This document shows positions 1 to 64,000 of a DNA stretch of 64,000 nucleotides, one piece after another (position 1 is the first letter of the stretch; each line of letters starts with the position of its first letter). The stretch spans positions 1 through 64,000 of the forward strand of contig CACIOP010000005.1 of the NCBI GenBank assembly GCA_902588315.1, read 5' to 3'. Source of the DNA: an uncultured Pelagibacteraceae bacterium (lineage in GTDB: Bacteria; Pseudomonadota; Alphaproteobacteria; Pelagibacterales; Pelagibacteraceae). The notes below the pieces were generated by a model. That model ran no database searches. It saw only the letters and a program-made list of their open reading frames with translations, and was not told the DNA's origin. Made by a program: the position numbers and the translations under genes.

Positions 1-254
1 CTTCAATAGCTGCAAGTGCAATAACCATTTATAAAGGAAAAGAATTTGATGAGTGGAATGGCGAAGCGCTCATTACTTCTTTAAAAGATAAATCATTAAG
101 AAAATTAAACTTTCAAAATTCATCTAACATTCAAGAAACAATTATTTTCAAAGATAAAATTGGAAGAATAAGAGATATACAAGTTCATCCTGTTAATGGA
201 AAAATATATTTTCTTGCGGGAAATAGCTTATGGTTAATGGAGAAAAAAAAATAA
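1..254 (+). CDS. PQQ-dependent sugar dehydrogenase, C-terminal fragment
   Basis: Partial gene cut by the window edge. The frame beginning at base 3 is open to the TAA at 252-254 and gives about 83 residues. The stretch around ITIYKGKEFDEWNGEALITS followed by LKDKSLRKL resembles the last beta-propeller blades of soluble aldose/glucose-sorbosone dehydrogenases (GSDH family, YliI-like), which oxidise sugars with PQQ in the periplasm. The end of these proteins usually carries RIRDIQVHPVNGKIYFL-type residues, as here. Catalytic residues and signal peptide lie outside the window. The next gene starts one base after the stop, so the two are probably cotranscribed. Substrate cannot be told from this fragment. 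Confidence 0.75.
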   Translation, partial: SIAASAITIYKGKEFDEWNGEALITSLKDKSLRKLNFQNSSNIQETIIFKDKIGRIRDIQVHPVNGKIYFLAGNSLWLMEKKK

Positions 255-255
255 T

Positions 256-1239
256 ATGAAAGAAAGACCTTATCATCATTTGCCTGATGGTACTTTCAGG
301 AATCCAAAAGGATCCCCGGTAATAATATCTAGGTCAGGAAAATTTTCTTATAGAATTTTCAGTAAATTGAGAAAAAAAGTTGATTTAACTTATCCAAAAG
401 AACATGTTATTGAAAAACAAAAAGTATTAGCTGATTTAGAAAAATATAAAGACAATGATTATATTGCTTGGATAGGTCATGCAACATATCTTATAAAATT
501 AGGTGCAACTACAATTATAACAGATCCTGTATTTTCAAAGAATGCTGGACCACTAATCTTTGGTCCAAAAAGATTTACTAATCCTGCAATAAAATTAAAT
601 GAGATACCTAAAACGGATATATTTTTACTCACTCATAATCATTACGATCATCAGGACATGTCAACAATTAGAAATTTTCCTTTTAAAAGTGCTAAAGTAT
701 TAGCACCACTAAATCTTGGTAAATATTTTAAAGGATATAAAGATGTAAATGAAATGGATTGGTATGATCAAATAATTATAAATGAGGATTTGAAAATTTC
801 TTTACTTCCTGCAGTTCATTGGTCAAAGAGAAGTTTAACAGACACTAATAAAACTTTGTGGGGTAATTTTTTAATAGAACATAAAAATAAAAAAATTTTA
901 TTTGCATGTGACACTGGATATGGGAAAGTCTACAAAGAACTAGGTGAAAAATATGGTCCTATAGATCTGACAATGATTAATATTGGGGCTTATAATTTCA
1001 AACCAATGTTTGATAAAACTATTTATCATACTACACCAGAAGAAGCCCTGAATGTTGCACAAGACCTAAAAAGTAAAAAAGTGTTAGGGATGCATTGGGG
1101 AACGTTTGTTTTGTCATTAGAACCGATTATGGAACCCCCAATTAGATTTAAAAATAGTGCTGAAAAATATGGTTTTAATAGAGAAGATGCAATTATTTTT
1201 AAAATTGGAGAAGTTAGTCCTCTAGATAAATTATTATAG
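256..1239 (+). CDS. MBL-fold metal-dependent hydrolase (NAPE-PLD / UlaG-like)
   Basis: A 327-residue metallo-beta-lactamase-fold protein. The metal-binding set is visible: HNHYDH (H127, H129, D131, H132), H188, D219 in ACDTGYG, and H280 in GMHWGTF. The N-terminal WIGHATYLIKL and TDPVF stretches are typical of the branch containing N-acylphosphatidylethanolamine phospholipase D and UlaG-like lactonases. No signal peptide is seen, so it is probably cytosolic. It starts one base after the sugar dehydrogenase stop, and its last 6 bases overlap the convergent transporter gene. Family is certain from motifs; substrate (phospholipid, lactone or other phosphodiester) is not. Confidence 0.85.
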   Translation: MKERPYHHLPDGTFRNPKGSPVIISRSGKFSYRIFSKLRKKVDLTYPKEHVIEKQKVLADLEKYKDNDYIAWIGHATYLIKLGATTIITDPVFSKNAGPLIFGPKRFTNPAIKLNEIPKTDIFLLTHNHYDHQDMSTIRNFPFKSAKVLAPLNLGKYFKGYKDVNEMDWYDQIIINEDLKISLLPAVHWSKRSLTDTNKTLWGNFLIEHKNKKILFACDTGYGKVYKELGEKYGPIDLTMINIGAYNFKPMFDKTIYHTTPEEALNVAQDLKSKKVLGMHWGTFVLSLEPIMEPPIRFKNSAEKYGFNREDAIIFKIGEVSPLDKLL

Positions 1240-2160
1240 AGTTAAATACTTAATAGCAAAAAATATAGTCCCTATAGAAGCAATAGTAGAGACAAAAATT
1301 GCTTTAATTATATTTTCGGGACTTACATTATAAGCGGCACATAAAACTATAGAAGTAACTCCACAAGGCGCAACACTCACAAAGAAAGCACCTGGTATTT
1401 CAGCTGGCAATCCTGCATTAAAAAACACTAATCCAATTAACAATAAAATTATTGGGGAAATAACTAATTTTAAAACTGAAATAGATACGGATAATTTGTT
1501 AATTACATTTTTAGTATAAAATGAAAGAGTTATGCCAATTGCAAACAATCCAACTGGAGAAACACATGCTGCAAGTTTAGACAAAGTGTATTCAATCGGT
1601 GTTTGATCAATATTAAAATTTAATAATAAAAATAATAGACCTATAATTATTGAAAGTATAAATGGGTTTAAAAATAAATTTTTAATAAAATTAAATAAAT
1701 TTACATTTTTTTTTGTAGAAAATTCGAGAAAAAAAGCAATTACAGATAATAAAATTATCCCATCCATTAATATGATACTTGCAACTTGTGTAATTACATT
1801 TTGTTGAAAATAAATTTCTGTTATTGGTAAGAGCAAAGTTACATGGTTTGATAATGCAACTGTTAAAGCCCAAATAATTGACTCTGGGATTGATCTTTTA
1901 AAATATTTTGAAGTAATTAAGTAGGCGATAATTCCACATATCGACTGCATAATTAAATAAGAGAAAATTTGTTTGAAATCTACTTGTCCAATTTCATTTT
2001 GTGCTATTAGCTTAATTATCAATGCCGGAACTGCAATATAGAACAAGAAAAGATTTAAAATTTTAGCATGACTAAGGTCTAAGACCTTCAACTTACCAAA
2101 AACAAAACCTAAAAAAGTAATAAATATAAATGGAGTTAGTCCTAAAAAAATTGTGAACAT
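1234..2160 (-). CDS. AEC family transporter
   Basis: A 308-residue very hydrophobic protein with about ten membrane segments in two halves, consistent with the auxin efflux carrier / malonate permease family (MleP, MdcF). The conserved FGKLKVLD near residue 25 and the AIGITLSFY-like and APCGVTSIVL stretches in the second half fit this family. Members carry small carboxylates across the inner membrane. It is the last gene of a minus-strand run and sits 3 bases after a TauD-type dioxygenase and two genes after a haloacid dehalogenase-like hydrolase, which suggests an organic acid or halo-acid substrate. That link is inferred from context only. Confidence 0.85.
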   Translation of the reverse strand: MFTIFLGLTPFIFITFLGFVFGKLKVLDLSHAKILNLFLFYIAVPALIIKLIAQNEIGQVDFKQIFSYLIMQSICGIIAYLITSKYFKRSIPESIIWALTVALSNHVTLLLPITEIYFQQNVITQVASIILMDGIILLSVIAFFLEFSTKKNVNLFNFIKNLFLNPFILSIIIGLLFLLLNFNIDQTPIEYTLSKLAACVSPVGLFAIGITLSFYTKNVINKLSVSISVLKLVISPIILLLIGLVFFNAGLPAEIPGAFFVSVAPCGVTSIVLCAAYNVSPENIIKAIFVSTIASIGTIFFAIKYLTL

Positions 2161-2163
2161 AAA

Positions 2164-2955
2164 TTATTTGATTGTTATTCTATGCATTATTCTATTTCCT
2201 TTGAAAGCTGTTGCTTGATGAAGCATAGATCTATTATCCCATATAGCCAATTGATTTTTTTCCCAAGGCAATGAAAATTGAAACTTCTTCTTAATTTGAT
2301 GGTTAAATAAAAATTTTTTTAACTTTTCTTGATTTTTTATCTTTGAGCTAAAACCAACAAAATGTCCTGGACTGCAATAAATAGAATAATTTGTGCTGAT
2401 TTTCCTAATTATTTTATGTGAAGATTTAAGCTCTTTAATTTTTTTTCCTTTTTCTTTTACTCTTTCTTTTGTTGTAACCGAGATTGGACCCTCAGAGGAA
2501 TATTTACCTTTAATATTTTTAAATTTTCTTTTTATTGGACTTGGTAATTCTTTATAAGCAAGATATTGAGAACAAAATTCTGTATTAGCTTTTCCTTTTT
2601 TAGGCACAAGTTTAGAAAGTAACATTGTGTATCTTGGAGGATTTTTTGTATAAATCGAGTCAGTATGAAATTGTTCACCAAAACTTGGTCCTTTGTCAGT
2701 TAATTTTCTTTGCACCACTGTAATTTGAGGAAATTTTTTATTTAAACCTTTCAATCTTGGATAGTTGGCTAAATTTCCAAAATATTTTGCAAACTTAATG
2801 AAAAGTTTAGAAGTTAATTTTTGTCTCTTAAAATATAACATTCCATATTTATTCAGTGCTTTTTTGATTTTTGAAATATCTTTATTTGAAATATCTTTTA
2901 AATTTACAATTATTTCTGCTCCAATATTTTTTTTATTTGGAATTATTTTAAACAT
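2164..2955 (-). CDS. TauD/TfdA family 2-oxoglutarate-dependent dioxygenase
   Basis: A 263-residue Fe(II)/2-oxoglutarate dioxygenase. The iron facial triad is visible: H97 and D99 in FHTDS, and H246 in WDNRSMLH. The 2-oxoglutarate Arg corresponds to R255 in GNRIMHR, and R259 matches the position that binds the substrate acid group in TauD. The family hydroxylates taurine, 2,4-D, carnitine precursors and related compounds. Its start overlaps the upstream hydrolase gene by 8 bases and the transporter follows 3 bases later, so the three probably form one transcript. The residue set argues for an active enzyme; substrate is unknown. Confidence 0.85.
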   Translation of the reverse strand: MFKIIPNKKNIGAEIIVNLKDISNKDISKIKKALNKYGMLYFKRQKLTSKLFIKFAKYFGNLANYPRLKGLNKKFPQITVVQRKLTDKGPSFGEQFHTDSIYTKNPPRYTMLLSKLVPKKGKANTEFCSQYLAYKELPSPIKRKFKNIKGKYSSEGPISVTTKERVKEKGKKIKELKSSHKIIRKISTNYSIYCSPGHFVGFSSKIKNQEKLKKFLFNHQIKKKFQFSLPWEKNQLAIWDNRSMLHQATAFKGNRIMHRITIK

Positions 2956-3820
2956 TCTTTAGAAAAAACTTTTTTAGGTGATTTATAGTTTGTTTAGGAC
3001 TTTCCTCAGGAATGAAATGATCTGAATTAATTTCTGCACCATAGATTTTTTTATTTGTATATTTTTGCCAAATTTTAATCGAATTAAATTGCTTTCCAAC
3101 TACTCCTTTTTTTCCCCACAAAACTTGGATAGGAATATTTAATTTTTTATTTCTATCTTTTTTATCGTGCTCTAAGTCTATAGTCGCCGAAGCTCTATAA
3201 TCTTCACATGTTGCATGAATTCTTTTATTTTGTTTAAATGCTCTAAAATATTCATCTTCAACTCTTCCAATCGCACGTTTAGATGACCTATTAAACCGAC
3301 TATGTAGCCATCTTTTAGGGTCTGCCATTATCATTTTCTCCGGCAAAGGTGCAGGCTGTATTAAATAAAACCAATGAAAATATCCTTTTGCAAATTTCAT
3401 ATCTGTATGTTCGTACATATCAAGAGTTGGACAAATATCTAATACACTTAAAGCCATAATTTTATTTCTATAATCTCTTGCCATTCTGTGTGCAACTCTT
3501 CCGCCCCTGTCATGTCCAGCAACAAAAAATTTTTTAAAATTTAATTTATTCATCAACTGAACCATATCTTTTGCCATTTCTCTTTTAGAATAATTTTTAT
3601 GATTATTTCCACCAGGCAAAACCAAACTGTCCCCATATCCTCTTAGATCTGCAACTATTACTGTGAAATATTTACTAAGTTCAGGGGCAGTCTTGTGCCA
3701 CATTACATGTGATTGTGGATATCCGTGAAGTAGCAATAATGGAGGACCATTACCTTTAAATCGACAAAATATTTTACCCTTGTCTACCTTAACAAATTTT
3801 TTTTTAAAACCATTAAACAT
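2948..3820 (-). CDS. Alpha/beta hydrolase, fluoroacetate (haloacetate) dehalogenase-like
   Basis: A 290-residue alpha/beta hydrolase. The nucleophile elbow GHDRGGR carries Asp (D104) instead of Ser, as in haloalkane and haloacetate dehalogenases and epoxide hydrolases. R105 and R108 match the carboxylate-binding arginines of fluoroacetate dehalogenase. D128 (LDICP) and H268 (SDHF) complete a triad, and H149-W150 plus a Tyr in CEDYRA (Y208) match that enzyme's halide pocket. The oxyanion motif is HGYPQ near residue 32. Family knowledge: these enzymes hydrolyse haloacetates to glycolate. An epoxide hydrolase would normally carry lid tyrosines instead. It overlaps the downstream dioxygenase by 8 bases. 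No signal peptide. Confidence 0.82.
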   Translation of the reverse strand: MFNGFKKKFVKVDKGKIFCRFKGNGPPLLLLHGYPQSHVMWHKTAPELSKYFTVIVADLRGYGDSLVLPGGNNHKNYSKREMAKDMVQLMNKLNFKKFFVAGHDRGGRVAHRMARDYRNKIMALSVLDICPTLDMYEHTDMKFAKGYFHWFYLIQPAPLPEKMIMADPKRWLHSRFNRSSKRAIGRVEDEYFRAFKQNKRIHATCEDYRASATIDLEHDKKDRNKKLNIPIQVLWGKKGVVGKQFNSIKIWQKYTNKKIYGAEINSDHFIPEESPKQTINHLKKFFLKNV

Positions 3821-3831
3821 GATTAAACTAT

Positions 3832-4107
3832 TTAGTTATTTAATAGTTTATTTTTTGCCTTTTCAAATTCCTCTTGAGAAATAATTCCTTTTTCTTTTAA
3901 ATCATTCAATTTAGTAAGTTCATCACTTAAATTGCTACTTTGTTCACCAGAAGTCTCGCTTGTCTCTCCGCCCTCACTTTCTGCTTCCTCTTTCTCAGCT
4001 CTATTAGCTTCCTTAGACTTAAAACCATTCATAATTGCCATTCCACCTAAGTATAAAACATAAGCCATAATAGGAATAACCAATCCAAAAAAAATTATTT
4101 TTTCCAT
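3832..4107 (-). CDS. Small membrane protein with C-terminal SHOCT domain
   Basis: A 91-residue protein with one N-terminal membrane segment (residues about 4-26), an acidic Ser/Glu-rich linker, and a C-terminal helix-turn-helix of the SHOCT type (LNDLKEKGIISQEEFEKAKNKLL). SHOCT modules are short oligomerisation motifs often found at the ends of membrane or secreted proteins; no enzymatic activity is expected. It lies 11 bases upstream of the dehalogenase-like gene and 3 bases after another small membrane protein on the same strand. The domain call is good; the role is unknown. Confidence 0.7.
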   Translation of the reverse strand: MEKIIFFGLVIPIMAYVLYLGGMAIMNGFKSKEANRAEKEEAESEGGETSETSGEQSSNLSDELTKLNDLKEKGIISQEEFEKAKNKLLNN

Positions 4108-4110
4108 AAT

Positions 4111-4314
4111 TTAATCTTCATCTTCTTCACGCCAGTTTTTTTCATACATTAAATATGCAGCGTATATTACTGATACAGTACCTACAATCATACCATAATC
4201 AAAACCAGTTTGCTTGTCATGCAAATACCAACCTAATTGTGTTGCCCCAATAGGTGGAACTGTAAGAAGCAAAAAAATTATACCAAATCTGTATGGTCGT
4301 TTAGGTTTTTTCAT
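4111..4314 (-). CDS. Small two-helix membrane protein, unknown function
   Basis: A 67-residue protein with a basic N-terminus, two predicted membrane helices (about residues 10-30 and 40-58) and an acidic tail ending EEDED. I do not recognise a family. It is directly followed, 3 bases on, by the SHOCT-domain gene on the same strand, and folD lies 38 bases upstream. The tight packing and a proper ATG support it as a real gene. The opposite topology charges (basic start, acidic end) fit a hairpin in the inner membrane. Confidence 0.6.
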   Translation of the reverse strand: MKKPKRPYRFGIIFLLLTVPPIGATQLGWYLHDKQTGFDYGMIVGTVSVIYAAYLMYEKNWREEDED

Positions 4315-4352
4315 CCTAATAAATTAACAGATTACAGCTTATGGTTTAATTA

Positions 4353-5198
4353 TTAAATTTGCGATCTTTTGAAACAGTCGATCGTATTTTTAAGCAAACA
4401 AGCAATGGTCATTGGACCTACACCGCCTGGAACTGGTGTAAGTGCTTTTGCATTTTTTGAAACTTCATCAAAATGAACATCACCAACTATACCGTTATCA
4501 GTTTTATTTATACCAACATCAATAACAATAGCATCTTTCTTAACCCAATCTCCTTTAACAAGTTCGGGTATACCTACAGCTGCAACAATTATATCTGCCT
4601 CTAAACATTCAGCTTTTAAATCTTTAGTTTTTGAATGTGTTATAGTTACGGTACAATTTTCTTTCAAAAGAAGTTGTGTCATTGGTTTACCATTTAAATT
4701 TGATCTACCCACAACTACAGCTTTTTTACCACTTAAATTAGGTTCAATTTTTTTTATCAACAAATAACATCCAAGCGGAGTACAAGGTATCGAACTTTCA
4801 TAACCAGATGAAAGATTACCTACATTCATTGGATGAAATCCATCTACGTCTTTTGAGGGATCAATAGCTTCTATGACCTTCTGCTTGTCAATATGCTTAG
4901 GTAAAGGAAGTTGAACTAAAATTCCCGAAACAGTTTCATCACTGTTTAGTTCTTGAATTTTTTCTAGAACAGTCTTCTCTTCAACTGAATCTGGATATTT
5001 AATTACTTCAGATTTTAATCCCACCTCATTTGCTGACTTCTCTTTATTTCTTACATAAATCTGACTAGGTGTTAAATCACCAATCAGTATTACTGTTAAA
5101 CCTGGTACTTTATTATGTTTTGATTTTAGCTCTGCAACTTCTTCCTTTAACTTTGCTCTTAATTCTGCCGCTGCTTTTTTTCCATCAATTAAAATCAT
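4353..5198 (-). CDS. folD: Bifunctional methylenetetrahydrofolate dehydrogenase / cyclohydrolase FolD
   Basis: A 281-residue FolD, the usual length. It interconverts 5,10-methylene-THF and 10-formyl-THF in the cytosol, supplying C1 units for purines and formyl-Met. Visible signatures are YVRNKEKSANEVG with the catalytic Lys near residue 54, VQLPLPKHID, DVDGFHP, the nucleotide-binding VVVGRSNLNGKPM, and PVPGGVGPMT near the C-terminus. It lies between yggT (9 bases upstream) and a small membrane protein downstream, all on the minus strand. purH, which consumes 10-formyl-THF, is elsewhere in this window. Confidence 0.97.
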   Translation of the reverse strand: MILIDGKKAAAELRAKLKEEVAELKSKHNKVPGLTVILIGDLTPSQIYVRNKEKSANEVGLKSEVIKYPDSVEEKTVLEKIQELNSDETVSGILVQLPLPKHIDKQKVIEAIDPSKDVDGFHPMNVGNLSSGYESSIPCTPLGCYLLIKKIEPNLSGKKAVVVGRSNLNGKPMTQLLLKENCTVTITHSKTKDLKAECLEADIIVAAVGIPELVKGDWVKKDAIVIDVGINKTDNGIVGDVHFDEVSKNAKALTPVPGGVGPMTIACLLKNTIDCFKRSQI

Positions 5199-5207
5199 AT
5201 TTCTCTC

Positions 5208-5498
5208 TTAAAAAATCATTGGTGCAATGTACAGCTTCATACACATTTCGATAAACCAAATCAATAAAAGAAGAATAATTGGAGAAATATCTAGTGAACC
5301 TAAATTTGGTAAAAAACGTCTAATTTTATTCAGAAAAGGCTCAGTTAATTTGTAACTTAACTCTAAAATTGCATACACAAACCTATTTTGAGTATTAAGA
5401 ACGTTAAAAGCTATTAACCAACTTACAATAACATTGGCGATTACAACATAAGAGTACAATTTTAAAATTTGTAAAACTAAATAAAAAATAGCTATCAT
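5208..5498 (-). CDS. yggT: YggT family membrane protein
   Basis: A 96-residue membrane protein with two hydrophobic segments and the family pattern ANVIVSWLIAF, then TEPFLNKIRRFLPNLGSLDISP, which closely matches the YggT/Ycf19 signature (LTEP-L-PIRR-IP-DLSP). YggT proteins are inner-membrane proteins linked to osmotic tolerance and, in plastids and cyanobacteria, to cytochrome or division-related organisation. Its start overlaps the mscS-type gene by 4 bases, which fits an osmotic-stress pairing. A second, more divergent YggT-like gene is at 14749. Confidence 0.88.
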   Translation of the reverse strand: MIAIFYLVLQILKLYSYVVIANVIVSWLIAFNVLNTQNRFVYAILELSYKLTEPFLNKIRRFLPNLGSLDISPIILLLLIWFIEMCMKLYIAPMIF

Positions 5499-6580
5499 TT
5501 TTTCTCAACATAAATCGACTGACTTGGGAAAGCAAATGAAGCACCGTTTTTTTCAACAATTTCTTTGATCGCAATTGCTAATTTTTCTTTAACATCTAAC
5601 CAATTATTCCAACTTCCTGTTTTTGTAAAGCATCTTACATACATATCTATTGAACTATCAGAAAATTTATCAACTCTTACCGCAACACCAATTGAGGTAT
5701 TATAATCTTCGCTTGAATTAATATGACTTTCGATTTCATCTCTAATTTTTTTTAACTGATCTACCGTAGTGTCATATTGAAGTGTAATAATCCAACTGAT
5801 TAACCAATTTGAAGTTTCACTTACATTTACAACTGCGTTTTCGGCAAATTGAAAATTTGGAATAATAGCAAGAGATTTATCAAACTTTCTAATTGTTGTT
5901 GATCTAAATCCAATCTTTTCTACTACACCTTCAATAATACCCTCGACAGCTATCCAGTCTCCAATTTTAAATCTCTTTTCAACTAAAACTAAAATTCCCG
6001 ATATTAAATTTTTGAATAAATCTTGTGCCCCTAATGCTACAGCAACACCAAACAATCCAAGACCTGCAATGATTGGACCTATTTTAATTCCCCACAATTC
6101 TAAAACTGCTGCTAAACCTAAAATAAAAATTAATATTTTTAACGATTTAATTATCCAGCCAATAAGTTCTCTTGTTAACAATTTGTCTAAACCACTAAGT
6201 ATGTATGAGATTGGTTCTATGATTTGGTGAATTACCCAAAAAATTAAAATAGTGATCAACGTTCTGTTAATTGTATCTACCACTTCCCTTCCTTCTAGTG
6301 AGAAGGTCATGTAGTAACTTGCAATAAAAAATCCTAATACAATTGGTAAAAATCTTGCTGGACCTACAAGTGATTGAACAAAAGTATCATCTAATTTATT
6401 CGTTGTTCTTTTCGAGATAATTTCTAATTTTTTAATAACTAATTTACTTATTAGACCTCTAAAAATTAAAAATAGTAAAAATATTCCAATACCAATTAAG
6501 ATTTGAAAGATATCAACACCAAGAATTCCTTTATTCCATACTGACAAAAATATCTCCGAAAAATTATTAATTAATTCCAT
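5495..6580 (-). CDS. mscS: MscS family mechanosensitive ion channel
   Basis: A 361-residue MscS-type channel that opens on membrane tension and releases solutes on hypo-osmotic shock. After four to five membrane segments comes the pore helix and beta domain: GLGLFGVAVALGAQDLFKNLISG and KRFKIGDWIAVEGIIEGVVEKIGFRST, with the soluble cage domain after that. The length is slightly above E. coli MscS (286). It overlaps yggT by 4 bases and follows hemD by 2 bases on the minus strand. The pore helix retains the small Gly/Ala spacing expected of a working channel. Confidence 0.93.
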   Translation of the reverse strand: MELINNFSEIFLSVWNKGILGVDIFQILIGIGIFLLFLIFRGLISKLVIKKLEIISKRTTNKLDDTFVQSLVGPARFLPIVLGFFIASYYMTFSLEGREVVDTINRTLITILIFWVIHQIIEPISYILSGLDKLLTRELIGWIIKSLKILIFILGLAAVLELWGIKIGPIIAGLGLFGVAVALGAQDLFKNLISGILVLVEKRFKIGDWIAVEGIIEGVVEKIGFRSTTIRKFDKSLAIIPNFQFAENAVVNVSETSNWLISWIITLQYDTTVDQLKKIRDEIESHINSSEDYNTSIGVAVRVDKFSDSSIDMYVRCFTKTGSWNNWLDVKEKLAIAIKEIVEKNGASFAFPSQSIYVEKK

Positions 6581-6582
6581 TT

Positions 6583-7281
6583 CTAAATTTTATATAACAA
6601 AAACTCTTCTTCTCCAGGATTAAAAAGAAAAATCTTTTTCCATTTGATTTCGTTCAGTATTGACGAGGTTTTTTCGCCTATACACATCAAATTTGTATTC
6701 ATCCATAAATTTTCGGTTTGGTAAATCTTTATGAAATTTAAGAAACTTGACGCACTATTTTGAGAGTAAACATAGACTATATCAGGCATATTTAATTTTA
6801 ATTCATTAACAAATTTCTCATCAAATTTTTGATTATGATCTACTCTGTAATTAATAATTCTTTTTATGTTAAAACCTTCGCTTAATAACTGTTGATCTAA
6901 ATCAACCGATATTGTTTCACCACTAACGTAAAGTAGTTCTTTATTTTTGGATTCATAACTTTGTATAATTAACTCCTTTAAGTTCGTAACATTTCCTTCA
7001 GCCGCAATTGTATTTTGAAAACCAACACTTCTTGCTTTATTTTCTGTAGCATTTCCAACACAAAAGCATTTAATATTTTTATCTAATTTTACTGTATTTA
7101 AAAATTTTACTGCATTTGCACTAGTAAAAACAATTCCACCATATTCAGAAAAGTTAATTTCTTCATAATTAACCTTTTCAATTCTTATTAATGGAAGATG
7201 AGAAACTTGATGTCCTAATGATTGAAATTTTAATATCATTTCAGAACAATCCTGCAGTGGTCTAGTTAATAAAATATGCAT
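6583..7281 (-). CDS. hemD: Uroporphyrinogen-III synthase HemD
   Basis: A 232-residue HemD, the cytosolic enzyme that cyclises hydroxymethylbilane to uroporphyrinogen III with inversion of ring D. The sequence is poorly conserved as in all HemD, but the start ILLTRPLQDC, the middle GGIVFTSANAVKFL, and the C-terminal YVYSQNSASSFL stretches match the two-domain fold. Placement 1 base after hemC, which makes its substrate, supports the call. The pair then leads into mscS. The rest of the pathway here, hemE-hemH-hemJ, is at 37-39.5 kb. Confidence 0.9.
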   Translation of the reverse strand: MHILLTRPLQDCSEMILKFQSLGHQVSHLPLIRIEKVNYEEINFSEYGGIVFTSANAVKFLNTVKLDKNIKCFCVGNATENKARSVGFQNTIAAEGNVTNLKELIIQSYESKNKELLYVSGETISVDLDQQLLSEGFNIKRIINYRVDHNQKFDEKFVNELKLNMPDIVYVYSQNSASSFLNFIKIYQTENLWMNTNLMCIGEKTSSILNEIKWKKIFLFNPGEEEFLLYKI

Positions 7282-7282
7282 A

Positions 7283-8200
7283 TTATCTTTTATATGAATT
7301 ATTTGATTTTGTTTTTAAAAGTATTCCAATCTCTTTACCAATTTCTTTAAACTCACTCAAATTACCAACTTTTTTTTCATAAAACCTTTGTTTACCATCT
7401 AAAGAAAAAAGTTCAGCCTCTACCGTAATTTTGTCTCCATCAACCACTGAATGAGCACCAATTGCTGTTTCACAATCTCCATCTAAAACTTTTAAAATAT
7501 TTCTCTCAAGGTGAGCTCTTTTGTGTGTTTCCTCATGATTAATTTTGTTTAAAATAGAAATTGTCTCATCATCATTCTCCCTGCACTGAAGAGCAATTAC
7601 GCCTTGTCCTACACTAGGAATTATTTTTTCAGCTGAAAAAATTTCTGAGATTTCATTTTCAAATTTTAAAAATTTGATACCAGCATAAGACAAAATAATT
7701 GCATCATACATCCCTTCATTCAATTTTCTAATTCTAGTATCTACATTTCCTCTAATTAGTTTACAGTTCAAATCTTGTCTGATTTTTTTTATTTGAAATT
7801 CTCTTCTGTATGATGAGGTACCAACAATTGAGTTTTGATCTAAATCTTTAAGTTTTTTTTTGTTCTTTGTAATTAAAATTTCTCTAGGGTCATTTCTTTT
7901 AAGAAAAGAATCTGTCCTTAATCCTTCTGTTTCATTAGCAGGCATATCTTTCAGTGCATGGACTGCAATATCAATATTTTTTAATTGAAGTTCTTTTTCA
8001 ATATTGCTTGAAAACAAACCTTTGCCACCAAGCTCAGATAATCTTATATCCTGTACTTCGTCACCTTTAGTTGTAATTGATTTAATTAAGATATCTTCAT
8101 TACTAAGATCCGTATTTTCAATAATCTTATCTTTAGCTTGTTGAGCGTAAAGTAAGGCAAGCTTGCTACCCCTAGATCCAATTATTATTTTTTTTCTCAT
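7283..8200 (-). CDS. hemC: Porphobilinogen deaminase (hydroxymethylbilane synthase) HemC
   Basis: A 305-residue HemC that polymerises four porphobilinogens to hydroxymethylbilane using a covalently bound dipyrromethane cofactor. Signatures: IIGSRGSKLALLYAQ at the N-terminus, HALKDMPA, GTSSYRRE, LIRGNVDTRIRKL, and the cofactor-Cys loop LDGDCETAIGAHS near residue 240. Length is normal. It is divergent from tsaD with a gap of about 53 bases, an arrangement common in alphaproteobacteria, and hemD follows at once. Confidence 0.97.
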   Translation of the reverse strand: MRKKIIIGSRGSKLALLYAQQAKDKIIENTDLSNEDILIKSITTKGDEVQDIRLSELGGKGLFSSNIEKELQLKNIDIAVHALKDMPANETEGLRTDSFLKRNDPREILITKNKKKLKDLDQNSIVGTSSYRREFQIKKIRQDLNCKLIRGNVDTRIRKLNEGMYDAIILSYAGIKFLKFENEISEIFSAEKIIPSVGQGVIALQCRENDDETISILNKINHEETHKRAHLERNILKVLDGDCETAIGAHSVVDGDKITVEAELFSLDGKQRFYEKKVGNLSEFKEIGKEIGILLKTKSNNSYKR

Positions 8201-8253
8201 AAAAATTATTTCTTACTTGTATAAAGATTGTACAATTATTAAAAACTATTTGA

Positions 8254-9327
8254 ATGAGCAAAAAACCCTTAATTCTTGGAATAGAATCTAGTTGTGATGA
8301 AACAGCAGCTTCTTTAATAACTGAAAATGAAGAGGGATTCCCATTAGTTTTATCCAACATTGTTTCAAGTCAAGTGGAGGTTCATAAGGAGTTTGGCGGT
8401 ATAGTTCCTGAACTAGCAGCACGTTCACACATTGAAAAAATTGATTGGATTGTCAAAAAAGCTATTGACGAAAGTGGAAGAAAAATTGATGATATAGATG
8501 CGGTTGCTTCTACCGCTGGTCCTGGATTAATTGTTTGTTTATCAGTTGGATTAAGTTTTGGTAAAGCTTTCGCAACAGCAATGAATAAACCTTTTATTGC
8601 TGTTAATCATTTAGAAGGACATGCTTTAAGTCCAAAACTAAATACAAATTTAAATTATCCATATTTACTTCTTTTAATTTCAGGTGGACACTCACAATAT
8701 TTAAGCGTTCATAACCTTGGTAAATATAAAAGATTAGGAACAACTATTGATGATGCATTAGGTGAGGCATTTGACAAAACGGCAAAGCTTTTAGGAATAG
8801 AATTTCCAGGAGGACCTCAAATAGAAATTTTAGCTAAAAAAGGTGATCCAGAAAAATATGATTTACCAAAACCAATTTTCAGCAAAGGAGGATGCAATCT
8901 TTCTTTTGCAGGTCTAAAAACTGCTGTATTGAAGATAAGCAAAACAATTAAATCAGAACAAGATAAATATGATCTTGCAGCATCATTTCAAAAAACAATA
9001 GAAGAAATTTTATATAAAAAAACGAAAAATGCTTTTACTGAATTTGAAAAAATAAATGAATTAAATGAAAAAATTTTCGTTACTGCTGGAGGGGTAGCGG
9101 CAAATAAGAAAATTAGGTCTATGTTAATTAATCTATGTGAAGAAAACAATTATAAAAGTATTTTTCCACCTATAGAGTTTTGTGGCGATAATGCAGCAAT
9201 GATTGCAATGGTTGGTTTGGAAAAATTTAAACTAAATAAATTTGATAATTTAGATTATCCAGCAAAACCAAGATGGCCTTTAGATGAAGATGCAGCTTTT
9301 CTAAAAGGTGCTGGAGTTCAATTGTAA
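8254..9327 (+). CDS. tsaD: tRNA N6-adenosine threonylcarbamoyltransferase TsaD
   Basis: A 357-residue TsaD (Gcp/YgjD). With TsaB, TsaC and TsaE it puts the threonylcarbamoyl group on A37 of ANN-reading tRNAs. Seen: GIESSCDETAASLI at the N-terminus, the metal-binding HLEGHALSP, LLLISGGHSQ, DDALGEAFDKTAKLLG, SFAGLKTAV, and FCGDNAAMIA near the C-terminus. It is divergent from hemC. Its stop TAA shares a base with the ATG of the EVE-domain gene. Confidence 0.97.
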   Translation: MSKKPLILGIESSCDETAASLITENEEGFPLVLSNIVSSQVEVHKEFGGIVPELAARSHIEKIDWIVKKAIDESGRKIDDIDAVASTAGPGLIVCLSVGLSFGKAFATAMNKPFIAVNHLEGHALSPKLNTNLNYPYLLLLISGGHSQYLSVHNLGKYKRLGTTIDDALGEAFDKTAKLLGIEFPGGPQIEILAKKGDPEKYDLPKPIFSKGGCNLSFAGLKTAVLKISKTIKSEQDKYDLAASFQKTIEEILYKKTKNAFTEFEKINELNEKIFVTAGGVAANKKIRSMLINLCEENNYKSIFPPIEFCGDNAAMIAMVGLEKFKLNKFDNLDYPAKPRWPLDEDAAFLKGAGVQL

Positions 9328-9740
9328 TGCAATATTGGTTGATGAAATCTGAACCAGATGTTTGGTCAATTGACCAGCAAAAAAAAGCTGGAATTAAAGG
9401 AGCACCTTGGGACGGTGTCAGAAACTATCAAGCTGCAAAAAATTTAAAAAGTATGAGAAAAGGAGATTTATGTTTTTTTTATCATTCAAATATTGGAAAA
9501 GAGATAGTTGGAATAGTAAAAGTTATTAAAGAGTCTTATATTGATAAAACTGACAAAACAGGAAGGTTTGTTGCCGTTACTGTTCAATTTAAGTCTAAAT
9601 TTTTAAAGCCTATAACACTCGAAAGTATAAAAAAAAATAAGGATTTAAGCCATTTAGCTCTTATAAAGCAAAGTAGGCTTTCTGTAATGCCTGTTGATTA
9701 TAAAAGCTGGAAAATTATAAATAACATGAGTAGAATTTAA
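9327..9740 (+). CDS. EVE domain-containing protein
   Basis: A 137-residue single-domain protein with the EVE (PUA-like) signature: the start YWLMKSEPDVWSIDQ, then WDGVRNYQAAKNLKSM, GDLCFFYHSN, and GIVKVI. EVE domains are relatives of YTH and bind modified bases in RNA or DNA. The exact ligand here is unknown. It overlaps tsaD by 1 base and is probably translationally coupled to it, which fits an RNA-modification context, though coupling does not prove a shared function. Confidence 0.88.
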   Translation: MQYWLMKSEPDVWSIDQQKKAGIKGAPWDGVRNYQAAKNLKSMRKGDLCFFYHSNIGKEIVGIVKVIKESYIDKTDKTGRFVAVTVQFKSKFLKPITLESIKKNKDLSHLALIKQSRLSVMPVDYKSWKIINNMSRI

Positions 9741-9755
9741 ATAAAAAATTAACCT

Positions 9756-11852
9756 ATGCCAAAAAAAAAGAAAAAGAAAAGCAAGGTAAGAAAAAAGAAG
9801 TCTAAAGTTAGAAAAAAAACTTCGAAAAAGATTAAGAGAGGATCTAAAGTTAGAAAAAAAACTTCAAAAAAAATAAAGAAAAAAATTAAAGAAAAAATAG
9901 AAAATGGAAATACGCCTCCTGAAGTAATTATTAAAACAAAACCTGAATGGATTAAAAGTAGTTTAGCAAATAAAAGCAAGTACCAACAAAAATATTCTCA
10001 GTCTATAAAAAGTAACGATGAATTTTGGAGAAAAGAAGGAAAAAGAATTACCTGGATAAAACCATATAAAAAAATCAAAGATGTAAAATACAGTACACAA
10101 GAAGTAAAAATTAAATGGTTTGAAGATGGAACTTTAAATGCTTCTGCAAATTGTATTGATAGACATTTAAAAGATAAAAAAGATAAAACTGCTATTATTT
10201 GGATAGGAGATGATCCAAAAGACAGTCAAAAAATTTCTTATAAACAACTCCATCAAAAAGTTTCTAAAGCTGCGAATGGTTTAAAAAAATTAGGAATTAA
10301 AAAAGGTGATCGTGTGACAATTTATTTAACAATGATACCAGAGTTAGCAATTTTGATGTTAGCTTGTGCAAGAATTGGTGCAGTTCACTCAATTATTTTT
10401 GGAGGTTTTTCAGCAGACTCTATCTCTGGAAGAGTAAATGATTGCGAATCTGAATATATAATCACTGCTGATGAAGGAGTACGAGGTGGAAAAACTATAC
10501 CACTGAAATATACAGTCGATGAAGCTCTAATGAGTTGTCCAGATGTTAAGAAATGTATTGTTGTTAAACGAACGGGAAATTATATCAACTGGGATCAAAG
10601 TAGAGATGTTTGGTACCATGATTTAATTAAGGATGTTCCTAATCATTGCGAACCTGAAGAAATGAATGCTGAGGATCCTTTGTTTATTTTATATACTTCG
10701 GGTTCAACAGGGAAACCTAAAGGAGTTCTTCATACTACTGGTGGTTATATGGTTTATGCTTCAATGACACATCAATATATTTTTAACTACAAACCAAAAG
10801 ATATTTATTGGTGTACTGCTGATATTGGTTGGGTAACTGGACATAGTTATATTATTTATGGACCACTTTCGAATGGTGCAACAACTATAATGTTTGAAGG
10901 AATTCCAAATTATCCTGATAGTTCAAGGTGGTGGCAAATAGTTGATAAATATAAAGTAAATACTTTTTATACAGCACCAACTGCAATTAGAGCATTAATG
11001 CGAGAGGGAGATAAACCAGTTAAAAAAACCTCTAGAAAATCCCTTAAACTTTTGGGAACAGTAGGAGAACCAATAAATCCAGAGGCTTGGATGTGGTACT
11101 ATAAAACTGTAGGTAATTCTAAATGCCCAATAGTAGATACTTGGTGGCAAACAGAAACCGGAGGTATAATGATTGCTCCACAAACGGGAGCTATTCCTCT
11201 TAAACCTGGGTCTGCAACAAAACCATTCTATGGAATTAAACCCATCCTTGTTGATAAAAATGGTAAAGAGATAAAAGGTGCTGGTGAAGGAAGATTATGT
11301 ATAGCTCAATCATGGCCTGGCCAAATGAGAACAGTATATGGAGATCATCAAAGATTTATTGATACTTATTTCTCTCAGTTTAATGGTAAATATTTTACTG
11401 GTGATGGATGCAGAAGAGATAAAGATGGTTATTATTGGATCACTGGTCGTGTAGATGATGTAATTATTGTTTCGGGACATAATCTTGGAACAGCTGAAAT
11501 TGAAAGTGCATTTGTTGCACACCCAAAAGTAGCTGAGGCCGCTGTAGTTGGTTACCCTCATGATATTAAAGGTAATGGTTTATATTGTTATGTAACCTTG
11601 AATGCAGGAGAAAGCGAAACTGGTGAACTAGAAAGAGATCTAAAACTTTGGGTTAGAAAACAAATTGGTCCTTTAGCAACTCCAGATCTAATTCATTTTA
11701 CTCCAGGTCTTCCTAAAACAAGATCAGGAAAAATAATGAGAAGAATTTTAAGAAAAATTGCTGCTAACGAGCATGGTCAATTAGGAGACACCACTACTCT
11801 AGCAGATCCAAGTGTTGTTGATAGTTTAGTAGATAATAGAAAAAATATTTAA
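9756..11852 (+). CDS. acsA: Acetyl-CoA synthetase with Lys-rich N-terminal extension
   Basis: A 698-residue AMP-forming acetate:CoA ligase. Core motifs: the P-loop-like [12 protein letters not shown], the [10 protein letters not shown] stretch, [18 protein letters not shown], and the C-terminal [14 protein letters not shown] with the Lys that is normally acetylated. The canonical N-terminus begins near residue 52. Before it lies an unusual basic tail built from repeats of SKVRKK and KTSKKIK. No other ATG occurs until deep in the domain, so ATG 9756 is the best start, although an internal TTG/GTG-type start cannot be excluded. It follows the EVE gene by 15 bases. A sodium:solute symporter is two genes downstream. 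Confidence 0.95.
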
Positions 11853-12472
11853 AACTGAATTAAATCTTTAAACTCTTGTTTAACAACATCCCATTTTAAA
11901 ATCATAGAATTTAAAACGATCTTTCGATCTAAAGTTTTTAATTCATCTGCAATTGGAGCCCATTTATATAAAGAGAGTGCGCTAGGATTAAAAGGTAAGT
12001 CTTGGTAATAAACATCCCAATTTATTTTCTCTAATCGTTCATCAAAACTTTTCCTAGCTTCATCAATAATATCTAATGGCATTTTATTAGAAATTTCATC
12101 ATCTAAAATTTTGTTAAAGATTTCGTTTGCTTTATCAATATCCTGATAATTGAAATTAACTTTCAAATATGAAAAAGTAAAAAAAGTTAAATCTTGTAAT
12201 GCAACCGAATAAATATTCCATTTAGCAAGATTTACTGATGACATAAATTCATCATTATCAAAATGAAGAACGTATCTTGTTCCCATTCTAGTTTTTAGAT
12301 AATTATATAAAGTAACTTGAGTAGCCCAGGCAGATTTTGTTTGAATAAACTGCTCTAAGTCATCCAAGGTTTTTATTTTTTTCTTTGGAATAAACGCCTT
12401 AAACATGGCGAATAAATATGTTTTGAAATCCTCAAGTTTTATGTCTCTCCAAGTTAATTTGTATTTTCCCAT
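11849..12472 (-). CDS. Conserved-looking hypothetical protein next to acsA
   Basis: About 207 residues if translation starts at the ATG at 12472 ([11 protein letters not shown]). The ORF track extends to a TTG at 12493, which is less likely. I do not recognise a named family. It is a soluble, mostly helical protein with no signal peptide or membrane segment; motifs such as [21 protein letters not shown] and [20 protein letters not shown] look constrained rather than random. It is convergent with acsA, overlapping it by 4 bases, and divergent from the symporter genes, so it may share the intergenic control region at 12473-12607. Function unknown. Confidence 0.7.
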
Positions 12473-12607
12473 GTTAATTTGTAAGTGCGCCAATTATATC
12501 TTAAAAAAGCAAGTAAATAAGTACCTTATATGGTGAATTTTAGGTCTTTTCAAAACCTTCATAATGGTTATGGTTTCAACCAGTTATAACTAAATAGAGA
12601 GGTATAA

Positions 12608-12868
12608 ATGTCAAATCAACAAAAACACTGGGAAAAAACCAGGGGATTGTTATTTATAACACTGGCAATCTGGTTTGTTTTCTCAATTGGCATCTTTCTC
12701 TTTGGAGCTGAAATGAACGAGGTCACAGGACCTTTCGGTTATCCGTGGACATACTGGTTTACATGTCAGGGATCTCTTGGTGCATTTGTAATCCTAATTT
12801 TCTGGTTTGCGAATAGACAAGAAAAAATCGATGAAGAGTTCGGCTTTAGCGAAAGAGAGGACGAATAA
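12608..12868 (+). CDS. DUF4212 sodium:solute symporter small subunit
   Basis: An 86-residue membrane protein with two helices (residues about 14-33 and 52-71). It matches the DUF4212 family found directly before VC_2705-type sodium:solute symporters: the N-terminal HWEKTRGLLFI, then GPFGYPWTYWFTCQGSLGAFVILIF. It probably assembles with the large subunit. A good Shine-Dalgarno-like GAGAGG lies just upstream, stronger than for most genes here. The stop overlaps the start of the transporter by one base, so both are translated together. Confidence 0.85.
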   Translation: MSNQQKHWEKTRGLLFITLAIWFVFSIGIFLFGAEMNEVTGPFGYPWTYWFTCQGSLGAFVILIFWFANRQEKIDEEFGFSEREDE

Positions 12869-14679
12869 TGAAAGGTAATTTCATAGATAATTTGCCTAAG
12901 ATTTACGGAATCTATACAGGAGGATTTGTAGGTTTCATAATCATTATGGCAATTGCTGAACAGATGGGTATGACAGCTAAAACGATAGGTATCGCTTTTG
13001 TTGCATTTACTGTATTCATCTATGCATTAATCGGTTATCTATCAAGAACAGCCCAAGCAGATGCATATTATGTAGCTGGAAGGCAAGTACCAACAGTCTT
13101 CAACGGAATGGCGACTGCAGCAGACTGGATGTCTGGTGCATCATTCGTTGCTATGGCAGGTGGTATTTACTTTAAAGGTTACGGTTATATGGCACTACTT
13201 GTAGGTTGGACTGGTGGTTACGTGCTTGTTGCATCTTTATTAGCACCATACCTAAGAAAATTTGGCTGTTATACAGTTCCAGATTTTATAGGTACGAGAT
13301 ACGGTGGTAATTTAGCTAGATTTAGCGCAGTTGTAGTTTTAACTGTTGCTTCATTTACTTATGTGACTGCACAAATTAACGCTACAGGTACTATTGCATC
13401 TGTTGCACTTGATATCCCATTCCAATACGCAGTTTATGTTGGACTAATAAGTATTTTATTATGTTCAATGTTAGGTGGTATGAGAGGGGTAACTTGGACT
13501 CAGGTTGCACAATATATCGTACTAATTATAGCTTACCTGCTTCCAGTATTCTGGATCAGTAACAAAATGGGTGCGGGTTTCTTCCCTCACTTTATGTTAG
13601 CTGATGAGGTAGCTAGAATTGGTGAGTTAGAACAACAGTTCGGTTTTGTTAAAAACGCAGCTGCTGATCTAAAATCAGTACCTAAAGGCTTAGCAGGAAT
13701 AACCAAAGCTCACTCTGCAGTGAACGCTACACCTTGGGCATTTATTTCATTAGCATTAGCGATGATGATGGGAACAGCTTCATTACCGCATGTGATGATG
13801 AGATACTTTACTACTCCAAGTGTAAAAGCAGCTAGAAAATCAGTAGGTTGGTCATTATTCTTTATCTTCTTACTTTACTCTTCTGCACCAATGTTAGCTA
13901 CATTATCTAAGTTATCATTGATCGACCCGAATTTACCAACTGGTATTATCGGTAAGACATTTGCAGAAGTAGAAGCAATAGATTGGTACCAAAACTGGAA
14001 CCAAGCAAACCTAATGTTTATCAGCGACTTTAACGGAAATGGAACTCTAGAATTAAATGAGTTCTTCATGGGTGGTAAAGCCGTTGTATTAGCAACACCA
14101 GAGATAGCTGGATTACCTTATGTAATTTCAGGTCTTGTTGCTGCAGGAGGTATGGCAGCTGCCATGTCTACTGCTGATGGTTTGATTCTAGCGATTGCAA
14201 ACGCTATATCACATGATGTTTACTATAAGATCATTGATCCAAAAGCGGAAACTGCAAAACGACTACTTGTTGCAAGGGTATTACTTGTAATAATTGGTTT
14301 TGCTGGAGCAACTATTGCAGCAATGGAGATTCAAGGAATCTTAGGTTCAGTTATCTGGGCTTTTGATTTTGCGATGTCTGGATTGTTCTTCCCACTTGTA
14401 CTTGGTGTATGGTGGAAGAGAGCTAATAGACAAGGTGCGATTGCTGGTATGCTAGGTGGTCTAATCGCCGGTGCATGGTACTTAGTTTGGGTACGAACTG
14501 GTGGAAGTGGATTCCTAGGAATTACACAGTTAACATTTGGTATCTTCGGATCAGCTGTTAGTTTAGTTTTAATGGTAGTAGTAAGTTTAATGACTGCAGA
14601 ACCAGATAAAGCTACTCAAAAAATGGTTGATGATGTACGTGTACCGAGTGGTAAATCAATTCTTGGTAAATCACACTAA
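12868..14679 (+). CDS. Sodium:solute symporter (VC_2705-type), EF-hand-like loop inside
   Basis: A 603-residue inner-membrane symporter of the SSS family with about 13-14 helices. Seen: DAYYVAGRQVPTVFNGMATAADWMS and ASFVAMAGG near the N-terminus, TASLPHVMMRYFT in the middle and AAAMSTADGLILAIANAISHD in the sodium-site region. Family members take up acetate, pyruvate or related short acids. Closeness to acsA suggests acetate, by inference. Residues 387-398 form a textbook EF-hand calcium loop (DFNGNGTLELNE) between two helices. Codon use and GC are richer than the neighbours, as for a highly expressed gene. A strong terminator follows. Confidence 0.92.
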   Translation: MKGNFIDNLPKIYGIYTGGFVGFIIIMAIAEQMGMTAKTIGIAFVAFTVFIYALIGYLSRTAQADAYYVAGRQVPTVFNGMATAADWMSGASFVAMAGGIYFKGYGYMALLVGWTGGYVLVASLLAPYLRKFGCYTVPDFIGTRYGGNLARFSAVVVLTVASFTYVTAQINATGTIASVALDIPFQYAVYVGLISILLCSMLGGMRGVTWTQVAQYIVLIIAYLLPVFWISNKMGAGFFPHFMLADEVARIGELEQQFGFVKNAAADLKSVPKGLAGITKAHSAVNATPWAFISLALAMMMGTASLPHVMMRYFTTPSVKAARKSVGWSLFFIFLLYSSAPMLATLSKLSLIDPNLPTGIIGKTFAEVEAIDWYQNWNQANLMFISDFNGNGTLELNEFFMGGKAVVLATPEIAGLPYVISGLVAAGGMAAAMSTADGLILAIANAISHDVYYKIIDPKAETAKRLLVARVLLVIIGFAGATIAAMEIQGILGSVIWAFDFAMSGLFFPLVLGVWWKRANRQGAIAGMLGGLIAGAWYLVWVRTGGSGFLGITQLTFGIFGSAVSLVLMVVVSLMTAEPDKATQKMVDDVRVPSGKSILGKSH

Positions 14680-14687
14680 ATAAATCT

Positions 14688-14721
14688 TTTAAAGGGGCGA
14701 TTAATTTCGCCCCTTTTATTT
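14688..14721 (+). terminator. Rho-independent terminator after the symporter
   Basis: A perfect 10 bp inverted repeat, AAAGGGGCGA at 14691-14700 and TCGCCCCTTT at 14707-14716, with a 6-base loop and a T-rich tail. It begins 11 bases after the symporter stop and is one of only two strong GC-rich terminator hairpins in the window. Confidence 0.93.
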
Positions 14722-14748
14722 CAGTACTTTTTCCAATATAAATTTTGA

Positions 14749-15099
14749 ATGTCGGCAAATTTTCATCCTTTAATATATTTTATTGATTATTTGCTTGGAA
14801 TTATCATGTGGACTTTAATTGGAAGAGTGGCAATGAATATTTTCCAAAGGGAAGACTCTCAATTTTTTTTTATGAGAGTATTTGTGAAATATACCAATCC
14901 TCTAATAAAATTATTTAAACCAATCACACCTTCTTTTATTATTGGGCCATTAGTGCCTTTATATGTTGCTTGGTTTTTCTACATGATTAGATTTTATCTA
15001 ATGCCTTGGATCTTAGGCTATTCAGTCATGGGAATGTTGTCATTTCCTTTGGAGAGTGAAATTTCTAGACAAATTTATCAATTTTTTAATTCATTTTAA
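14749..15099 (+). CDS. YggT-like membrane protein
   Basis: A 116-residue membrane protein with three hydrophobic stretches. The pattern NPLIKLFKPITPSFI followed by PLVPLYVAWFFYMIRF resembles the YggT signature (NPLLRPLRRILP then a hydrophobic helix) but lacks the DLSP residues of the typical member at 5208. It starts 28 bases after a terminator, so it likely has its own promoter, and it precedes rpe by 34 bases. The YggT call is moderate; the membrane protein call is firm. Confidence 0.6.
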   Translation: MSANFHPLIYFIDYLLGIIMWTLIGRVAMNIFQREDSQFFFMRVFVKYTNPLIKLFKPITPSFIIGPLVPLYVAWFFYMIRFYLMPWILGYSVMGMLSFPLESEISRQIYQFFNSF

Positions 15100-15133
15100 T
15101 TTTTAAAATTGATACTAGTTAATCTAGTAATCA

Positions 15134-15793
15134 ATGAAAAATATACAAATCTCACCATCAATACTATCGGCTGATTTTAGTCAGTTAGGTACAGAGATAA
15201 AAAGACTTGAAGAAGGTGGGGCTGATATGATTCATGTAGATGTGATGGATGGTCATTTTGTTCCTAATTTAACAATAGGACCTCCGGTAATTAAAGCTCT
15301 TAGAAAGCATTGTTCATTAAAATTCGATGTTCATTTGATGATATCACCAGTGCATAAATATATAGATGCTTACGCTGATGCGGGAGCAGATATTATTACT
15401 ATTCATCCTGAGGCAACTGATAATTTAGAAAATTCAATTAAAAAAATAAAAGAAAAAAATAAAAATGTTGGAGTTTCGCTTAATCCTGAAACTAAAATTG
15501 ATTTAATAATAGATTTATTAGATCAAATAGATTTAGTCCTAATTATGAGTGTAAATCCTGGATTTGGAGGGCAAAAATTTATGCCAGAGGTTTTAGATAA
15601 AATTAAAGAATTAAAAAAAATAAGAGAGCAAAAAAAATTTGATTTTGACATAGAAATTGATGGTGGAATAAATTTTGATAACTGTAAAAGTGCAATTGAT
15701 GCTGGTGCAAACATTCTTGTTTCCGGTACTACAGTGTTCAAAAGTAATGATGGAGATATAAAGAAAAATATTAATTTATTAAAATTAAAATAA
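15134..15793 (+). CDS. rpe: Ribulose-phosphate 3-epimerase
   Basis: A 219-residue TIM barrel that interconverts ribulose-5-phosphate and xylulose-5-phosphate in the pentose phosphate pathway. Motifs: SPSILSADFSQLG, DVMDGHFVPNLTIGP, the catalytic Asp in MSVNPGFGGQKF, and EIDGGIN near the end. Length is normal. It leads a plus-strand series rpe, heparinase-like, purH, in which the first gap is 4 bases. This order is shared with other alphaproteobacteria. Confidence 0.97.
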   Translation: MKNIQISPSILSADFSQLGTEIKRLEEGGADMIHVDVMDGHFVPNLTIGPPVIKALRKHCSLKFDVHLMISPVHKYIDAYADAGADIITIHPEATDNLENSIKKIKEKNKNVGVSLNPETKIDLIIDLLDQIDLVLIMSVNPGFGGQKFMPEVLDKIKELKKIREQKKFDFDIEIDGGINFDNCKSAIDAGANILVSGTTVFKSNDGDIKKNINLLKLK

Positions 15794-15797
15794 GTTA

Positions 15798-17426
15798 ATG
15801 ATTAATACAAATCCCTTAAGCATTTTAGGTCAATTTTATTTTAATATAAGAGATAGTTTTAAATCGATTTATCAAAATTCAAATTTTTACGAAAAAAAAA
15901 TATCAAAAACTTTTGATAATAGTTTTGAATATAAACCAAGTCCTCACTTACTATCATGCATAGTTAAATACCAAAATAAGAAATATAAAATTGAAGATTT
16001 TGCTATTGAGTCAATTTGGCAGAAAAATTTAAGCTCAAAAGATTATGAAAAATTAAATAATTTTTTTTGGTTTTTTAGCTTAGATTTAAAATCTTCAAAA
16101 AAAACAACACAAACAGTTATTAAAAACTGGATTTCAAATAATAATAAATATCAAAAAAAAAGCTGGGAATTTGATTTAACAGCAAAAAGAATTATTTCAT
16201 GGTTATCAAATCATCAACTCAGTTATGAAGATAGTGACCAAGAATACAGATCTACTTTTGATCATATGATTCAAAAACAAACTAATCATTTGTTAAATGA
16301 AATCAAAAACTCAAAAGAAGTTGAAAATAAAATGATTGGATGCGCTGCAATAATATTAACTGGATTGGCTTACAAAAATGAAAAACAATATCTTGTAAAT
16401 GGATTGAATTTATTAAAAAATATCATTAAAGCGTCAATTGATAATCAAGGCTTTCCAAAATCAAGAAATATTCGACAACTTATATTTTATTTAAAATACT
16501 TTATAATTATTAGGGAGTGGTTTAAAGAGTCTCAGAGCTTAATTCCTGAATATATTGATGAGACTATTTATTATTTAGGTTCGAGTTATGCTTTTATTTG
16601 GCAAAATATAAAACAAGATATTTTTTTTAATGGTAATTATTCTTCTGAAAATAAAGAATTTGATCAATATTTAAAAAGGTTTGGTTATACTTTCAAAAAC
16701 CAAATTAATGAACTTGGTGGATATGCAATTCTTAAAAATAAAAAAATAATTCTTGCTGCTGATATAGGTTCTAGTCCTAACAAAACTTCTTCCAGAGACT
16801 ATCAAGCAGGTGCCTTATCTTTTGAAATATTTTCAAATGAAAAAAAATTAATTTCAAATGCTGGTTATTACTCAGATATAAATAATAAATTTAATAGATT
16901 ATCAAAAAGCACCTCTCTTCATTGCACTTTAACAATTGAAGATTATTCTTCTTGTAATTTTATCAAACATCAACAAAATTTGATTACAGATAAAGGACTG
17001 AAAATATCAAAAAAAAATGTAGTTTTTGAAAATAATTATTGGAAAATATCAGGTGCACATGATGGATATTTAATTAAATTTGGAACCATTTATGAAAGAG
17101 AAATTGAATTCTACCCAGAACAAATGAAATTTATTGGCTATGATAAGTTATTTAGAAAAACTTCAAATAAAGAAATTAAATTTGATATTAGATTTCATCT
17201 TGATCCGAACTCAAAAGTAATGAAAACACAAGATAACAAATCTATACTAATTGAATTAGATGAGGAAGGTTGGAAATTTAGTTGTGATAACTTTGATATT
17301 AATATTGATAATGGTTTATATTTCGGTAATAAAAATTCATATAAGGAAAACCAAAATATTTTTATCTCAGGTATAAATAATGAAAAGGAACAGGTAATAA
17401 AGTGGGAGATAAGTAAATTACAATGA
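15798..17426 (+). CDS. Heparinase II/III family protein
   Basis: A 542-residue protein of the heparinase II/III fold: an N-terminal alpha-helical toroid (to about residue 300) followed by a beta-sandwich domain. Features include KSWEFDLTAKRIISWLSN in the helical part and GGYAILKNKKIILAADIGSSP then ALSFEIFSN at the beta domain. No signal peptide is visible, unusual for a polysaccharide lyase. In many alphaproteobacteria a gene of this family sits between rpe and purH, as here. Its stop overlaps purH by 4 bases. Real substrate is unknown; an envelope-glycan role is possible. Confidence 0.78.
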   Translation: MINTNPLSILGQFYFNIRDSFKSIYQNSNFYEKKISKTFDNSFEYKPSPHLLSCIVKYQNKKYKIEDFAIESIWQKNLSSKDYEKLNNFFWFFSLDLKSSKKTTQTVIKNWISNNNKYQKKSWEFDLTAKRIISWLSNHQLSYEDSDQEYRSTFDHMIQKQTNHLLNEIKNSKEVENKMIGCAAIILTGLAYKNEKQYLVNGLNLLKNIIKASIDNQGFPKSRNIRQLIFYLKYFIIIREWFKESQSLIPEYIDETIYYLGSSYAFIWQNIKQDIFFNGNYSSENKEFDQYLKRFGYTFKNQINELGGYAILKNKKIILAADIGSSPNKTSSRDYQAGALSFEIFSNEKKLISNAGYYSDINNKFNRLSKSTSLHCTLTIEDYSSCNFIKHQQNLITDKGLKISKKNVVFENNYWKISGAHDGYLIKFGTIYEREIEFYPEQMKFIGYDKLFRKTSNKEIKFDIRFHLDPNSKVMKTQDNKSILIELDEEGWKFSCDNFDINIDNGLYFGNKNSYKENQNIFISGINNEKEQVIKWEISKLQ

Positions 17427-18961
17427 AGAAAAAAATCAAAACAGCTCTCATCTCTGTATCCGATAAAAGTAATTTAAAACCATTGTTGAATATTTTAAAA
17501 AAGAACAAAATTAAAATAATTAGCTCGGGTGGTACTTATAAAGAAATTAAAAGATTAAAATTTAACTGTTTAGAAGTATCTGATTTTACCAATTCACCTG
17601 AGATTTTGGAGGGTAGAGTAAAAACTCTTCATCCAAAAATCCATGCAGGAATTTTAAATAAAAGAAAAAAAAAATCTCACTTAAAAGATCTTAAAGATAA
17701 TAATTTTGAGAATATTGATTTAGTCATAGTTAATTTTTATCCATTTGAGAACACTATAAAAAAAACAAATAATCATAAAAAAATTATTGAAAATATAGAT
17801 ATAGGTGGTCCTACTATGGTCAGATCTGCAGCAAAAAACTATTATGATGTAGCTGTAATAACTTCATCAGATCAGTATACGGAATTAATTCAAGAATTAA
17901 AAAAATTAAAAGGATCTACTTCTTTAGATTTTAGAGAAAAACTATCAAGAATAGCTTTTGCTGAAACTGCATATTATGACTCTGTAATTTCAAATTATTT
18001 TAACAAAAAAACAAATACTAATTTCCCTAGTAAAAAAATTTTTCATGGAAATCTAATTGAACAACTTAGATACGGAGAAAATCCTCATCAACAAAGTGCA
18101 ATTTATTCAAGTAATACTGATACTAAATTAAAACAAGTTCATGGAAAGCAATTAAGCTACAACAATTATAATGACATATTCAGTGCTCTAACTATTTCAA
18201 GATCTTTACCAAAAGAAAAAGGAACAGTCATAGTTAAACACGCAAATCCATGTGGTGTTTCTACTAAAAAAAATCACTTAGAAAGTTATAAATCTGCTCT
18301 TTCTTGTGACCCTGTAAGTGCTTTTGGTGGAATAGTATCATGTAATTTCAAAATTACTAAAAATTTAGCCTTAGAATTAAATAAATTGTTCTTAGAAGTA
18401 ATAATTGCAAATGGATTTGTTAATAGTGCTCTTAAGATATTAAAGACTAAAAAAAACTTAAGATTAATTGATAGATCTAATTATAATTCAGAAGAACTTC
18501 TTAAATTTGTATCATTTAACCAAAATATAATGCTACAATCTGAGGACTTAAGTGTATTTACAAAAAAAAATTTTAAAATTGTATCAAAACGGAAACCAAC
18601 ATCAAAACAACTTAAAGATCTAATTTTTGCTTTCAATGTATGTAGGTATGTCAAATCAAACGCAATAGTTTTAGCATCAAACGAAACCACTGTTGGTATT
18701 GGTTCTGGTCAACCAAGCAGATTAGATAGTTGTCAAATAGCAATAAATAAAATGAAAAAATTTAATCTTCAGAATGATAATTTAGTTGCTGCATCAGATG
18801 CATTCTTTCCTTTTGTAGATGGTATTGAAAAATTAGTCCAATCTGGTGTTAGAGCAGTAGTTCAGCCATCTGGATCAATAAGGGATAAAGAAATAATTAA
18901 CTTTGCAAATGAAACTGATACCGTGCTTGTTTTTTCAAATACAAGACACTTTAAGCATTAG
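17423..18961 (+). CDS. purH: Bifunctional AICAR transformylase / IMP cyclohydrolase PurH
   Basis: A 512-residue PurH that carries out the last two steps of de novo IMP synthesis. The N-terminal cyclohydrolase domain shows ISSGGTYKEIK, GRVKTLHPKIHAGIL and NIDIGGPTMVRSAAKN. The C-terminal transformylase domain shows RYGENPHQQSAIY, VKHANPCGVS and ASDAFFPFVDGIE. It overlaps the upstream heparinase-like gene by 4 bases, and its last 11 bases overlap the convergent pterin dehydratase gene. Confidence 0.97.
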   Translation: MKKKIKTALISVSDKSNLKPLLNILKKNKIKIISSGGTYKEIKRLKFNCLEVSDFTNSPEILEGRVKTLHPKIHAGILNKRKKKSHLKDLKDNNFENIDLVIVNFYPFENTIKKTNNHKKIIENIDIGGPTMVRSAAKNYYDVAVITSSDQYTELIQELKKLKGSTSLDFREKLSRIAFAETAYYDSVISNYFNKKTNTNFPSKKIFHGNLIEQLRYGENPHQQSAIYSSNTDTKLKQVHGKQLSYNNYNDIFSALTISRSLPKEKGTVIVKHANPCGVSTKKNHLESYKSALSCDPVSAFGGIVSCNFKITKNLALELNKLFLEVIIANGFVNSALKILKTKKNLRLIDRSNYNSEELLKFVSFNQNIMLQSEDLSVFTKKNFKIVSKRKPTSKQLKDLIFAFNVCRYVKSNAIVLASNETTVGIGSGQPSRLDSCQIAINKMKKFNLQNDNLVAASDAFFPFVDGIEKLVQSGVRAVVQPSGSIRDKEIINFANETDTVLVFSNTRHFKH

Positions 18962-19295
18962 ATATTTGATCTATTTTTGCGGCAAGAATAAAATCGCTCT
19001 CTGCTAAACCTTTTATCGCATGCGTAAATATTTTAATTCTTGCATAACCCCATCCAAACCATAGATCAGGATGATGACCTTCGGCTTCAGCTATTTGTCC
19101 AACTTTATTCACAAATTCTTGACTTTCTAAAAAGTTATCAAATTTAAAATTCTTGATTAAATGAAAGCCGTCAATTTTATCTTCTAAAACTTCCCAACCA
19201 TCAACTTTTTTTAGATATTTATGTATCTCCTCTGCATCAAATGGAGGAATATTTCCTTCACAAGGAACACACTTTTTATTTGCTAGATCACTCAT
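18951..19295 (-). CDS. phhB: 4a-hydroxytetrahydrobiopterin dehydratase
   Basis: A 114-residue pterin carbinolamine dehydratase. The family active-site signature is complete: EGHHPDLWFGWGYARIKIFTH followed by an Asp in GLAESD. The protein recycles 4a-hydroxytetrahydrobiopterin formed by aromatic amino acid hydroxylases. No phenylalanine hydroxylase gene lies nearby, so the role in this organism could differ, such as folate-related chemistry. It lies 10 bases downstream of the tRNA-Gly gene on the same strand. Confidence 0.92.
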   Translation of the reverse strand: MSDLANKKCVPCEGNIPPFDAEEIHKYLKKVDGWEVLEDKIDGFHLIKNFKFDNFLESQEFVNKVGQIAEAEGHHPDLWFGWGYARIKIFTHAIKGLAESDFILAAKIDQISNA

Positions 19296-19305
19296 AATTT
19301 TTTTT

Positions 19306-19380
19306 TGGAGCGGGCAAAGGGGGTCGAACCCTCGACCTTCTCGTTGGCAACGAGACGCTCTACCACTGAGCTATGCCCGC
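19306..19380 (-). tRNA. tRNA-Gly (GCC anticodon)
   Basis: Read on the minus strand, a 75-base cloverleaf including an encoded CCA end. The acceptor stem pairs GCGGGCA with TGCCCGC, the D arm is standard, the anticodon loop is TTGCCAA (GCC), the T arm has TTCGACC, and T is the discriminator base. It reads GGC/GGU glycine codons. Its first 38 bases and 59 bases of upstream DNA are duplicated 829 bases away (see 20172-20268). Confidence 0.97.
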
Positions 19381-19439
19381 TTATTCTATTACTGTTGAAA
19401 ATAGAAGCTTTTTAAAAATTTAGCAAGAGGCTATTTTAG
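19343..19439. repeat. 97 bp direct repeat, copy 1 (inside tRNA-Gly plus its upstream DNA)
   Basis: Identical to 20172-20268 at 95 of 97 positions by eye; the two differences are A/G and C/T in the far end (GCAAGAGGCTA versus GCAGGAGGTTA). It spans the 5' 38 bases of tRNA-Gly and 59 bases upstream of it, where the tRNA promoter must lie. Confidence 0.93.
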
Positions 19440-19451
19440 TAAAATTTGGAC

Positions 19452-19476
19452 CCAACTGTGTCCCACAGTGGATCCG
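19452..19476. repeat. 25 bp dyad repeat, copy 1
   Basis: CCAACTGTGTCCCACAGTGG followed by ATCCG. It contains the hairpin CTGTG-TCC-CACAG, extended by CCA/TGG around a one-base bulge. The second copy is at 20087-20111, so the pair brackets the pilin gene. Confidence 0.85.
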
Positions 19477-19514
19477 CATTAAAATAATCTGATTAAGGTT
19501 ATTGGACTCATTCT

Positions 19515-19532
19515 CAAGATTTAGTAATCTTG
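19515..19532 (+). other. Hairpin just before the pilin start codon
   Basis: Perfect 7 bp stem CAAGATT / AATCTTG with a TAGT loop, ending 4 bases before the GTG at 19537. There is no run of T after it, so it is not a standard terminator. It takes the place where a ribosome binding site would be expected and could block translation initiation or mark a recombination or processing site. Confidence 0.6.
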
Positions 19533-19536
19533 GATC

Positions 19537-20043
19537 GTGAAAAATAAAGGCTTCACTTTAATAGAACTTTTAGTCGTAGTAGCAATTATAGGTATTCTCG
19601 CTGCAGTAGGTGTAGTTGCTTATAGTGGGTATACGAGTGGCGCTAAAAAGGCAGCAACTAAGTCTCAACACAAAACTGTTGTAAAGTTTATGCAATCAGA
19701 AATAATGAAATGTTCACTTGGAGAAACCAATTTGACATTAAAAAACTCCCAAGGATCTAGTGTTTCTATTTCCTGCAATAAATCTTCTGTTAACACAATC
19801 ACTTTAGGAAGTAGATTTGTTGATCATTTTAAAGGAGACGGTTTTAAGAATCCATTTAACAATCCAGATAATAATGGTTCACTACACGCAACTACGGGCA
19901 ACAGTCCAGTTCTTGGACAAACAAGAATTGTTAATGCTGGTGGGAATAAAATACAAATAGTAACAAAATTTGATGGTAGTAGTGGACAGTGGTCAGGAAA
20001 TCAAAACGAGGTATTGATCACAGAAATTTTAGATGAAAGATAA
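19537..20043 (+). CDS. Type IV prepilin-like / pseudopilin protein
   Basis: A 168-residue class III prepilin with a 5-residue leader and the cleavage/methylation site KG|FTLIEL, Glu at mature position 5, and a hydrophobic helix VVVAIIGILAAVGVVAY. The remaining head domain carries two Cys (MKCSLG and ISCNKS) about 25 residues apart, probably a disulfide. It begins with GTG without a clear Shine-Dalgarno. No pilus assembly genes are adjacent, so secretion and assembly must rely on loci elsewhere. It lies inside the tRNA-Gly-bounded segment and is in the accessory category; its role could be DNA uptake or adhesion, by inference. Confidence 0.85.
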   Translation: MKNKGFTLIELLVVVAIIGILAAVGVVAYSGYTSGAKKAATKSQHKTVVKFMQSEIMKCSLGETNLTLKNSQGSSVSISCNKSSVNTITLGSRFVDHFKGDGFKNPFNNPDNNGSLHATTGNSPVLGQTRIVNAGGNKIQIVTKFDGSSGQWSGNQNEVLITEILDER

Positions 20044-20083
20044 AGGCTTCACCCTAGTTACACAGCTACACAGCAAGTTTTAG
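20033..20083 (+). pseudogene. Truncated second prepilin start
   Basis: ATG at 20033 overlaps the end of the pilin gene and reads MKDKGFTLVTQLHSKF then stop. The KGFTLV core equals the prepilin peptidase site of the gene upstream, and the DNA word AAAGGCTTCAC is shared between both. The hydrophobic helix is missing after eight residues. It looks like the remnant of a second pilin gene that was deleted or replaced. Confidence 0.55.
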
Positions 20084-20086
20084 TCA

Positions 20087-20111
20087 CCAACTGTGTCCCA
20101 TAGTGGATCCG
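20087..20111. repeat. 25 bp dyad repeat, copy 2
   Basis: CCAACTGTGTCCCATAGTGG followed by ATCCG. It differs from copy 1 (19452-19476) at a single base (C to T), which turns one G-C pair of the hairpin stem into a G-U-type pair, so the stem still forms in RNA. Confidence 0.85.
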
Positions 20112-20171
20112 AAACATGTGATGATGAAAATTAACTAGGCTTTGCAATGAAAAGAAATCGTGGACTACCTT

Positions 20172-20209
20172 GTTGGCAACGAGACGCTCTACCACTGAGC
20201 TATGCCCGC
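20172..20209 (-). pseudogene. tRNA-Gly 5' half (truncated copy)
   Basis: Thirty-eight bases identical to the 5' half of tRNA-Gly(GCC), ending in the anticodon loop. On the minus strand the sequence after the break reads AAGGTAG instead of GAGAAGGTC, so the anticodon stem cannot close. Upstream DNA is kept, so it could still be transcribed from the duplicated promoter region. Confidence 0.85.
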
Positions 20210-20268
20210 TTATTCTATTACTGTTGAAAATAGAAGCTTTTTAAAAATTTAGCAGGAGGTTATTTTAG
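20172..20268. repeat. 97 bp direct repeat, copy 2
   Basis: Second copy of the repeat at 19343-19439, exactly 829 bases downstream. It holds the 5' half of tRNA-Gly in the same orientation plus the upstream region. After it the sequence is unrelated and leads to the LON-domain gene. Confidence 0.93.
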
Positions 20269-20322
20269 GTTTGTGACAAACTTCAATATTATTAAAAAAA
20301 ATTAATATGTTATATTTTGAAT

Positions 20323-20967
20323 ATGAAAAAAGAAGATCTTCCAAATAAAATCCCAGTGTTTCCTCTGAGCAATTTTATAATATTTCCAAATACCACTGTA
20401 CCATTAAATATATTCGAACCACGTTATATAGATATGATAAACGATAGTATGAAATCGAATAAATTAATTGGAATGATTCAACCAAAAACTTCAAATATTG
20501 ACCAAATTAAACCTGAATTACATGAAGTTGGTTGTCTTGGAAAAATCACCAGTTTTAAAGAAACTGAAGATGGCAGGTTCTTAATTGAAGTTAAAGGTTT
20601 AATTAGGTTTAGAAAAATTACAGAGTTGAGTACAGAAAATAAATATAGAATCTTGGAAGTAAACTTTAAAGATTTCTATCAAGACCTAGAAGATAAAAAA
20701 GAGAATTTGAAGTTTTCTGATCTTGAGTTGATTTTTAAAGATTTGAAATCATTGTTTGAAAAAAGAGGATTTATAATTAATTGGAAAGCTCTAGAGAAAC
20801 AAAGTCTTGATGAAACAATTAATGCACTTGCAATGGCATCTCCATTTTCTTTGGAAGAAAAACAAGTTTTGTTAGAAGCAAAAAATTTAAATAATAGAAA
20901 AGAAAAAATTTCTCAGATTTTAAGTACTTATACTTTCGATAATTTTGATAACACAACAATTCAATAA
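20323..20967 (+). CDS. LON peptidase substrate-binding domain protein
   Basis: A 214-residue protein starting at ATG 20323; the ORF track starts six bases earlier at a TTG. It contains the N-terminal domain of Lon without the ATPase or protease parts: PVFPLSNFIIFPNTTVPLNIFEPRY, MIQPK, EVGCLGKI and RFLIEVKGLIRFR. Stand-alone LON domains are common in alphaproteobacteria, with unclear function, possibly in protein recognition. It follows the tRNA-half repeat and is convergent with the UbiH-family gene, whose stop is one base away. Confidence 0.9.
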   Translation: MKKEDLPNKIPVFPLSNFIIFPNTTVPLNIFEPRYIDMINDSMKSNKLIGMIQPKTSNIDQIKPELHEVGCLGKITSFKETEDGRFLIEVKGLIRFRKITELSTENKYRILEVNFKDFYQDLEDKKENLKFSDLELIFKDLKSLFEKRGFIINWKALEKQSLDETINALAMASPFSLEEKQVLLEAKNLNNRKEKISQILSTYTFDNFDNTTIQ

Positions 20968-20968
20968 C

Positions 20969-22045
20969 TTAAAAGTTTATTCCCTTATCAGCAACTTTGG
21001 TAAATAATTTATTTATAAATTGGTTTTTACCTAAATATTTCACATATTTGCTTAAAATATTATTATTAAATTTTCTCTCGAAGTCAAAAAATTCTTGAAC
21101 CAAATCAATACTATTTGAAAAAATATAATTTTTATGTTTTGAATTTTTTTCAAATTCATAATTTACACAACTGTCAATAGGCAAACCCAAATCTATTTTA
21201 TTTTTAATAATGTTAATAAAAAGTTTTACATCTCTAATTGTCATATTAAACCCCTGACCAGCAAGCGGGTGAATTCTATGCAGCAAATCACCAAAAGCTA
21301 AAATATTATTATGATAATAGGATCTTAAATTAAAAGATTTTAATTTAAAATTTTCAATTTTCTCAATTTTTTTTATTTTATATTTAATATTATGTTGATT
21401 GATGAGATGGATTATTTTTTTTTTATCAAAATCTTTTGAATTATAAATTGAATAAACAATTGAAGTTTTATCTTTTGATAATGGTAAAAAAGCAAGTGGG
21501 CCAATTGTAGTGAATATTTGAACAGCAATTTGGTTTGAAATTTTTTCATGATTAATTACAGTTGTATAGGCTGAACTATTGTAAGATTTTTCGATTTTTT
21601 TACTAAAGTATTTTTTTGTGAAAGCATTATTGCAATCAGTGTTTAATATTAAATTATATTTTTCTTGTTTTATTATTTTTTTTTTTGATTTTATTTTATT
21701 AAAATATTTATTTTTTAATAAATTTTTATTTAAAACTTCATATAACTGGTGGTTTTTTATTATTGAAAAAAGTTGTTTACCACTATTTTCAAAATTTAAT
21801 ATTTTTTCATTTTTATTTTTATCTGTATAAATCTCGATTTTTTTTAATTTCCAACTAATTTTTTCTATATTTACTATATTTCTATTAAAATAATCAAAAT
21901 TGCTTTTTGAAATACCAATCGTTCTAGAACGATTAATTTTATGATTTTTATTTAATGAAAATAAATCAACAAAAATATTTTGATTAACTAAAGCTTTTGC
22001 CAAAGTTAAAGCAGTTAAACCTGAACCAAGTATACAAACTCTCAT
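20969..22045 (-). CDS. UbiH/UbiF/VisC-family FAD-dependent hydroxylase
   Basis: About 358 residues from the ATG at 22045; the ORF track extends to a TTG at 22084, but MRVCILGSGLTALTLAKAL is the true dinucleotide-binding start. The second FAD motif is FGDLLHRIHPLAGQGFNMTIRD, typical of COQ6/UbiH/UbiF/UbiI hydroxylases that act on the ubiquinone ring. The middle is unusually Lys/Asn-rich and diverged. Which ring position it hydroxylates cannot be read from sequence. It is divergent from ftsK, with about 60 bases between starts. Confidence 0.85.
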   Translation of the reverse strand: MRVCILGSGLTALTLAKALVNQNIFVDLFSLNKNHKINRSRTIGISKSNFDYFNRNIVNIEKISWKLKKIEIYTDKNKNEKILNFENSGKQLFSIIKNHQLYEVLNKNLLKNKYFNKIKSKKKIIKQEKYNLILNTDCNNAFTKKYFSKKIEKSYNSSAYTTVINHEKISNQIAVQIFTTIGPLAFLPLSKDKTSIVYSIYNSKDFDKKKIIHLINQHNIKYKIKKIEKIENFKLKSFNLRSYYHNNILAFGDLLHRIHPLAGQGFNMTIRDVKLFINIIKNKIDLGLPIDSCVNYEFEKNSKHKNYIFSNSIDLVQEFFDFERKFNNNILSKYVKYLGKNQFINKLFTKVADKGINF

Positions 22046-22107
22046 ATTATTTTTAATTTTAACAAGAAAAATTAGATGATACAAAGTGGTAAAATTGATT
22101 CATAAAT

Positions 22108-24192
22108 ATGGACATAAAAAAAACAGCTAATTCATTTGTGAATTTTACTATTAAAAGAATAGCAGAAATTTTCGGGATAACTGCTTTCTGTGCTGGGGTT
22201 TTATTATTATTGGCACTGATAACCTATTCACCAGAAGACCCTAATTTCATTTTTCCAGAAAATACGAAAATTGAAAATATTTTGGGTTTTCAAGGAGGTT
22301 TTGTTTCAGATGTATTTTTTCAATCAATAGGCCTAGTTTCGTATCTCTTCTCATTTACTTTGATTGTAACTGGTATCAACATTATTAGAAGTAAAGAATT
22401 TTTTTTAATAATTGAAAATATATTCTTTGCAATAATTTATTGTATTTTTGGAACTTTATTTTTTGCACATTATTATTCAGAAGCGTTTACTCTGTATATA
22501 AATGGCAATGGTGGCTTTATAGGTGCTTATTTAAATCAAACATTTTTAAATTCAATAATTTTAATTAATGAGTTAACATTTTATTACTTATTAATTTTTT
22601 TAATTATTTTTTTATTTTTGATCAGTATTAATTTTCATCCAAAAAAATTTTATGAATTAATTAAAAATATAAATCAAGTTTTTACAAAAAAAGAAAAGAG
22701 AAATTATACTGATAAAAGTGAAGTAATCAGTGAATACATCCCTCAAGAAGAAATAAAAAATCTTATTCAAGAGGATTTGCCTTTTATAAAGGCTGAGACT
22801 AAAAGTAAAAATATAAATAAATTTAAATTACCAGACTTAGATTTATTGAAAATACCTTCTAAAAAAGAGAGGGAAAATCTTGAAAAAAGTGAAACACAAG
22901 ATCCTGAATTTTTAGAAAAAATTCTAAAAGATTTTGGTGTTAATGGCAATATCAAGAAAGTAAGCCATGGACCTGTAGTAACTTTAAATGAATTTGAACC
23001 AGCTGCAGGTGTTAAGGTATCAAAAGTAATTAATTTATCTGATGACATTGCAAGAAATACCAGTTCAGAGTCTGCAAGAATAGCTACAATACCTGGAAGC
23101 AATACTGTCGGCATTGAACTGCCAAACAATGTTAGAGAAAATGTTTATTTAAGTGAAATTTTAAACAACCCTGATTTCAAAAAAAGAGACATCAAATTGC
23201 CGATCGCATTAGGAAAAAGTATTTCAGGGAAACCTATAGTCGGGGACTTATCCTCAATGCCCCATTTACTTATTGCTGGTACAACAGGGTCAGGTAAATC
23301 AGTCTGCATCAATACAATTATTTTGTCTCTTCTCTACCGACATGCTCCAGAAAAATGTAAATTTATTTTGATAGATCCAAAAATGCTTGAACTTTCAACA
23401 TATGAAGGAATTCCACATTTGTTGTGCCCTGTAATAACAGAAGCGAAGAAAGCTGCTTCCGTTCTTGGTTGGGTGGTTAAGGAAATGGAGAGCAGATATA
23501 GACTTATGACTAAAGAAGGAGTTAGAAACATCGATAGCTATAATACAAAACACAAACTTCCAATGCCCTATATAGTTGTTGTTGTTGATGAAATGTCAGA
23601 TTTAATGTTGGTAGCGGGTAAAGAAATTGAAAACTATATCCAAAAATTATCACAAATGGCAAGAGCGGCAGGAATTCATATCATTATGGCTACTCAAAGA
23701 CCTAGTGTTGATGTAATTACTGGAACAATTAAAGCAAATTTTCCAACAAGGATATCATTTCAAGTTACCTCAAAAATAGATAGTAGAACAATTTTGGGTG
23801 AGCAAGGAGCAGAACAATTATTAGGAAAAGGAGATATGTTATATATGTCTTCTGCTAATCGTATAGTAAGAATTCATGCTCCTTTCGTTTCAGATGGTGA
23901 AATTGAACAAATTAATAATTTTTTAAGATCACAGTCTGAGCCTGATTATGTTGATGAAATTTTAAACTTTGCAGATGAAAAGGAGATGAGTGATAACCAA
24001 GATCTAGGTGATAAAGACGAACTCTATCAACAAGCTTTAGAAATTGTAAGATCAGAAGGAAAGGCTTCCACCTCTTTTTTACAAAGAAAACTCCAAATTG
24101 GTTACAACAGAGCTGCAAGAATAATTGATATGATGGAAGCAGATGGAATTGTTAGCAAGGCCAATCACGTTGGTAAAAGAGATGTTCTGTGA
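22108..24192 (+). CDS. ftsK: DNA translocase FtsK
   Basis: A 694-residue FtsK/SpoIIIE, shorter than the E. coli protein because the linker is brief. It has four N-terminal membrane helices (to about residue 185), then the motor domain with Walker A GTTGSGKSV near residue 391 and Walker B YIVVVVDEMSDLM, then the DNA-reading gamma winged-helix domain EIVRSEGKASTSFLQRKLQIGYNRAARI at the C-terminus. It anchors at the septum and pumps chromosome DNA toward dif. Its stop overlaps the lolA start. Confidence 0.97.
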   Translation: MDIKKTANSFVNFTIKRIAEIFGITAFCAGVLLLLALITYSPEDPNFIFPENTKIENILGFQGGFVSDVFFQSIGLVSYLFSFTLIVTGINIIRSKEFFLIIENIFFAIIYCIFGTLFFAHYYSEAFTLYINGNGGFIGAYLNQTFLNSIILINELTFYYLLIFLIIFLFLISINFHPKKFYELIKNINQVFTKKEKRNYTDKSEVISEYIPQEEIKNLIQEDLPFIKAETKSKNINKFKLPDLDLLKIPSKKERENLEKSETQDPEFLEKILKDFGVNGNIKKVSHGPVVTLNEFEPAAGVKVSKVINLSDDIARNTSSESARIATIPGSNTVGIELPNNVRENVYLSEILNNPDFKKRDIKLPIALGKSISGKPIVGDLSSMPHLLIAGTTGSGKSVCINTIILSLLYRHAPEKCKFILIDPKMLELSTYEGIPHLLCPVITEAKKAASVLGWVVKEMESRYRLMTKEGVRNIDSYNTKHKLPMPYIVVVVDEMSDLMLVAGKEIENYIQKLSQMARAAGIHIIMATQRPSVDVITGTIKANFPTRISFQVTSKIDSRTILGEQGAEQLLGKGDMLYMSSANRIVRIHAPFVSDGEIEQINNFLRSQSEPDYVDEILNFADEKEMSDNQDLGDKDELYQQALEIVRSEGKASTSFLQRKLQIGYNRAARIIDMMEADGIVSKANHVGKRDVL

Positions 24193-24740
24193 TGTTAAAA
24201 TTATATTTAGTAATAATCTTCTTTGTTTTAACGTTTAATTCAAATGCAGAAATAAAAGAGAAAATTATTCAAAACCTTAAGAATATAAAAAATTTAGATT
24301 TTAAATTTGAACAAAATGTTAATGGTAAAATAGAGAATGGTAATTGTACGATAGAATATCCAAAAAAAATATTTTGTGAATATGCGAGAAGTAACAATAA
24401 AATTTTAGTTTCGAATGGAAAATCTTTAGTTGTTAAAACTATTTCTAGTTATTATCGGTATCCTTTAAAAAAAACCCCGTTGAATGTTATTTTGGATAAA
24501 AATATTCTAATCAAAAAAATTGAATCTTTAAAAGAAATAAAAATAGATAATAATCTTATTAAATTTACAATTTTAGAAAATAATAACGAAATAAATATAT
24601 TTTTTGATAAACAAACGTATGATTTAATTGGTTGGCAAAATACAGACATGTATCAAAATTTTAATATTACCTTCCTTTCATCTATTAGAAAAAATAGGGT
24701 GCTGTCTAAGAATTTATTTAATATACCTGCTCAAAATTAA
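24192..24740 (+). CDS. lolA: Outer-membrane lipoprotein carrier protein LolA
   Basis: About 182 residues from the ATG at 24192; a GTG three bases earlier is the alternative. A signal peptide ends at FNSNA. The periplasmic part has LKNIKNLDFKFEQNVNGK and IEYPKKIFCEYA, matching LolA's start, where W/F-rich and CRYxxP-like residues occur. It ferries lipoproteins from the LolCDE complex to the outer membrane. ftsK-lolA is a typical proteobacterial order. Overlap with ftsK is one base. Confidence 0.85.
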   Translation: MLKLYLVIIFFVLTFNSNAEIKEKIIQNLKNIKNLDFKFEQNVNGKIENGNCTIEYPKKIFCEYARSNNKILVSNGKSLVVKTISSYYRYPLKKTPLNVILDKNILIKKIESLKEIKIDNNLIKFTILENNNEINIFFDKQTYDLIGWQNTDMYQNFNITFLSSIRKNRVLSKNLFNIPAQN

Positions 24741-25240
24741 ATATTTAATATTTCAGTTTTAAATATTTTCATGCCTCTTGAAATATAATTACTTAAAGCA
24801 TTTTTATGATCTAAAGAACAAGTATGTACCCAAACTCGTTTGGTATTGTTTACAAAAGATTTTTTAATGGCTTCTGACAATAAAAAGGATCCTAATTTTT
24901 TATTTTGATATTCTTCTAAAATTCCAAAATATGCAATTTCTGTTTCACTATTTTCTGAATGAAAAATTAATTCAAAAAATCCTACTAATTCATCCTTATT
25001 TTTTAAAACATAGGAATTAACATTTTTAGAGGAAACATAATTAATCCATTTTTCTTCTGACCAAGTAAGTCTATCTACCCACTTATGTTTTTTACCAATA
25101 TTTTTATAAAAAAATTTATTTAGTTGAAAATTAATTGGATTTATTAAACTTAAAGAATAATCTTCAGAGGGTTTGTTTCCTTCGTTAAGATCTTGAAGTG
25201 AGTTAATTTCTAAGTAATTTCTTTTAACTTCTTCTGTCAC
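24737..25240 (-). CDS. GNAT family N-acetyltransferase
   Basis: A 167-residue acetyltransferase. The acetyl-CoA motif region is visible as EIAYFGILEEYQNKKLGSFLLSEAI, followed by VWVHTCSLDHKNALSNYISRGM, which is the usual end of the fold. It begins with GTG that overlaps the HIT gene stop (GTGA), so it is coupled to the histidine operon and is its last gene. Acceptor substrate unknown. Confidence 0.85.
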   Translation of the reverse strand: MTEEVKRNYLEINSLQDLNEGNKPSEDYSLSLINPINFQLNKFFYKNIGKKHKWVDRLTWSEEKWINYVSSKNVNSYVLKNKDELVGFFELIFHSENSETEIAYFGILEEYQNKKLGSFLLSEAIKKSFVNNTKRVWVHTCSLDHKNALSNYISRGMKIFKTEILNI

Positions 25241-25602
25241 TCCACCATTTTCCCCACTCGTTCACCTCCAAATAAATGAAAATGTAAATGAGGCACTTCT
25301 TGACCACCGTGATCACTAATGTTTGCTAAAGCTCTATAGCCTTTGCCTACCTCTGTTGAAATACCTAGCGTTTTAGCAACTATATTAATACCTTTTAACA
25401 AACCAACCATTTCCTCAGAAGAAGCATTTAAACTAAAATCATCTAGATCAACATATTTTCCTTTAGGGATTACTAGTGCATGAATTTTTTTCTGAGGATT
25501 AATGTCATGAAATGATAAAACAAAATCGTCCTCATATATTTTATTACAAGGGATCTCTCCGCGTAAAATTTTTGCAAAAATGTTATTATCGTCGTAACTC
25601 AT
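25237..25602 (-). CDS. HIT family protein (HinT-like)
   Basis: A 121-residue histidine-triad nucleotide-binding protein. The catalytic triad motif HLHFHLFGG is at the C-terminal end, and the start NIFAKILRGEIPCNKIYED is a family hallmark. HinT-type enzymes hydrolyse AMP-lysine or aminoacyl-adenylates. It overlaps hisE by 4 bases and the GNAT gene by 4 bases. This his-hit linkage is frequent in alphaproteobacteria. Confidence 0.93.
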   Translation of the reverse strand: MSYDDNNIFAKILRGEIPCNKIYEDDFVLSFHDINPQKKIHALVIPKGKYVDLDDFSLNASSEEMVGLLKGINIVAKTLGISTEVGKGYRALANISDHGGQEVPHLHFHLFGGERVGKMVE

Positions 25603-25871
25603 TTTTTTCTTTTTTCTAGCTCTGACATGACCTCTTCAATTTTTACATCATTAGCCTCTAAATACATTAGCAAATGGTAAAATACATCTGCAGCTTCATG
25701 AATTTTATTAGAATTTTTTTCTACAGCTTCAATTAATTCATCAACTTCTTCTAAAACTTTTGCTTTACTTAATGATTTATCTGTAAGCAACTTATTAGTA
25801 TAAGAACCTTCAACAGGCAAAGATTTTCTCTCTCGTGCAAGTTTAATTAAGTTTTCTAATGTGTTAAGCAT
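25599..25871 (-). CDS. hisE: Phosphoribosyl-ATP pyrophosphatase HisE
   Basis: A 90-residue all-helical pyrophosphatase for the second step of histidine synthesis, not fused to HisI. Motifs: SYTNKLL, KVLEEVDELIEAV and HEAADVFYHLLMYLE with the metal-binding acidic residues. It follows hisF by one base and overlaps the HIT gene. Confidence 0.94.
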   Translation of the reverse strand: MLNTLENLIKLARERKSLPVEGSYTNKLLTDKSLSKAKVLEEVDELIEAVEKNSNKIHEAADVFYHLLMYLEANDVKIEEVMSELEKRKK

Positions 25872-25872
25872 A

Positions 25873-26628
25873 TTAAATTCTAACAGGAATTCCTTTTGAA
25901 TCCAAATACTCCTTAGCTTCTTTTACAGAATGTTTGCCATAGTGAAATATTGATGCTGCTAAAACTGCGCTTGCATTTCCTAATTTGATTCCATCTACTA
26001 AATGATCTAGATTTCCTACTCCGCCTGAAGCAATAACTGGAATATTTACCGTAGAAGATATCTTAGACATAAGTTCTATATCATAACCAACTTGAGTACC
26101 ATCCCGATCCATAGAAGTAACTAGAAGCTCGCCTGCTCCACTATCTTCCATTTTTTTTGCAAATTCTATGACATCAATTCCAGTATTATTTCTTCCACCA
26201 TGAGTAAATATTTCCCATTTGTCCACATTTTTTTTAGCATCTATCGCAACCACAATGCATTGTGACCCAAATTTTTTTGAACTTTGTTCAACTACTTCCG
26301 GATTTTGAACTGCAGCAGTATTGATTGATACTTTGTCTGCACCACAGTTCAGTAGTTTGCTGATGTCATCAACACTTCTAACACCACCTCCAACTGTCAG
26401 AGGAACAAAACATTTCTTCGATGTTTTCTCTACTACATCGTAAATAGTATCTCTATTTTCATTTGATGCAGTTATGTCTAAAAAACAAATTTCGTCTGCA
26501 CCGCCGTCTGAGTAAATTTCAGCTTGTTCAACAGGATCACCTGCATCCTGCAGATCAACAAAGTTAATTCCTTTTACAACACGGCCGTTTTTCACGTCTA
26601 AACAAGGTATTATTCTATTTTTAAGCAT
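25873..26628 (-). CDS. hisF: Imidazole glycerol phosphate synthase subunit HisF
   Basis: A 251-residue TIM barrel, the cyclase subunit that accepts ammonia from HisH and makes IGP plus AICAR. Seen: [15 protein letters not shown] with catalytic Asp near residue 11, [20 protein letters not shown] with the second Asp, and PVIASGGVG. The released AICAR feeds PurH. It overlaps hisA by 8 bases. Confidence 0.97.
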
Positions 26629-27346
26629 CTAATTCCTTAGCTAATTCATCTAATTTGATATCACCATCATAGATGGCTTTCCCTACTATGATACCTTCGA
26701 TATTCTTATTATTAAATTCTTTAGCTTTTTTAATATCATCTATTGATGAAACTCCACCCGATATAATTACTGGGCAATTGGATGTATTAGCAATCTTTGC
26801 TGTCTCTTCAAAATTAGGACTTTGCTTCATTCCATCTCTATTAATATCGGTATAAATCAACCTACTTGCACCATAATCATTAACTTCTTTCAAATAATCT
26901 AGAGTTAATTGGTTTGAATTTTCTTTCCAACCAGAAACAGACAAATAACCATCTTTAGCATCTAAACCTAAGGCAATTTGATTTGGAAATTTTTCACAAG
27001 CTGCTTTTAAAAAATTTTTATCTTTAATAGCCGCACTACCCAAAATAACTTTTTCAACACCAGCATCAGTATACTTTTGTATACTTTCAAAATTTCTTAC
27101 TCCTCCACCAATTTCTATTTTAAGATCAAATTTAGTAACTATTTCTCCAATAATGTCCAAATTTACTGTTTTACCAGTTAATGCTCCATCCAAATCAACT
27201 ATGTGCAAGTTTTTAAAACCATGATCTTTGTATTTATCTGCTTGTTCAATTGGGGACATTTCATATTCAGTTTTATTGTCAAAGTCTCCTTTAACTAACC
27301 TCACACATTTTTTATCTTTAATATCTATAGCTGGGAATATTTTCAT
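26621..27346 (-). CDS. hisA: ProFAR isomerase HisA
   Basis: A 241-residue TIM barrel that isomerises ProFAR to PRFAR. Seen: [36 protein letters not shown], and [13 protein letters not shown]. It lies directly after hisH with no gap and overlaps hisF by 8 bases. Confidence 0.96.
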
Positions 27347-27973
27347 TTACAAATTTATAAAATTATCAATTATTTTAAGTCCAATTTTATCACTTTTCTC
27401 AGGGTGAAATTGTGTTCCAAAAATATTTTCTTTTTCAATAGAGCAAACAATATTTGATGAATAATCAGTCGTTGCTGATATTACATTTTTATCTTCTGGT
27501 AAAAATTCATAACTGTGAACAAAATACATGTGAGAATTATTTTCTATACCTTTAAAAATTTTACTGTCCTTAACAATACTAATTTCATTCCAACCAATGT
27601 GAGGGAGTTTATATTTTCCATTTTGATTATCTATTTTTGATACTTTTCCAGAAATCCAACCAAGACCCTTGGTTTCTATTTCCTCATAGCCGACGTCCGC
27701 AAACATTTGAAGTCCTACGCAAATTCCAAGAAGTGGTTTTTTTTTGTTAATTGCAAATTCACTTAATGTATCAACTAAACCACTGATATTGTTAAGTGCA
27801 TCGATACAACTCTTAAACGAACCCTGCCCTGGTAATACAACTTTATCTGAAGATTTAATCTTATTTAAATCTGAAGTTACCTCTATATTTACCTTATCTT
27901 TAGCAACCTCTTTAAAAGAATTTATCACCGAGCTTATATTGCCCGAATTATAATCAACAATTGTGACTTTCAT
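27347..27973 (-). CDS. hisH: Imidazole glycerol phosphate synthase subunit HisH
   Basis: A 208-residue class I glutaminase. The nucleophile Cys is in PLLGICVGLQMF, the oxyanion motif is LPGQGSF, and the His/Glu pair is in GTQFHPEKS. It releases ammonia for HisF. It starts 5 bases after hisB and abuts hisA. Confidence 0.96.
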   Translation of the reverse strand: MKVTIVDYNSGNISSVINSFKEVAKDKVNIEVTSDLNKIKSSDKVVLPGQGSFKSCIDALNNISGLVDTLSEFAINKKKPLLGICVGLQMFADVGYEEIETKGLGWISGKVSKIDNQNGKYKLPHIGWNEISIVKDSKIFKGIENNSHMYFVHSYEFLPEDKNVISATTDYSSNIVCSIEKENIFGTQFHPEKSDKIGLKIIDNFINL

Positions 27974-27978
27974 TAAAC

Positions 27979-28569
27979 TTATAATGAGCCTTTAGTGGAT
28001 GGAATGCTCTTTTTGTTTCTTGGATCCATCTCTAATGCAGCTCTTAATGATCTTGCTAAAGCTTTATAACAAGACTCAATAATGTGGTGGCTATTGTCCC
28101 CATAAATATTTTCTATGTGCATTGTAATGCCTGCAGATTGAGAAAATGCTTGGAACCATTCTTTAAATAACTCTGTGTCCATCTCCCCAAGTTTTTCAAC
28201 TTTCAATTTTACTTTCCAAATCAGATAAGGTCTGTTTGAAACATCGATAGCGACCCTTGTTAATGTTTCATCCATTGGAATAACTGTGTGAGCATATCTT
28301 TTTATTCCCACAAATTTTTTAGCAGCTTTTTTTAAAGCTTCACCAATGGCAATTCCTGTATCTTCAGTTGTATGATGAAGATCAATGTGAGTATCTCCTT
28401 TTGCTTTAACTTTTAAATCAATTAGTGAATGCTTTGATAATTGTTCAAGCATGTGGTCTAGAAAACCTATGCCAGTGTCAATTTGGTATTTACCTTTGCC
28501 GTCAATATTAACTTCAACATTGATGCTGGTTTCTTTTGTTTTTCGAGATACTTTTCCTTTTCTAGCCAT
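27979..28569 (-). CDS. hisB: Imidazoleglycerol-phosphate dehydratase HisB
   Basis: A 196-residue monofunctional dehydratase, as in most alphaproteobacteria. Metal-binding His motifs: [27 protein letters not shown], and [14 protein letters not shown] near the end. It is first of the operon hisB-hisH-hisA-hisF-hisE-hit-GNAT, divergent from hslV across about 89 bases. Confidence 0.97.
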
Positions 28570-28623
28570 ATATTTTTAATGGTATACATACATAATCCAA
28601 CTATATCAATATCAGTCTAAACA

Positions 28624-28653
28624 CTTGAAGTATCAAAAATAGTTACCATTTAT
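28624..28653 (+). promoter_or_regulatory. Probable heat-shock (RpoH-type) promoter of hslVU
   Basis: CTTGAAG at 28624-28630 followed by CCATTTAT at 28646-28653, close to the sigma-32 pattern CTTGAA then CCCCATNT with normal spacing. The next expected position for transcription start coincides almost exactly with the hslV ATG (28659), suggesting a leaderless or nearly leaderless message. Read by eye. Confidence 0.55.
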
Positions 28654-28658
28654 TAGGT

Positions 28659-29174
28659 ATGACAACAATTGTACTAGTTAGAAAAAATAATGAAGTCGTA
28701 GTTGCTGGTGATGGACAAGTCAGTATGGGAAATACTGTTGTCAAAAGTACAGCTTCAAAGGTCAGAAAGATTGAAAAAAGAGATGTGGTTGCTGGATTTG
28801 CAGGATCAACTGCTGATGCATTAACTTTATTTGAGAGATTAGAAGGTAAATTGGAAAAACATGCGGGAAATTTATCCAGAGCTGCTGTTGAATTAGCAAA
28901 AGATTGGAGAACAGATAAATACTTAAGAAGATTAGAGGCATTGATGGCTGTTGGAGATAAAAATAATAGTTATATTATTTCTGGAACTGGGGATGTCTTA
29001 GAGCCTGAAGGAGATGTGATTGGAATAGGCTCAGGTGGTAATTACGCTTTAGCTGCAGGAAAAGTTTTAATTGAAGGTAATATGTCTGCTGAGGAAGTCG
29101 CCAAAAAAGCAATTAAGGTAGCAGCTGATATCTGTGTTTTCACAAATGATAATGTAAGAATAGAAAAAATTTAA
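28659..29174 (+). CDS. hslV: ATP-dependent protease peptidase subunit HslV
   Basis: A 171-residue Ntn-hydrolase. After removal of Met the nucleophile Thr (TTIVLVRK) is exposed; [14 protein letters not shown] and [16 protein letters not shown] follow. It forms a double hexamer capped by HslU and degrades misfolded proteins. hslU starts at the next base. A RpoH-like promoter precedes it. Confidence 0.97.
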
Positions 29175-30548
29175 ATGGATAAATCAAACGTAACGCAACT
29201 GCACCCAAAGGATAAAAGTGAAAAAGAAGAAGCTTCTTTAGTAAGTTCTCTATCTCCAAGAGAAATAGTTTCAGAATTAGATAGATTCGTTGTTGGACAA
29301 AACAAAGCTAAGAGAGCTGTTGCTGTTGCATTAAGAAATAGATGGAGAAGACAAGCTCTTAAGGGTGAAATGAGAAATGAAGTTTTACCAAAAAATATTT
29401 TAATGATTGGGCCGACAGGAGTTGGTAAAACAGAAATTTCAAGAAGATTATCAAAATTAGCTGAAGCACCTTTTGTTAAAGTCGAAGCAACAAGATTTAC
29501 TGAAGTTGGTTATGTAGGAAGAGATGTTGAGCAAATTGTAAGGGACCTGATTGAGATTGCGATTTCAATGGAGAAAGTAAAAAAACGAAAAGAAGTTTTT
29601 GCACAAGCCCAAAAGGCAGCTGAGGAAAAAGTTTTAGACGCTTTGGTTGGAAAAAAAGCAAGTTTGGCAACTAGAGAAAGTTTTAGGAAAAGATTAAGAA
29701 ACGGTGATTTAGATGATAATGAAATCGAAATAGCCGTAAGTGACACTGGTTCTGGTGGTGCTTCTTTTGAAATCCCAGGTATGCCAGGTGCAAATGTTGG
29801 CATGATCAACATTGGTGAAATGATTGGCAAATCAATGGGAAATAAAGAAAAAAAGAAAAAAATGACAGTAAAAGAATCTCATGAAATTTTAATTAATGAT
29901 GAATCTGACAAACTAATTGAACAAGATAAAATTATTAAAGCTGCAAAACTTTCAACTGAAAATAATGGAATAGTGTTCTTAGATGAAATTGATAAAATTT
30001 CAGCAAGAACTGATAGGGTTGGAGGTGATGTTTCAAGAGAAGGTGTTCAAAGAGATTTATTACCTTTAATTGAAGGAACGACTGTCAATACAAAACATGG
30101 TCCAATTAAGACTGATCATATCTTATTTATTGCCTCTGGAGCATTTCAGCTTGCAAAACCATCTGATTTACTTCCTGAGTTACAAGGAAGATTGCCAATT
30201 AGGGTTGAGCTTGAGGCTTTAACTAGTGAAGATTTTAAAAGAATATTAAGAGAACCTGATTTTAGTTTAATCAAACAGTATGTGGCTCTTTTAAAAACTG
30301 AGAATGTTGATCTCGAATTTTCAGATGATGGTATAGATGCGATTGCAAATATTGCATCAGAAGTAAATGCTACAATAGAAAACATTGGAGCAAGAAGATT
30401 ACATACAATAATAGAAAAAATTTTAGATGATATTAGCTTTACAGCTACGGATCGTTCAGGTGAGAAAATTATAATTGATAAGGAATATATTAATAAAAAT
30501 TTAGACACTCTGGTAAAAGATACAGATCTCTCTAAGTTTATACTTTAA
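29175..30548 (+). CDS. hslU: ATP-dependent protease ATPase subunit HslU
   Basis: A 457-residue AAA+ unfoldase of the HslUV complex. N-terminal [16 protein letters not shown], Walker [12 protein letters not shown], a helical I-domain between, Walker [13 protein letters not shown], and the sensor region [11 protein letters not shown]. The last residues DLSKFIL match the tail that inserts into HslV. Its end overlaps the convergent sulfotransferase by 4 bases. Confidence 0.97.
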
Positions 30549-31402
30549 ATATAGTTCAATTCTATCATTTCTTTTTTAAAAGCACTTTCTAATTTATTCT
30601 TAATTTCGTATGGCAAAGTATTTTTCCAATCTCTTTTTTTTCCATATTTAAAAAAAGTTATTTTTTTTTGATCTTTATTGTTGATTGCCTCTGGGAAGCC
30701 CTTTTCTTTCTCAAGTTTTTGTAAATTATTAAAATTAGTAGTCAACAACACATTTTCTAATTTTTTGTGATCAATTTTTATTTTTGAGTTCATAATCTTA
30801 CTTAAAAACTCCAATACACTCAAAAAAATTTTTTCTGGGTTAAGCACCAAATCTTCATATTTTATTAATAAATATCTATTGAATTTTTTAAACTCTTTCC
30901 AAGAATTATAATTATCTGACCATGATCCCATATGTGTAAGAACGTTTGTTTCAAATTTATTATAATCTTTAATTCCTTTTAGATATTTAAAAGAAACCAA
31001 GTCTTCAGCTGATTGTTTAAGTGTTGTTTCATAATGATTAGAATAAGATGTAACAACATTTCTGGGGTCTCTCACAATATATATGACACCTAGAGTGTTG
31101 TCTAAATTCGTAAAATGATGTCCATTTATAGAACTAAGAGTGCTGTGGGTTTTTATAAATAATAATGATTTTTTATAGTTTTTATTTATAGACTCCTGAG
31201 CTTTAATATAATTTTTAACTACCTCTTTTTCATCTGTAATATCAATACCTAAATTTTTGAATAAATTTATATGAGGAAAAAATTTAACATATTTTAATTT
31301 ATCAAAATCAAATAAACCATCTTTTGTAAAAAAATAAGCTGTTAACATTGACCTTAAATAAGTATTTCCACTTTTTGGATATGATGCTAGCCATAAAATC
31401 AT
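30545..31402 (-). CDS. Sulfotransferase domain protein
   Basis: A 285-residue PAPS-dependent sulfotransferase. The 5'-phosphosulfate loop is [15 protein letters not shown] at the N-terminus and the 3'-phosphate motif is [16 protein letters not shown] near residue 110. It also shows [12 protein letters not shown], another family mark. No signal peptide. Sulfotransferases of this type modify lipids, glycans or small molecules; the acceptor is unknown. It stands between core genes hslU and smr and looks like an accessory insertion. Confidence 0.87.
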
Positions 31403-31420
31403 AATTTTAAATATAATAAA

Positions 31421-31843
31421 TTATTTTTTTTTATTTTTTTTTTTTACATATATATAAAAAGCACCTGAACCACCATCTTCTTTGTTCGCATCTGATATCT
31501 TGTTTATAAATTTCATTAAATTTTTGTTATTCATGATAAATTCGGGAACTGAATATTTTAATATTCCTAATTCTTTCGAGACATATGGATCTTTTTCATT
31601 ATCAGAATGAAGGCCTTTGCCAGTTACAACAATTAATTTACTAATATTTTCTGAATACGCTTTATTTATTAATTCTTCTATTGCTCTGTTAGCATCATCT
31701 AAAGTATAACCATGAAGATCGATTGATTTAGTTCTAAATAATTTCTTTTCTTGATTTTTAAAATCTTTATCTAAAATTTTTTCTTTACTGTTAATAAATT
31801 TGTTCCAATCTTTTCTATCTTTATCTGAAATATTATTGGTCAA
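31421..31843 (-). CDS. Smr domain protein
   Basis: A 140-residue protein with a C-terminal Smr (small MutS-related) domain: DLHGYTLDDANRAIEELI, then VVTGKGLHS and GGSGAFYIYVKKK. Smr domains are nucleases or nucleic-acid binding modules. The only in-frame start seems to be TTG at 31843, which follows the stop of the Tim44-like gene without any gap. The pair Tim44-like/Smr is common in alphaproteobacteria. Confidence 0.86.
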   Translation of the reverse strand: MTNNISDKDRKDWNKFINSKEKILDKDFKNQEKKLFRTKSIDLHGYTLDDANRAIEELINKAYSENISKLIVVTGKGLHSDNEKDPYVSKELGILKYSVPEFIMNNKNLMKFINKISDANKEDGGSGAFYIYVKKKNKKK

Positions 31844-32440
31844 TTATGTTAATATATTAACTAACTTCCAGTTTGGATTAGTTGATGTAATGTCTCTTGA
31901 AAATACCCAAGTATCATAAATTTTTTTTGTTTTTTCTGGATCACCTGATATAATTTTTTTATCTTTATCTCTAATACATGTTATAACCTCAGCAATAAAA
32001 TCTACTGTAACATTTAAAATTTTACCAATATACTTGTGCTCTTTTATTGTTGCCGAATTTACTCCAATGAAAGTAATTTCTGCAAAATGTCCTCTGGAGG
32101 TTCTATCTTTGAGAGCTTGATTAAATTGATTATAGATCTCATCATTTAAAAGCGGTCTACTTGTTGTGATTTTGTTATCGTTATCACTAAAATCAGTGAT
32201 AACTGTCTCATAAGCAATTTTTGCGCCTTTAATAAATTCTTTTTGCGCCTCTTCGTTAAAATTTTCATTTATTTTTTTGGACTTGTCTTGATTTACAGTT
32301 TTTAAAACTTCCTTAAGTTGAGATGATGTTTTACCTTCAAAACCGGTTCGTTTACCCAATATTCCTCTTAGTCTAAGAAAAATAAACCCTGCAATCATAG
32401 CTAATAAAATTATATCTATGTATTCGAAACTATAATTCAT
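31844..32440 (-). CDS. Tim44/TimA-like adaptor protein
   Basis: A 198-residue protein with one N-terminal membrane helix (IDIILLAMIAGFIFLRLRGILG) and a C-terminal Tim44-like domain, which in mitochondria links the TIM23 translocon to Hsp70. Alphaproteobacterial TimA is its likely ancestor. It is divergent from fxsA and secB, an arrangement seen widely in this class. Confidence 0.85.
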   Translation of the reverse strand: MNYSFEYIDIILLAMIAGFIFLRLRGILGKRTGFEGKTSSQLKEVLKTVNQDKSKKINENFNEEAQKEFIKGAKIAYETVITDFSDNDNKITTSRPLLNDEIYNQFNQALKDRTSRGHFAEITFIGVNSATIKEHKYIGKILNVTVDFIAEVITCIRDKDKKIISGDPEKTKKIYDTWVFSRDITSTNPNWKLVNILT

Positions 32441-32498
32441 TAGTTAATAGTAATTACAATGTTGATTAATTTCAACCAGCAATTTAGATTAGAGACAA

Positions 32499-32927
32499 AT
32501 GAACTCAATTTTGTTATTTATAATTTTAGTTCCAATTATAGAGATTTACCTTTTAATTAAAGTTGGCGCTCAAATTGGAGCGATAACAACTATAATTCTA
32601 ATTTTTATAACAGCAATTATTGGTGTTTATTATGCTAAATATGAGGGACTTAATACTCTCAAATCAGCTTTTGTAGAATTAAGTAAAAATATAACACCTG
32701 CATATGAAGTTGTATCTGCTGCAGCTATTGCATTTGGAGCGTTGTTACTAATCGTTCCAGGATTTTTTACTGACTTTTTGGGTTTTACTATAATTCTTCC
32801 AATAACTAGAAAATTTTTATTCAGAAAAATCTTAAAAAACTTCAAATACGACAAACCAAAAAAAAATAATTTTATTGATGGAGAATTTGAAGATATAGAA
32901 GACGAAAATAATGACAGAAAAATATAA
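32499..32927 (+). CDS. fxsA: FxsA family membrane protein
   Basis: A 142-residue membrane protein with three to four helices. Family residues: PIIEIYLLIKVGAQIGAITTI, and PGFFTDFLGFTIILPITRKF. FxsA affects phage F exclusion in E. coli; its native role is unclear. The acidic C-terminus overlaps the secB start by 17 bases. Confidence 0.9.
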   Translation: MNSILLFIILVPIIEIYLLIKVGAQIGAITTIILIFITAIIGVYYAKYEGLNTLKSAFVELSKNITPAYEVVSAAAIAFGALLLIVPGFFTDFLGFTIILPITRKFLFRKILKNFKYDKPKKNNFIDGEFEDIEDENNDRKI

Positions 32928-33333
32928 AATAATAGCTAAGTATATTAAAGATATGTCAAGCGAAACTAGAAATTTAGAAACCTATTTATTTGTTAAAGAA
33001 CGTATTAGAGATTATTCACTAACTATAGATATTCAATCTAAAGCATTAAAAAATAAACATGTGGAGGTGGATACCACTCTTAAATTTGAAGACAAATCCG
33101 AAAATGAAAAAAAATCTTATTTTGAAATGACTTTTTCATCAATAGTTAAAATAAATGAAAATATAAACGAAAAAAAAGAAATACAGAAAATAATTTTAAG
33201 TGATGTTCAGGTTGAAATTTATCCAGATTTAGAAAATGCATTTGAAAGTATGCTCAATAATTCTGGCTACCCTGATATGAAAATAGAAAAAAAAATAGAT
33301 TTTGAAAAATTATATAATAATAGATTTAACTAA
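32911..33333 (+). CDS. secB: Protein-export chaperone SecB
   Basis: A 140-residue SecB. Seen: an N-terminal YIKDMSSE stretch, LTIDIQSKAL, VEVDTTLKF, and YFEMTFSSIVKI, which are the beta strands forming the client groove. The usual GGFPP-type end is altered to SGYPDMKIEKKIDFEKLY. It keeps exported proteins unfolded and passes them to SecA. Sequence is diverged, but the position between fxsA/Tim44 and dnaQ is the classic alphaproteobacterial secB site. Confidence 0.8.
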   Translation: MTEKYKIIAKYIKDMSSETRNLETYLFVKERIRDYSLTIDIQSKALKNKHVEVDTTLKFEDKSENEKKSYFEMTFSSIVKINENINEKKEIQKIILSDVQVEIYPDLENAFESMLNNSGYPDMKIEKKIDFEKLYNNRFN

Positions 33334-33991
33334 AATAATTTTTTTTAAGAAATTTACTCAAATATTGTTTATGTTTTTTAAACTCTACTGATGAGGGAGT
33401 TATAATTTTTTTGAAATAAGAAACACTAATATTATCACTAATTCTGCTATTGCTTTCATTTTCTTGAAAATCTAAACTTGGTTCCTTTTGGTCTATTAAA
33501 TTTATGTAAACTTTTGAAAGTAAATCGCAATCGATTAAAGCTGTATGATTAATTCTTTTTGAATTATCAATTCTATATCGTTTACAAAGGGCATCTAAAC
33601 TAACCTGAGAGCCTGGAAATTTTTCTCTTGCGATAACCAAAGTGTCAATAATTTCATTTTTAATTCTACCTTTTCCGGAAAGTAATAACTCATTGTTCAA
33701 ATGCGCAAGATCAAATTCTGCATTATGGATAATTAATCTTTTGTCTTTTATAAACTCTAAAAACTCATCTTCTACTTCTTTAAATTTTTTTTGATTTAAC
33801 AAAAACTCATCTGAATACCCATGAACCTTAAATGCTTTTTCAGAAACCTTCCTTTCAGGATTTAAGTAACAATGAAATTTGTTTTTAGTGGGTATTAAAT
33901 TTTCTAGTTCAATACATCCAATTTCGACAATTCTATGTCCTTCTTTAACCGAAATACCCGTGGTTTCTGTATCTAATACTATCTCTTTCAT
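33326..33991 (-). CDS. dnaQ: DNA polymerase III epsilon subunit DnaQ
   Basis: A 221-residue 3'-5' proofreading exonuclease. Exo I motif LDTETTGIS, Exo II HNAEFDLAHL, and Exo III HTALIDCDLL with acidic metal ligands are all present. The C-terminal tail that binds the polymerase is diverged. It abuts coaE. It belongs to the minus-strand block ppsR-maf-aroE-coaE-dnaQ next to the proposed origin. Confidence 0.95.
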   Translation of the reverse strand: MKEIVLDTETTGISVKEGHRIVEIGCIELENLIPTKNKFHCYLNPERKVSEKAFKVHGYSDEFLLNQKKFKEVEDEFLEFIKDKRLIIHNAEFDLAHLNNELLLSGKGRIKNEIIDTLVIAREKFPGSQVSLDALCKRYRIDNSKRINHTALIDCDLLSKVYINLIDQKEPSLDFQENESNSRISDNISVSYFKKIITPSSVEFKKHKQYLSKFLKKNYFS

Positions 33992-34561
33992 TTATAAAAT
34001 TTCATTTAATATTTTCTTTATACTCTTTTTCAAAGATTTTTTCTTGAAATTATTCTTAATGATAAAATTTGATTTTCTCCTCTTGTATAGAGAAGAAAAC
34101 TGAATCATTTTAAATTTTTTTATAAGTTTATGATTGAAATTTTGTCTTTTTTTCAATCTTTTTTCTATCTCTAATCTATTTGAATCTATAAAAATTAATA
34201 TGTCATTTTTATTGTTAATTTTATTTTCTAATAACAAAGGTATATCTAATATTACTATTTTCTTATTTTTATTCTTTTTTAAAAATAGTTTTAATGACTT
34301 TTTGATCTCTAAGTGAACTACAGTAATTATTTTTTTTAAATTCACTTTATTGCTTAATATTGCTTTTGTAATTTCATTTTTATTTATTGGAAACGATGTG
34401 ATATATTTGGGTAATTTTTTTTTTAATTTTTTGAAAATTTTTTTATCTTTTTTATAAAGTATAGATACTTCATGATCTGCATTAAAGACCGGATATCCAA
34501 ATTTACTAGCAACATAACTTTTGCCTGAACCAATATCTCCTAAAATTCCTATTCTAATCAT
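33992..34561 (-). CDS. coaE: Dephospho-CoA kinase CoaE
   Basis: A 189-residue kinase for the last step of CoA synthesis. P-loop GILGDIGSGKSYVA, the substrate motif FNADHEVSILY and LDIPLLLE are visible. The C-terminal half is extremely Lys-rich. It overlaps aroE by 8 bases. Confidence 0.93.
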   Translation of the reverse strand: MIRIGILGDIGSGKSYVASKFGYPVFNADHEVSILYKKDKKIFKKLKKKLPKYITSFPINKNEITKAILSNKVNLKKIITVVHLEIKKSLKLFLKKNKNKKIVILDIPLLLENKINNKNDILIFIDSNRLEIEKRLKKRQNFNHKLIKKFKMIQFSSLYKRRKSNFIIKNNFKKKSLKKSIKKILNEIL

Positions 34562-35348
34562 TGTTTAAAATTTCAAGCACCTCACTATTAATCTTTGGCT
34601 CTATTCCATGCCAAATTTTAAAAGCTTCAAATGCTTGGTAAACAAACATCAATTTGCCATTTTCTGTTTTGCTTCCAAGTTTTTTTGCCTCTTTTAAAAA
34701 ATTAGTTTCTACAGGATTATAAATTACATCATAAAATAATTTATTATTTATAGATTTTGAAAAATTTAAATTAATTGTTTCCCCGTTTAAGCCCAGGCTG
34801 GTAGCATTTATAATAACATCAAAATCAGTTATTTCTCCCCAATCTACTATTTTTAAACTGTGAAATTGCGATTTTAAATCTTCTGCTTTTTTTTTAGTTC
34901 TGTTGCTAATAATTATTTCAGACACATTCATTTTTTTTAAAGCAAAAATTATTGATGGCACAACTCCACCTGCGCCTAAAATAAATATTTTTTTACCTTG
35001 AATATTAAAATTCAATTCTTCTATAGCCTTGGTAAACCCAGCAATATCTGTATTATGTCCAACTAAATTGTCATTACTTAAAATTATCGTATTTACCGAC
35101 TGAGTTTGCTCTGCTTCTGGACTTAATTGATCTAAATAAGGAATTACTGCTTTTTTAAATGGAACAGTGACGTTTATACCATTTATTTTTTTTTCTTTAA
35201 CCTGAGAGATTACGGATTGTATATCGCCTTTATTAATTTTTTTTCTATCATAAACAGCCTTAATGTTATTTTTTGTGAGCCAATAATTGTGAAGTTTGGG
35301 TGATAAAGAATGATCAATAGGATTTCCAATAACAAAATATTTTTTCAT
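34554..35348 (-). CDS. aroE: Shikimate dehydrogenase AroE
   Basis: A 264-residue NADP-dependent enzyme converting 3-dehydroshikimate to shikimate. Seen: GNPIDHSLSPKLHN, NVTVPFK with the catalytic Lys, GHNTDIAGF, and the dinucleotide motif LGAGGV. It shares one base with maf and overlaps coaE by 8 bases. Confidence 0.95.
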   Translation of the reverse strand: MKKYFVIGNPIDHSLSPKLHNYWLTKNNIKAVYDRKKINKGDIQSVISQVKEKKINGINVTVPFKKAVIPYLDQLSPEAEQTQSVNTIILSNDNLVGHNTDIAGFTKAIEELNFNIQGKKIFILGAGGVVPSIIFALKKMNVSEIIISNRTKKKAEDLKSQFHSLKIVDWGEITDFDVIINATSLGLNGETINLNFSKSINNKLFYDVIYNPVETNFLKEAKKLGSKTENGKLMFVYQAFEAFKIWHGIEPKINSEVLEILNND

Positions 35349-35932
35349 TATAATAAACTAATATATTCTTTTATTTTTTTTACAGGCAATCCCATAATTG
35401 TATCTTCGTCCCCTTCTATGCTTGAAAACAAATTCCTGCCTTCACCTTCAATCTGATAAACATTATATGCATATAAGGCTTTATCTGTTATTTTTGATAA
35501 ATAATTTCTTAGCTCATCCTCTGAAAAACTTTTCATAGTAAGTTTTGCTTTGTCAGTATAATTCCAAATCATAGAACCATTTTTTGATAAACATACAGAG
35601 CTGATTAAAAAATGTGATTTACCATTAAGTTTTCTTAATATTTTTAATGCTTCTTCTCTATTTTTTGGTTTAGATATTATTTCCCCCTCTAAATCTATTA
35701 CACTATCTGCACCTAAAACTATATCTTCAGTTTTTTTCATACTCACCTTGTTTGCTTTTAATTCGGCTAAATTTTTGGAAATTATCTCTGGACTAGCTTT
35801 TTCCTTAATTAGACTTATCTTAATAACATCTTCATCTACATTTGATGGCTCGACAATACTTCTGATATTGTTTTTGTCTAAAATTTCTTTTCTAACTTTA
35901 CTTTTAGACGCAAGAATAATTTTACTTAGCAT
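35348..35932 (-). CDS. maf: Maf family nucleotide pyrophosphatase
   Basis: A 194-residue Maf/HAM1-fold protein. Signatures: IILASKSKVRKEIL, the catalytic VLGADSVIDL, and a C-terminal IEGDEDTIMGLPV. It hydrolyses non-canonical or modified nucleotides. The start overlaps ppsR by 11 bases. Confidence 0.93.
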   Translation of the reverse strand: MLSKIILASKSKVRKEILDKNNIRSIVEPSNVDEDVIKISLIKEKASPEIISKNLAELKANKVSMKKTEDIVLGADSVIDLEGEIISKPKNREEALKILRKLNGKSHFLISSVCLSKNGSMIWNYTDKAKLTMKSFSEDELRNYLSKITDKALYAYNVYQIEGEGRNLFSSIEGDEDTIMGLPVKKIKEYISLL

Positions 35933-36749
35933 TATTTAAATATATTTCATGAATTTTTATAATCGATGCCGCAGTTTCTTCAACAGATTTTCTTGTTACA
36001 TCAATTTGTGGCCATTTATATTTCTGAAATGTTTTTTTTGCCTCCAAGACCTCTTTTCTTATATTTTCTAAATCCGTGTATTGTATGTTTTCAGTTTCTT
36101 TTAAAGAATTCATTCTGTTTTTTCTTAAATCAGCCAACCTTTCAGGCTCAGTGCTTAAACCTACTACGCAAGTCATTTTAGGGTTTTTCTTAAGTGTTTC
36201 TGGCAGCGAGTTTTCATTTACTAATGGAATATTAGATGTTTTGAATCCTTTGTTAGCCAGATAAATAGATGTTGGCGTTTTACTTGTTCTGCTGACACCA
36301 ACAAGAATAATATCTGATTTATCTATATCATTTATTAAATTACCATCATCATGGTTCATCGTAAATTGAATGGCTTCAATTCTGTCATAGTATTCCTCAT
36401 TTAGTATATGTTGCCCGCTTGGTTCGTGTGTTGCCTTCTGGTTTAAAATTTTTGAGAAATTTAAAATTAAATTTCCTAATACACCAAAACATGGAATTTT
36501 TTTGTCTTCACTTACGTTTGCTAAATATTTAGCTAAATTATTATCCACAATAGTATATAAAATTATTGCATTGGAATTTTTTTCTGCATCTTCTAAAATT
36601 TTTAAAATTTGGTTCTCCGTTCTTGTAAAAGAATAAGAATGAACCTTGTATTCTATATTTAAGAATTGAGCTTTCAGAGCTAAAAATATCCTATCTAAAG
36701 TTTCACCTGTTGAATCAGAAATTAAATATATTTGATATGTATTACTCAT
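35922..36749 (-). CDS. ppsR: Pyruvate,phosphate dikinase / PEP synthase regulatory protein
   Basis: A 275-residue DUF299 bifunctional Ser/Thr kinase-pyrophosphorylase that turns PPDK or PEP synthase off and on by ADP/Pi-dependent phosphorylation. Seen: YLISDSTGETLDRI at the N-terminus and the P-loop GVSRTSKTPTSIYLANKG near residue 150. In Caulobacter and Rickettsia the DUF299 gene lies at the origin opposite hemE, as it does here. It starts the minus-strand block. Confidence 0.93.
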   Translation of the reverse strand: MSNTYQIYLISDSTGETLDRIFLALKAQFLNIEYKVHSYSFTRTENQILKILEDAEKNSNAIILYTIVDNNLAKYLANVSEDKKIPCFGVLGNLILNFSKILNQKATHEPSGQHILNEEYYDRIEAIQFTMNHDDGNLINDIDKSDIILVGVSRTSKTPTSIYLANKGFKTSNIPLVNENSLPETLKKNPKMTCVVGLSTEPERLADLRKNRMNSLKETENIQYTDLENIRKEVLEAKKTFQKYKWPQIDVTRKSVEETAASIIKIHEIYLNNAK

Positions 36750-37016
36750 GAATAAATAGTTAATAAATTTGTATTATTTTAATTAAATTCCACAATTTAA
36801 AATTTTCTAAATTATCCTTGTAAAAACTGCTTTTTATTAACATTAATAATAAATAGGGTAAAACAATCCACAAAAATTAATATGATGAAAAAAGCTTCAT
36901 TTTAAACAATTTTATTCCCACAACATGTTGGTAAATTGTTAATATAATGTTTATAAAAATTAATCACCTTTATTCACAAGATATACTACAACTACAATAA
37001 TAAATAATACTCTTTT
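36750..37016. other. Putative chromosomal replication origin (oriC)
   Basis: A 267-base gap, among the longest in the window, between divergent ppsR and hemE. In alphaproteobacteria such as Caulobacter and Rickettsia oriC lies beside hemE with this same left neighbour. Seen: TTATTCACA at 36970-36978, a full match to the TTATNCACA DnaA box; weaker relatives at 36864-36872 (CAATCCACA) and on the minus strand at 36948-36956; a palindrome CAACATGTTG at 36921-36930; and long AT-only stretches that could unwind. Gene direction flips here. Inference from context plus motifs; skew was not computed. Confidence 0.7.
36970..36978 (+). promoter_or_regulatory. DnaA-box-like site
   Basis: TTATTCACA matches the relaxed DnaA-box consensus TTATNCACA at every position, 38 bases before the hemE start. 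It could serve origin firing or DnaA control of hemE. Confidence 0.6.
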
Positions 37017-38021
37017 ATGAAACCATTAAACAAAATAATAATTAACAAAGATACTTCATTTAATCCCATCTGGATAATGAGACAAGCAGGAAGATATTTA
37101 CCAGAATTTAGAGAAATAAGAAAAAAAAATCCCAATTTTATTAATTTGTGCCTAAATGATGATTTATCTTCAGAAATAACCCTGCAACCTTTAAAAAGAT
37201 TTAATTTAGATGCTGCAATAATATTTTCAGATATCTTAATGCTTCCGTATGGTTTGGGTCAAAAAGTAGAGTTTCAGAAAAATTTTGGACCAAAGTTAGG
37301 AGTATTAAATTTAAATGAAATTGCCAAGATTGACGAAATTGATTTTGTAGAAAAAATACATCGTGTATATAAGGCAATAAAAAAAGTTAGCTCGGACAAC
37401 AGTTTAACAAATAAAAATACTATTGGTTTTGTTGGTGCTCCATGGACACTATTGGTTTACATGATTAATCAACAATCTCCTAAAAAAAACTTGAAAAAAG
37501 ATTTTTTTAAAGATGATTTTTTAATAAATAGAATTTTACTAATTATTGAAAAATTTTTAAAGACCCATATAAAAAATCAAATTGAAAATGGTGCAAATAT
37601 AATTCAGATCTTTGATAGTTGGGCAGGTTTGTTGGAAGAAAAAGATTTGCCCAATTATGTATATTCTCCAACTTTAAATTTGGTAAATTATGTAAAATCT
37701 TTAAATGTGCCAGTGATATGTTTTCCCAGAGAAATAAAAAATTATAAAGAGTTTTGTGATATTGTTAGACCCGATGCTGTAAGTATTGATTATAACGCAG
37801 ATCCAAAAAAAATACTTAAAGATATAAAAATACCTATTCAAGGTGGCTTAGACCCGAAAATTTTATTAACAGACAAAGAAACTTTAAAAAAGGAAGCTTG
37901 TAAATATTTAGAAATTTTTCAAGATCACCCATATATATTTAATCTTGGGCATGGTATTCTTCCTGAAACAAATCCAGAAATGGTTGAAAATTTAATTAAA
38001 ATTGTAAAAGATTTTAAATGA
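37017..38021 (+). CDS. hemE: Uroporphyrinogen decarboxylase HemE
   Basis: A 334-residue enzyme that removes four carboxyls from uroporphyrinogen III to give coproporphyrinogen III. Seen: PIWIMRQAGRYLPEFRE, DAAIIFSDILMLPYGLG, GFVGAPWTLLVYM, and GGLDPKILL near the C-terminus. First gene rightward of the proposed origin; overlaps hemH by 4 bases. Confidence 0.97.
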   Translation: MKPLNKIIINKDTSFNPIWIMRQAGRYLPEFREIRKKNPNFINLCLNDDLSSEITLQPLKRFNLDAAIIFSDILMLPYGLGQKVEFQKNFGPKLGVLNLNEIAKIDEIDFVEKIHRVYKAIKKVSSDNSLTNKNTIGFVGAPWTLLVYMINQQSPKKNLKKDFFKDDFLINRILLIIEKFLKTHIKNQIENGANIIQIFDSWAGLLEEKDLPNYVYSPTLNLVNYVKSLNVPVICFPREIKNYKEFCDIVRPDAVSIDYNADPKKILKDIKIPIQGGLDPKILLTDKETLKKEACKYLEIFQDHPYIFNLGHGILPETNPEMVENLIKIVKDFK

Positions 38022-39013
38022 TTGAAAAAAATCACCCACTTATAAAATATGGCAAAACAGGTGTTCTTATAATTAATTTAGGCACACCGGACTCTACTAA
38101 TTGGTTTGATATAAGAAAATATTTAAGAGAGTTCCTTTCTGATAGACGGGTTATAGAGGTAAATCCATTAGTTTGGCAAATTATTTTGAATTTGTTTATT
38201 TTAAATTTCAGACCCTCAAAAACTGCTAAAGCTTATAAAGAAATTTGGATGAAAGATGAAAATATGTCACCACTTCTTTATTACACGAAAAAACAAAAAG
38301 AGAAAATTTCGAAAGTATTATCAAAAGAAAACATTGTTCTAGATTTTGCGATGAGATATGGAAATCCCAGCATTAAGAGTAAGATTCATACACTACATGA
38401 AATGGGTTGTGAAAAGTTAGTGATACTTCCTCTTTACCCACAATATGCTGCAGCAACAACAGCAACAGTTTGTGATGAAGTATACAGAACTTTAATGAAA
38501 ATGAGGTGGCAACCGTCCTTAAAAATAATTCCTCATTACGAATCTGATCCTCTTTATATTGATGCGCTTGTTAATTCGATTGATAAAAAAATAAAAGAAA
38601 TTAATTGGAAACCAGACCTTATTATAGCTTCTTATCATGGGATACCAAAAAAATATTTTGACAAAGGTGATCCTTATCATTGTTATTGTCATAAAACGAC
38701 AAGGCTTATTTCAGAAAAATTTAGTTCAATTAAAATCAAAACTACATTTCAGTCAAGATTTGGTCCACAAGAATGGCTTCAACCATATACTGACAAGACT
38801 TTAGAAAATTTGCCTAAAGAGGGTGTTAAGAATGTCCTTACAATTTGCCCAGGGTTCGCATCTGATTGTGTAGAGACTTTAGAGGAAATACAAATTCAAG
38901 CTAAAGAAAGTTTTTTAAATTCAGGAGGAGAAAATTTTGATATGGTTCCCTGTTTAAATGATAATAGTGATCATATAATTTTATTAAAATCCCTAATTGA
39001 AAGAAATATCTAA
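38018..39013 (+). CDS. hemH: Ferrochelatase HemH
   Basis: A 331-residue enzyme that inserts iron into protoporphyrin IX. Seen: VLIINLGTPDS, YPQYAAATTATVCDEV, the metal-site ASYHGIPKKYFDKGDPYHCYCHKT, and CPGFASDCVETLEEI with the catalytic Glu. Overlaps hemE by 4 bases and hemJ follows 3 bases on. Confidence 0.97.
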   Translation: MIEKNHPLIKYGKTGVLIINLGTPDSTNWFDIRKYLREFLSDRRVIEVNPLVWQIILNLFILNFRPSKTAKAYKEIWMKDENMSPLLYYTKKQKEKISKVLSKENIVLDFAMRYGNPSIKSKIHTLHEMGCEKLVILPLYPQYAAATTATVCDEVYRTLMKMRWQPSLKIIPHYESDPLYIDALVNSIDKKIKEINWKPDLIIASYHGIPKKYFDKGDPYHCYCHKTTRLISEKFSSIKIKTTFQSRFGPQEWLQPYTDKTLENLPKEGVKNVLTICPGFASDCVETLEEIQIQAKESFLNSGGENFDMVPCLNDNSDHIILLKSLIERNI

Positions 39014-39016
39014 TAT

Positions 39017-39451
39017 ATGAATTCGTATTTATTATTTAAATCTTTACATTTAATCGCTGTTGTTTCTTGGATGGCTGGCCTTTTGTATCTTCCTAGAATT
39101 TTTGTTTACCATGTTGAAAATAAAGAAAAAAAAGAAACAACTGATGTTTTTGAGGTGATGGAAAAAAAATTATTTTTTTACATTATGCGGCCAGCAATGA
39201 TTTTTACTTGGGTTTTTGGATTAGTATTAATCTATCTAAACGGAATAGACATATTCTCTCAATTATGGTTTCAAATAAAGATTGTCTTAGTAATATTATT
39301 ATCAGCATATAATGATTATTTAGGAAAATGTCTTGTTGCTCTAAAAAATTCTACAAATACAAGATCTGCAAAATTTTTTAGAATAATTAACGAAATACCG
39401 ACGGTTATCTTAATAATTGTTGTATTTTTAGCTATTTTTAAGCCAATCTAG
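39017..39451 (+). CDS. hemJ: Protoporphyrinogen IX oxidase HemJ
   Basis: A 144-residue four-helix membrane protein of the HemJ (UPF0093) family, which oxidises protoporphyrinogen IX. The conserved N-terminal His helix FKSLHLIAVVSWMAGLLYLPRIFVYHVE and the PAMIFTWVFG segment are present. It completes the oriC-side heme cluster hemE-hemH-hemJ. Confidence 0.93.
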   Translation: MNSYLLFKSLHLIAVVSWMAGLLYLPRIFVYHVENKEKKETTDVFEVMEKKLFFYIMRPAMIFTWVFGLVLIYLNGIDIFSQLWFQIKIVLVILLSAYNDYLGKCLVALKNSTNTRSAKFFRIINEIPTVILIIVVFLAIFKPI

Positions 39452-39517
39452 GGTTGAAATAATAAGACCAGTATATATATTATTGATATCTGATAAGTCC
39501 TTATCAAAAAATTAATC

Positions 39518-40786
39518 ATGAATATTCAAGAACTAAAACTAAAATCATCTGAACAGCTTATTACACAAGCAGAGGAGCTTGGTATAGAAAATGCCAGCAC
39601 ATTAAGAAAGCAAGAGATACTTTTTGCTATTCTTAAGAAAGTTGCTGAAAAAGAGGAAATTACTGGCGTAGGTGTTTTGCAATTATTACAAGACGGTTTT
39701 GGTTTTCTTAGAGCAATGGAATCAAATTATTTACCGGGACCTGATGATATATATGTGAGCCCAAGTCAAATTAGAAAATTTGGTTTAAGAACCGGAGATA
39801 CAGTTGAAGGACCAGTAAGAGCTCCTAAAGAAGGAGAAAGATATTTTGCATTATTACAGGTTAGTAAAATAAATTTTGAGGAACCAGAAAAAGCTAGACA
39901 CAAAATTGCATTTGATAACTTGACGCCACTATATCCAGATAAACAATTAGTCATGGAAGTTGAAACTACAAAAGTTGAAAAAAAACAAGATTTAACGCCA
40001 AGACTTATTGATCTGGTCAGCCCAATCGGAAAGGGACAAAGATCTATAATTATTTCTCCACCTAAAGCTGGTAAGACAATGATTTTGCAAAGTATTGCAA
40101 ACTCAATAGCTAAAAATTATCCAGAGTGTTACTTGATGGTATTGCTGATTGATGAGCGTCCAGAAGAAGTAACTGACATGCAAAGAACCGTAAAAGGTGA
40201 AGTAATTAGCTCTACTTTTGACGAACCAGCTCAGAGGCACGTAGCAGTGGCTGAAATGGTTATTGAAAAAGCTAAAAGACTAACCGAACATAAAAAAGAT
40301 GTTATTATTTTGTTAGATTCTATAACACGATTAGGAAGAGCTTATAACGCTGTAATACCAAGTTCAGGTAAAGTTTTAACAGGAGGTGTTGATGCAAATG
40401 CACTTCAGAGACCTAAAAGGTTTTTTGGAGCAGCTAGAAATATTGAAGAAGGTGGTTCATTAACGATTATTTCTACAGCTTTAATTGATACTGGAAGTAG
40501 AATGGATGAAGTTATTTTTGAAGAATTTAAAGGAACAGGTAATAGCGAAACAATACTAGATAGAAAAATTGCAGATAAAAGAATTTACCCAGCAATTGAC
40601 ATAACAAAATCAGGCACAAGAAGAGAAGAATTATTATTTGACAAAAATGATTTACAAAAAATGAACGTGCTTAGAAGAATAATTGCTCCAATGGGAACCA
40701 TGGATGCTATAGAGTTTATTAACTCAAAACTAAAAGACACAAAAAATAATGCTGAGTTTTTTAACTCAATGAATAAACCCGCTTAA
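39518..40786 (+). CDS. rho: Transcription termination factor Rho
   Basis: A 422-residue hexameric RNA-dependent helicase. Primary RNA-binding domain with DGFGFLRA, Walker [19 protein letters not shown], Walker [18 protein letters not shown], and the secondary RNA loop [20 protein letters not shown]. With only two strong intrinsic terminators seen in this window, Rho probably ends most operons. Gap to hemJ is 66 bases. Confidence 0.97.
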
Positions 40787-40849
40787 AGAAAATCTTTCAT
40801 TTCAATTTTAAGTTTTACAGAGACGTAAATTTGAAGATATAATCTTATA

Positions 40850-42217
40850 ATGACAATTTATGCTTTATCGAGTGGTCCTGGTATATCAGGTGTAGCTGTA
40901 ATAAGACTTTCAGGACAAGACACCTCAAAAGTAATTCAACTTTTAACTGGTAAGGAGCCACCAAAGCCGAGAGTAGCAACATTAAGAAAAATCAATAAAA
41001 TCAACACTTCTGAGCTGATTGATGAGGGACTAATCCTTTGGTTTCCTGGCCCTGAGAGCTACACAGGCGAAGATATGGCTGAAATTCAAGTACATGGCAG
41101 CAAAGCTGTTGTGGATGCTCTGCACTCCTCTCTTTCAGATATAGAAAATTGTAGATTAGCTGAGCCAGGTGAATTTACAAAACTAGCATTTCAAAATGGA
41201 AAAATAAATTTACTTAAAGCAGAAAGCATCGCTGATTTAATTTCGTCAGAAACAGAAATTCAAAGACAACAAGCAATTAAAATCATGAATGGAAAATCAG
41301 CAGACCAATTTAATTTTTTAAGAGAAAAACTTTTGAAAATTTTATCGCATGTTGAAGCTAAAATAGATTTTCCAGATGAGGATTTACCAAATAATATTTT
41401 AGATGAAATCAAAAACAGTTCAGATGAAGTAATAAATAAAATTAAAAAAATATTAAATGATCAAAAAGTTGGAGAAAGAATTAGAGAAGGTTTTAAGATT
41501 GCAATAGTTGGCCCCACTAATGCTGGAAAATCTAGTTTGATGAATTATTTATCAAATCGTGATGTGGCAATTGTTTCTGAAATAGCTGGAACTACTAGAG
41601 ATGTAATTGAAACTCATCTTAATATAAATGGTTATCCTGTCATCATCTCCGATACGGCTGGAATAAGGGATTCAAAAGATGAGATCGAAAAAAAAGGTAT
41701 TAAATTAGCGCTTCAAAAAGCGGAGGAGTCAGACCTAAAAATAGTAGTTTTACACCCAGAAAATCTAGATTTTAAACCATTTCTAGAGGACTCTAACTCT
41801 GAAAATACAATAGTAGTACTGAATAAATCAGATATTAAATTAGGCAAACCTCCCGGTATAGGAAATTATTTTAGGTTTAATAATTTAGGAAAAAATCTTA
41901 AAGATATAAATATTATTCATACGTCTATTAAAGAAGAAGAAAATTTAGTTGATATAATAAATGCAATCAAAGAAAAATTAAAAAACAAGTTTATATCAAG
42001 CGATGATATTTTAATTACAAGAGAGAGACATAGGCAACATCTGCAACAGTGTTTGGATCATCTAAATAACTTTAATCAAAAAAAAGAAATCGAAGATTAC
42101 GATAAAGCTGCAGAAGATTTAAGATTAGCTACAAGACATTTAGGTATGATAGTCGGAAAAGTTGATGTAGAGGAGATATTAGGTAGTATTTTCAACGACT
42201 TTTGTATCGGCAAGTAA
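40850..42217 (+). CDS. mnmE: tRNA modification GTPase MnmE
   Basis: A 455-residue GTPase that with MnmG makes the cmnm5 modification of U34. N-terminal folate-binding domain (ALSSGPGISGVAVIRLSG), G domain in the middle with AIVGPTNAGKSSLMN, DTAGIRDS and NKSD, and the C-terminal FCIGK with the essential Cys. Precedes mnmG by 117 bases. Confidence 0.97.
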   Translation: MTIYALSSGPGISGVAVIRLSGQDTSKVIQLLTGKEPPKPRVATLRKINKINTSELIDEGLILWFPGPESYTGEDMAEIQVHGSKAVVDALHSSLSDIENCRLAEPGEFTKLAFQNGKINLLKAESIADLISSETEIQRQQAIKIMNGKSADQFNFLREKLLKILSHVEAKIDFPDEDLPNNILDEIKNSSDEVINKIKKILNDQKVGERIREGFKIAIVGPTNAGKSSLMNYLSNRDVAIVSEIAGTTRDVIETHLNINGYPVIISDTAGIRDSKDEIEKKGIKLALQKAEESDLKIVVLHPENLDFKPFLEDSNSENTIVVLNKSDIKLGKPPGIGNYFRFNNLGKNLKDINIIHTSIKEEENLVDIINAIKEKLKNKFISSDDILITRERHRQHLQQCLDHLNNFNQKKEIEDYDKAAEDLRLATRHLGMIVGKVDVEEILGSIFNDFCIGK

Positions 42218-42334
42218 TACCCTATTTTGCTTGTTTTTTGCACTTTTTTTATCAAAAAACGTTGATAAATATGGCTTATTTAGAAAAAATTAAGCCTATC
42301 TTGTAAATTATATAATCACATATAGATTTGGTTT
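42218..42334. promoter_or_regulatory. mnmE-mnmG gap with two inverted repeats
   Basis: Contains a perfect 8 bp inverted repeat TTTATCAA / TTGATAAA at 42248-42269 (loop AAAACG) and a 6 bp repeat GGCTTA / TAAGCC at 42273-42296. The first also reads as two weak opposed DnaA-box-like words (TTATCAAAA, TTATCAACG). It could be a promoter/operator region of mnmG or an attenuating hairpin. Confidence 0.45.
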
Positions 42335-44206
42335 ATGAAAAATGATTTGTCATTTGATGTTGTTGTAATTGGAGGTGGTCATGCTGGATGTGAAGCTGCA
42401 GCAGCATCTGCTCGTCTTGGAGTGAACACTGCCCTATTTACCCATAAAATAGAAACTATCGGTGAGATGTCCTGCAACCCGGCAATAGGAGGTTTGGGTA
42501 AAGGTCATTTGGTTAGAGAAATAGATGCCCTTGATGGTGTTATGGGAGATGTAGCAGACAAATCAGGTATACAATTTAGATTGTTAAATAGAAGTAGAGG
42601 GCCAGCAGTCAGAGGACCTCGAACTCAATCTGATAGATCACTTTATCGTAAATATATGCAAGAAATGTTGTTAAACTATTGTAATTTAAGCGTTTTTTCT
42701 GATCCTGTAACTAAATTTATTTTCGATAAAAATTCGATAAGTGGATTTGAAACTAAAGAAGGTAAGAAAGTTCTATCTAACAAGATAATACTCACAACGG
42801 GGACTTTTTTAAATGGTTTGATACATATAGGTGATGAAAGAACTCCTGCTGGAAGATATGATGAAAAACCTTCTACAGGTTTGAGTGAACAATTAGCAAA
42901 ATATAATTTTAAAATTGGAAGACTAAAAACCGGAACACCACCAAGGTTAGATTCAAGGACAATTAATTTTGAAAACTTAGAAGAACAATACGCAGATGAC
43001 AATCCTTATTTTTTTTCATTCTTAACAAAAAAAAATTTGAACAAACAAGTGTCTTGCCGGATGACATATACAAATGAGAAGGTTCATAAAATTATAGAAA
43101 AGAATTTATCAAAGAGCGCTATGTACTCGGGTAGTATAAAAGGGGTAGGCCCAAGATATTGTCCTTCTATAGAAGATAAGATAGTAAAATTCGCAGATAA
43201 AGTTCGTCACCAGATATTTTTAGAGCCAGAAGGTCTAAATGATTACACAATTTACCCAAATGGTATATCAACATCACTTCCAGCTGAGGTACAACAAGAA
43301 ATATGTAACAATATCAATGGTTTAGAGAATGTTACCATATTAAGACCAGGATACGCAATAGAATATGATTATATAGATCCACGTGAACTATTCCTAACTC
43401 TTGAAACTAAGAAGATAAACAATCTTTATCTTGCTGGTCAAATTAACGGAACAACAGGATATGAGGAAGCTGCTGCACAAGGCCTTATAGCTGGAATAAA
43501 TGCTGCCTTGTCTGTTAAAAAATTGGAACCATTCATACTTGATAGATCTGATGCCTATATTGGAGTAATGATCGATGATTTGGTGACTAAAGGAGTAGCT
43601 GAGCCATACCGTATGTTTACATCAAGAGCAGAATATCGATTAAGTTTGAGATCTGATAATGCTGATCAAAGATTAACCGCAAAGGGAATAGAAATTGGTC
43701 TTATAAGTAATGAGAGAAAAGCAATATATTTGAGTAAATTTGAACAAATTAGTCAAATAAATTTAAAAATGAGAAATTCTAAGATTTCACCCTCTAAAGC
43801 TGAGAAATTTGGAATAAAAATAGCAAAAGACGGAATATTGAGATCATCTAGCGAAGTTTTAACTCAAAAAGGCGTTAATATGAGAAAAATAAGGGAAATA
43901 TGGTCCGATATACCCTTTTTTAGCAAAGAAATTGATGAACAGGTAGAAATAAATGCTCATTATAGGGGATATCTAAAGAAGCAAAAAGCTGATATATTAG
44001 CATTTAAGAGGGATGAAAACCTAATTATTCCGGATAAAATTAATTATGATGGACTATCAGGTTTATCTAATGAGGTAAAAGCAAAATTTAAAGAAATAAA
44101 GCCCAAAACAATGGGTCAAGCTCTAAGAATTGATGGAATAACTCCTGCGGCTGTGTATATTTTGTTGTCACATGTTAAAAGAAAGTCTATTAAGCATATA
44201 GCTTAA
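42335..44206 (+). CDS. mnmG: tRNA uridine-5-carboxymethylaminomethyl enzyme MnmG (GidA)
   Basis: A 623-residue FAD enzyme, partner of MnmE. FAD motif [51 protein letters not shown], and [10 protein letters not shown] are present, with the C-terminal helical tRNA-binding domain ([16 protein letters not shown]). Its last base is the first of rsmG. Confidence 0.97.
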
Positions 44207-44850
44207 TGGATCAAGAAATTTTAAATTTTTATTCTAGAATCAATCACTTGAATGTTTCACGTGAAACATTTATGGACTTTGAAAACTATATATCCCTGAT
44301 TCTTGAGAAAAATAAAAAAATCAACATAATTAGCCAAAATACAGCATCAAAAAAGGCTATAATTGACCGTCATATTATTGATTCAGCACAAATAATTGAT
44401 TTTGTTGATTTAAATAGCAATACAACCACAGATATAGGTTCAGGAGGGGGTATGCCAGGCATAATTGTGGCAATTATACTAAAAAATATGAAAAATAATA
44501 TGAATGTGCACCTTTATGAAAAAAGTTATCATAAAAGCCATTTTTTAAAAGAAGTTTCAAAAAAATTAAATTTAAACACAAAGGTTTTTCAAAAAAATAT
44601 TTTTGAAATAAAAAATTTAGAAACAGGAACGATAATGTCCAGAGCATTTAAACCAATGCCAGTAGTTTTAGAATTAGTATATGAAAATTTTTCAAAATAT
44701 AAAAATTTAATTTTCTTTATGGGTAAGAGTGGGAAAAAAATTTTTGAAAATTCCAAAAAAAATTGGGAGATGGAATATATAGAAAAGAAAAGTTTAACAA
44801 GTGAAGACTCATTTTTAATTAATATTAAAAAAATTAAAAAAAAAAATTAA
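44206..44850 (+). CDS. rsmG: 16S rRNA (guanine-527-N7)-methyltransferase RsmG (GidB)
   Basis: A 214-residue SAM-dependent methyltransferase. SAM motif TDIGSGGGMPGIIVAI and the later MSRAFKPM fit RsmG. Early codons encode NVSRETF, the peptide produced when a parS site is embedded in gidB. It joins parA without a gap. Confidence 0.94.
   Translation: MDQEILNFYSRINHLNVSRETFMDFENYISLILEKNKKINIISQNTASKKAIIDRHIIDSAQIIDFVDLNSNTTTDIGSGGGMPGIIVAIILKNMKNNMNVHLYEKSYHKSHFLKEVSKKLNLNTKVFQKNIFEIKNLETGTIMSRAFKPMPVVLELVYENFSKYKNLIFFMGKSGKKIFENSKKNWEMEYIEKKSLTSEDSFLINIKKIKKKN
44253..44268. promoter_or_regulatory. parS centromere site
   Basis: TGTTTCACGTGAAACA, a perfect 16 bp palindrome identical to the universal ParB-binding parS consensus. 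It lies inside the rsmG coding sequence, about 600 bases from parA and about 7.3 kb from the proposed origin. ParB (encoded at 45644) should load here and spread. Confidence 0.95.
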
Positions 44851-45651
44851 ATGCAAATTATTTCAGTAATAAATCAAAAGGGTGGGGTTGGAAAAACTAC
44901 TACGGTGATAAATCTTGCAGCTGGATTATCTCAAATAGGTAAAAAAATTTTAGTAATTGACCTAGATCCACAAGGGAACGCAACAACCGGCCTGGGATTA
45001 TCCAACACTGATAGTTCAACTGATACAATTTATGGAGTATTAAATGGAACAAGAGAAATTAGTGAAGTTATTAAAAAAACACAGTTTGAAAATTTAGATA
45101 TTATAACATCTAATGTAGATTTATCGGGCCTAGAAGTAGAGACGGCTGATGATAGTAACAGGGCTTTTATACTTAAGACTAAATTAGCCGCATATTTAAA
45201 CGATTCTAGTGGTTTATATGATTATGTCTTAATCGATTGCCCACCATCTTTGAGCTTATTGACAGTAATGGCACTTGTAAGCTCAAATTCACTATTGGTA
45301 CCACTTCAGACAGAATTTTTTGCTTTAGAGGGTTTAACTCAACTAATGAAGACAATTGAAAGGATAAAAGTAAGTTTAAATCCAGATCTGAAAATAAGGG
45401 GTATACTTTTAACGATGTATGACAAAAGAAATAAGCTTTCCTCACAAGTTGAAAAAGAAGCAAGAGACTATTTTACTGAAAAAGTTTATTCAACCGTGAT
45501 ACCAAGAAATGTTAGATTGTCAGAAGCTCCTTCACACGGAATGCCAGTTTTGATTTATGACAAATCTTGTCCTGGCAGTAAATCATATTTTAGTTTTACT
45601 GATGAGTTTATAAACCAAGAGTCAACAATAGGAGCGCTGCTTAATGGATAA
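44851..45651 (+). CDS. parA: Chromosome partitioning ATPase ParA (Soj)
   Basis: A 266-residue deviant Walker ATPase. Walker A' NQKGGVGKTTTVINLA at the N-terminus, LDPQGNATTGLG, and YVLIDCPPSLSLLT. Short N-terminus without HTH, typical of chromosomal ParA. Overlaps parB by 8 bases. Confidence 0.97.
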   Translation: MQIISVINQKGGVGKTTTVINLAAGLSQIGKKILVIDLDPQGNATTGLGLSNTDSSTDTIYGVLNGTREISEVIKKTQFENLDIITSNVDLSGLEVETADDSNRAFILKTKLAAYLNDSSGLYDYVLIDCPPSLSLLTVMALVSSNSLLVPLQTEFFALEGLTQLMKTIERIKVSLNPDLKIRGILLTMYDKRNKLSSQVEKEARDYFTEKVYSTVIPRNVRLSEAPSHGMPVLIYDKSCPGSKSYFSFTDEFINQESTIGALLNG

Positions 45652-46486
45652 GATTAAAAAAGGATTAGGTCGGGGATTATCATCGTTGATAGGAGAAACA
45701 AAAGTAGAGTCTCAAAGAAATCAACTATCGATAAGTGATCTAGTTCCCAATAAATATCAACCAAGAAAATTTTTTGATGAATCTAGTTTAGAAGATTTAA
45801 CTAATTCAATTAAAGAGAGAGGTTTAATTCAGCCCATTGTAGTAAGAAAATCTAATGATGATGCATCTAAATTTGAAATTATTGCAGGAGAGAGAAGATG
45901 GCTTGCAGCTCAAAGAGCTGGACTTCATAATGTTCCTGTCGTTGTTACAGAGGCAGATGACCTGAAGTCTTTAGAATTTGCAATTGTAGAAAATGTTCAA
46001 AGACACGATTTGAATCCACTTGAGGAAGCACAAGGATACAAAAGATTAATTGACGAATTTTCTTATGATCAAGAAAAAGTCTCAAAATTTATTGGAAAAA
46101 GCAGAAGTCATATTTCAAATATTTTGAGACTTTTAACGTTACCTAATGATGTAATTAAATTAGTTGAAACACAAAAATTAACTGCTGGACACGCTAAAGC
46201 TCTGGTTGGTCTTGATAATTCTAGTTTTGTAGCTGCCAAAATTATAGATAAAAAACTTTCTGTCAGACAAGCTGAAAACTTAGTTAAAATTTTCAAAAAT
46301 AAAAAACCAAAATCTCAAAAATCAAAAGATACGAATATTATTGCTCTTGAATTATCTGTTTCAAACAAAATAGGATTAAATGTTAATATACAGAATAATA
46401 AGAGAAATAAGGGTAAAATAAGTTTTGAATACAAAGACTTAGACCAATTAAATAAAATTATAGATATAATAAAAAAAAATTATTAA
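45644..46486 (+). CDS. parB: Chromosome partitioning protein ParB (Spo0J)
   Basis: A 280-residue CTP-dependent clamp. GLGRGLSSLIGE at the N-terminus, the CTPase motif IIAGERRWLAAQRAG, ENVQRHDLNPLEEA, an HTH for parS (KFIGKSRSHISNILRLLTL), and a C-terminal dimer domain. Its end overlaps the convergent holA by 4 bases. Confidence 0.97.
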   Translation: MDKIKKGLGRGLSSLIGETKVESQRNQLSISDLVPNKYQPRKFFDESSLEDLTNSIKERGLIQPIVVRKSNDDASKFEIIAGERRWLAAQRAGLHNVPVVVTEADDLKSLEFAIVENVQRHDLNPLEEAQGYKRLIDEFSYDQEKVSKFIGKSRSHISNILRLLTLPNDVIKLVETQKLTAGHAKALVGLDNSSFVAAKIIDKKLSVRQAENLVKIFKNKKPKSQKSKDTNIIALELSVSNKIGLNVNIQNNKRNKGKISFEYKDLDQLNKIIDIIKKNY

Positions 46487-47469
46487 ATTTTTGAAGTAGA
46501 TTTTTCTAAGATAAAATTATTTAGCAGATTCACTGAATTTTTAAAATTTTTTTTAATAATTAACTCAATATCATTTATTTCATAAGTAAGTTTACGAATA
46601 TTTTCCGGGGTCCATTTTAAAAGTTGTTGTTTTGTAATTTCTTTATCCTTCCAAAAAATTGGTGGTCTTGCGGCTAATATTGTTTGATCAATATTTTTAT
46701 TTTTTTTAAAATCTTCAGAGAGTTTAAGTAAAACTTTTAATTTTTTTAAAAAAGTTCTTAAAATAATCATACTATCATCATCATTGAAATTATTTTCATT
46801 AAGAATATTAATAATTTTCTTATTATTTCTTGCTAAACAGTTATTTATTAGATCATTAATACTGTGGTTTTCTGATAAATTAACAAGTTTTGTTATAGTT
46901 TCAGTATCTAGTTTTTTATTCTTTAAAGTAAAATTATTTATTTTTTCTAGTTCATTGAAAAGCATTTCTCTATTTCCACTACACTTGTTTACAATTATGT
47001 TGATATTATAAGAGGATATGATTATTTTTTTTTCTCTAAAATAGTCTATAGCCAACCTAGTTAGAGATTTTTCTTCATCAGGATAAAAAGCTACAGAAAT
47101 ATGTTTTTTACTTTTTTCAAAAAAAGTCCTAAGTTTTGACTTTTTTTCTAAATTTTCAGAGCTAATAATTATATTAATATCTTTAATATTTTTATTATCA
47201 ATTTCTTCTATAATTTTTAAAATTTTATCAGTTGCTCTTTTGATTATAATGTTTTTTGTATTCCCAAAAAGTGATCCAGAAAGAACACTTTCCAAAAAAT
47301 TCTCTGAGTCGGTTAAAATTTCTTTTTCATCGTAATTCAAAATTTCGTCTTTATTTTTAAAAATTTTTTTAATTATTTCTTTCTTTAAACCTTCATTTTG
47401 TCCATAAAATAAAAGTAAACTATCTGGAATAAGTTTTTTTTTTTCTATTTCAAAAAATTTTACAATCAT
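46483..47469 (-). CDS. holA: DNA polymerase III delta subunit HolA
   Basis: A 328-residue clamp-loader delta subunit, diverged and Lys/Asn-rich. The PDSLLLFYGQNEGL start, the helical DnaA-like middle domain (NKCSGNREMLFNELEKI) and the length are typical. Position leuS-lptE-holA supports the call. It abuts lptE. Confidence 0.9.
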   Translation of the reverse strand: MIVKFFEIEKKKLIPDSLLLFYGQNEGLKKEIIKKIFKNKDEILNYDEKEILTDSENFLESVLSGSLFGNTKNIIIKRATDKILKIIEEIDNKNIKDINIIISSENLEKKSKLRTFFEKSKKHISVAFYPDEEKSLTRLAIDYFREKKIIISSYNINIIVNKCSGNREMLFNELEKINNFTLKNKKLDTETITKLVNLSENHSINDLINNCLARNNKKIINILNENNFNDDDSMIILRTFLKKLKVLLKLSEDFKKNKNIDQTILAARPPIFWKDKEITKQQLLKWTPENIRKLTYEINDIELIIKKNFKNSVNLLNNFILEKSTSKI

Positions 47470-47921
47470 TAAAAATTAATCAAATTATACTCTATTTTCT
47501 CAAGTAGTATTTTCGATAAGTTTCCTTTGATTTCTCTCTCATATTTTGATTGTTCAAAGTTATCATTATTGTTATCAATTTTAATACTTTCGGTTATTGA
47601 AACAATTTCTGATTTATCTATACTTTTTATTTCTAGATTTATATTTGCAGTTATGCTGAATTTTGTAATTTTCCCAGTCTTATCTTTTGCTATAGGAATT
47701 TTATTATAAGATGAATTTATTATTAATTTATAATTTATATTAGTTTTATTTTTTTGGTATTTTGAAAGACGTGATTTAATGTAATTATTTATTTTTTTGT
47801 CACCATTAATTTCAATTGATGAAATTGTAAAATTTGTCTGCTTATTTTTAGAATAAATAGAGTTATAACCACATCCGAACAGGGAAAGTATCAAAATTAT
47901 TAAGAAAGTATTTCTTATCAT
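47469..47921 (-). CDS. lptE: LPS-assembly lipoprotein LptE
   Basis: A 150-residue lipoprotein with lipobox LFGC near residue 17. The remainder, with GYNSIYS and [14 protein letters not shown], is diverged but in the standard leuS-lptE-holA place. LptE plugs the LptD barrel in the outer membrane. Overlaps leuS by 4 bases. Confidence 0.8.
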
Positions 47922-50461
47922 TCTTTTATTATAATGTTGATCAGCTTATTTGGAATAAATATTTTTTTCTTTATCTTCTGATTCGTTAAATATTTTGAAA
48001 TATTTTTTTCTTTTTTTATCATTTCTTCAACTTCTTCTTGTTTTGTATTTCTTTCTGATTTTAATAAGCCTCTTTTTTTTCCATTTATTTGAACAACTAT
48101 ATTGACATATTGTTCTACTAAGAATTTTTTATCATATCTTGGCCAACTGATGTTCTTATTTATATTTAACAATTTTAGACACTCGTTTGATAAATGAGGA
48201 ATAATTGGCATCATAACAATCAGTATTTTTTCGTAGTTTAGCAAAAGAGTCTTTTTGGTATATTTTTCATTTATTTCATTGAACAAAAATGAATATAATT
48301 CATGAAGATTAGCAATAATGACATTATAACTAAAATTATTTAATGAATCTGTCACTTTTTTTATGAATTGGTTTGTAAATTTTGAAATTTTATCTTCCGT
48401 ATCTTGTTTGTGATCTTTATTAATTTCATTTGTAATTTTTGTATTTAAATTCCAAAGTTTTTGAATAAATTTATGAGCAGATGCAATCCCTTCTTCTGAC
48501 CATTGCACATCTTTTTCTGGTGGACTGTCCGATAAAATAAATAAGCGTACTGCATCAGCGCCGTAATTATCTATTATTAGTTGTGGATCAATGGTATTTT
48601 TTTTCGATTTTGACATTGATTCTGTTGGTCCAACTTTAATTTTTACTGAATGATTTTTCTTTAGAACTTTCTTACCATCTATAATATCAATTTCATCAGG
48701 GCTCACCCATTTTCCGTTTTCATCTTTATAAGTTTCATGACAAACCATCCCTTGGGTAAATAAACCTTTAAACGGCTCATCTAATTTAAAATTTTGATTT
48801 TTATAACTTATGGCTTTAACAAAAAATCTTGAATAAAGGAGATGAAGTATAGCATGCTCTACACCACCAATATATTGATCTACTGGCATCCAATAATTTG
48901 AATCATCAAAATTAAATCCATAGTTTTCATTTTTTGGTGAGCAGAAGCGTAAAAAATACCAAGAGGAGTCTACAAAAGTGTCTAATGTATCAGTTTCTCT
49001 TGTATAATTTTCATTATTAATTGAAATATTTTTCCATTCAGTTTCTTGATCTAGAGGATTACCTGTTGCTTTTAGTTTTTTAATTTTTGGAAGTTCTACA
49101 GGTAGCATTTCATTGGGAACTTTTTTTGGTTTACCATTTTTGTCATAAATTATTGGGATCGGACATCCCCAATATCTTTGTCTTGAAATTCCCCAATCTT
49201 TTAAACGAAAATTTATTTTTTTTTTCCCAAGTTTATTTTTTTCCAAGTGTTCAATTGTTTTTGTGATGGATTCATCTGGGCATTTTAAGTTATTTAGGAA
49301 AGAAGAATTTGTTAAATATCCACTTCCCGTATACGCTTTATCATCTACTTTTAAAGGAACACCATTAATTTCGTTTGATATTACAGATTTAACTTCTAAT
49401 TTATATTTTCTAGCAAAATCCAAATCTCTTTGATCATGAGCCGGACATCCAAAAACAGCTCCTAATCCATAATCCATTAAAACAAAATTTGCGAAATACA
49501 CTGGTACTTTATGTTGATTATTTAGTGGATTAATTGCTAATAATTCTGTTTTAAATCCAATTTTTTCAGCATTAGCTATTGCTTCTTCTGTAGTACCAGT
49601 TTTTGAACAATTTTTTTTAAACTCATTAAATTCTTTATTATTTTCATAAAATTTTGAAATTGGATGATCAATTGAAACTGCTAAAAAAGACATACCAAAT
49701 AATGTATCTGGTCTAGTAGTAAAACATTCGATTTCATTTATTTTATTAGAATTATCAATTTTAAATTTTACTTCGCAACCAATAGACTTTCCTAGCCAGT
49801 TTTTTTGCATGATTTTAACTTTATTTGGCCAATTATCTAAATCTTCAAGGCTTTCTAGTAATTCATTAGAAAATTTTGAGATATTAAAGAACCATTGATT
49901 CAGTTTTCTTCTTTCAACTTGAGCCCCAGATCTCCAACCCTTGCCATCTATGACCTGTTCATTAGCTAGAACTGTTTCATCAACTGGATCCCAATTAACA
50001 TACTGTTCTTTTCTATAAACCAAACCCTTATCATAAAGTTCTAAAAAAAATTTTTGTTGATGCTTATAGTACTCTGGGGTACATGTAGATATTTCTCTAT
50101 CCCAATCAATTGATAACCCAAGTTGTTTTAATTGCTTTTTCATTATAGCTATATTTGTTTCTGTCCAAGTTTTTGGATCTAAATTATTTTGTCTTGCTGC
50201 ATTTTCAGCAGGCATTCCGAATGAATCCCAACCCATTGGATGTAATACGTTATAACCGTCCAAAATTTTATACCTGGCTAATACATCGCCAATCGTATAA
50301 TTTCTTACGTGACCCATGTGTATCTTTCCAGATGGATAAGGGAACATCTCTAAACAATAAAATTTTTTCTTATTTTGATCTATTTTAGTTTTAAATATTT
50401 TTTTATCAGCCCAGAAGGTCTGCCAATTTTTTTCAACTTCCTTAAAATTATATCTGTTCAC
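47918..50461 (-). CDS. leuS: Leucyl-tRNA synthetase
   Basis: An 847-residue class I synthetase beginning with GTG. HIGH motif [19 protein letters not shown], editing domain in the middle (TRPDTLFG), and KMSKS motif ESMSKSKKN near residue 610. Normal length. Overlaps lptE by 4 bases; follows the DUF3576 gene by 13 bases. Confidence 0.97.
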
Positions 50462-50474
50462 TTAAATTATAGTA

Positions 50475-51035
50475 TTATGGTTTTGTAGTATCTACACTAG
50501 GATCATTATAAGGTTTAAAATTTTTATCTTTATTTTGTTTTTCATAAATTGCAGCTTTTTTGAGAATTTCTTTCATTAATTCTTTTTTTAAACCTCCTTC
50601 TTTCTCAGAAACTGCACAATTAAAATTCTTATCACAAATTTTATAGTAAATTTTTATTGATAAAGAGTCCGATCTTATTTCATTAGATAAAAATCTTATA
50701 TTTATTTTTATAGACTCATTACTTTGGTTTTCCGAATACCAATCTGTAATAATTATTCCTCCACTGTAATTAGCAGAAGATAGAGGCATAAAATCAATTA
50801 TATCTAATGAAGCTCTCCATAATTCATTTGAACTAGCAAAATCGAAGGTTCCACCTTTACTGCTTCCTATATCGCTTATTCTGAAACCCCTGCCTTCTTC
50901 TAAGTTTCTTTTAACTCTTTCTCTTGGATCGGGAGGAAATTTTTTAGCATCAGCACCTGGCAATTTCCCACCGCATGAATTTAAAAAAAGGAGAAACATT
51001 ATTAAAAAACAAGAGTTTTTATAAAATTTGACCAT
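50475..51035 (-). CDS. DUF3576 lipoprotein
   Basis: A 186-residue lipoprotein with lipobox LNSCGG near residue 20. The central region (ELWRASLDIIDFMPLSSANYSGGIIITDWYS) matches DUF3576, found upstream of leuS in many alphaproteobacteria. Likely outer-membrane linked; function unknown. Confidence 0.85.
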   Translation of the reverse strand: MVKFYKNSCFLIMFLLFLNSCGGKLPGADAKKFPPDPRERVKRNLEEGRGFRISDIGSSKGGTFDFASSNELWRASLDIIDFMPLSSANYSGGIIITDWYSENQSNESIKINIRFLSNEIRSDSLSIKIYYKICDKNFNCAVSEKEGGLKKELMKEILKKAAIYEKQNKDKNFKPYNDPSVDTTKP

Positions 51036-51101
51036 AATTAAAGTTATTAAATTTAAATATTTAATATTTTATATCTTATTTTCGTTAAATAGCTAAAATT
51101 T

Positions 51102-51141
51102 GTTGTAAATACTAGCTTTTTTGATGTTGCATATTTACAAC
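51102..51141. promoter_or_regulatory. 10 bp inverted repeat upstream of the porin
   Basis: GTTGTAAATA at 51102-51111 and TATTTACAAC at 51132-51141 are perfect reverse complements, centred 30 bases apart (about three DNA turns) and 115-154 bases before the porin ATG. The layout suits a dimeric regulator, or a long-loop RNA hairpin. Confidence 0.6.
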
Positions 51142-51255
51142 AGTTTGAGAGTAATTTGCTAAAAAAACTTAGATCTAACAATAAAAAATAAAAAAAAATG
51201 ATAAATAAGCACTGTTTATTATTAATAATTAACAATAATTAAAGGAGTAATTAAT

Positions 51256-52191
51256 ATGAACAACATTAAAAAAGTTGGATTATCAGCTCTAGCTGGTTCT
51301 CTAGTTGCAATGTCAGTAAATGCTGCAGAAATGACAGTTACTGGTGGCGCATCAATTACTTTCGCTGATTATGGTGCAGATATTACAAACAACGCTTGGT
51401 CTTCAGGTGATGGTTTAACATTTGCAGCATCAGGTGAACTTGATAACGGTTTAACTGTATCTTCGTCATACACATTAGACAGAGGTGTTTTAGATGACTA
51501 CTCTGTATCTATCGCGACTGAAGGAATGGGAACAATTACATTCCATGGTTTAGATGGATCTTCAGCTTTAGGTGCTGTTGACGATGTTATGCCAACTGCT
51601 TATGAAGAGCCATGGTTTGGTGTAACTTCACCTTCAAAAGTTGATGGTAAAGCATACGACGATATGTTCCAGTATGTATCTCCAACAGTTGCAGGTGCTA
51701 CAGTAACATTAACTTACAATCAAGCTGACACAACTAATTCAGATGATTCATTAACTTCAATGGCGATTGCATTATCTCCAGAAGCTATTGATGGATTAAC
51801 AATTGGTTATGCTACTCAGGACGATGATTCTGGTGCAGCAACGGCTCACGTAAGTGACACTACTATGTATGTTAAATATGTATATGGTGCAGCTACATTA
51901 GGTTACCAAATGTCAGATGCTGACAGTGCTACTGATTCTTCAGATGGTGAGTCTGTAGGTTATGGTATTTCTTATGCAGTATCAGATGAATTATCTATTT
52001 CATATGGTGCGCATACTTACGAAACACCAAATGACTCTACTGATAAAGATCAAGAAGCTTCTGCGATTTCAGCTTCATACACTTCAGGTGGTATGACAAT
52101 TTCTGCAGCTGCAGGTAGCGTTGATAACGTAGGTGGAACAGATGCTACTGACAGAGATACTTACGAGATCTCTATGTCATTTGCATTCTAA
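51256..52191 (+). CDS. Outer-membrane porin
   Basis: A 311-residue porin. Signal peptide ends SVNA|AEM. The mature part is a series of short beta strands rich in Gly, Ser, Thr and Asp, very low in Lys, ending in Phe (ISMSFAF) as needed for BAM recognition. It is a general porin-like protein, and its acidic composition suggests a cation-favouring channel. Strong AAGGAG Shine-Dalgarno, preferred codons and a private terminator indicate very high expression. Confidence 0.88.
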   Translation: MNNIKKVGLSALAGSLVAMSVNAAEMTVTGGASITFADYGADITNNAWSSGDGLTFAASGELDNGLTVSSSYTLDRGVLDDYSVSIATEGMGTITFHGLDGSSALGAVDDVMPTAYEEPWFGVTSPSKVDGKAYDDMFQYVSPTVAGATVTLTYNQADTTNSDDSLTSMAIALSPEAIDGLTIGYATQDDDSGAATAHVSDTTMYVKYVYGAATLGYQMSDADSATDSSDGESVGYGISYAVSDELSISYGAHTYETPNDSTDKDQEASAISASYTSGGMTISAAAGSVDNVGGTDATDRDTYEISMSFAF

Positions 52192-52213
52192 TTCATTTTA
52201 GAAGTACAAATTT

Positions 52214-52252
52214 AAAAAGGGCCCCTTCTGTAGGGGCCTTTTTTTTACTCAA
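52214..52252 (+). terminator. Rho-independent terminator after the porin
   Basis: GGCCCC / GGGGCC stem around TTCTGTA flanked by A-run and a run of nine T, starting about 22 bases after the porin stop. The T-run faces the end of the opposite gene, so it may stop transcripts from both sides. Confidence 0.92.
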
Positions 52253-52763
52253 AGTAAGAAATCCCAGCAAACTCAAATTTATTAATAAGCTTAAGCTTTT
52301 TTATATTATCTTTTGAAACACCACCTAAAACAATTATGTTTTTTTTAGTTAGCCTAGAAAGCAATTTGAATTTATTTATTCCTAAATAATTTTTATTTCT
52401 TTTGAATAATGAAGATAAAACAATTTTTTCAACATTTTGGCTTTCCTTTCTTCTTATTTCCCTTAGATTGTGTGCTGATCCTATTATTTTGAATTGTTTT
52501 TTAAAAGAATAGCTTAGGTGTTTAAAACTTTTGTTAAATGCTGGTATATAAACACCATCTAAATCAAGTTTTATTGCTAATTTTATATTGTTAGATAAAA
52601 AAAACTTTAATTTTTTTTTTTTACAGAGTTTCTTAATTTTTATAACCACACTTTCATCTATTTTTTTTGAAGAATAATTTCTATAAATTATAGTAGTTTG
52701 TTTATCTTGTTTATTGATATTGTTTGTATCAAATTTATTTATAAAGTAATATTTTCTAATCAT
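52245..52763 (-). CDS. Thiamine-phosphate synthase / TenI-like protein
   Basis: About 172 residues from the ATG at 52763. The ThiE/TenI barrel pattern is visible: LDLDGVYIP, IIGSAHNLREI, SLFKRNKNYLGINKFKLLSRL, and VLGGVSKDNIKKL. The usual DGVHLGQED of ThiE is changed to DGVYIPAFN, so thiazole-phosphate coupling is doubtful and a TenI-like or inactive role is possible. It is divergent from the YggS gene with only 6 bases between start codons. Confidence 0.72.
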   Translation of the reverse strand: MIRKYYFINKFDTNNINKQDKQTTIIYRNYSSKKIDESVVIKIKKLCKKKKLKFFLSNNIKLAIKLDLDGVYIPAFNKSFKHLSYSFKKQFKIIGSAHNLREIRRKESQNVEKIVLSSLFKRNKNYLGINKFKLLSRLTKKNIIVLGGVSKDNIKKLKLINKFEFAGISYFE

Positions 52764-52769
52764 ATTTAT

Positions 52770-53429
52770 ATGCATAGTACTGTTAAAAATTTATTAGACA
52801 TTGAAAATAATATCAAAGATTATTTGGGTAAAACTACTGACGAAAATTTTCCAAAAATAATAGCAGTTTCTAAGACATTCAAAATTGATAAAATTCTGCC
52901 TCTTGTTGACCATGGTCATTGTGATTTTGGTGAAAACAAAGTTCAGGAAGCAGTTGATAAATGGACGGAAATAAAAAAAAAAAATTCTCAAATTAGATTG
53001 CACATGATTGGAAAATTACAAACTAATAAAGTAAAATTTGCAGTAAAATTATTTGACTATATTCATTCAGTAGATAGTGAGAAATTGGCTAAAAAAATTG
53101 CAGATGAACAATTTAAATTAAACAAAAAAATTAAAGTTTTCTTGCAAGTAAATATTGCTGATGAAAATCAGAAATCTGGAATTAGTAAAAATGAATTAAA
53201 TAAGTTGGTTTCATATTGTAAAGAAATTAATTTAGATTTAATTGGCTTAATGTGCATACCTCCTTTCGATGTTAACCCTGAGAGATACTTCGATGAGATG
53301 AAAGAATTAAACAAAAAATATGGCTTTGTAGAGTTAAGTATGGGGATGTCGTCAGATTATTTAAAAGCAGTAGAAAAATCATCTACATATTTAAGAATTG
53401 GTTCTAATATTTTTGGAAAACGTATTTAG
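52770..53429 (+). CDS. YggS family PLP-dependent protein
   Basis: About 219 residues from ATG 52770; the ORF track begins at an upstream TTG. The PLP Lys is in IAVSKTF, followed by FGENKVQEAVDKW, LHMIGKLQTNKVK, and MSMGMSSDYLKAVE with C-terminal LRIGSNIFGKR. YggS/PLPBP balances PLP in the cytosol. Its end overlaps the convergent L,D-transpeptidase by 4 bases. Confidence 0.94.
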   Translation: MHSTVKNLLDIENNIKDYLGKTTDENFPKIIAVSKTFKIDKILPLVDHGHCDFGENKVQEAVDKWTEIKKKNSQIRLHMIGKLQTNKVKFAVKLFDYIHSVDSEKLAKKIADEQFKLNKKIKVFLQVNIADENQKSGISKNELNKLVSYCKEINLDLIGLMCIPPFDVNPERYFDEMKELNKKYGFVELSMGMSSDYLKAVEKSSTYLRIGSNIFGKRI

Positions 53430-53920
53430 AAAATTTTTATTTTAGATTTTTTTTTAAGTATTCTAAGCATTATCAAGAAATCTTTTTCTTTTAAGGCGAC
53501 ACATCCAGCTGTGGGTTTATAATCTCTAGTAAGATGAATAAAAATACAGCTACCTAGGCCAACGATAGGTTTTTTAAAATTGTACTTAATTGGAATTAGT
53601 AAATCATATTTATAATCTTTTCTTTTTAATTTCTCGTGTCTTATTTTATTATTAACTTTAATTAGTTTGTTATATTTTTTTGGAAAATGGATATCATCAC
53701 ACCAACCCATTTCTTTTTTAATTTCTATACATTTTAATAGAGTTAATGGTTTTTCCATGCGATCTTTCCGATAGTATAAATTTCCAATTTCAAAAACTCC
53801 TTTAGGGGTTTTTTTATCTCCCTCCTTTTTGTCGGTTGTTGAACCTTTTTTGCCAATACAGCAGGTAAATTTAAATTCGTCTATTTGAAGAGTGTGTTTA
53901 TTTTTAACAAAAATTGTCAT
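53426..53920 (-). CDS. L,D-transpeptidase family protein
   Basis: About 164 residues from ATG 53920; the longer start in the track would overlap the divergent regulator. YkuD-type active site: IFIHL followed by the catalytic YKPTAGCVAL. KKTPKGVFEIG near residue 50 is also a family mark. No clear signal peptide, as in the small alphaproteobacterial branch of this family. Probably acts on peptidoglycan if exported. Confidence 0.85.
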   Translation of the reverse strand: MTIFVKNKHTLQIDEFKFTCCIGKKGSTTDKKEGDKKTPKGVFEIGNLYYRKDRMEKPLTLLKCIEIKKEMGWCDDIHFPKKYNKLIKVNNKIRHEKLKRKDYKYDLLIPIKYNFKKPIVGLGSCIFIHLTRDYKPTAGCVALKEKDFLIMLRILKKKSKIKIF

Positions 53921-53932
53921 ATTCTTTTTTTT

Positions 53933-54496
53933 GTGAGTACTCAAAATTTAATAATATATAAGTTTAATGAATTATATCAAATTCTAGAAGAACTTGGTTT
54001 AGATTTAAATTTTAAGATTATTGTTGCAGAAAACGAAGAGTCTCTAAATGAAAAAATAAAAAAAATTCACAATTACTTAATTATATCTAATAAAAAATAT
54101 TCAGATACTCATAATCAATTTGTTCTAAATTACACGCCAATTAATATTTTTAAATTAATCGAAAAGATAAATATTGAATTTTTGAAATTACAATTTAACA
54201 GCCAGTCTGAAGTAATAATAAAAAATTATAATATTGATTTAAATTCAAGAGAAATGTTTAAAAATAATATTAGACTTAAGTTGACAGAAAAAGAAATAAA
54301 TACAATTAATTATTTATCTAAATCAGAAAAACCAGTTAGTGTTGATGAGCTGCAACAAAAAGTTTGGAGTTATCAGTCTGATATAGAAACCCATACTGTT
54401 GAAACTCATATTTATCGATTAAGAAAAAAAATTTTAAACACATTTAATGATAAAGATTTTATAATTAGTAAAAAAAATGGCTATCAAATCAAATAA
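53933..54496 (+). CDS. Winged-helix regulator with degenerate receiver domain
   Basis: About 187 residues from GTG 53933, 12 bases from the divergent transpeptidase start. C-terminal OmpR/PhoB winged helix: LTEKEINTINYLSK, VSVDELQQKVW, and the recognition helix THTVETHIYRLRKKI. The N-terminal 85 residues look like a receiver fold but lack the acidic pair and phospho-Asp, so it is probably not phosphorylated. It overlaps the arfA-like gene by 20 bases. Confidence 0.82.
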   Translation: MSTQNLIIYKFNELYQILEELGLDLNFKIIVAENEESLNEKIKKIHNYLIISNKKYSDTHNQFVLNYTPINIFKLIEKINIEFLKLQFNSQSEVIIKNYNIDLNSREMFKNNIRLKLTEKEINTINYLSKSEKPVSVDELQQKVWSYQSDIETHTVETHIYRLRKKILNTFNDKDFIISKKNGYQIK

Positions 54497-54596
54497 AAAA
54501 AACCCTTTAGCTAAAGATTTATTTACTAAAAAGTACAAACAAAAAATAATTAAGCCTAAAAAAGGCAAGGGAAGTTTTAAAAGAAAAAAAATTTAA
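54477..54596 (+). CDS. arfA: Ribosome rescue factor ArfA-like small protein
   Basis: A 39-residue ORF, too short for the ORF track. MAIKSNKKNPLAKDLF then KPKKGKGSFKRKKI matches the ArfA core (DPLF...KKGKGSYMRK in E. coli), where the KGKGS stretch fills the empty mRNA channel and helps recruit RF2. Unlike E. coli arfA it has no long tail to be cut by RNase III/tmRNA. ATG lies within the end of the regulator gene, and adenosine kinase converges 1 base after its stop. Confidence 0.65.
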   Translation: MAIKSNKKNPLAKDLFTKKYKQKIIKPKKGKGSFKRKKI

Positions 54597-54597
54597 G

Positions 54598-55527
54598 TTA
54601 AAGTCTTGCCCCAATTTGCTGTATTACTTTAGACGACATTTCAGTACCTTTTTCGAGACACTCTTTTATAGATAATTTCTTAATATACCCGTGTAAAAAA
54701 CCAGCAGCAAAAAGATCACCTGCACCTGTAAGATCAATAATTTTTAGATTTTTTTGTATATCACTTTCAATAACTTTATCACCATTAACTGCAACCGCAC
54801 CTTTTTCACCTCTAGTCACAATCGTTAATTTATTAAGTTTTTTTAAAAAATTTATAACCTCATCAAAATTCTTTGCTTCAATTAAAGATGTAATTTCTTG
54901 TTCGTTAGCAAAAGTTATATCAAGTTTATTTTTTACTAAGTTTAAAAAATGCGTTTTGTGTCTATCTACGCAAAATAGATCTGAGAGCGACATAGCAACT
55001 TTGTTTGCGTTATTTATAGCTTTATCAAATGCTTTCTTTGGTTCTCCTTCATCCCATAGGTAACCTTCTAAAAAAATTATCTCACTTTTTTTAATTGCAT
55101 CAGAACTCACATCATTTTCATTAATCTTTCCCGCAGTTCCTAGGAAAGTACACATTGTTCTTTCTGAGTCTGGAGTTACTAAAATTAAGCAAGTTCCCGT
55201 TGGTAATTCTTCTCTCTTTTTTGAATAAAAATATTTAACATTTTCTTTTTTTAGACCTTCCTCGTATTTACTACCAAATTCATCATCAGAAACTTTACCT
55301 ATAAAACCAACTTTATCGCCAAGTTGAGATAATCCAACTATAGAGTTTGCTACCGATCCCCCTGATACAGTTTTTTCAATTTTAAGATTTGTTAATAAAT
55401 TTTTGAACTCATTTTCATCAAAGAATAATTTCATTGTACTCTTTGTAAGATTATTTTCGGTAATAAAATTTTCATCTACTTTACAAATGACATCTACAAT
55501 TGCATTTCCAATTCCTAAAATTTTCAT
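54598..55527 (-). CDS. PfkB family kinase, adenosine kinase-like
   Basis: A 309-residue ribokinase-fold enzyme. Start ILGIGNAIVDVICKVDE, VSGGSVANSIVGLSQLGDKVGFIGKV, and the catalytic GAGDLFAAGFLHG near residue 265. Closest in pattern to alphaproteobacterial adenosine kinases (adenosine to AMP). Other sugar substrates are possible. nth begins upstream by 1 base. Confidence 0.9.
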   Translation of the reverse strand: MKILGIGNAIVDVICKVDENFITENNLTKSTMKLFFDENEFKNLLTNLKIEKTVSGGSVANSIVGLSQLGDKVGFIGKVSDDEFGSKYEEGLKKENVKYFYSKKREELPTGTCLILVTPDSERTMCTFLGTAGKINENDVSSDAIKKSEIIFLEGYLWDEGEPKKAFDKAINNANKVAMSLSDLFCVDRHKTHFLNLVKNKLDITFANEQEITSLIEAKNFDEVINFLKKLNKLTIVTRGEKGAVAVNGDKVIESDIQKNLKIIDLTGAGDLFAAGFLHGYIKKLSIKECLEKGTEMSSKVIQQIGARL

Positions 55528-55528
55528 G

Positions 55529-56182
55529 TTAAGCTTTTTTGGTAATAACAGGTTTTTTTCTATTTGGGTAGCAAGTAGTACATATTTTACAGCTTAAACC
55601 ATAACATTCTCTTGCTTTACAATATTCTCTACCATAAAAAATTATTTGTAAATGAAGCTTGGACCAGGTTTTTTTAGGAAATATTCTTTTTAAATCTTTT
55701 TCAGTTTGAACTACATTTTTTCCATTTGTTAAACCCCATCTTTGTGCAAGTCTATGGATATGTGTATCAACGGCAAAAGCTGGATATCCAAAACCTTGAG
55801 ACATCACAACACTAGCTGTTTTATGTCCTACACCAGGTAGTTTTTCAAGTTCTTCAAAAGTTTTAGGTACTTTACCCTTATGTTTTTCTAACACTTGCTT
55901 AGACATTAAATAAATACTTTTAGCTTTAATTCTAAAAATACCTATTTTCTTAATTAATTTTTCAATTTTTTTCCTTCCTAATTTTACAAAGTGTTCTGGC
56001 TTATAATATTTCGGATATATATCTTGTGTTACATTATTAACATTTAAATCAGTACATTGTGCAGAAAGCAGGACAGAAATTAATAATGTGAAAGTATTTT
56101 TACTTTTTAAAGGAACAGGTGTTTTAGGATAAATTTTATTTAAAGTTTTAATAATTACTTTTGCTTTTTGTTTTTCATTCAT
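55529..56182 (-). CDS. nth: Endonuclease III (Nth)
   Basis: A 217-residue base-excision glycosylase/AP lyase. Helix-hairpin-helix LEKLPGVGHKTASVV with catalytic Lys, then the catalytic Asp in AVDTHIHRLAQR. The C-terminal Fe-S loop reads CKARECYGLSCKICTTC: five Cys, where the second ligand of the usual C-x6-C-x2-C-x5-C pattern is missing. Overlaps dapB by 4 bases. Confidence 0.95.
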   Translation of the reverse strand: MNEKQKAKVIIKTLNKIYPKTPVPLKSKNTFTLLISVLLSAQCTDLNVNNVTQDIYPKYYKPEHFVKLGRKKIEKLIKKIGIFRIKAKSIYLMSKQVLEKHKGKVPKTFEELEKLPGVGHKTASVVMSQGFGYPAFAVDTHIHRLAQRWGLTNGKNVVQTEKDLKRIFPKKTWSKLHLQIIFYGREYCKARECYGLSCKICTTCYPNRKKPVITKKA

Positions 56183-56958
56183 TTTGAAAAGTTAAGCAAA
56201 TCTCTCATAGAATATAAACCTGGTTTTTTTTTCATCAACCATTTAGAGGCAGTTAAAGCTCCATCTGAATAAAGCGCTCTATCAAAAGCTTCATGGTTCA
56301 ATGTAATTATTTCTTTTCCACTGGAGAATTTCACTTCGTGTTCACCAATAATTTCACCTTTTCTAATTGAGTTAAAATTAATTTTTTTTCCATAAGGAAA
56401 AGACTTTTTATTTAAGAATTTTTTACCAATTAAATTATATAAATTTTTATTTTTTCCATCAGCAATTCCTTTACCAAGCATCAAGGCAGTACCAGATGGA
56501 TAGTCTTTTTTATGTTTGTGATGTACTTCAAATATTTTACTCAAATATTCATCATTTAGGGATTTTGATGCAATCTCAGTTAAATACATTAATAAATTTA
56601 CACCTAAACTCATGTTACCTGCTTTTAGAATAGGTATTTTTTTTGAATATTTTTTAATTTGATTTTCTTGGCTTCTAGTAAATCCAGTGGTTCCAACTAC
56701 CACTTTTTTCCTCAGTTTTGATGCTATCTTGATAATTTCAAGAGTACAACTTGGTACTGTGAAATCAATAATTACATCAGTTTTTTTAAAAGCTTTGACA
56801 GAATTTAACTCGGGTTTAACTCTGTTAAACGTTTTATTTATTAATCTATTTTCTGTAAGTGTAACTAGTTTAAAGTTTTTATTTTTTTTTGCAGATCTAA
56901 TTAATTGCTGGCCCATCCTACCCATGCAACCAGAAATAGCTAAATTTATTTTTTTCAT
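56179..56958 (-). CDS. dapB: 4-hydroxy-tetrahydrodipicolinate reductase DapB
   Basis: A 259-residue NAD(P)H reductase of lysine/meso-DAP synthesis. Dinucleotide motif ISGCMGRMGQQL, VGTTGF, and the active-site EVHHKHKKDYPSGTA. Divergent from the polysaccharide-lyase-like gene by 43 bases. Confidence 0.95.
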   Translation of the reverse strand: MKKINLAISGCMGRMGQQLIRSAKKNKNFKLVTLTENRLINKTFNRVKPELNSVKAFKKTDVIIDFTVPSCTLEIIKIASKLRKKVVVGTTGFTRSQENQIKKYSKKIPILKAGNMSLGVNLLMYLTEIASKSLNDEYLSKIFEVHHKHKKDYPSGTALMLGKGIADGKNKNLYNLIGKKFLNKKSFPYGKKINFNSIRKGEIIGEHEVKFSSGKEIITLNHEAFDRALYSDGALTASKWLMKKKPGLYSMRDLLNFSK

Positions 56959-57001
56959 TAGTATTTTTTTATTATAATATACATTACTTACATTAATTGA
57001 A

Positions 57002-58018
57002 ATGAATTATATTATAAAAATTATTTTTTTATTTAGCTTTTGCACTTTTGTTTTTGCTGAAGAAGCGATATTTCACAAAAATTTAAAAATCAAAAAAGAC
57101 GATACTACAGTCAATGTTAAAGGTGGTTTTAAAATTATTAGAGAGCAATTTTATAAAAATTTTAAAAAAGAAAACAATCTTGATTATAATTTTTTAGAAG
57201 TTACCAAAGAGAATCCTAGATATGGTGACACCGCTTTGAAACTCACTTTAGGAACTGGTTGTATTGGCTCAAAAGCAGATTGTAAAAGAGCGAATGCTGA
57301 GTCAAAAAAAAGAGTTGAGATAAGTGGAAGAAAGATTGGAAAAAAAAAGGACGATAATGTATGGATGTCAATGTCACTCTTGATACCCAAAGATTTTAAA
57401 TGGGGAGGAAGACTTACTATACAGCAATGGCATAACGATATAGAAGTTTATGAACCTATGTTAGAAACTGATTTAAAAAATTTTGTTGGATTAACTATGA
57501 AAAATGGGTCTAAAAAGGGATATTTTGTATTGGACAAGCCAAATAAAAATTGCTCAGCTGGCTCTGGAGATGGTTCTACGGGCGCTAATTTTTGTATAAA
57601 AGCCTATCAGGAGTTTAAATTATTGGATTGGGATGAGTTACTAAGTCTTAAGGGAAAATGGATAGATATTATCCATAATATTAACTTTAACTCTAATCCG
57701 GAAAAAGGTTATTTCAAAATTTGGATTAATGGTGATCTTAAAGTTGATCAGAAAGGACAAACAATTTGGAAAACCCACGGTGATGTAGAAAAGTATTTTG
57801 GTAAAAATCGTTGGGATTTTAAGTTTGGAATTTACACAACCTCAAAAATGGCATTTAAGTTATATTTCGACGAAATTTGGATAAAAAAATCTTGTAAAGG
57901 TCTCAAATTAAAGCGACTTGGTTATAATTGTAAAAGTTTATTGAACCAAAAAGGAGGTGCAAAACCTTATGTAATTAAAGATATAAGTGGTAATCCAGCT
58001 TTGGCCGGAACCTTATAA
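57002..58018 (+). CDS. Secreted polysaccharide lyase / heparin lyase I-like protein
   Basis: A 338-residue protein with a signal peptide ending near CTFVFAEE. The body is a jelly-roll of the heparin-lyase-I type: KKRVEISGRK, WMSMSLLIPKDF then TIQQWHND, and a final YFDEIWI strand. Four Cys (GTGCIGSKADC, NCSAGS, FCIKAY) likely form disulfides. It may cleave an acidic glycan, or bind one. Its stop lies 7 bases from dnaJ, convergent. Confidence 0.75.
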   Translation: MNYIIKIIFLFSFCTFVFAEEAIFHKNLKIKKDDTTVNVKGGFKIIREQFYKNFKKENNLDYNFLEVTKENPRYGDTALKLTLGTGCIGSKADCKRANAESKKRVEISGRKIGKKKDDNVWMSMSLLIPKDFKWGGRLTIQQWHNDIEVYEPMLETDLKNFVGLTMKNGSKKGYFVLDKPNKNCSAGSGDGSTGANFCIKAYQEFKLLDWDELLSLKGKWIDIIHNINFNSNPEKGYFKIWINGDLKVDQKGQTIWKTHGDVEKYFGKNRWDFKFGIYTTSKMAFKLYFDEIWIKKSCKGLKLKRLGYNCKSLLNQKGGAKPYVIKDISGNPALAGTL

Positions 58019-58025
58019 TTTGAGG

Positions 58026-59153
58026 TTAATTTTTCCAGAAATCTTTTGCTTTTTGAAAAAATTTTTTAATACTTGGATTTGACTTATCGTTTTCAATGTC
58101 TCTAAATTGCTCTAATAATTCTTTTTGTTTTTTATTTAAATAAACCGGTACTTCTGTTTTTACCTGAACATACAAATCCCCGAAATCACCCCGTCTCATA
58201 AATGGCATTCCTTTACCTTTTAATCTGAATTGTTTTCCATTTTGAGTTCCATCAGGAATTTTTATTTTAGCTTTTCCCCCGTCAATAGTAGGTATTTCAA
58301 TGGTTGTTCCTAAAGCTGCATCAGCTAAAGAAAGAGGGAATTCAAAAAATAAATTTTCGTCTGATCTTTTAAATAAGTTATGTGAATTTACATTGATAAA
58401 CAGATAAAGATCTCCTGTTGCTCCACCTCTAGTTCCAGCTTCACCTTTTCCTGCGAGCCTTATTCTTGTTCCATCATCTACACCTTTTGGAATTGTTACA
58501 GATATTCTTTTAGATGCTTGTTTTTTACCCTGACCATTACAATCATTACAAGGATTAGTAATTTCCTCACCATTTCCATTACATTGAGGACAGGTTTGTT
58601 GAACAGTAAAGAAACCTTGATTAGATCTTATTCTGCCATTCCCACCACAATATGAACATCTATCAGGTGAATAACCAGGCTTAGATCCATTACCTTTACA
58701 AGTCCCACATTGTTCTGATGTTGAAAATTTAATATCTTGTTTTTTTCCATGATAAGCTTCTTCTAGAGAAATAGATAAATCATACCTTAAGTCAGAACCT
58801 CTATTATTTGATTTTCTATTTCTTGAGCGTCCACCTCCTCCAAAATCTCCGAAGAAATCTTCAAAAATATCTGAAAAATCTGCTCCGCTAAATCCACCAA
58901 AACCTCCGCCTGGTCTTCCACCACCATTTTCGAAAGCTGCATGACCAAAGTTATCGTAGTTTTGTTTCTTCTCTTTGTCTGAAAGTATCCCGTAGGCTTC
59001 ACTGGCTTCTTTAAATTTTTCTTCAGCCTTTGTGTCTCCAGGATTTTTATCTGGATGATATTTAACAGCTAATTTTCTGTATGCAGATTTTAATTCGTCA
59101 GGGCTTGCGCTTTTGTTAACGCCTAGGACATCGTAATAGTCTCTTTTAGCCAT
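58026..59153 (-). CDS. dnaJ: Chaperone DnaJ
   Basis: About 375 residues from ATG 59153 (a TTG lies one codon before). J domain with HPDKNPGD, Gly/Phe-rich linker, zinc domain with four CxxCxGxG repeats ([32 protein letters not shown]) and the C-terminal substrate domains. Follows dnaK by 29 bases. Confidence 0.97.
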
Positions 59154-59182
59154 CAAATTACCCCAGACAATTAAATGTCAGT

Positions 59183-61108
59183 TTAAGCGCTTTTTTCTTT
59201 ATTCTCGTCTTTTACTTCTTCGAAATCAGCATCAACAACATTCTCGTCTTTTTTACCCGCATCATCTCCACCATCATCTTTTCCAGACTCAGGTTTTGCA
59301 CTTTGTTGTGATTTATAGATTGCTTCTCCAAGTTTCATTGAAGCTTGAACTAAGGCCTCAGTTTTTTTCTTAATATCTTCAATATCTTCACCTTTTAAAG
59401 CTTCTTTTACAGCAGTTGATGCATCTTCAATTGCTTTTTTCTCTGCATCAGAAATTTTTGATCCATGCTCTTTTAAATTTTTTTCAGTAGAGTGAATTAG
59501 AGTATCTGCTTGGTTTCTAACATCAACAGACTCTCTTTTCTTTTTATCTGCTTCTTTATTAGCCTCTGCATCTTTCACCATTTTTTCAATTTCTTCATCA
59601 CTTAGTCCACCTGAAGCTTGGATTTGAATTTTTTGTTCTTTACCAGTTCCTTTGTCTTTTGCAGAAACATTCACGATACCATTAGCATCAATATCAAATG
59701 TAACTTCAATTTGAGGCACTCCTCTTGGTGCTGGTGCAATACCCACTAATTCAAAATTTCCTAAAGCTTTATTGTCAGCAGCCATTTCTCTTTCTCCTTG
59801 TAGAACTCTAATAGATACAGCTGGCTGATTGTCTTCAGCAGTTGAGAAAACTTGACTTTTTTTAGTTGGTATTGTTGTGTTTTTATCAATTAGTTTTGTA
59901 GAAACTCCTCCAAGTGTTTCGATACCAAGTGATAATGGAGTTACATCTAATAGAAGTACATCTTTAACATCACCTTGTAAAACACCCGCCTGAATAGCAG
60001 CACCCATTGCAACTACTTCATCCGGGTTTACACTTTTGTTTGGGTCTTTTCCAAAAAAGTTTTTTACTTCTTCAATTACTTTTGGCATTCTAGTCATACC
60101 ACCAACCATAACTACTTCATCAATTTCACTAGCAGTTATTCCAGCATCTTTTAAAGCTGTTTTGCATGGAGGCATCGTTCTAGCAATTAAATCTTCAACT
60201 AAAGCTTCAAGTTTTGCTCTAGTCATTTTTAAATTAATATGTTTTGGACCTGTTTTATCTGCTGTAATGAAAGGTAAATTTATATCTGTTTGTTCAGCAG
60301 ATGATAATTCTATTTTTGCTTTTTCAGCTGCTTCTTTTAATCTTTGTAAAGCAAGTTTATCTGATTTTAAATCAATTCCATTATCTTTTTTAAATTCAGA
60401 AATTAAGTAATCAACAACAGCATTATCAAAATCTTCACCACCTAAAAAAGTATCACCATTAGTTGATTTAACTTCAAATACACCATCACCTAATTCTAAG
60501 ATAGAAACATCAAATGTTCCCCCACCCAAGTCATATACAGCAATTTTTTTATTTTGTTTTTTATCTAAACCATAAGCTAGAGATGCAGCTGTTGGTTCGT
60601 TAATAATTCTTAAAACTTCTAATCCAGCAATCTTTCCAGCATCTTTTGTTGCTTGTCTTTGGGCATCATTAAAGTATGCAGGTACTGTAATTACAGCTTT
60701 TGTTACAGCTTGACCTAAATACTTTTCTGCTGTTTCTTTCATTTTTTGTAAAATGAAAGCAGATATTTGAGAGGGTGAATATTTCTCACCTTTAGCTTCG
60801 ATCCAAGCATCGCCTTTTTCAGAATTAACTATTTTAAAAGGTGCAGCTTCCACATCTTTTTTTACAGTTGGATCATCAAAATTTCTTCCAATTAATCTTT
60901 TAACTGCAAAGATAGTATTTTCTGGATTAGTAACAGCTTGTCTTTTCGCTGGTTGCCCAATTAATTTTTCATTTTCATCTGTAAATGCTACAACAGATGG
61001 AGTAGTTCTTGCTCCTTCAGCATTTTCTAGAACCTTAGCTTGTGTACCTTCCATAATGGCAACACATGAATTTGTCGTTCCTAAGTCTATTCCAATAATT
61101 TTGCTCAT
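59183..61108 (-). CDS. dnaK: Chaperone DnaK (Hsp70)
   Basis: A 641-residue Hsp70. [43 protein letters not shown], the linker [13 protein letters not shown], and a C-terminal acidic tail ending [11 protein letters not shown] heat-shock-type promoter lies just upstream, between grpE and dnaK. Confidence 0.98.
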
Positions 61109-61130
61109 AATACTAATGTCTCTCTTTCGT

Positions 61131-61159
61131 CATATAGGGTTTAAATGTGAAACTACAAG
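61131..61159 (-). promoter_or_regulatory. Probable heat-shock (RpoH-type) promoter of dnaK
   Basis: On the minus strand CTTG (61159-61156) and CCTATAT (61137-61131) are spaced by 18 bases, close to the CTTG-N17/18-CYTATNT form of alphaproteobacterial sigma-32 promoters. The dnaK ATG is at 61108 with AGAGAG before it. By eye only. Confidence 0.6.
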
Positions 61160-61171
61160 TTGATCTCATAA

Positions 61172-61825
61172 TTATTTATTTTCAGGATTTTCCTGTTTTT
61201 CCTCAGTTTTTTCCTCATTAATTGTAACTTTTTTTGACACCCCTACTAACGAGGGTCTTAGTAATCTGTCTTTTATGGTAAAGCCCTTTTGAATTTCCTG
61301 GATTATAGTTCCAGGTTCTTTTGTATCATCCTCTATTTCCATCATTGCCTGGTGAAAGTTTGGATCAAGTTTTTTGTTAAGACTATCAATTGGTTTGATG
61401 TTATTTTTTTCGAATATTGAGATTAGATCTTTTTTAATAATATCTAAATGTTCTAGTGTCTTTTTTAATGCTTCAGTTTCCTTTAACTTATCGTCACTTT
61501 CAAGAACATGTTTTGACCGATCCAAGTTATCAATCAAATTTAATGCCTCTTTGGCAAAACTATAACCACCATATTCAAAAGCATCCTCTTTTTCTTTTTC
61601 AAATCTTCTTCTTTGATTTTCCATTTCAGCAAAAGTTCTTGCCACTTTATCTTCAAGTTCAGCAATTTTTTCTTCTGGAGTTTGGTCTTTAACCTCTTCC
61701 TTAGTTTCTTGGTCTGTTTCTTTTTTATTTTCTTCGGCTAAGTTTTCTTCAGGTTTTTCAGTTTCGTTTACTGTATCCTGGTTTTGACTTTTAGAAGGGC
61801 TATTTTGGTTTTCCTCTTTTTCCAT
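61172..61825 (-). CDS. grpE: Nucleotide exchange factor GrpE
   Basis: A 217-residue GrpE that releases ADP from DnaK. Very acidic Glu/Gln-rich N-terminal 60 residues, long coiled coil (ELEDKVARTFAEMENQRRRFEKE) and the C-terminal beta domain with GTIIQEIQKGFTIKDRLLRPSLV. Divergent from rdgB by 36 bases. Confidence 0.95.
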   Translation of the reverse strand: MEKEENQNSPSKSQNQDTVNETEKPEENLAEENKKETDQETKEEVKDQTPEEKIAELEDKVARTFAEMENQRRRFEKEKEDAFEYGGYSFAKEALNLIDNLDRSKHVLESDDKLKETEALKKTLEHLDIIKKDLISIFEKNNIKPIDSLNKKLDPNFHQAMMEIEDDTKEPGTIIQEIQKGFTIKDRLLRPSLVGVSKKVTINEEKTEEKQENPENK

Positions 61826-61861
61826 AGCCTTTTATATGGTAAGGATTTTAGTAATTTCTAG

Positions 61862-62464
61862 ATGTCTAAACAAAAAATTTATAAATTATTAATAGGTACT
61901 AATAACAAGGGTAAATTAAGTGAAATCAAGAGTTTGTTGCCAAAAAGTATTAAAATTCATTCTACATCTGAGTTTAATCTCAAGAGCCCAGTTGAAAATG
62001 GAAAAACATTTATAGAAAATTCATTAATTAAATCGAAATATTTTTCAAAAAAAACAGGATTAATATGCTTGGCAGATGACTCAGGTTTAGAAATAGATTT
62101 TTTGGATAAAGATCCTGGAATTTACTCCGCAAGGTGGGGAGGAAGGCATGGAGATTTTAATAAAGCTATAAGAAGAGTTTACAGAGAGCTAAATAAAAAA
62201 GATAAATACTGGAAAAATAAAAAAATTAAAGCAAGATTTATTTGTGCACTTTCTATTTCCTACTTAAATAAAAAAATCGTTTGCGTTCTGGGAAAAGTTG
62301 AGGGTCATATTTCAGATAAACCAAGAGGAAAAAATGGATTTGGTTATGATCCAATTTTCATTCCTTTAAAAAAAAGAAAAACTTTTGGAGAGATGAAATC
62401 ATCTCAAAAATATAAGATGGATCATAGATACCAAGCTTTTAAAAAAATTAGAAAATTTCTATAA
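61862..62464 (+). CDS. rdgB: XTP/dITP pyrophosphatase RdgB (HAM1)
   Basis: A 200-residue HAM1-family house-cleaning enzyme that removes dITP and XTP. Seen: IGTNNKGKLSEI, the catalytic LADDSGLEID, GIYSARWGG and GFGYDPIF. Overlaps the convergent next gene by 17 bases. Confidence 0.96.
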   Translation: MSKQKIYKLLIGTNNKGKLSEIKSLLPKSIKIHSTSEFNLKSPVENGKTFIENSLIKSKYFSKKTGLICLADDSGLEIDFLDKDPGIYSARWGGRHGDFNKAIRRVYRELNKKDKYWKNKKIKARFICALSISYLNKKIVCVLGKVEGHISDKPRGKNGFGYDPIFIPLKKRKTFGEMKSSQKYKMDHRYQAFKKIRKFL

Positions 62465-63602
62465 GTTTTTTGTCCTCAATTTTATAAAAATTAAGCCTGT
62501 GATTAATTTTATTATTTTTGATATCAAAAATTCCTATTTTTCCTTTGAATGAATTTTTTCTTTTAAAAATTTTACTTAAGTTTTCGGTATTTGAATTTAT
62601 TGATAAATAATAAACTAAGCCTACAAGATCATAACTTAATAAAGATAAATGTGTAGGATCCTCATTAAATGCGTTAAAGTATTTTATTTTATAGTTATCA
62701 AAATTTTCTTTATTTATCGATGGATAATATAATGGCTGGATATCAGTTTCGTTTAATAAACTTTCATCAAACCATTGATTTAAAGTTATAAAATATTTAT
62801 TTTTTGGAAGTACGTCAGTATATAAAAGTGATGTAAATACACTTTTTAGACTTTCATCAAAATCTGAAATTACTACTGCATCAAAGTTTAAACCACCTAG
62901 AGTGTATCTTTTTTCAAGTCTTTTTATTTTCTTTTCTTTATTTGGATCATTTGAATTTTTCACCCGTTTTATTTCATCTTCTAAATTTTGCTTTCTTATT
63001 CTGTAGTTTGTAATCTCTTCTATTTGTTTTGTTAGTTTTGTGGGATCTGTATTATATTCATAATCTTTATAAATTTTAATTTTTGAATTTTTCATTCCTT
63101 TTTTAACTTCAAATTCATAATCTTGTATTGGTGTTAAAAAAATAGTTCTTTGTATTTGATTAGTTTTTAAAAATTTTTTTATTGTATTAAATTGTGATGT
63201 AGAATTAATTCCAGCAGAGATTACATTTTTTGGAAGATTAAGAGTTTTATTTGTTAATGATAAAAATGTTAAATCTTTCATTTCATCTAAATAAGTTAAA
63301 CTTTCATAGAACACGGGACCAATTACAACTTTTATTCCCATTTGACTTAATTCAAATGCTGATTTTAAAGTCTGGTTTGCTTTAGTTGCTGTATCTTTTG
63401 GATAGATTTCTATAAGATTATTATCAATATCTTTGACAGCTAATCCAACCGCTTTAATGATTGACTCTCCAATAGATTTATTTCCTCCTGTCATAGGTAC
63501 CAACAATCCTATCTTAATTTTTTCTTGAGCATTAACTGTTGAAAAAAATAGAAAGTAAAAACTTAAAAAAATAAAATAAATAATTTTAATTAATTTGATC
63601 AT
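62448..63602 (-). CDS. LpoA-like / periplasmic binding-fold protein
   Basis: A 384-residue protein with a signal peptide (FYFLFFSTVNA) and no clear lipobox. The rest is the type I periplasmic-binding fold (KIGLLVPMTGGNKSIGESI, GPVFYESLTYLD, DAVVISDFDESL) of the penicillin-binding protein activator family. In alphaproteobacteria this gene usually faces rsmI, as it does here. It may aid peptidoglycan synthase; a solute-binding role is the alternative. Confidence 0.8.
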   Translation of the reverse strand: MIKLIKIIYFIFLSFYFLFFSTVNAQEKIKIGLLVPMTGGNKSIGESIIKAVGLAVKDIDNNLIEIYPKDTATKANQTLKSAFELSQMGIKVVIGPVFYESLTYLDEMKDLTFLSLTNKTLNLPKNVISAGINSTSQFNTIKKFLKTNQIQRTIFLTPIQDYEFEVKKGMKNSKIKIYKDYEYNTDPTKLTKQIEEITNYRIRKQNLEDEIKRVKNSNDPNKEKKIKRLEKRYTLGGLNFDAVVISDFDESLKSVFTSLLYTDVLPKNKYFITLNQWFDESLLNETDIQPLYYPSINKENFDNYKIKYFNAFNEDPTHLSLLSYDLVGLVYYLSINSNTENLSKIFKRKNSFKGKIGIFDIKNNKINHRLNFYKIEDKKLIEIF

Positions 63603-63636
63603 TTTGATGCTAGTATAATATTTTTTGAGCTAAATT

Positions 63637-64000
63637 ATGATCATAAAACCACAATTTAAATTAAAAGAATACGAAAATGGTCTTTATCTGGTATCAACTC
63701 CTTTAGGTAATCTAAAAGATATAACCTTAAGAGCAATTGAAGTTTTACAGCAATCTCATTATATTTTATGCGAAGATACTCGTGTTTCAAAAAATCTTTT
63801 AGATAAATATCAAATAAAATCAAAATTAATTTCAAATCATAAATTTAATGAAAAAAAAAATGTAATAAAAATTATTGAATATTTGAAATCTGGAAAAATA
63901 ATTTCTTTGATATCTGATGCTGGTACACCGAGTATTTCTGATCCAGGTTCAATTTTAGTTAATGAATGCGTCAATAACGATATAAAAATATTTCCCATTC
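63637..64000 (+). CDS. rsmI: 16S rRNA 2'-O-ribose C1402 methyltransferase RsmI, N-terminal part
   Basis: Cut by the window end; 121 residues visible from ATG 63637. YLVSTPLGNLKDITLRAIEVL, CEDTRVSKNLL and ISDAGTPSISDPG are RsmI hallmarks. Divergent from the LpoA-like gene across 34 bases. Confidence 0.95.
   Translation, partial: MIIKPQFKLKEYENGLYLVSTPLGNLKDITLRAIEVLQQSHYILCEDTRVSKNLLDKYQIKSKLISNHKFNEKKNVIKIIEYLKSGKIISLISDAGTPSISDPGSILVNECVNNDIKIFPI

Follow-up and report, generated by a model that had tools for sequence, protein, structure and literature searches.

Among the fluoroacetate dehalogenases (FAcDs), NOS0089, DAR3835 and RPA1163 defluorinate fluoroacetate, and the Burkholderia enzyme FA1 carries the active-site residues D104, R105, R108, D128, H149, W150, Y212 and H271, of which Trp150 is needed for cleavage of the C–F bond and not of the C–Cl bond (PMC11022551). 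The signature DRXXRXXXR distinguishes FAcDs from epoxide hydrolases (PMC7429986). Selections for defluorination in the haloacetate dehalogenase H-1 almost exclusively retained Trp180, and smaller residues at the corresponding W185 of RPA1163 let in bulkier acids, a result that is quoted in the same paper (PMC12955510). Bromo- and iodoacetate occur naturally in coastal seawater, and an unrelated dehalogenase protects a marine flavobacterium against both (PMC8490876). The literature that we searched contained no description of a SAR11 haloacetate dehalogenase, nor of a module that combines an FAcD with a TauD-type dioxygenase and an AEC permease. Such a module is found in the window analysed here, a stretch of 64,000 nucleotides from an uncultured Pelagibacteraceae bacterium, with the following genes and neighbours.

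256 to 1239, plus strand: metallo-beta-lactamase-fold hydrolase, the convergent downstream neighbour, at the edge of the variable site
1234 to 2160, minus strand: AEC (auxin efflux carrier/Mem_trans) permease, 308 aa, 3 nt past the dioxygenase gene
2164 to 2955, minus strand: TauD/TfdA-type Fe(II)/2-oxoglutarate dioxygenase, 263 aa, closest solved relative RdpA (6d0o, 1.5e-22)
2948 to 3820, minus strand: FAcD-family alpha/beta hydrolase, 290 aa, ATG start
3832 to 4107, minus strand: small SHOCT-domain membrane protein, 91 aa, the upstream neighbour, which marks the chromosomal site

An earlier note on this DNA had placed the hydrolase at 2948-3820, giving no strand, and had recognised in it eight residues of fluoroacetate dehalogenase, most of them at the same numbers. 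The coordinates are exact and the coding strand is the minus strand, which forms an open frame of 290 codons for amino acids; a plus-strand reading of the same stretch was rejected, being riddled with stops and non-coding. All eight residues (D104, R105, R108, D128, H149, W150, Y208 and H268) stand where the note had put them, and they align with D110, R111, R114, D134, H155, W156, Y219 and H280 of RPA1163. FA1 has six of the eight residues at the same numbers and the other two three to four positions further on, in agreement with the claim. Alignment to RPA1163 makes D104 the nucleophile of an Asp-His-Asp triad with D128 and H268, R105 and R108 the carboxylate-binding arginines, and H149, W150 and Y208 the predicted leaving-group or halide pocket. 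A third arginine, R112, completes the DRXXRXXXR signature, so that the hydrolase carries the very arginines whose absence would mark an epoxide hydrolase, while H149 and Y208 alone do not set it apart from Cif-like enzymes. Within its SAR11 clade the gene shows dN/dS values of 0.04-0.08, and this strong purifying selection indicates that the protein is in use. A phage or viral origin was rejected, as no matches were found in phage records or viral contigs. No NCBIfam equivalog scored above its cut-off for the protein.

Similarity to the FAcDs, judged from sequence, is far above chance: phmmer gave E-values of 1.3e-88 to NOS0089/Alr0039 (3qyj), 6.7e-79 to D4B (9c9f), 3.2e-75 to DAR3835 (8sdc) and 3.3e-75 to RPA1163 (3r3u). 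Identities are 47% to NOS0089, 46% to D4B, 42% to both DAR3835 and RPA1163 and 40% to DehH1, with RPA1163 and FA1 together spanning 39-42%. We built an AlphaFold2 model of the hydrolase on an alignment of 45 natural sequences (mean pLDDT 96.6, pTM 0.94). The predicted fold gave TM scores of 0.96 to 3qyj, 9c9f and 8sdc and 0.97 to FA1 (1y37), and its best 50 solved matches all belong to the FAcD family. Nearly all of these are titled, or known as, fluoroacetate dehalogenases, the exception being 4nvr, titled ‘putative acyltransferase’. At the level of the fold, the comparison did not go against the reading of the earlier note. As firmly as sequence and model allow, the hydrolase is a genuine member of the fluoroacetate/haloacetate dehalogenase family (EC 3.8.1.3 type), and it is likely to be competent on haloacetates in vitro.

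The residue set itself turned out to be less informative about substrate. In an alignment of 121 relatives, most of them picked by their similarity to the hydrolase, 117 carry all eight residues; the set thus marks the family and not the substrate, and its coincidence in our protein is what is expected of an FAcD. The remaining four relatives, all plasmid-borne, have Trp at the H149 position. What the note had said of family and chemistry is upheld, since sequence, modelled fold and motif group the hydrolase with assayed fluoroacetate and haloacetate dehalogenases; its proposal of a fluoroacetate or haloacetate role in seawater does not follow from a set that is not substrate-specific. A phylogenetic tree places the main SAR11 hydrolases in a single clade (100/100 support) on a long branch, with more distant SAR11 copies from other genera (L028, L029 and L031) outside it.

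The set had also been called complete. This is true of the eight residues named, but a ninth pocket residue, the pocket or entrance Trp (W185 of RPA1163, W180 of H-1), is deleted or replaced in all 25 SAR11 members of the window clade. In the same 25 sequences the catalytic His is preceded by Asp (D267 in the hydrolase), a position occupied by Gly in most relatives. Both Trp and Gly persist in two SAR11 sisters, L083 and L084 (77-78% identity), whose genes occupy the same chromosomal site, and a further SAR11 genus (g5) keeps the Trp and mostly has Lys or Arg at the Gly position. Across the 121 relatives, Trp is found at the W185-equivalent site in 75 and the others vary, D4B having Arg; the pocket Trp, as far as aligned residues can tell, is common in the family, not universal, and thus no strict requirement. 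We rejected its absence as proof that defluorination is lost, because D4B, itself titled a fluoroacetate dehalogenase, also lacks it; the loss calls for caution but does not refute this activity. The presence of Trp150 keeps defluorination possible. Nevertheless, loss of the pocket Trp together with Asp267 may alter the substrate.

The dioxygenase and hydrolase genes share 8 nt (ATGTTTAA, 2955-2948), the start codon of the former overlapping the stop codon of the latter. To place this arrangement in context we compared 48 SAR11 loci from public genomes. The two genes overlap, by 8 or 23 nt, in 31 of the 48, at two chromosomal sites: one beside FolD/SHOCT, as in the window, and one beside genes resembling GMP reductase and dimethylglycine dehydrogenase. 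The trio of hydrolase, TauD-type and AEC genes was likewise found again at two chromosomal sites. Within a family sample of 197 genomes, a close TauD orthologue was present in each of the 18 hydrolase-bearing genomes of the genus, and co-occurrence over the 45 listed genus genomes gave a Fisher p of 3e-7, which is optimistic given that the genomes are related and the list partial. Strict dependence of the TauD-type gene on the FAcD was rejected: it occurs without the hydrolase at the same site in three genomes (G063, G140 and G143), so the link is not obligatory, and the hydrolase stands alone in L083. What a specialist might not expect is that SAR11 repeatedly couples an FAcD with an AEC permease and a TauD-type enzyme.

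The stretch that corresponds to 256-4107 of the window, from the SHOCT gene to the metallo-beta-lactamase-fold gene, varies within the genus and holds the hydrolase with TauD and AEC, the hydrolase alone or TauD alone. The SHOCT gene is also kept in relatives that are missing the hydrolase gene, the dioxygenase gene or both. A tartrate dehydrogenase gene (TIGR02089) and a GMP reductase-like gene are divergent to the hydrolase in 26 of the 48 SAR11 loci (for example L043:4385-5458 and L041:8946-10013). In two genomes without the hydrolase, G035 and G170, tartrate dehydrogenase lies directly before TauD.

We also searched for genes that would handle the products of dehalogenation. FluC was found in none of 15 hydrolase-bearing genomes of the genus, and a set of 18 such genomes yielded neither CLC channels nor the fluoride riboswitch, these genomes being a few percent incomplete and the source genome 83% complete. 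FluC was detected in other SAR11 genera, which shows that the FluC test works. Fluoride export and sensing thus lend no support to physiological defluorination in the hydrolase-bearing genus genomes examined. Nearly every hydrolase-bearing genome tested encodes a glycolate oxidase-type FAD protein, so that most of them can use glycolate, the product expected from a haloacetate. In several members of the window clade a gene of this type lies about 23 kb from the hydrolase (G156 C3, 142571 and 165352; G176 C1, 17799 and 40570). A protein of this type was found neither in the 83%-complete source genome, which showed no PF02913 glycolate oxidase, nor in G186.

Taking these results together, we lean, with some reserve, towards a SAR11-specific FAcD branch that dehalogenates, by an SN2 mechanism, naturally occurring haloacetates (bromo-, iodo- or chloroacetate) or similar 2-substituted acids and works with the TauD-type enzyme and the AEC permease. 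In such a scheme the permease would take up small alpha-substituted acids, from which the hydrolase and its translationally coupled dioxygenase would strip the substituents. Arg105 and Arg108 would hold a small 2-substituted carboxylate whose alpha carbon comes under SN2 attack from Asp104, with His149, Trp150 and Tyr208 accepting the leaving group; water activated by His268 and Asp128 would then cut the ester on Asp104 to give a 2-hydroxy acid, which for a haloacetate is glycolate. The most likely physiological substrate is one of these three natural haloacetates or a close analogue, and bromo- and iodoacetate are more plausible halide substrates than fluoroacetate. RdpA, the closest solved relative of the dioxygenase, cuts 2-oxyacid ethers by hydroxylation. 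If similar chemistry holds for the TauD-type enzyme, both enzymes could free C2-C3 acids from alpha-substituted ones. Against the favoured explanation, some SAR11 genomes place the hydrolase beside tartrate dehydrogenase, an enzyme with no evident part in haloacetate use, and the glycolate oxidase is missing from the 83%-complete source genome. More tentatively, it is possible that the coupled dioxygenase and hydrolase form an AEC-fed two-enzyme module that strips different alpha-substituents from small carboxylates in the open ocean, or that makes and opens an epoxy-dicarboxylate, and that this is an undescribed route for small substituted acids in a bacterial group that ranks among the most abundant.

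The tartrate dehydrogenase neighbourhood leads to the main rival, in which the protein would hydrolyse epoxides that carry a carboxylate group, perhaps in the manner of a trans-epoxysuccinate hydrolase: the Asp would open a ring held by the two Arg to give a tartrate-like diol, the nearby tartrate dehydrogenase of related SAR11 would use this diol, and the epoxide might be formed or processed by the TauD-type dioxygenase. We consider this unlikely. The active-site residues of trans-epoxysuccinate hydrolase are nearly those of the FAcDs, which counts in its favour, as does a tartrate dehydrogenase scoring above the TIGR02089 cut-off at most a few genes from the FAcD in the 26 loci mentioned above. 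A fungal Fe/2OG oxygenase is moreover known to convert fumarate to trans-epoxysuccinate (PMC12568646). In Ruegeria conchae, on a plasmid (L063:5840-7810), tartrate dehydrogenase directly precedes a family member; this protein, however, belongs to a different subfamily, in which Trp replaces the pocket His (H149W). The window clade itself is mostly without tartrate dehydrogenase, the SAR11 hydrolase lies beside or divergent from that gene and not in one operon with it in the loci examined, and the near solved matches with assayed activity are dehalogenases. We rejected the linkage as proof of an epoxysuccinate pathway on the grounds of the window clade and of the H149W substitution in the Ruegeria pair, and also because most genomes that lack the FAcD have TauD and tartrate dehydrogenase at separate places. 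A shift of function is a still weaker candidate, which we regard as rather improbable: loss of the Trp, the Gly to Asp change before the catalytic His and a short lid would suit a larger 2-substituted acid, an ester or a lactone, the dehalogenase residues being kept by descent. It would account for both changes in all 25 clade members where sister clades keep Trp and mostly Gly, it fits the effect of smaller residues at W185 as quoted for RPA1163 (PMC12955510), and the same clade mostly lacks tartrate dehydrogenase; yet D4B carries Arg at the aligned Trp position, and other relatives vary there too.

That the enzyme's physiological task in seawater is to hydrolyse fluoroacetate or another fluorinated acid, the full view taken in the earlier note, seems to us very unlikely. 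The predicted fluoride pocket is complete, including the Trp150 that FA1 needs for the C–F bond, and the relatives NOS0089, DAR3835 and RPA1163 act on fluoroacetate (PMC11022551); the enzyme may turn this compound over in vitro. The equivalent of H-1 Trp180, kept in defluorination selections (PMC12955510), is nevertheless lost in the clade, and instead of fluoride genes the hydrolase has a dioxygenase of the TauD type and an AEC permease as its coupled partners. Fluoroacetate is known chiefly as a product of terrestrial plants. Since the gene shares a small operon with those of an oxygenase and a transporter, and the cell has no recognisable fluoride export, its true role probably lies elsewhere than in fluoroacetate, which is unlikely as a physiological substrate.

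Hydrolysis of haloacetates or related acids by SAR11, if it takes place, would draw a marine group of very high abundance into organohalogen turnover, for which we found no SAR11 description in the literature searched. The conserved FAcD-TauD-AEC module yields a concrete, testable prediction, namely a small-acid substrate, and the well-known eight-residue set should be read as a mark of the family and not of fluoroacetate use.

In comparison with the described systems, the hydrolase is a further member of a known enzyme family. DehH1, the haloacetate dehalogenase H-1 encoded on plasmid pUO1, shares 40% identity and the eight residues with it. The dehH1 gene lies on a conjugative plasmid with crcB about 1.2 kb away, whereas the SAR11 gene is chromosomal and no fluoride exporter was found in the genus genomes that bear it. 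On pUO1 (L055:11276-13690) an IS481 transposase separates dehH1 from the annotated fluoride exporter crcB. Another plasmid-borne gene, of the H149W type, stands on the conjugative Klebsiella pneumoniae plasmid pRHB39-C10_3 (L065:3956-7813) in one row with a LysR regulator and with genes resembling leuC/leuD and fumarylacetoacetate hydrolase; it has matches on 61 Klebsiella plasmid records, several of them from cattle or milk. Cif-like and other alpha/beta epoxide hydrolases have the fold and the Asp nucleophile in common with the hydrolase, and in the Cif-like enzymes His also replaces one lid tyrosine, but these proteins are without the DRXXRXXXR arginines and their sequence match is far weaker. 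RPA1163 of Rhodopseudomonas palustris and FAc-DEX FA1 of Burkholderia share the triad, the two carboxylate arginines and the His/Trp/Tyr halide pocket; they differ in being only 39-42% identical and, for RPA1163, in W185, which is deleted or replaced in the window clade. D4B of Delftia acidovorans (46% identity, TM 0.96, eight residues) resembles the hydrolase even in the absence of the pocket Trp, where it has Arg, and departs from it in the Gly before the catalytic His and in a longer lid in the Trp region. The closest match, NOS0089/Alr0039 of Nostoc, a fluoroacetate and difluoroacetate dehalogenase, combines 47% identity, a TM score of 0.96 and the eight residues with the pocket Trp and the Gly before the catalytic His, both of which it keeps, unlike the SAR11 enzyme.
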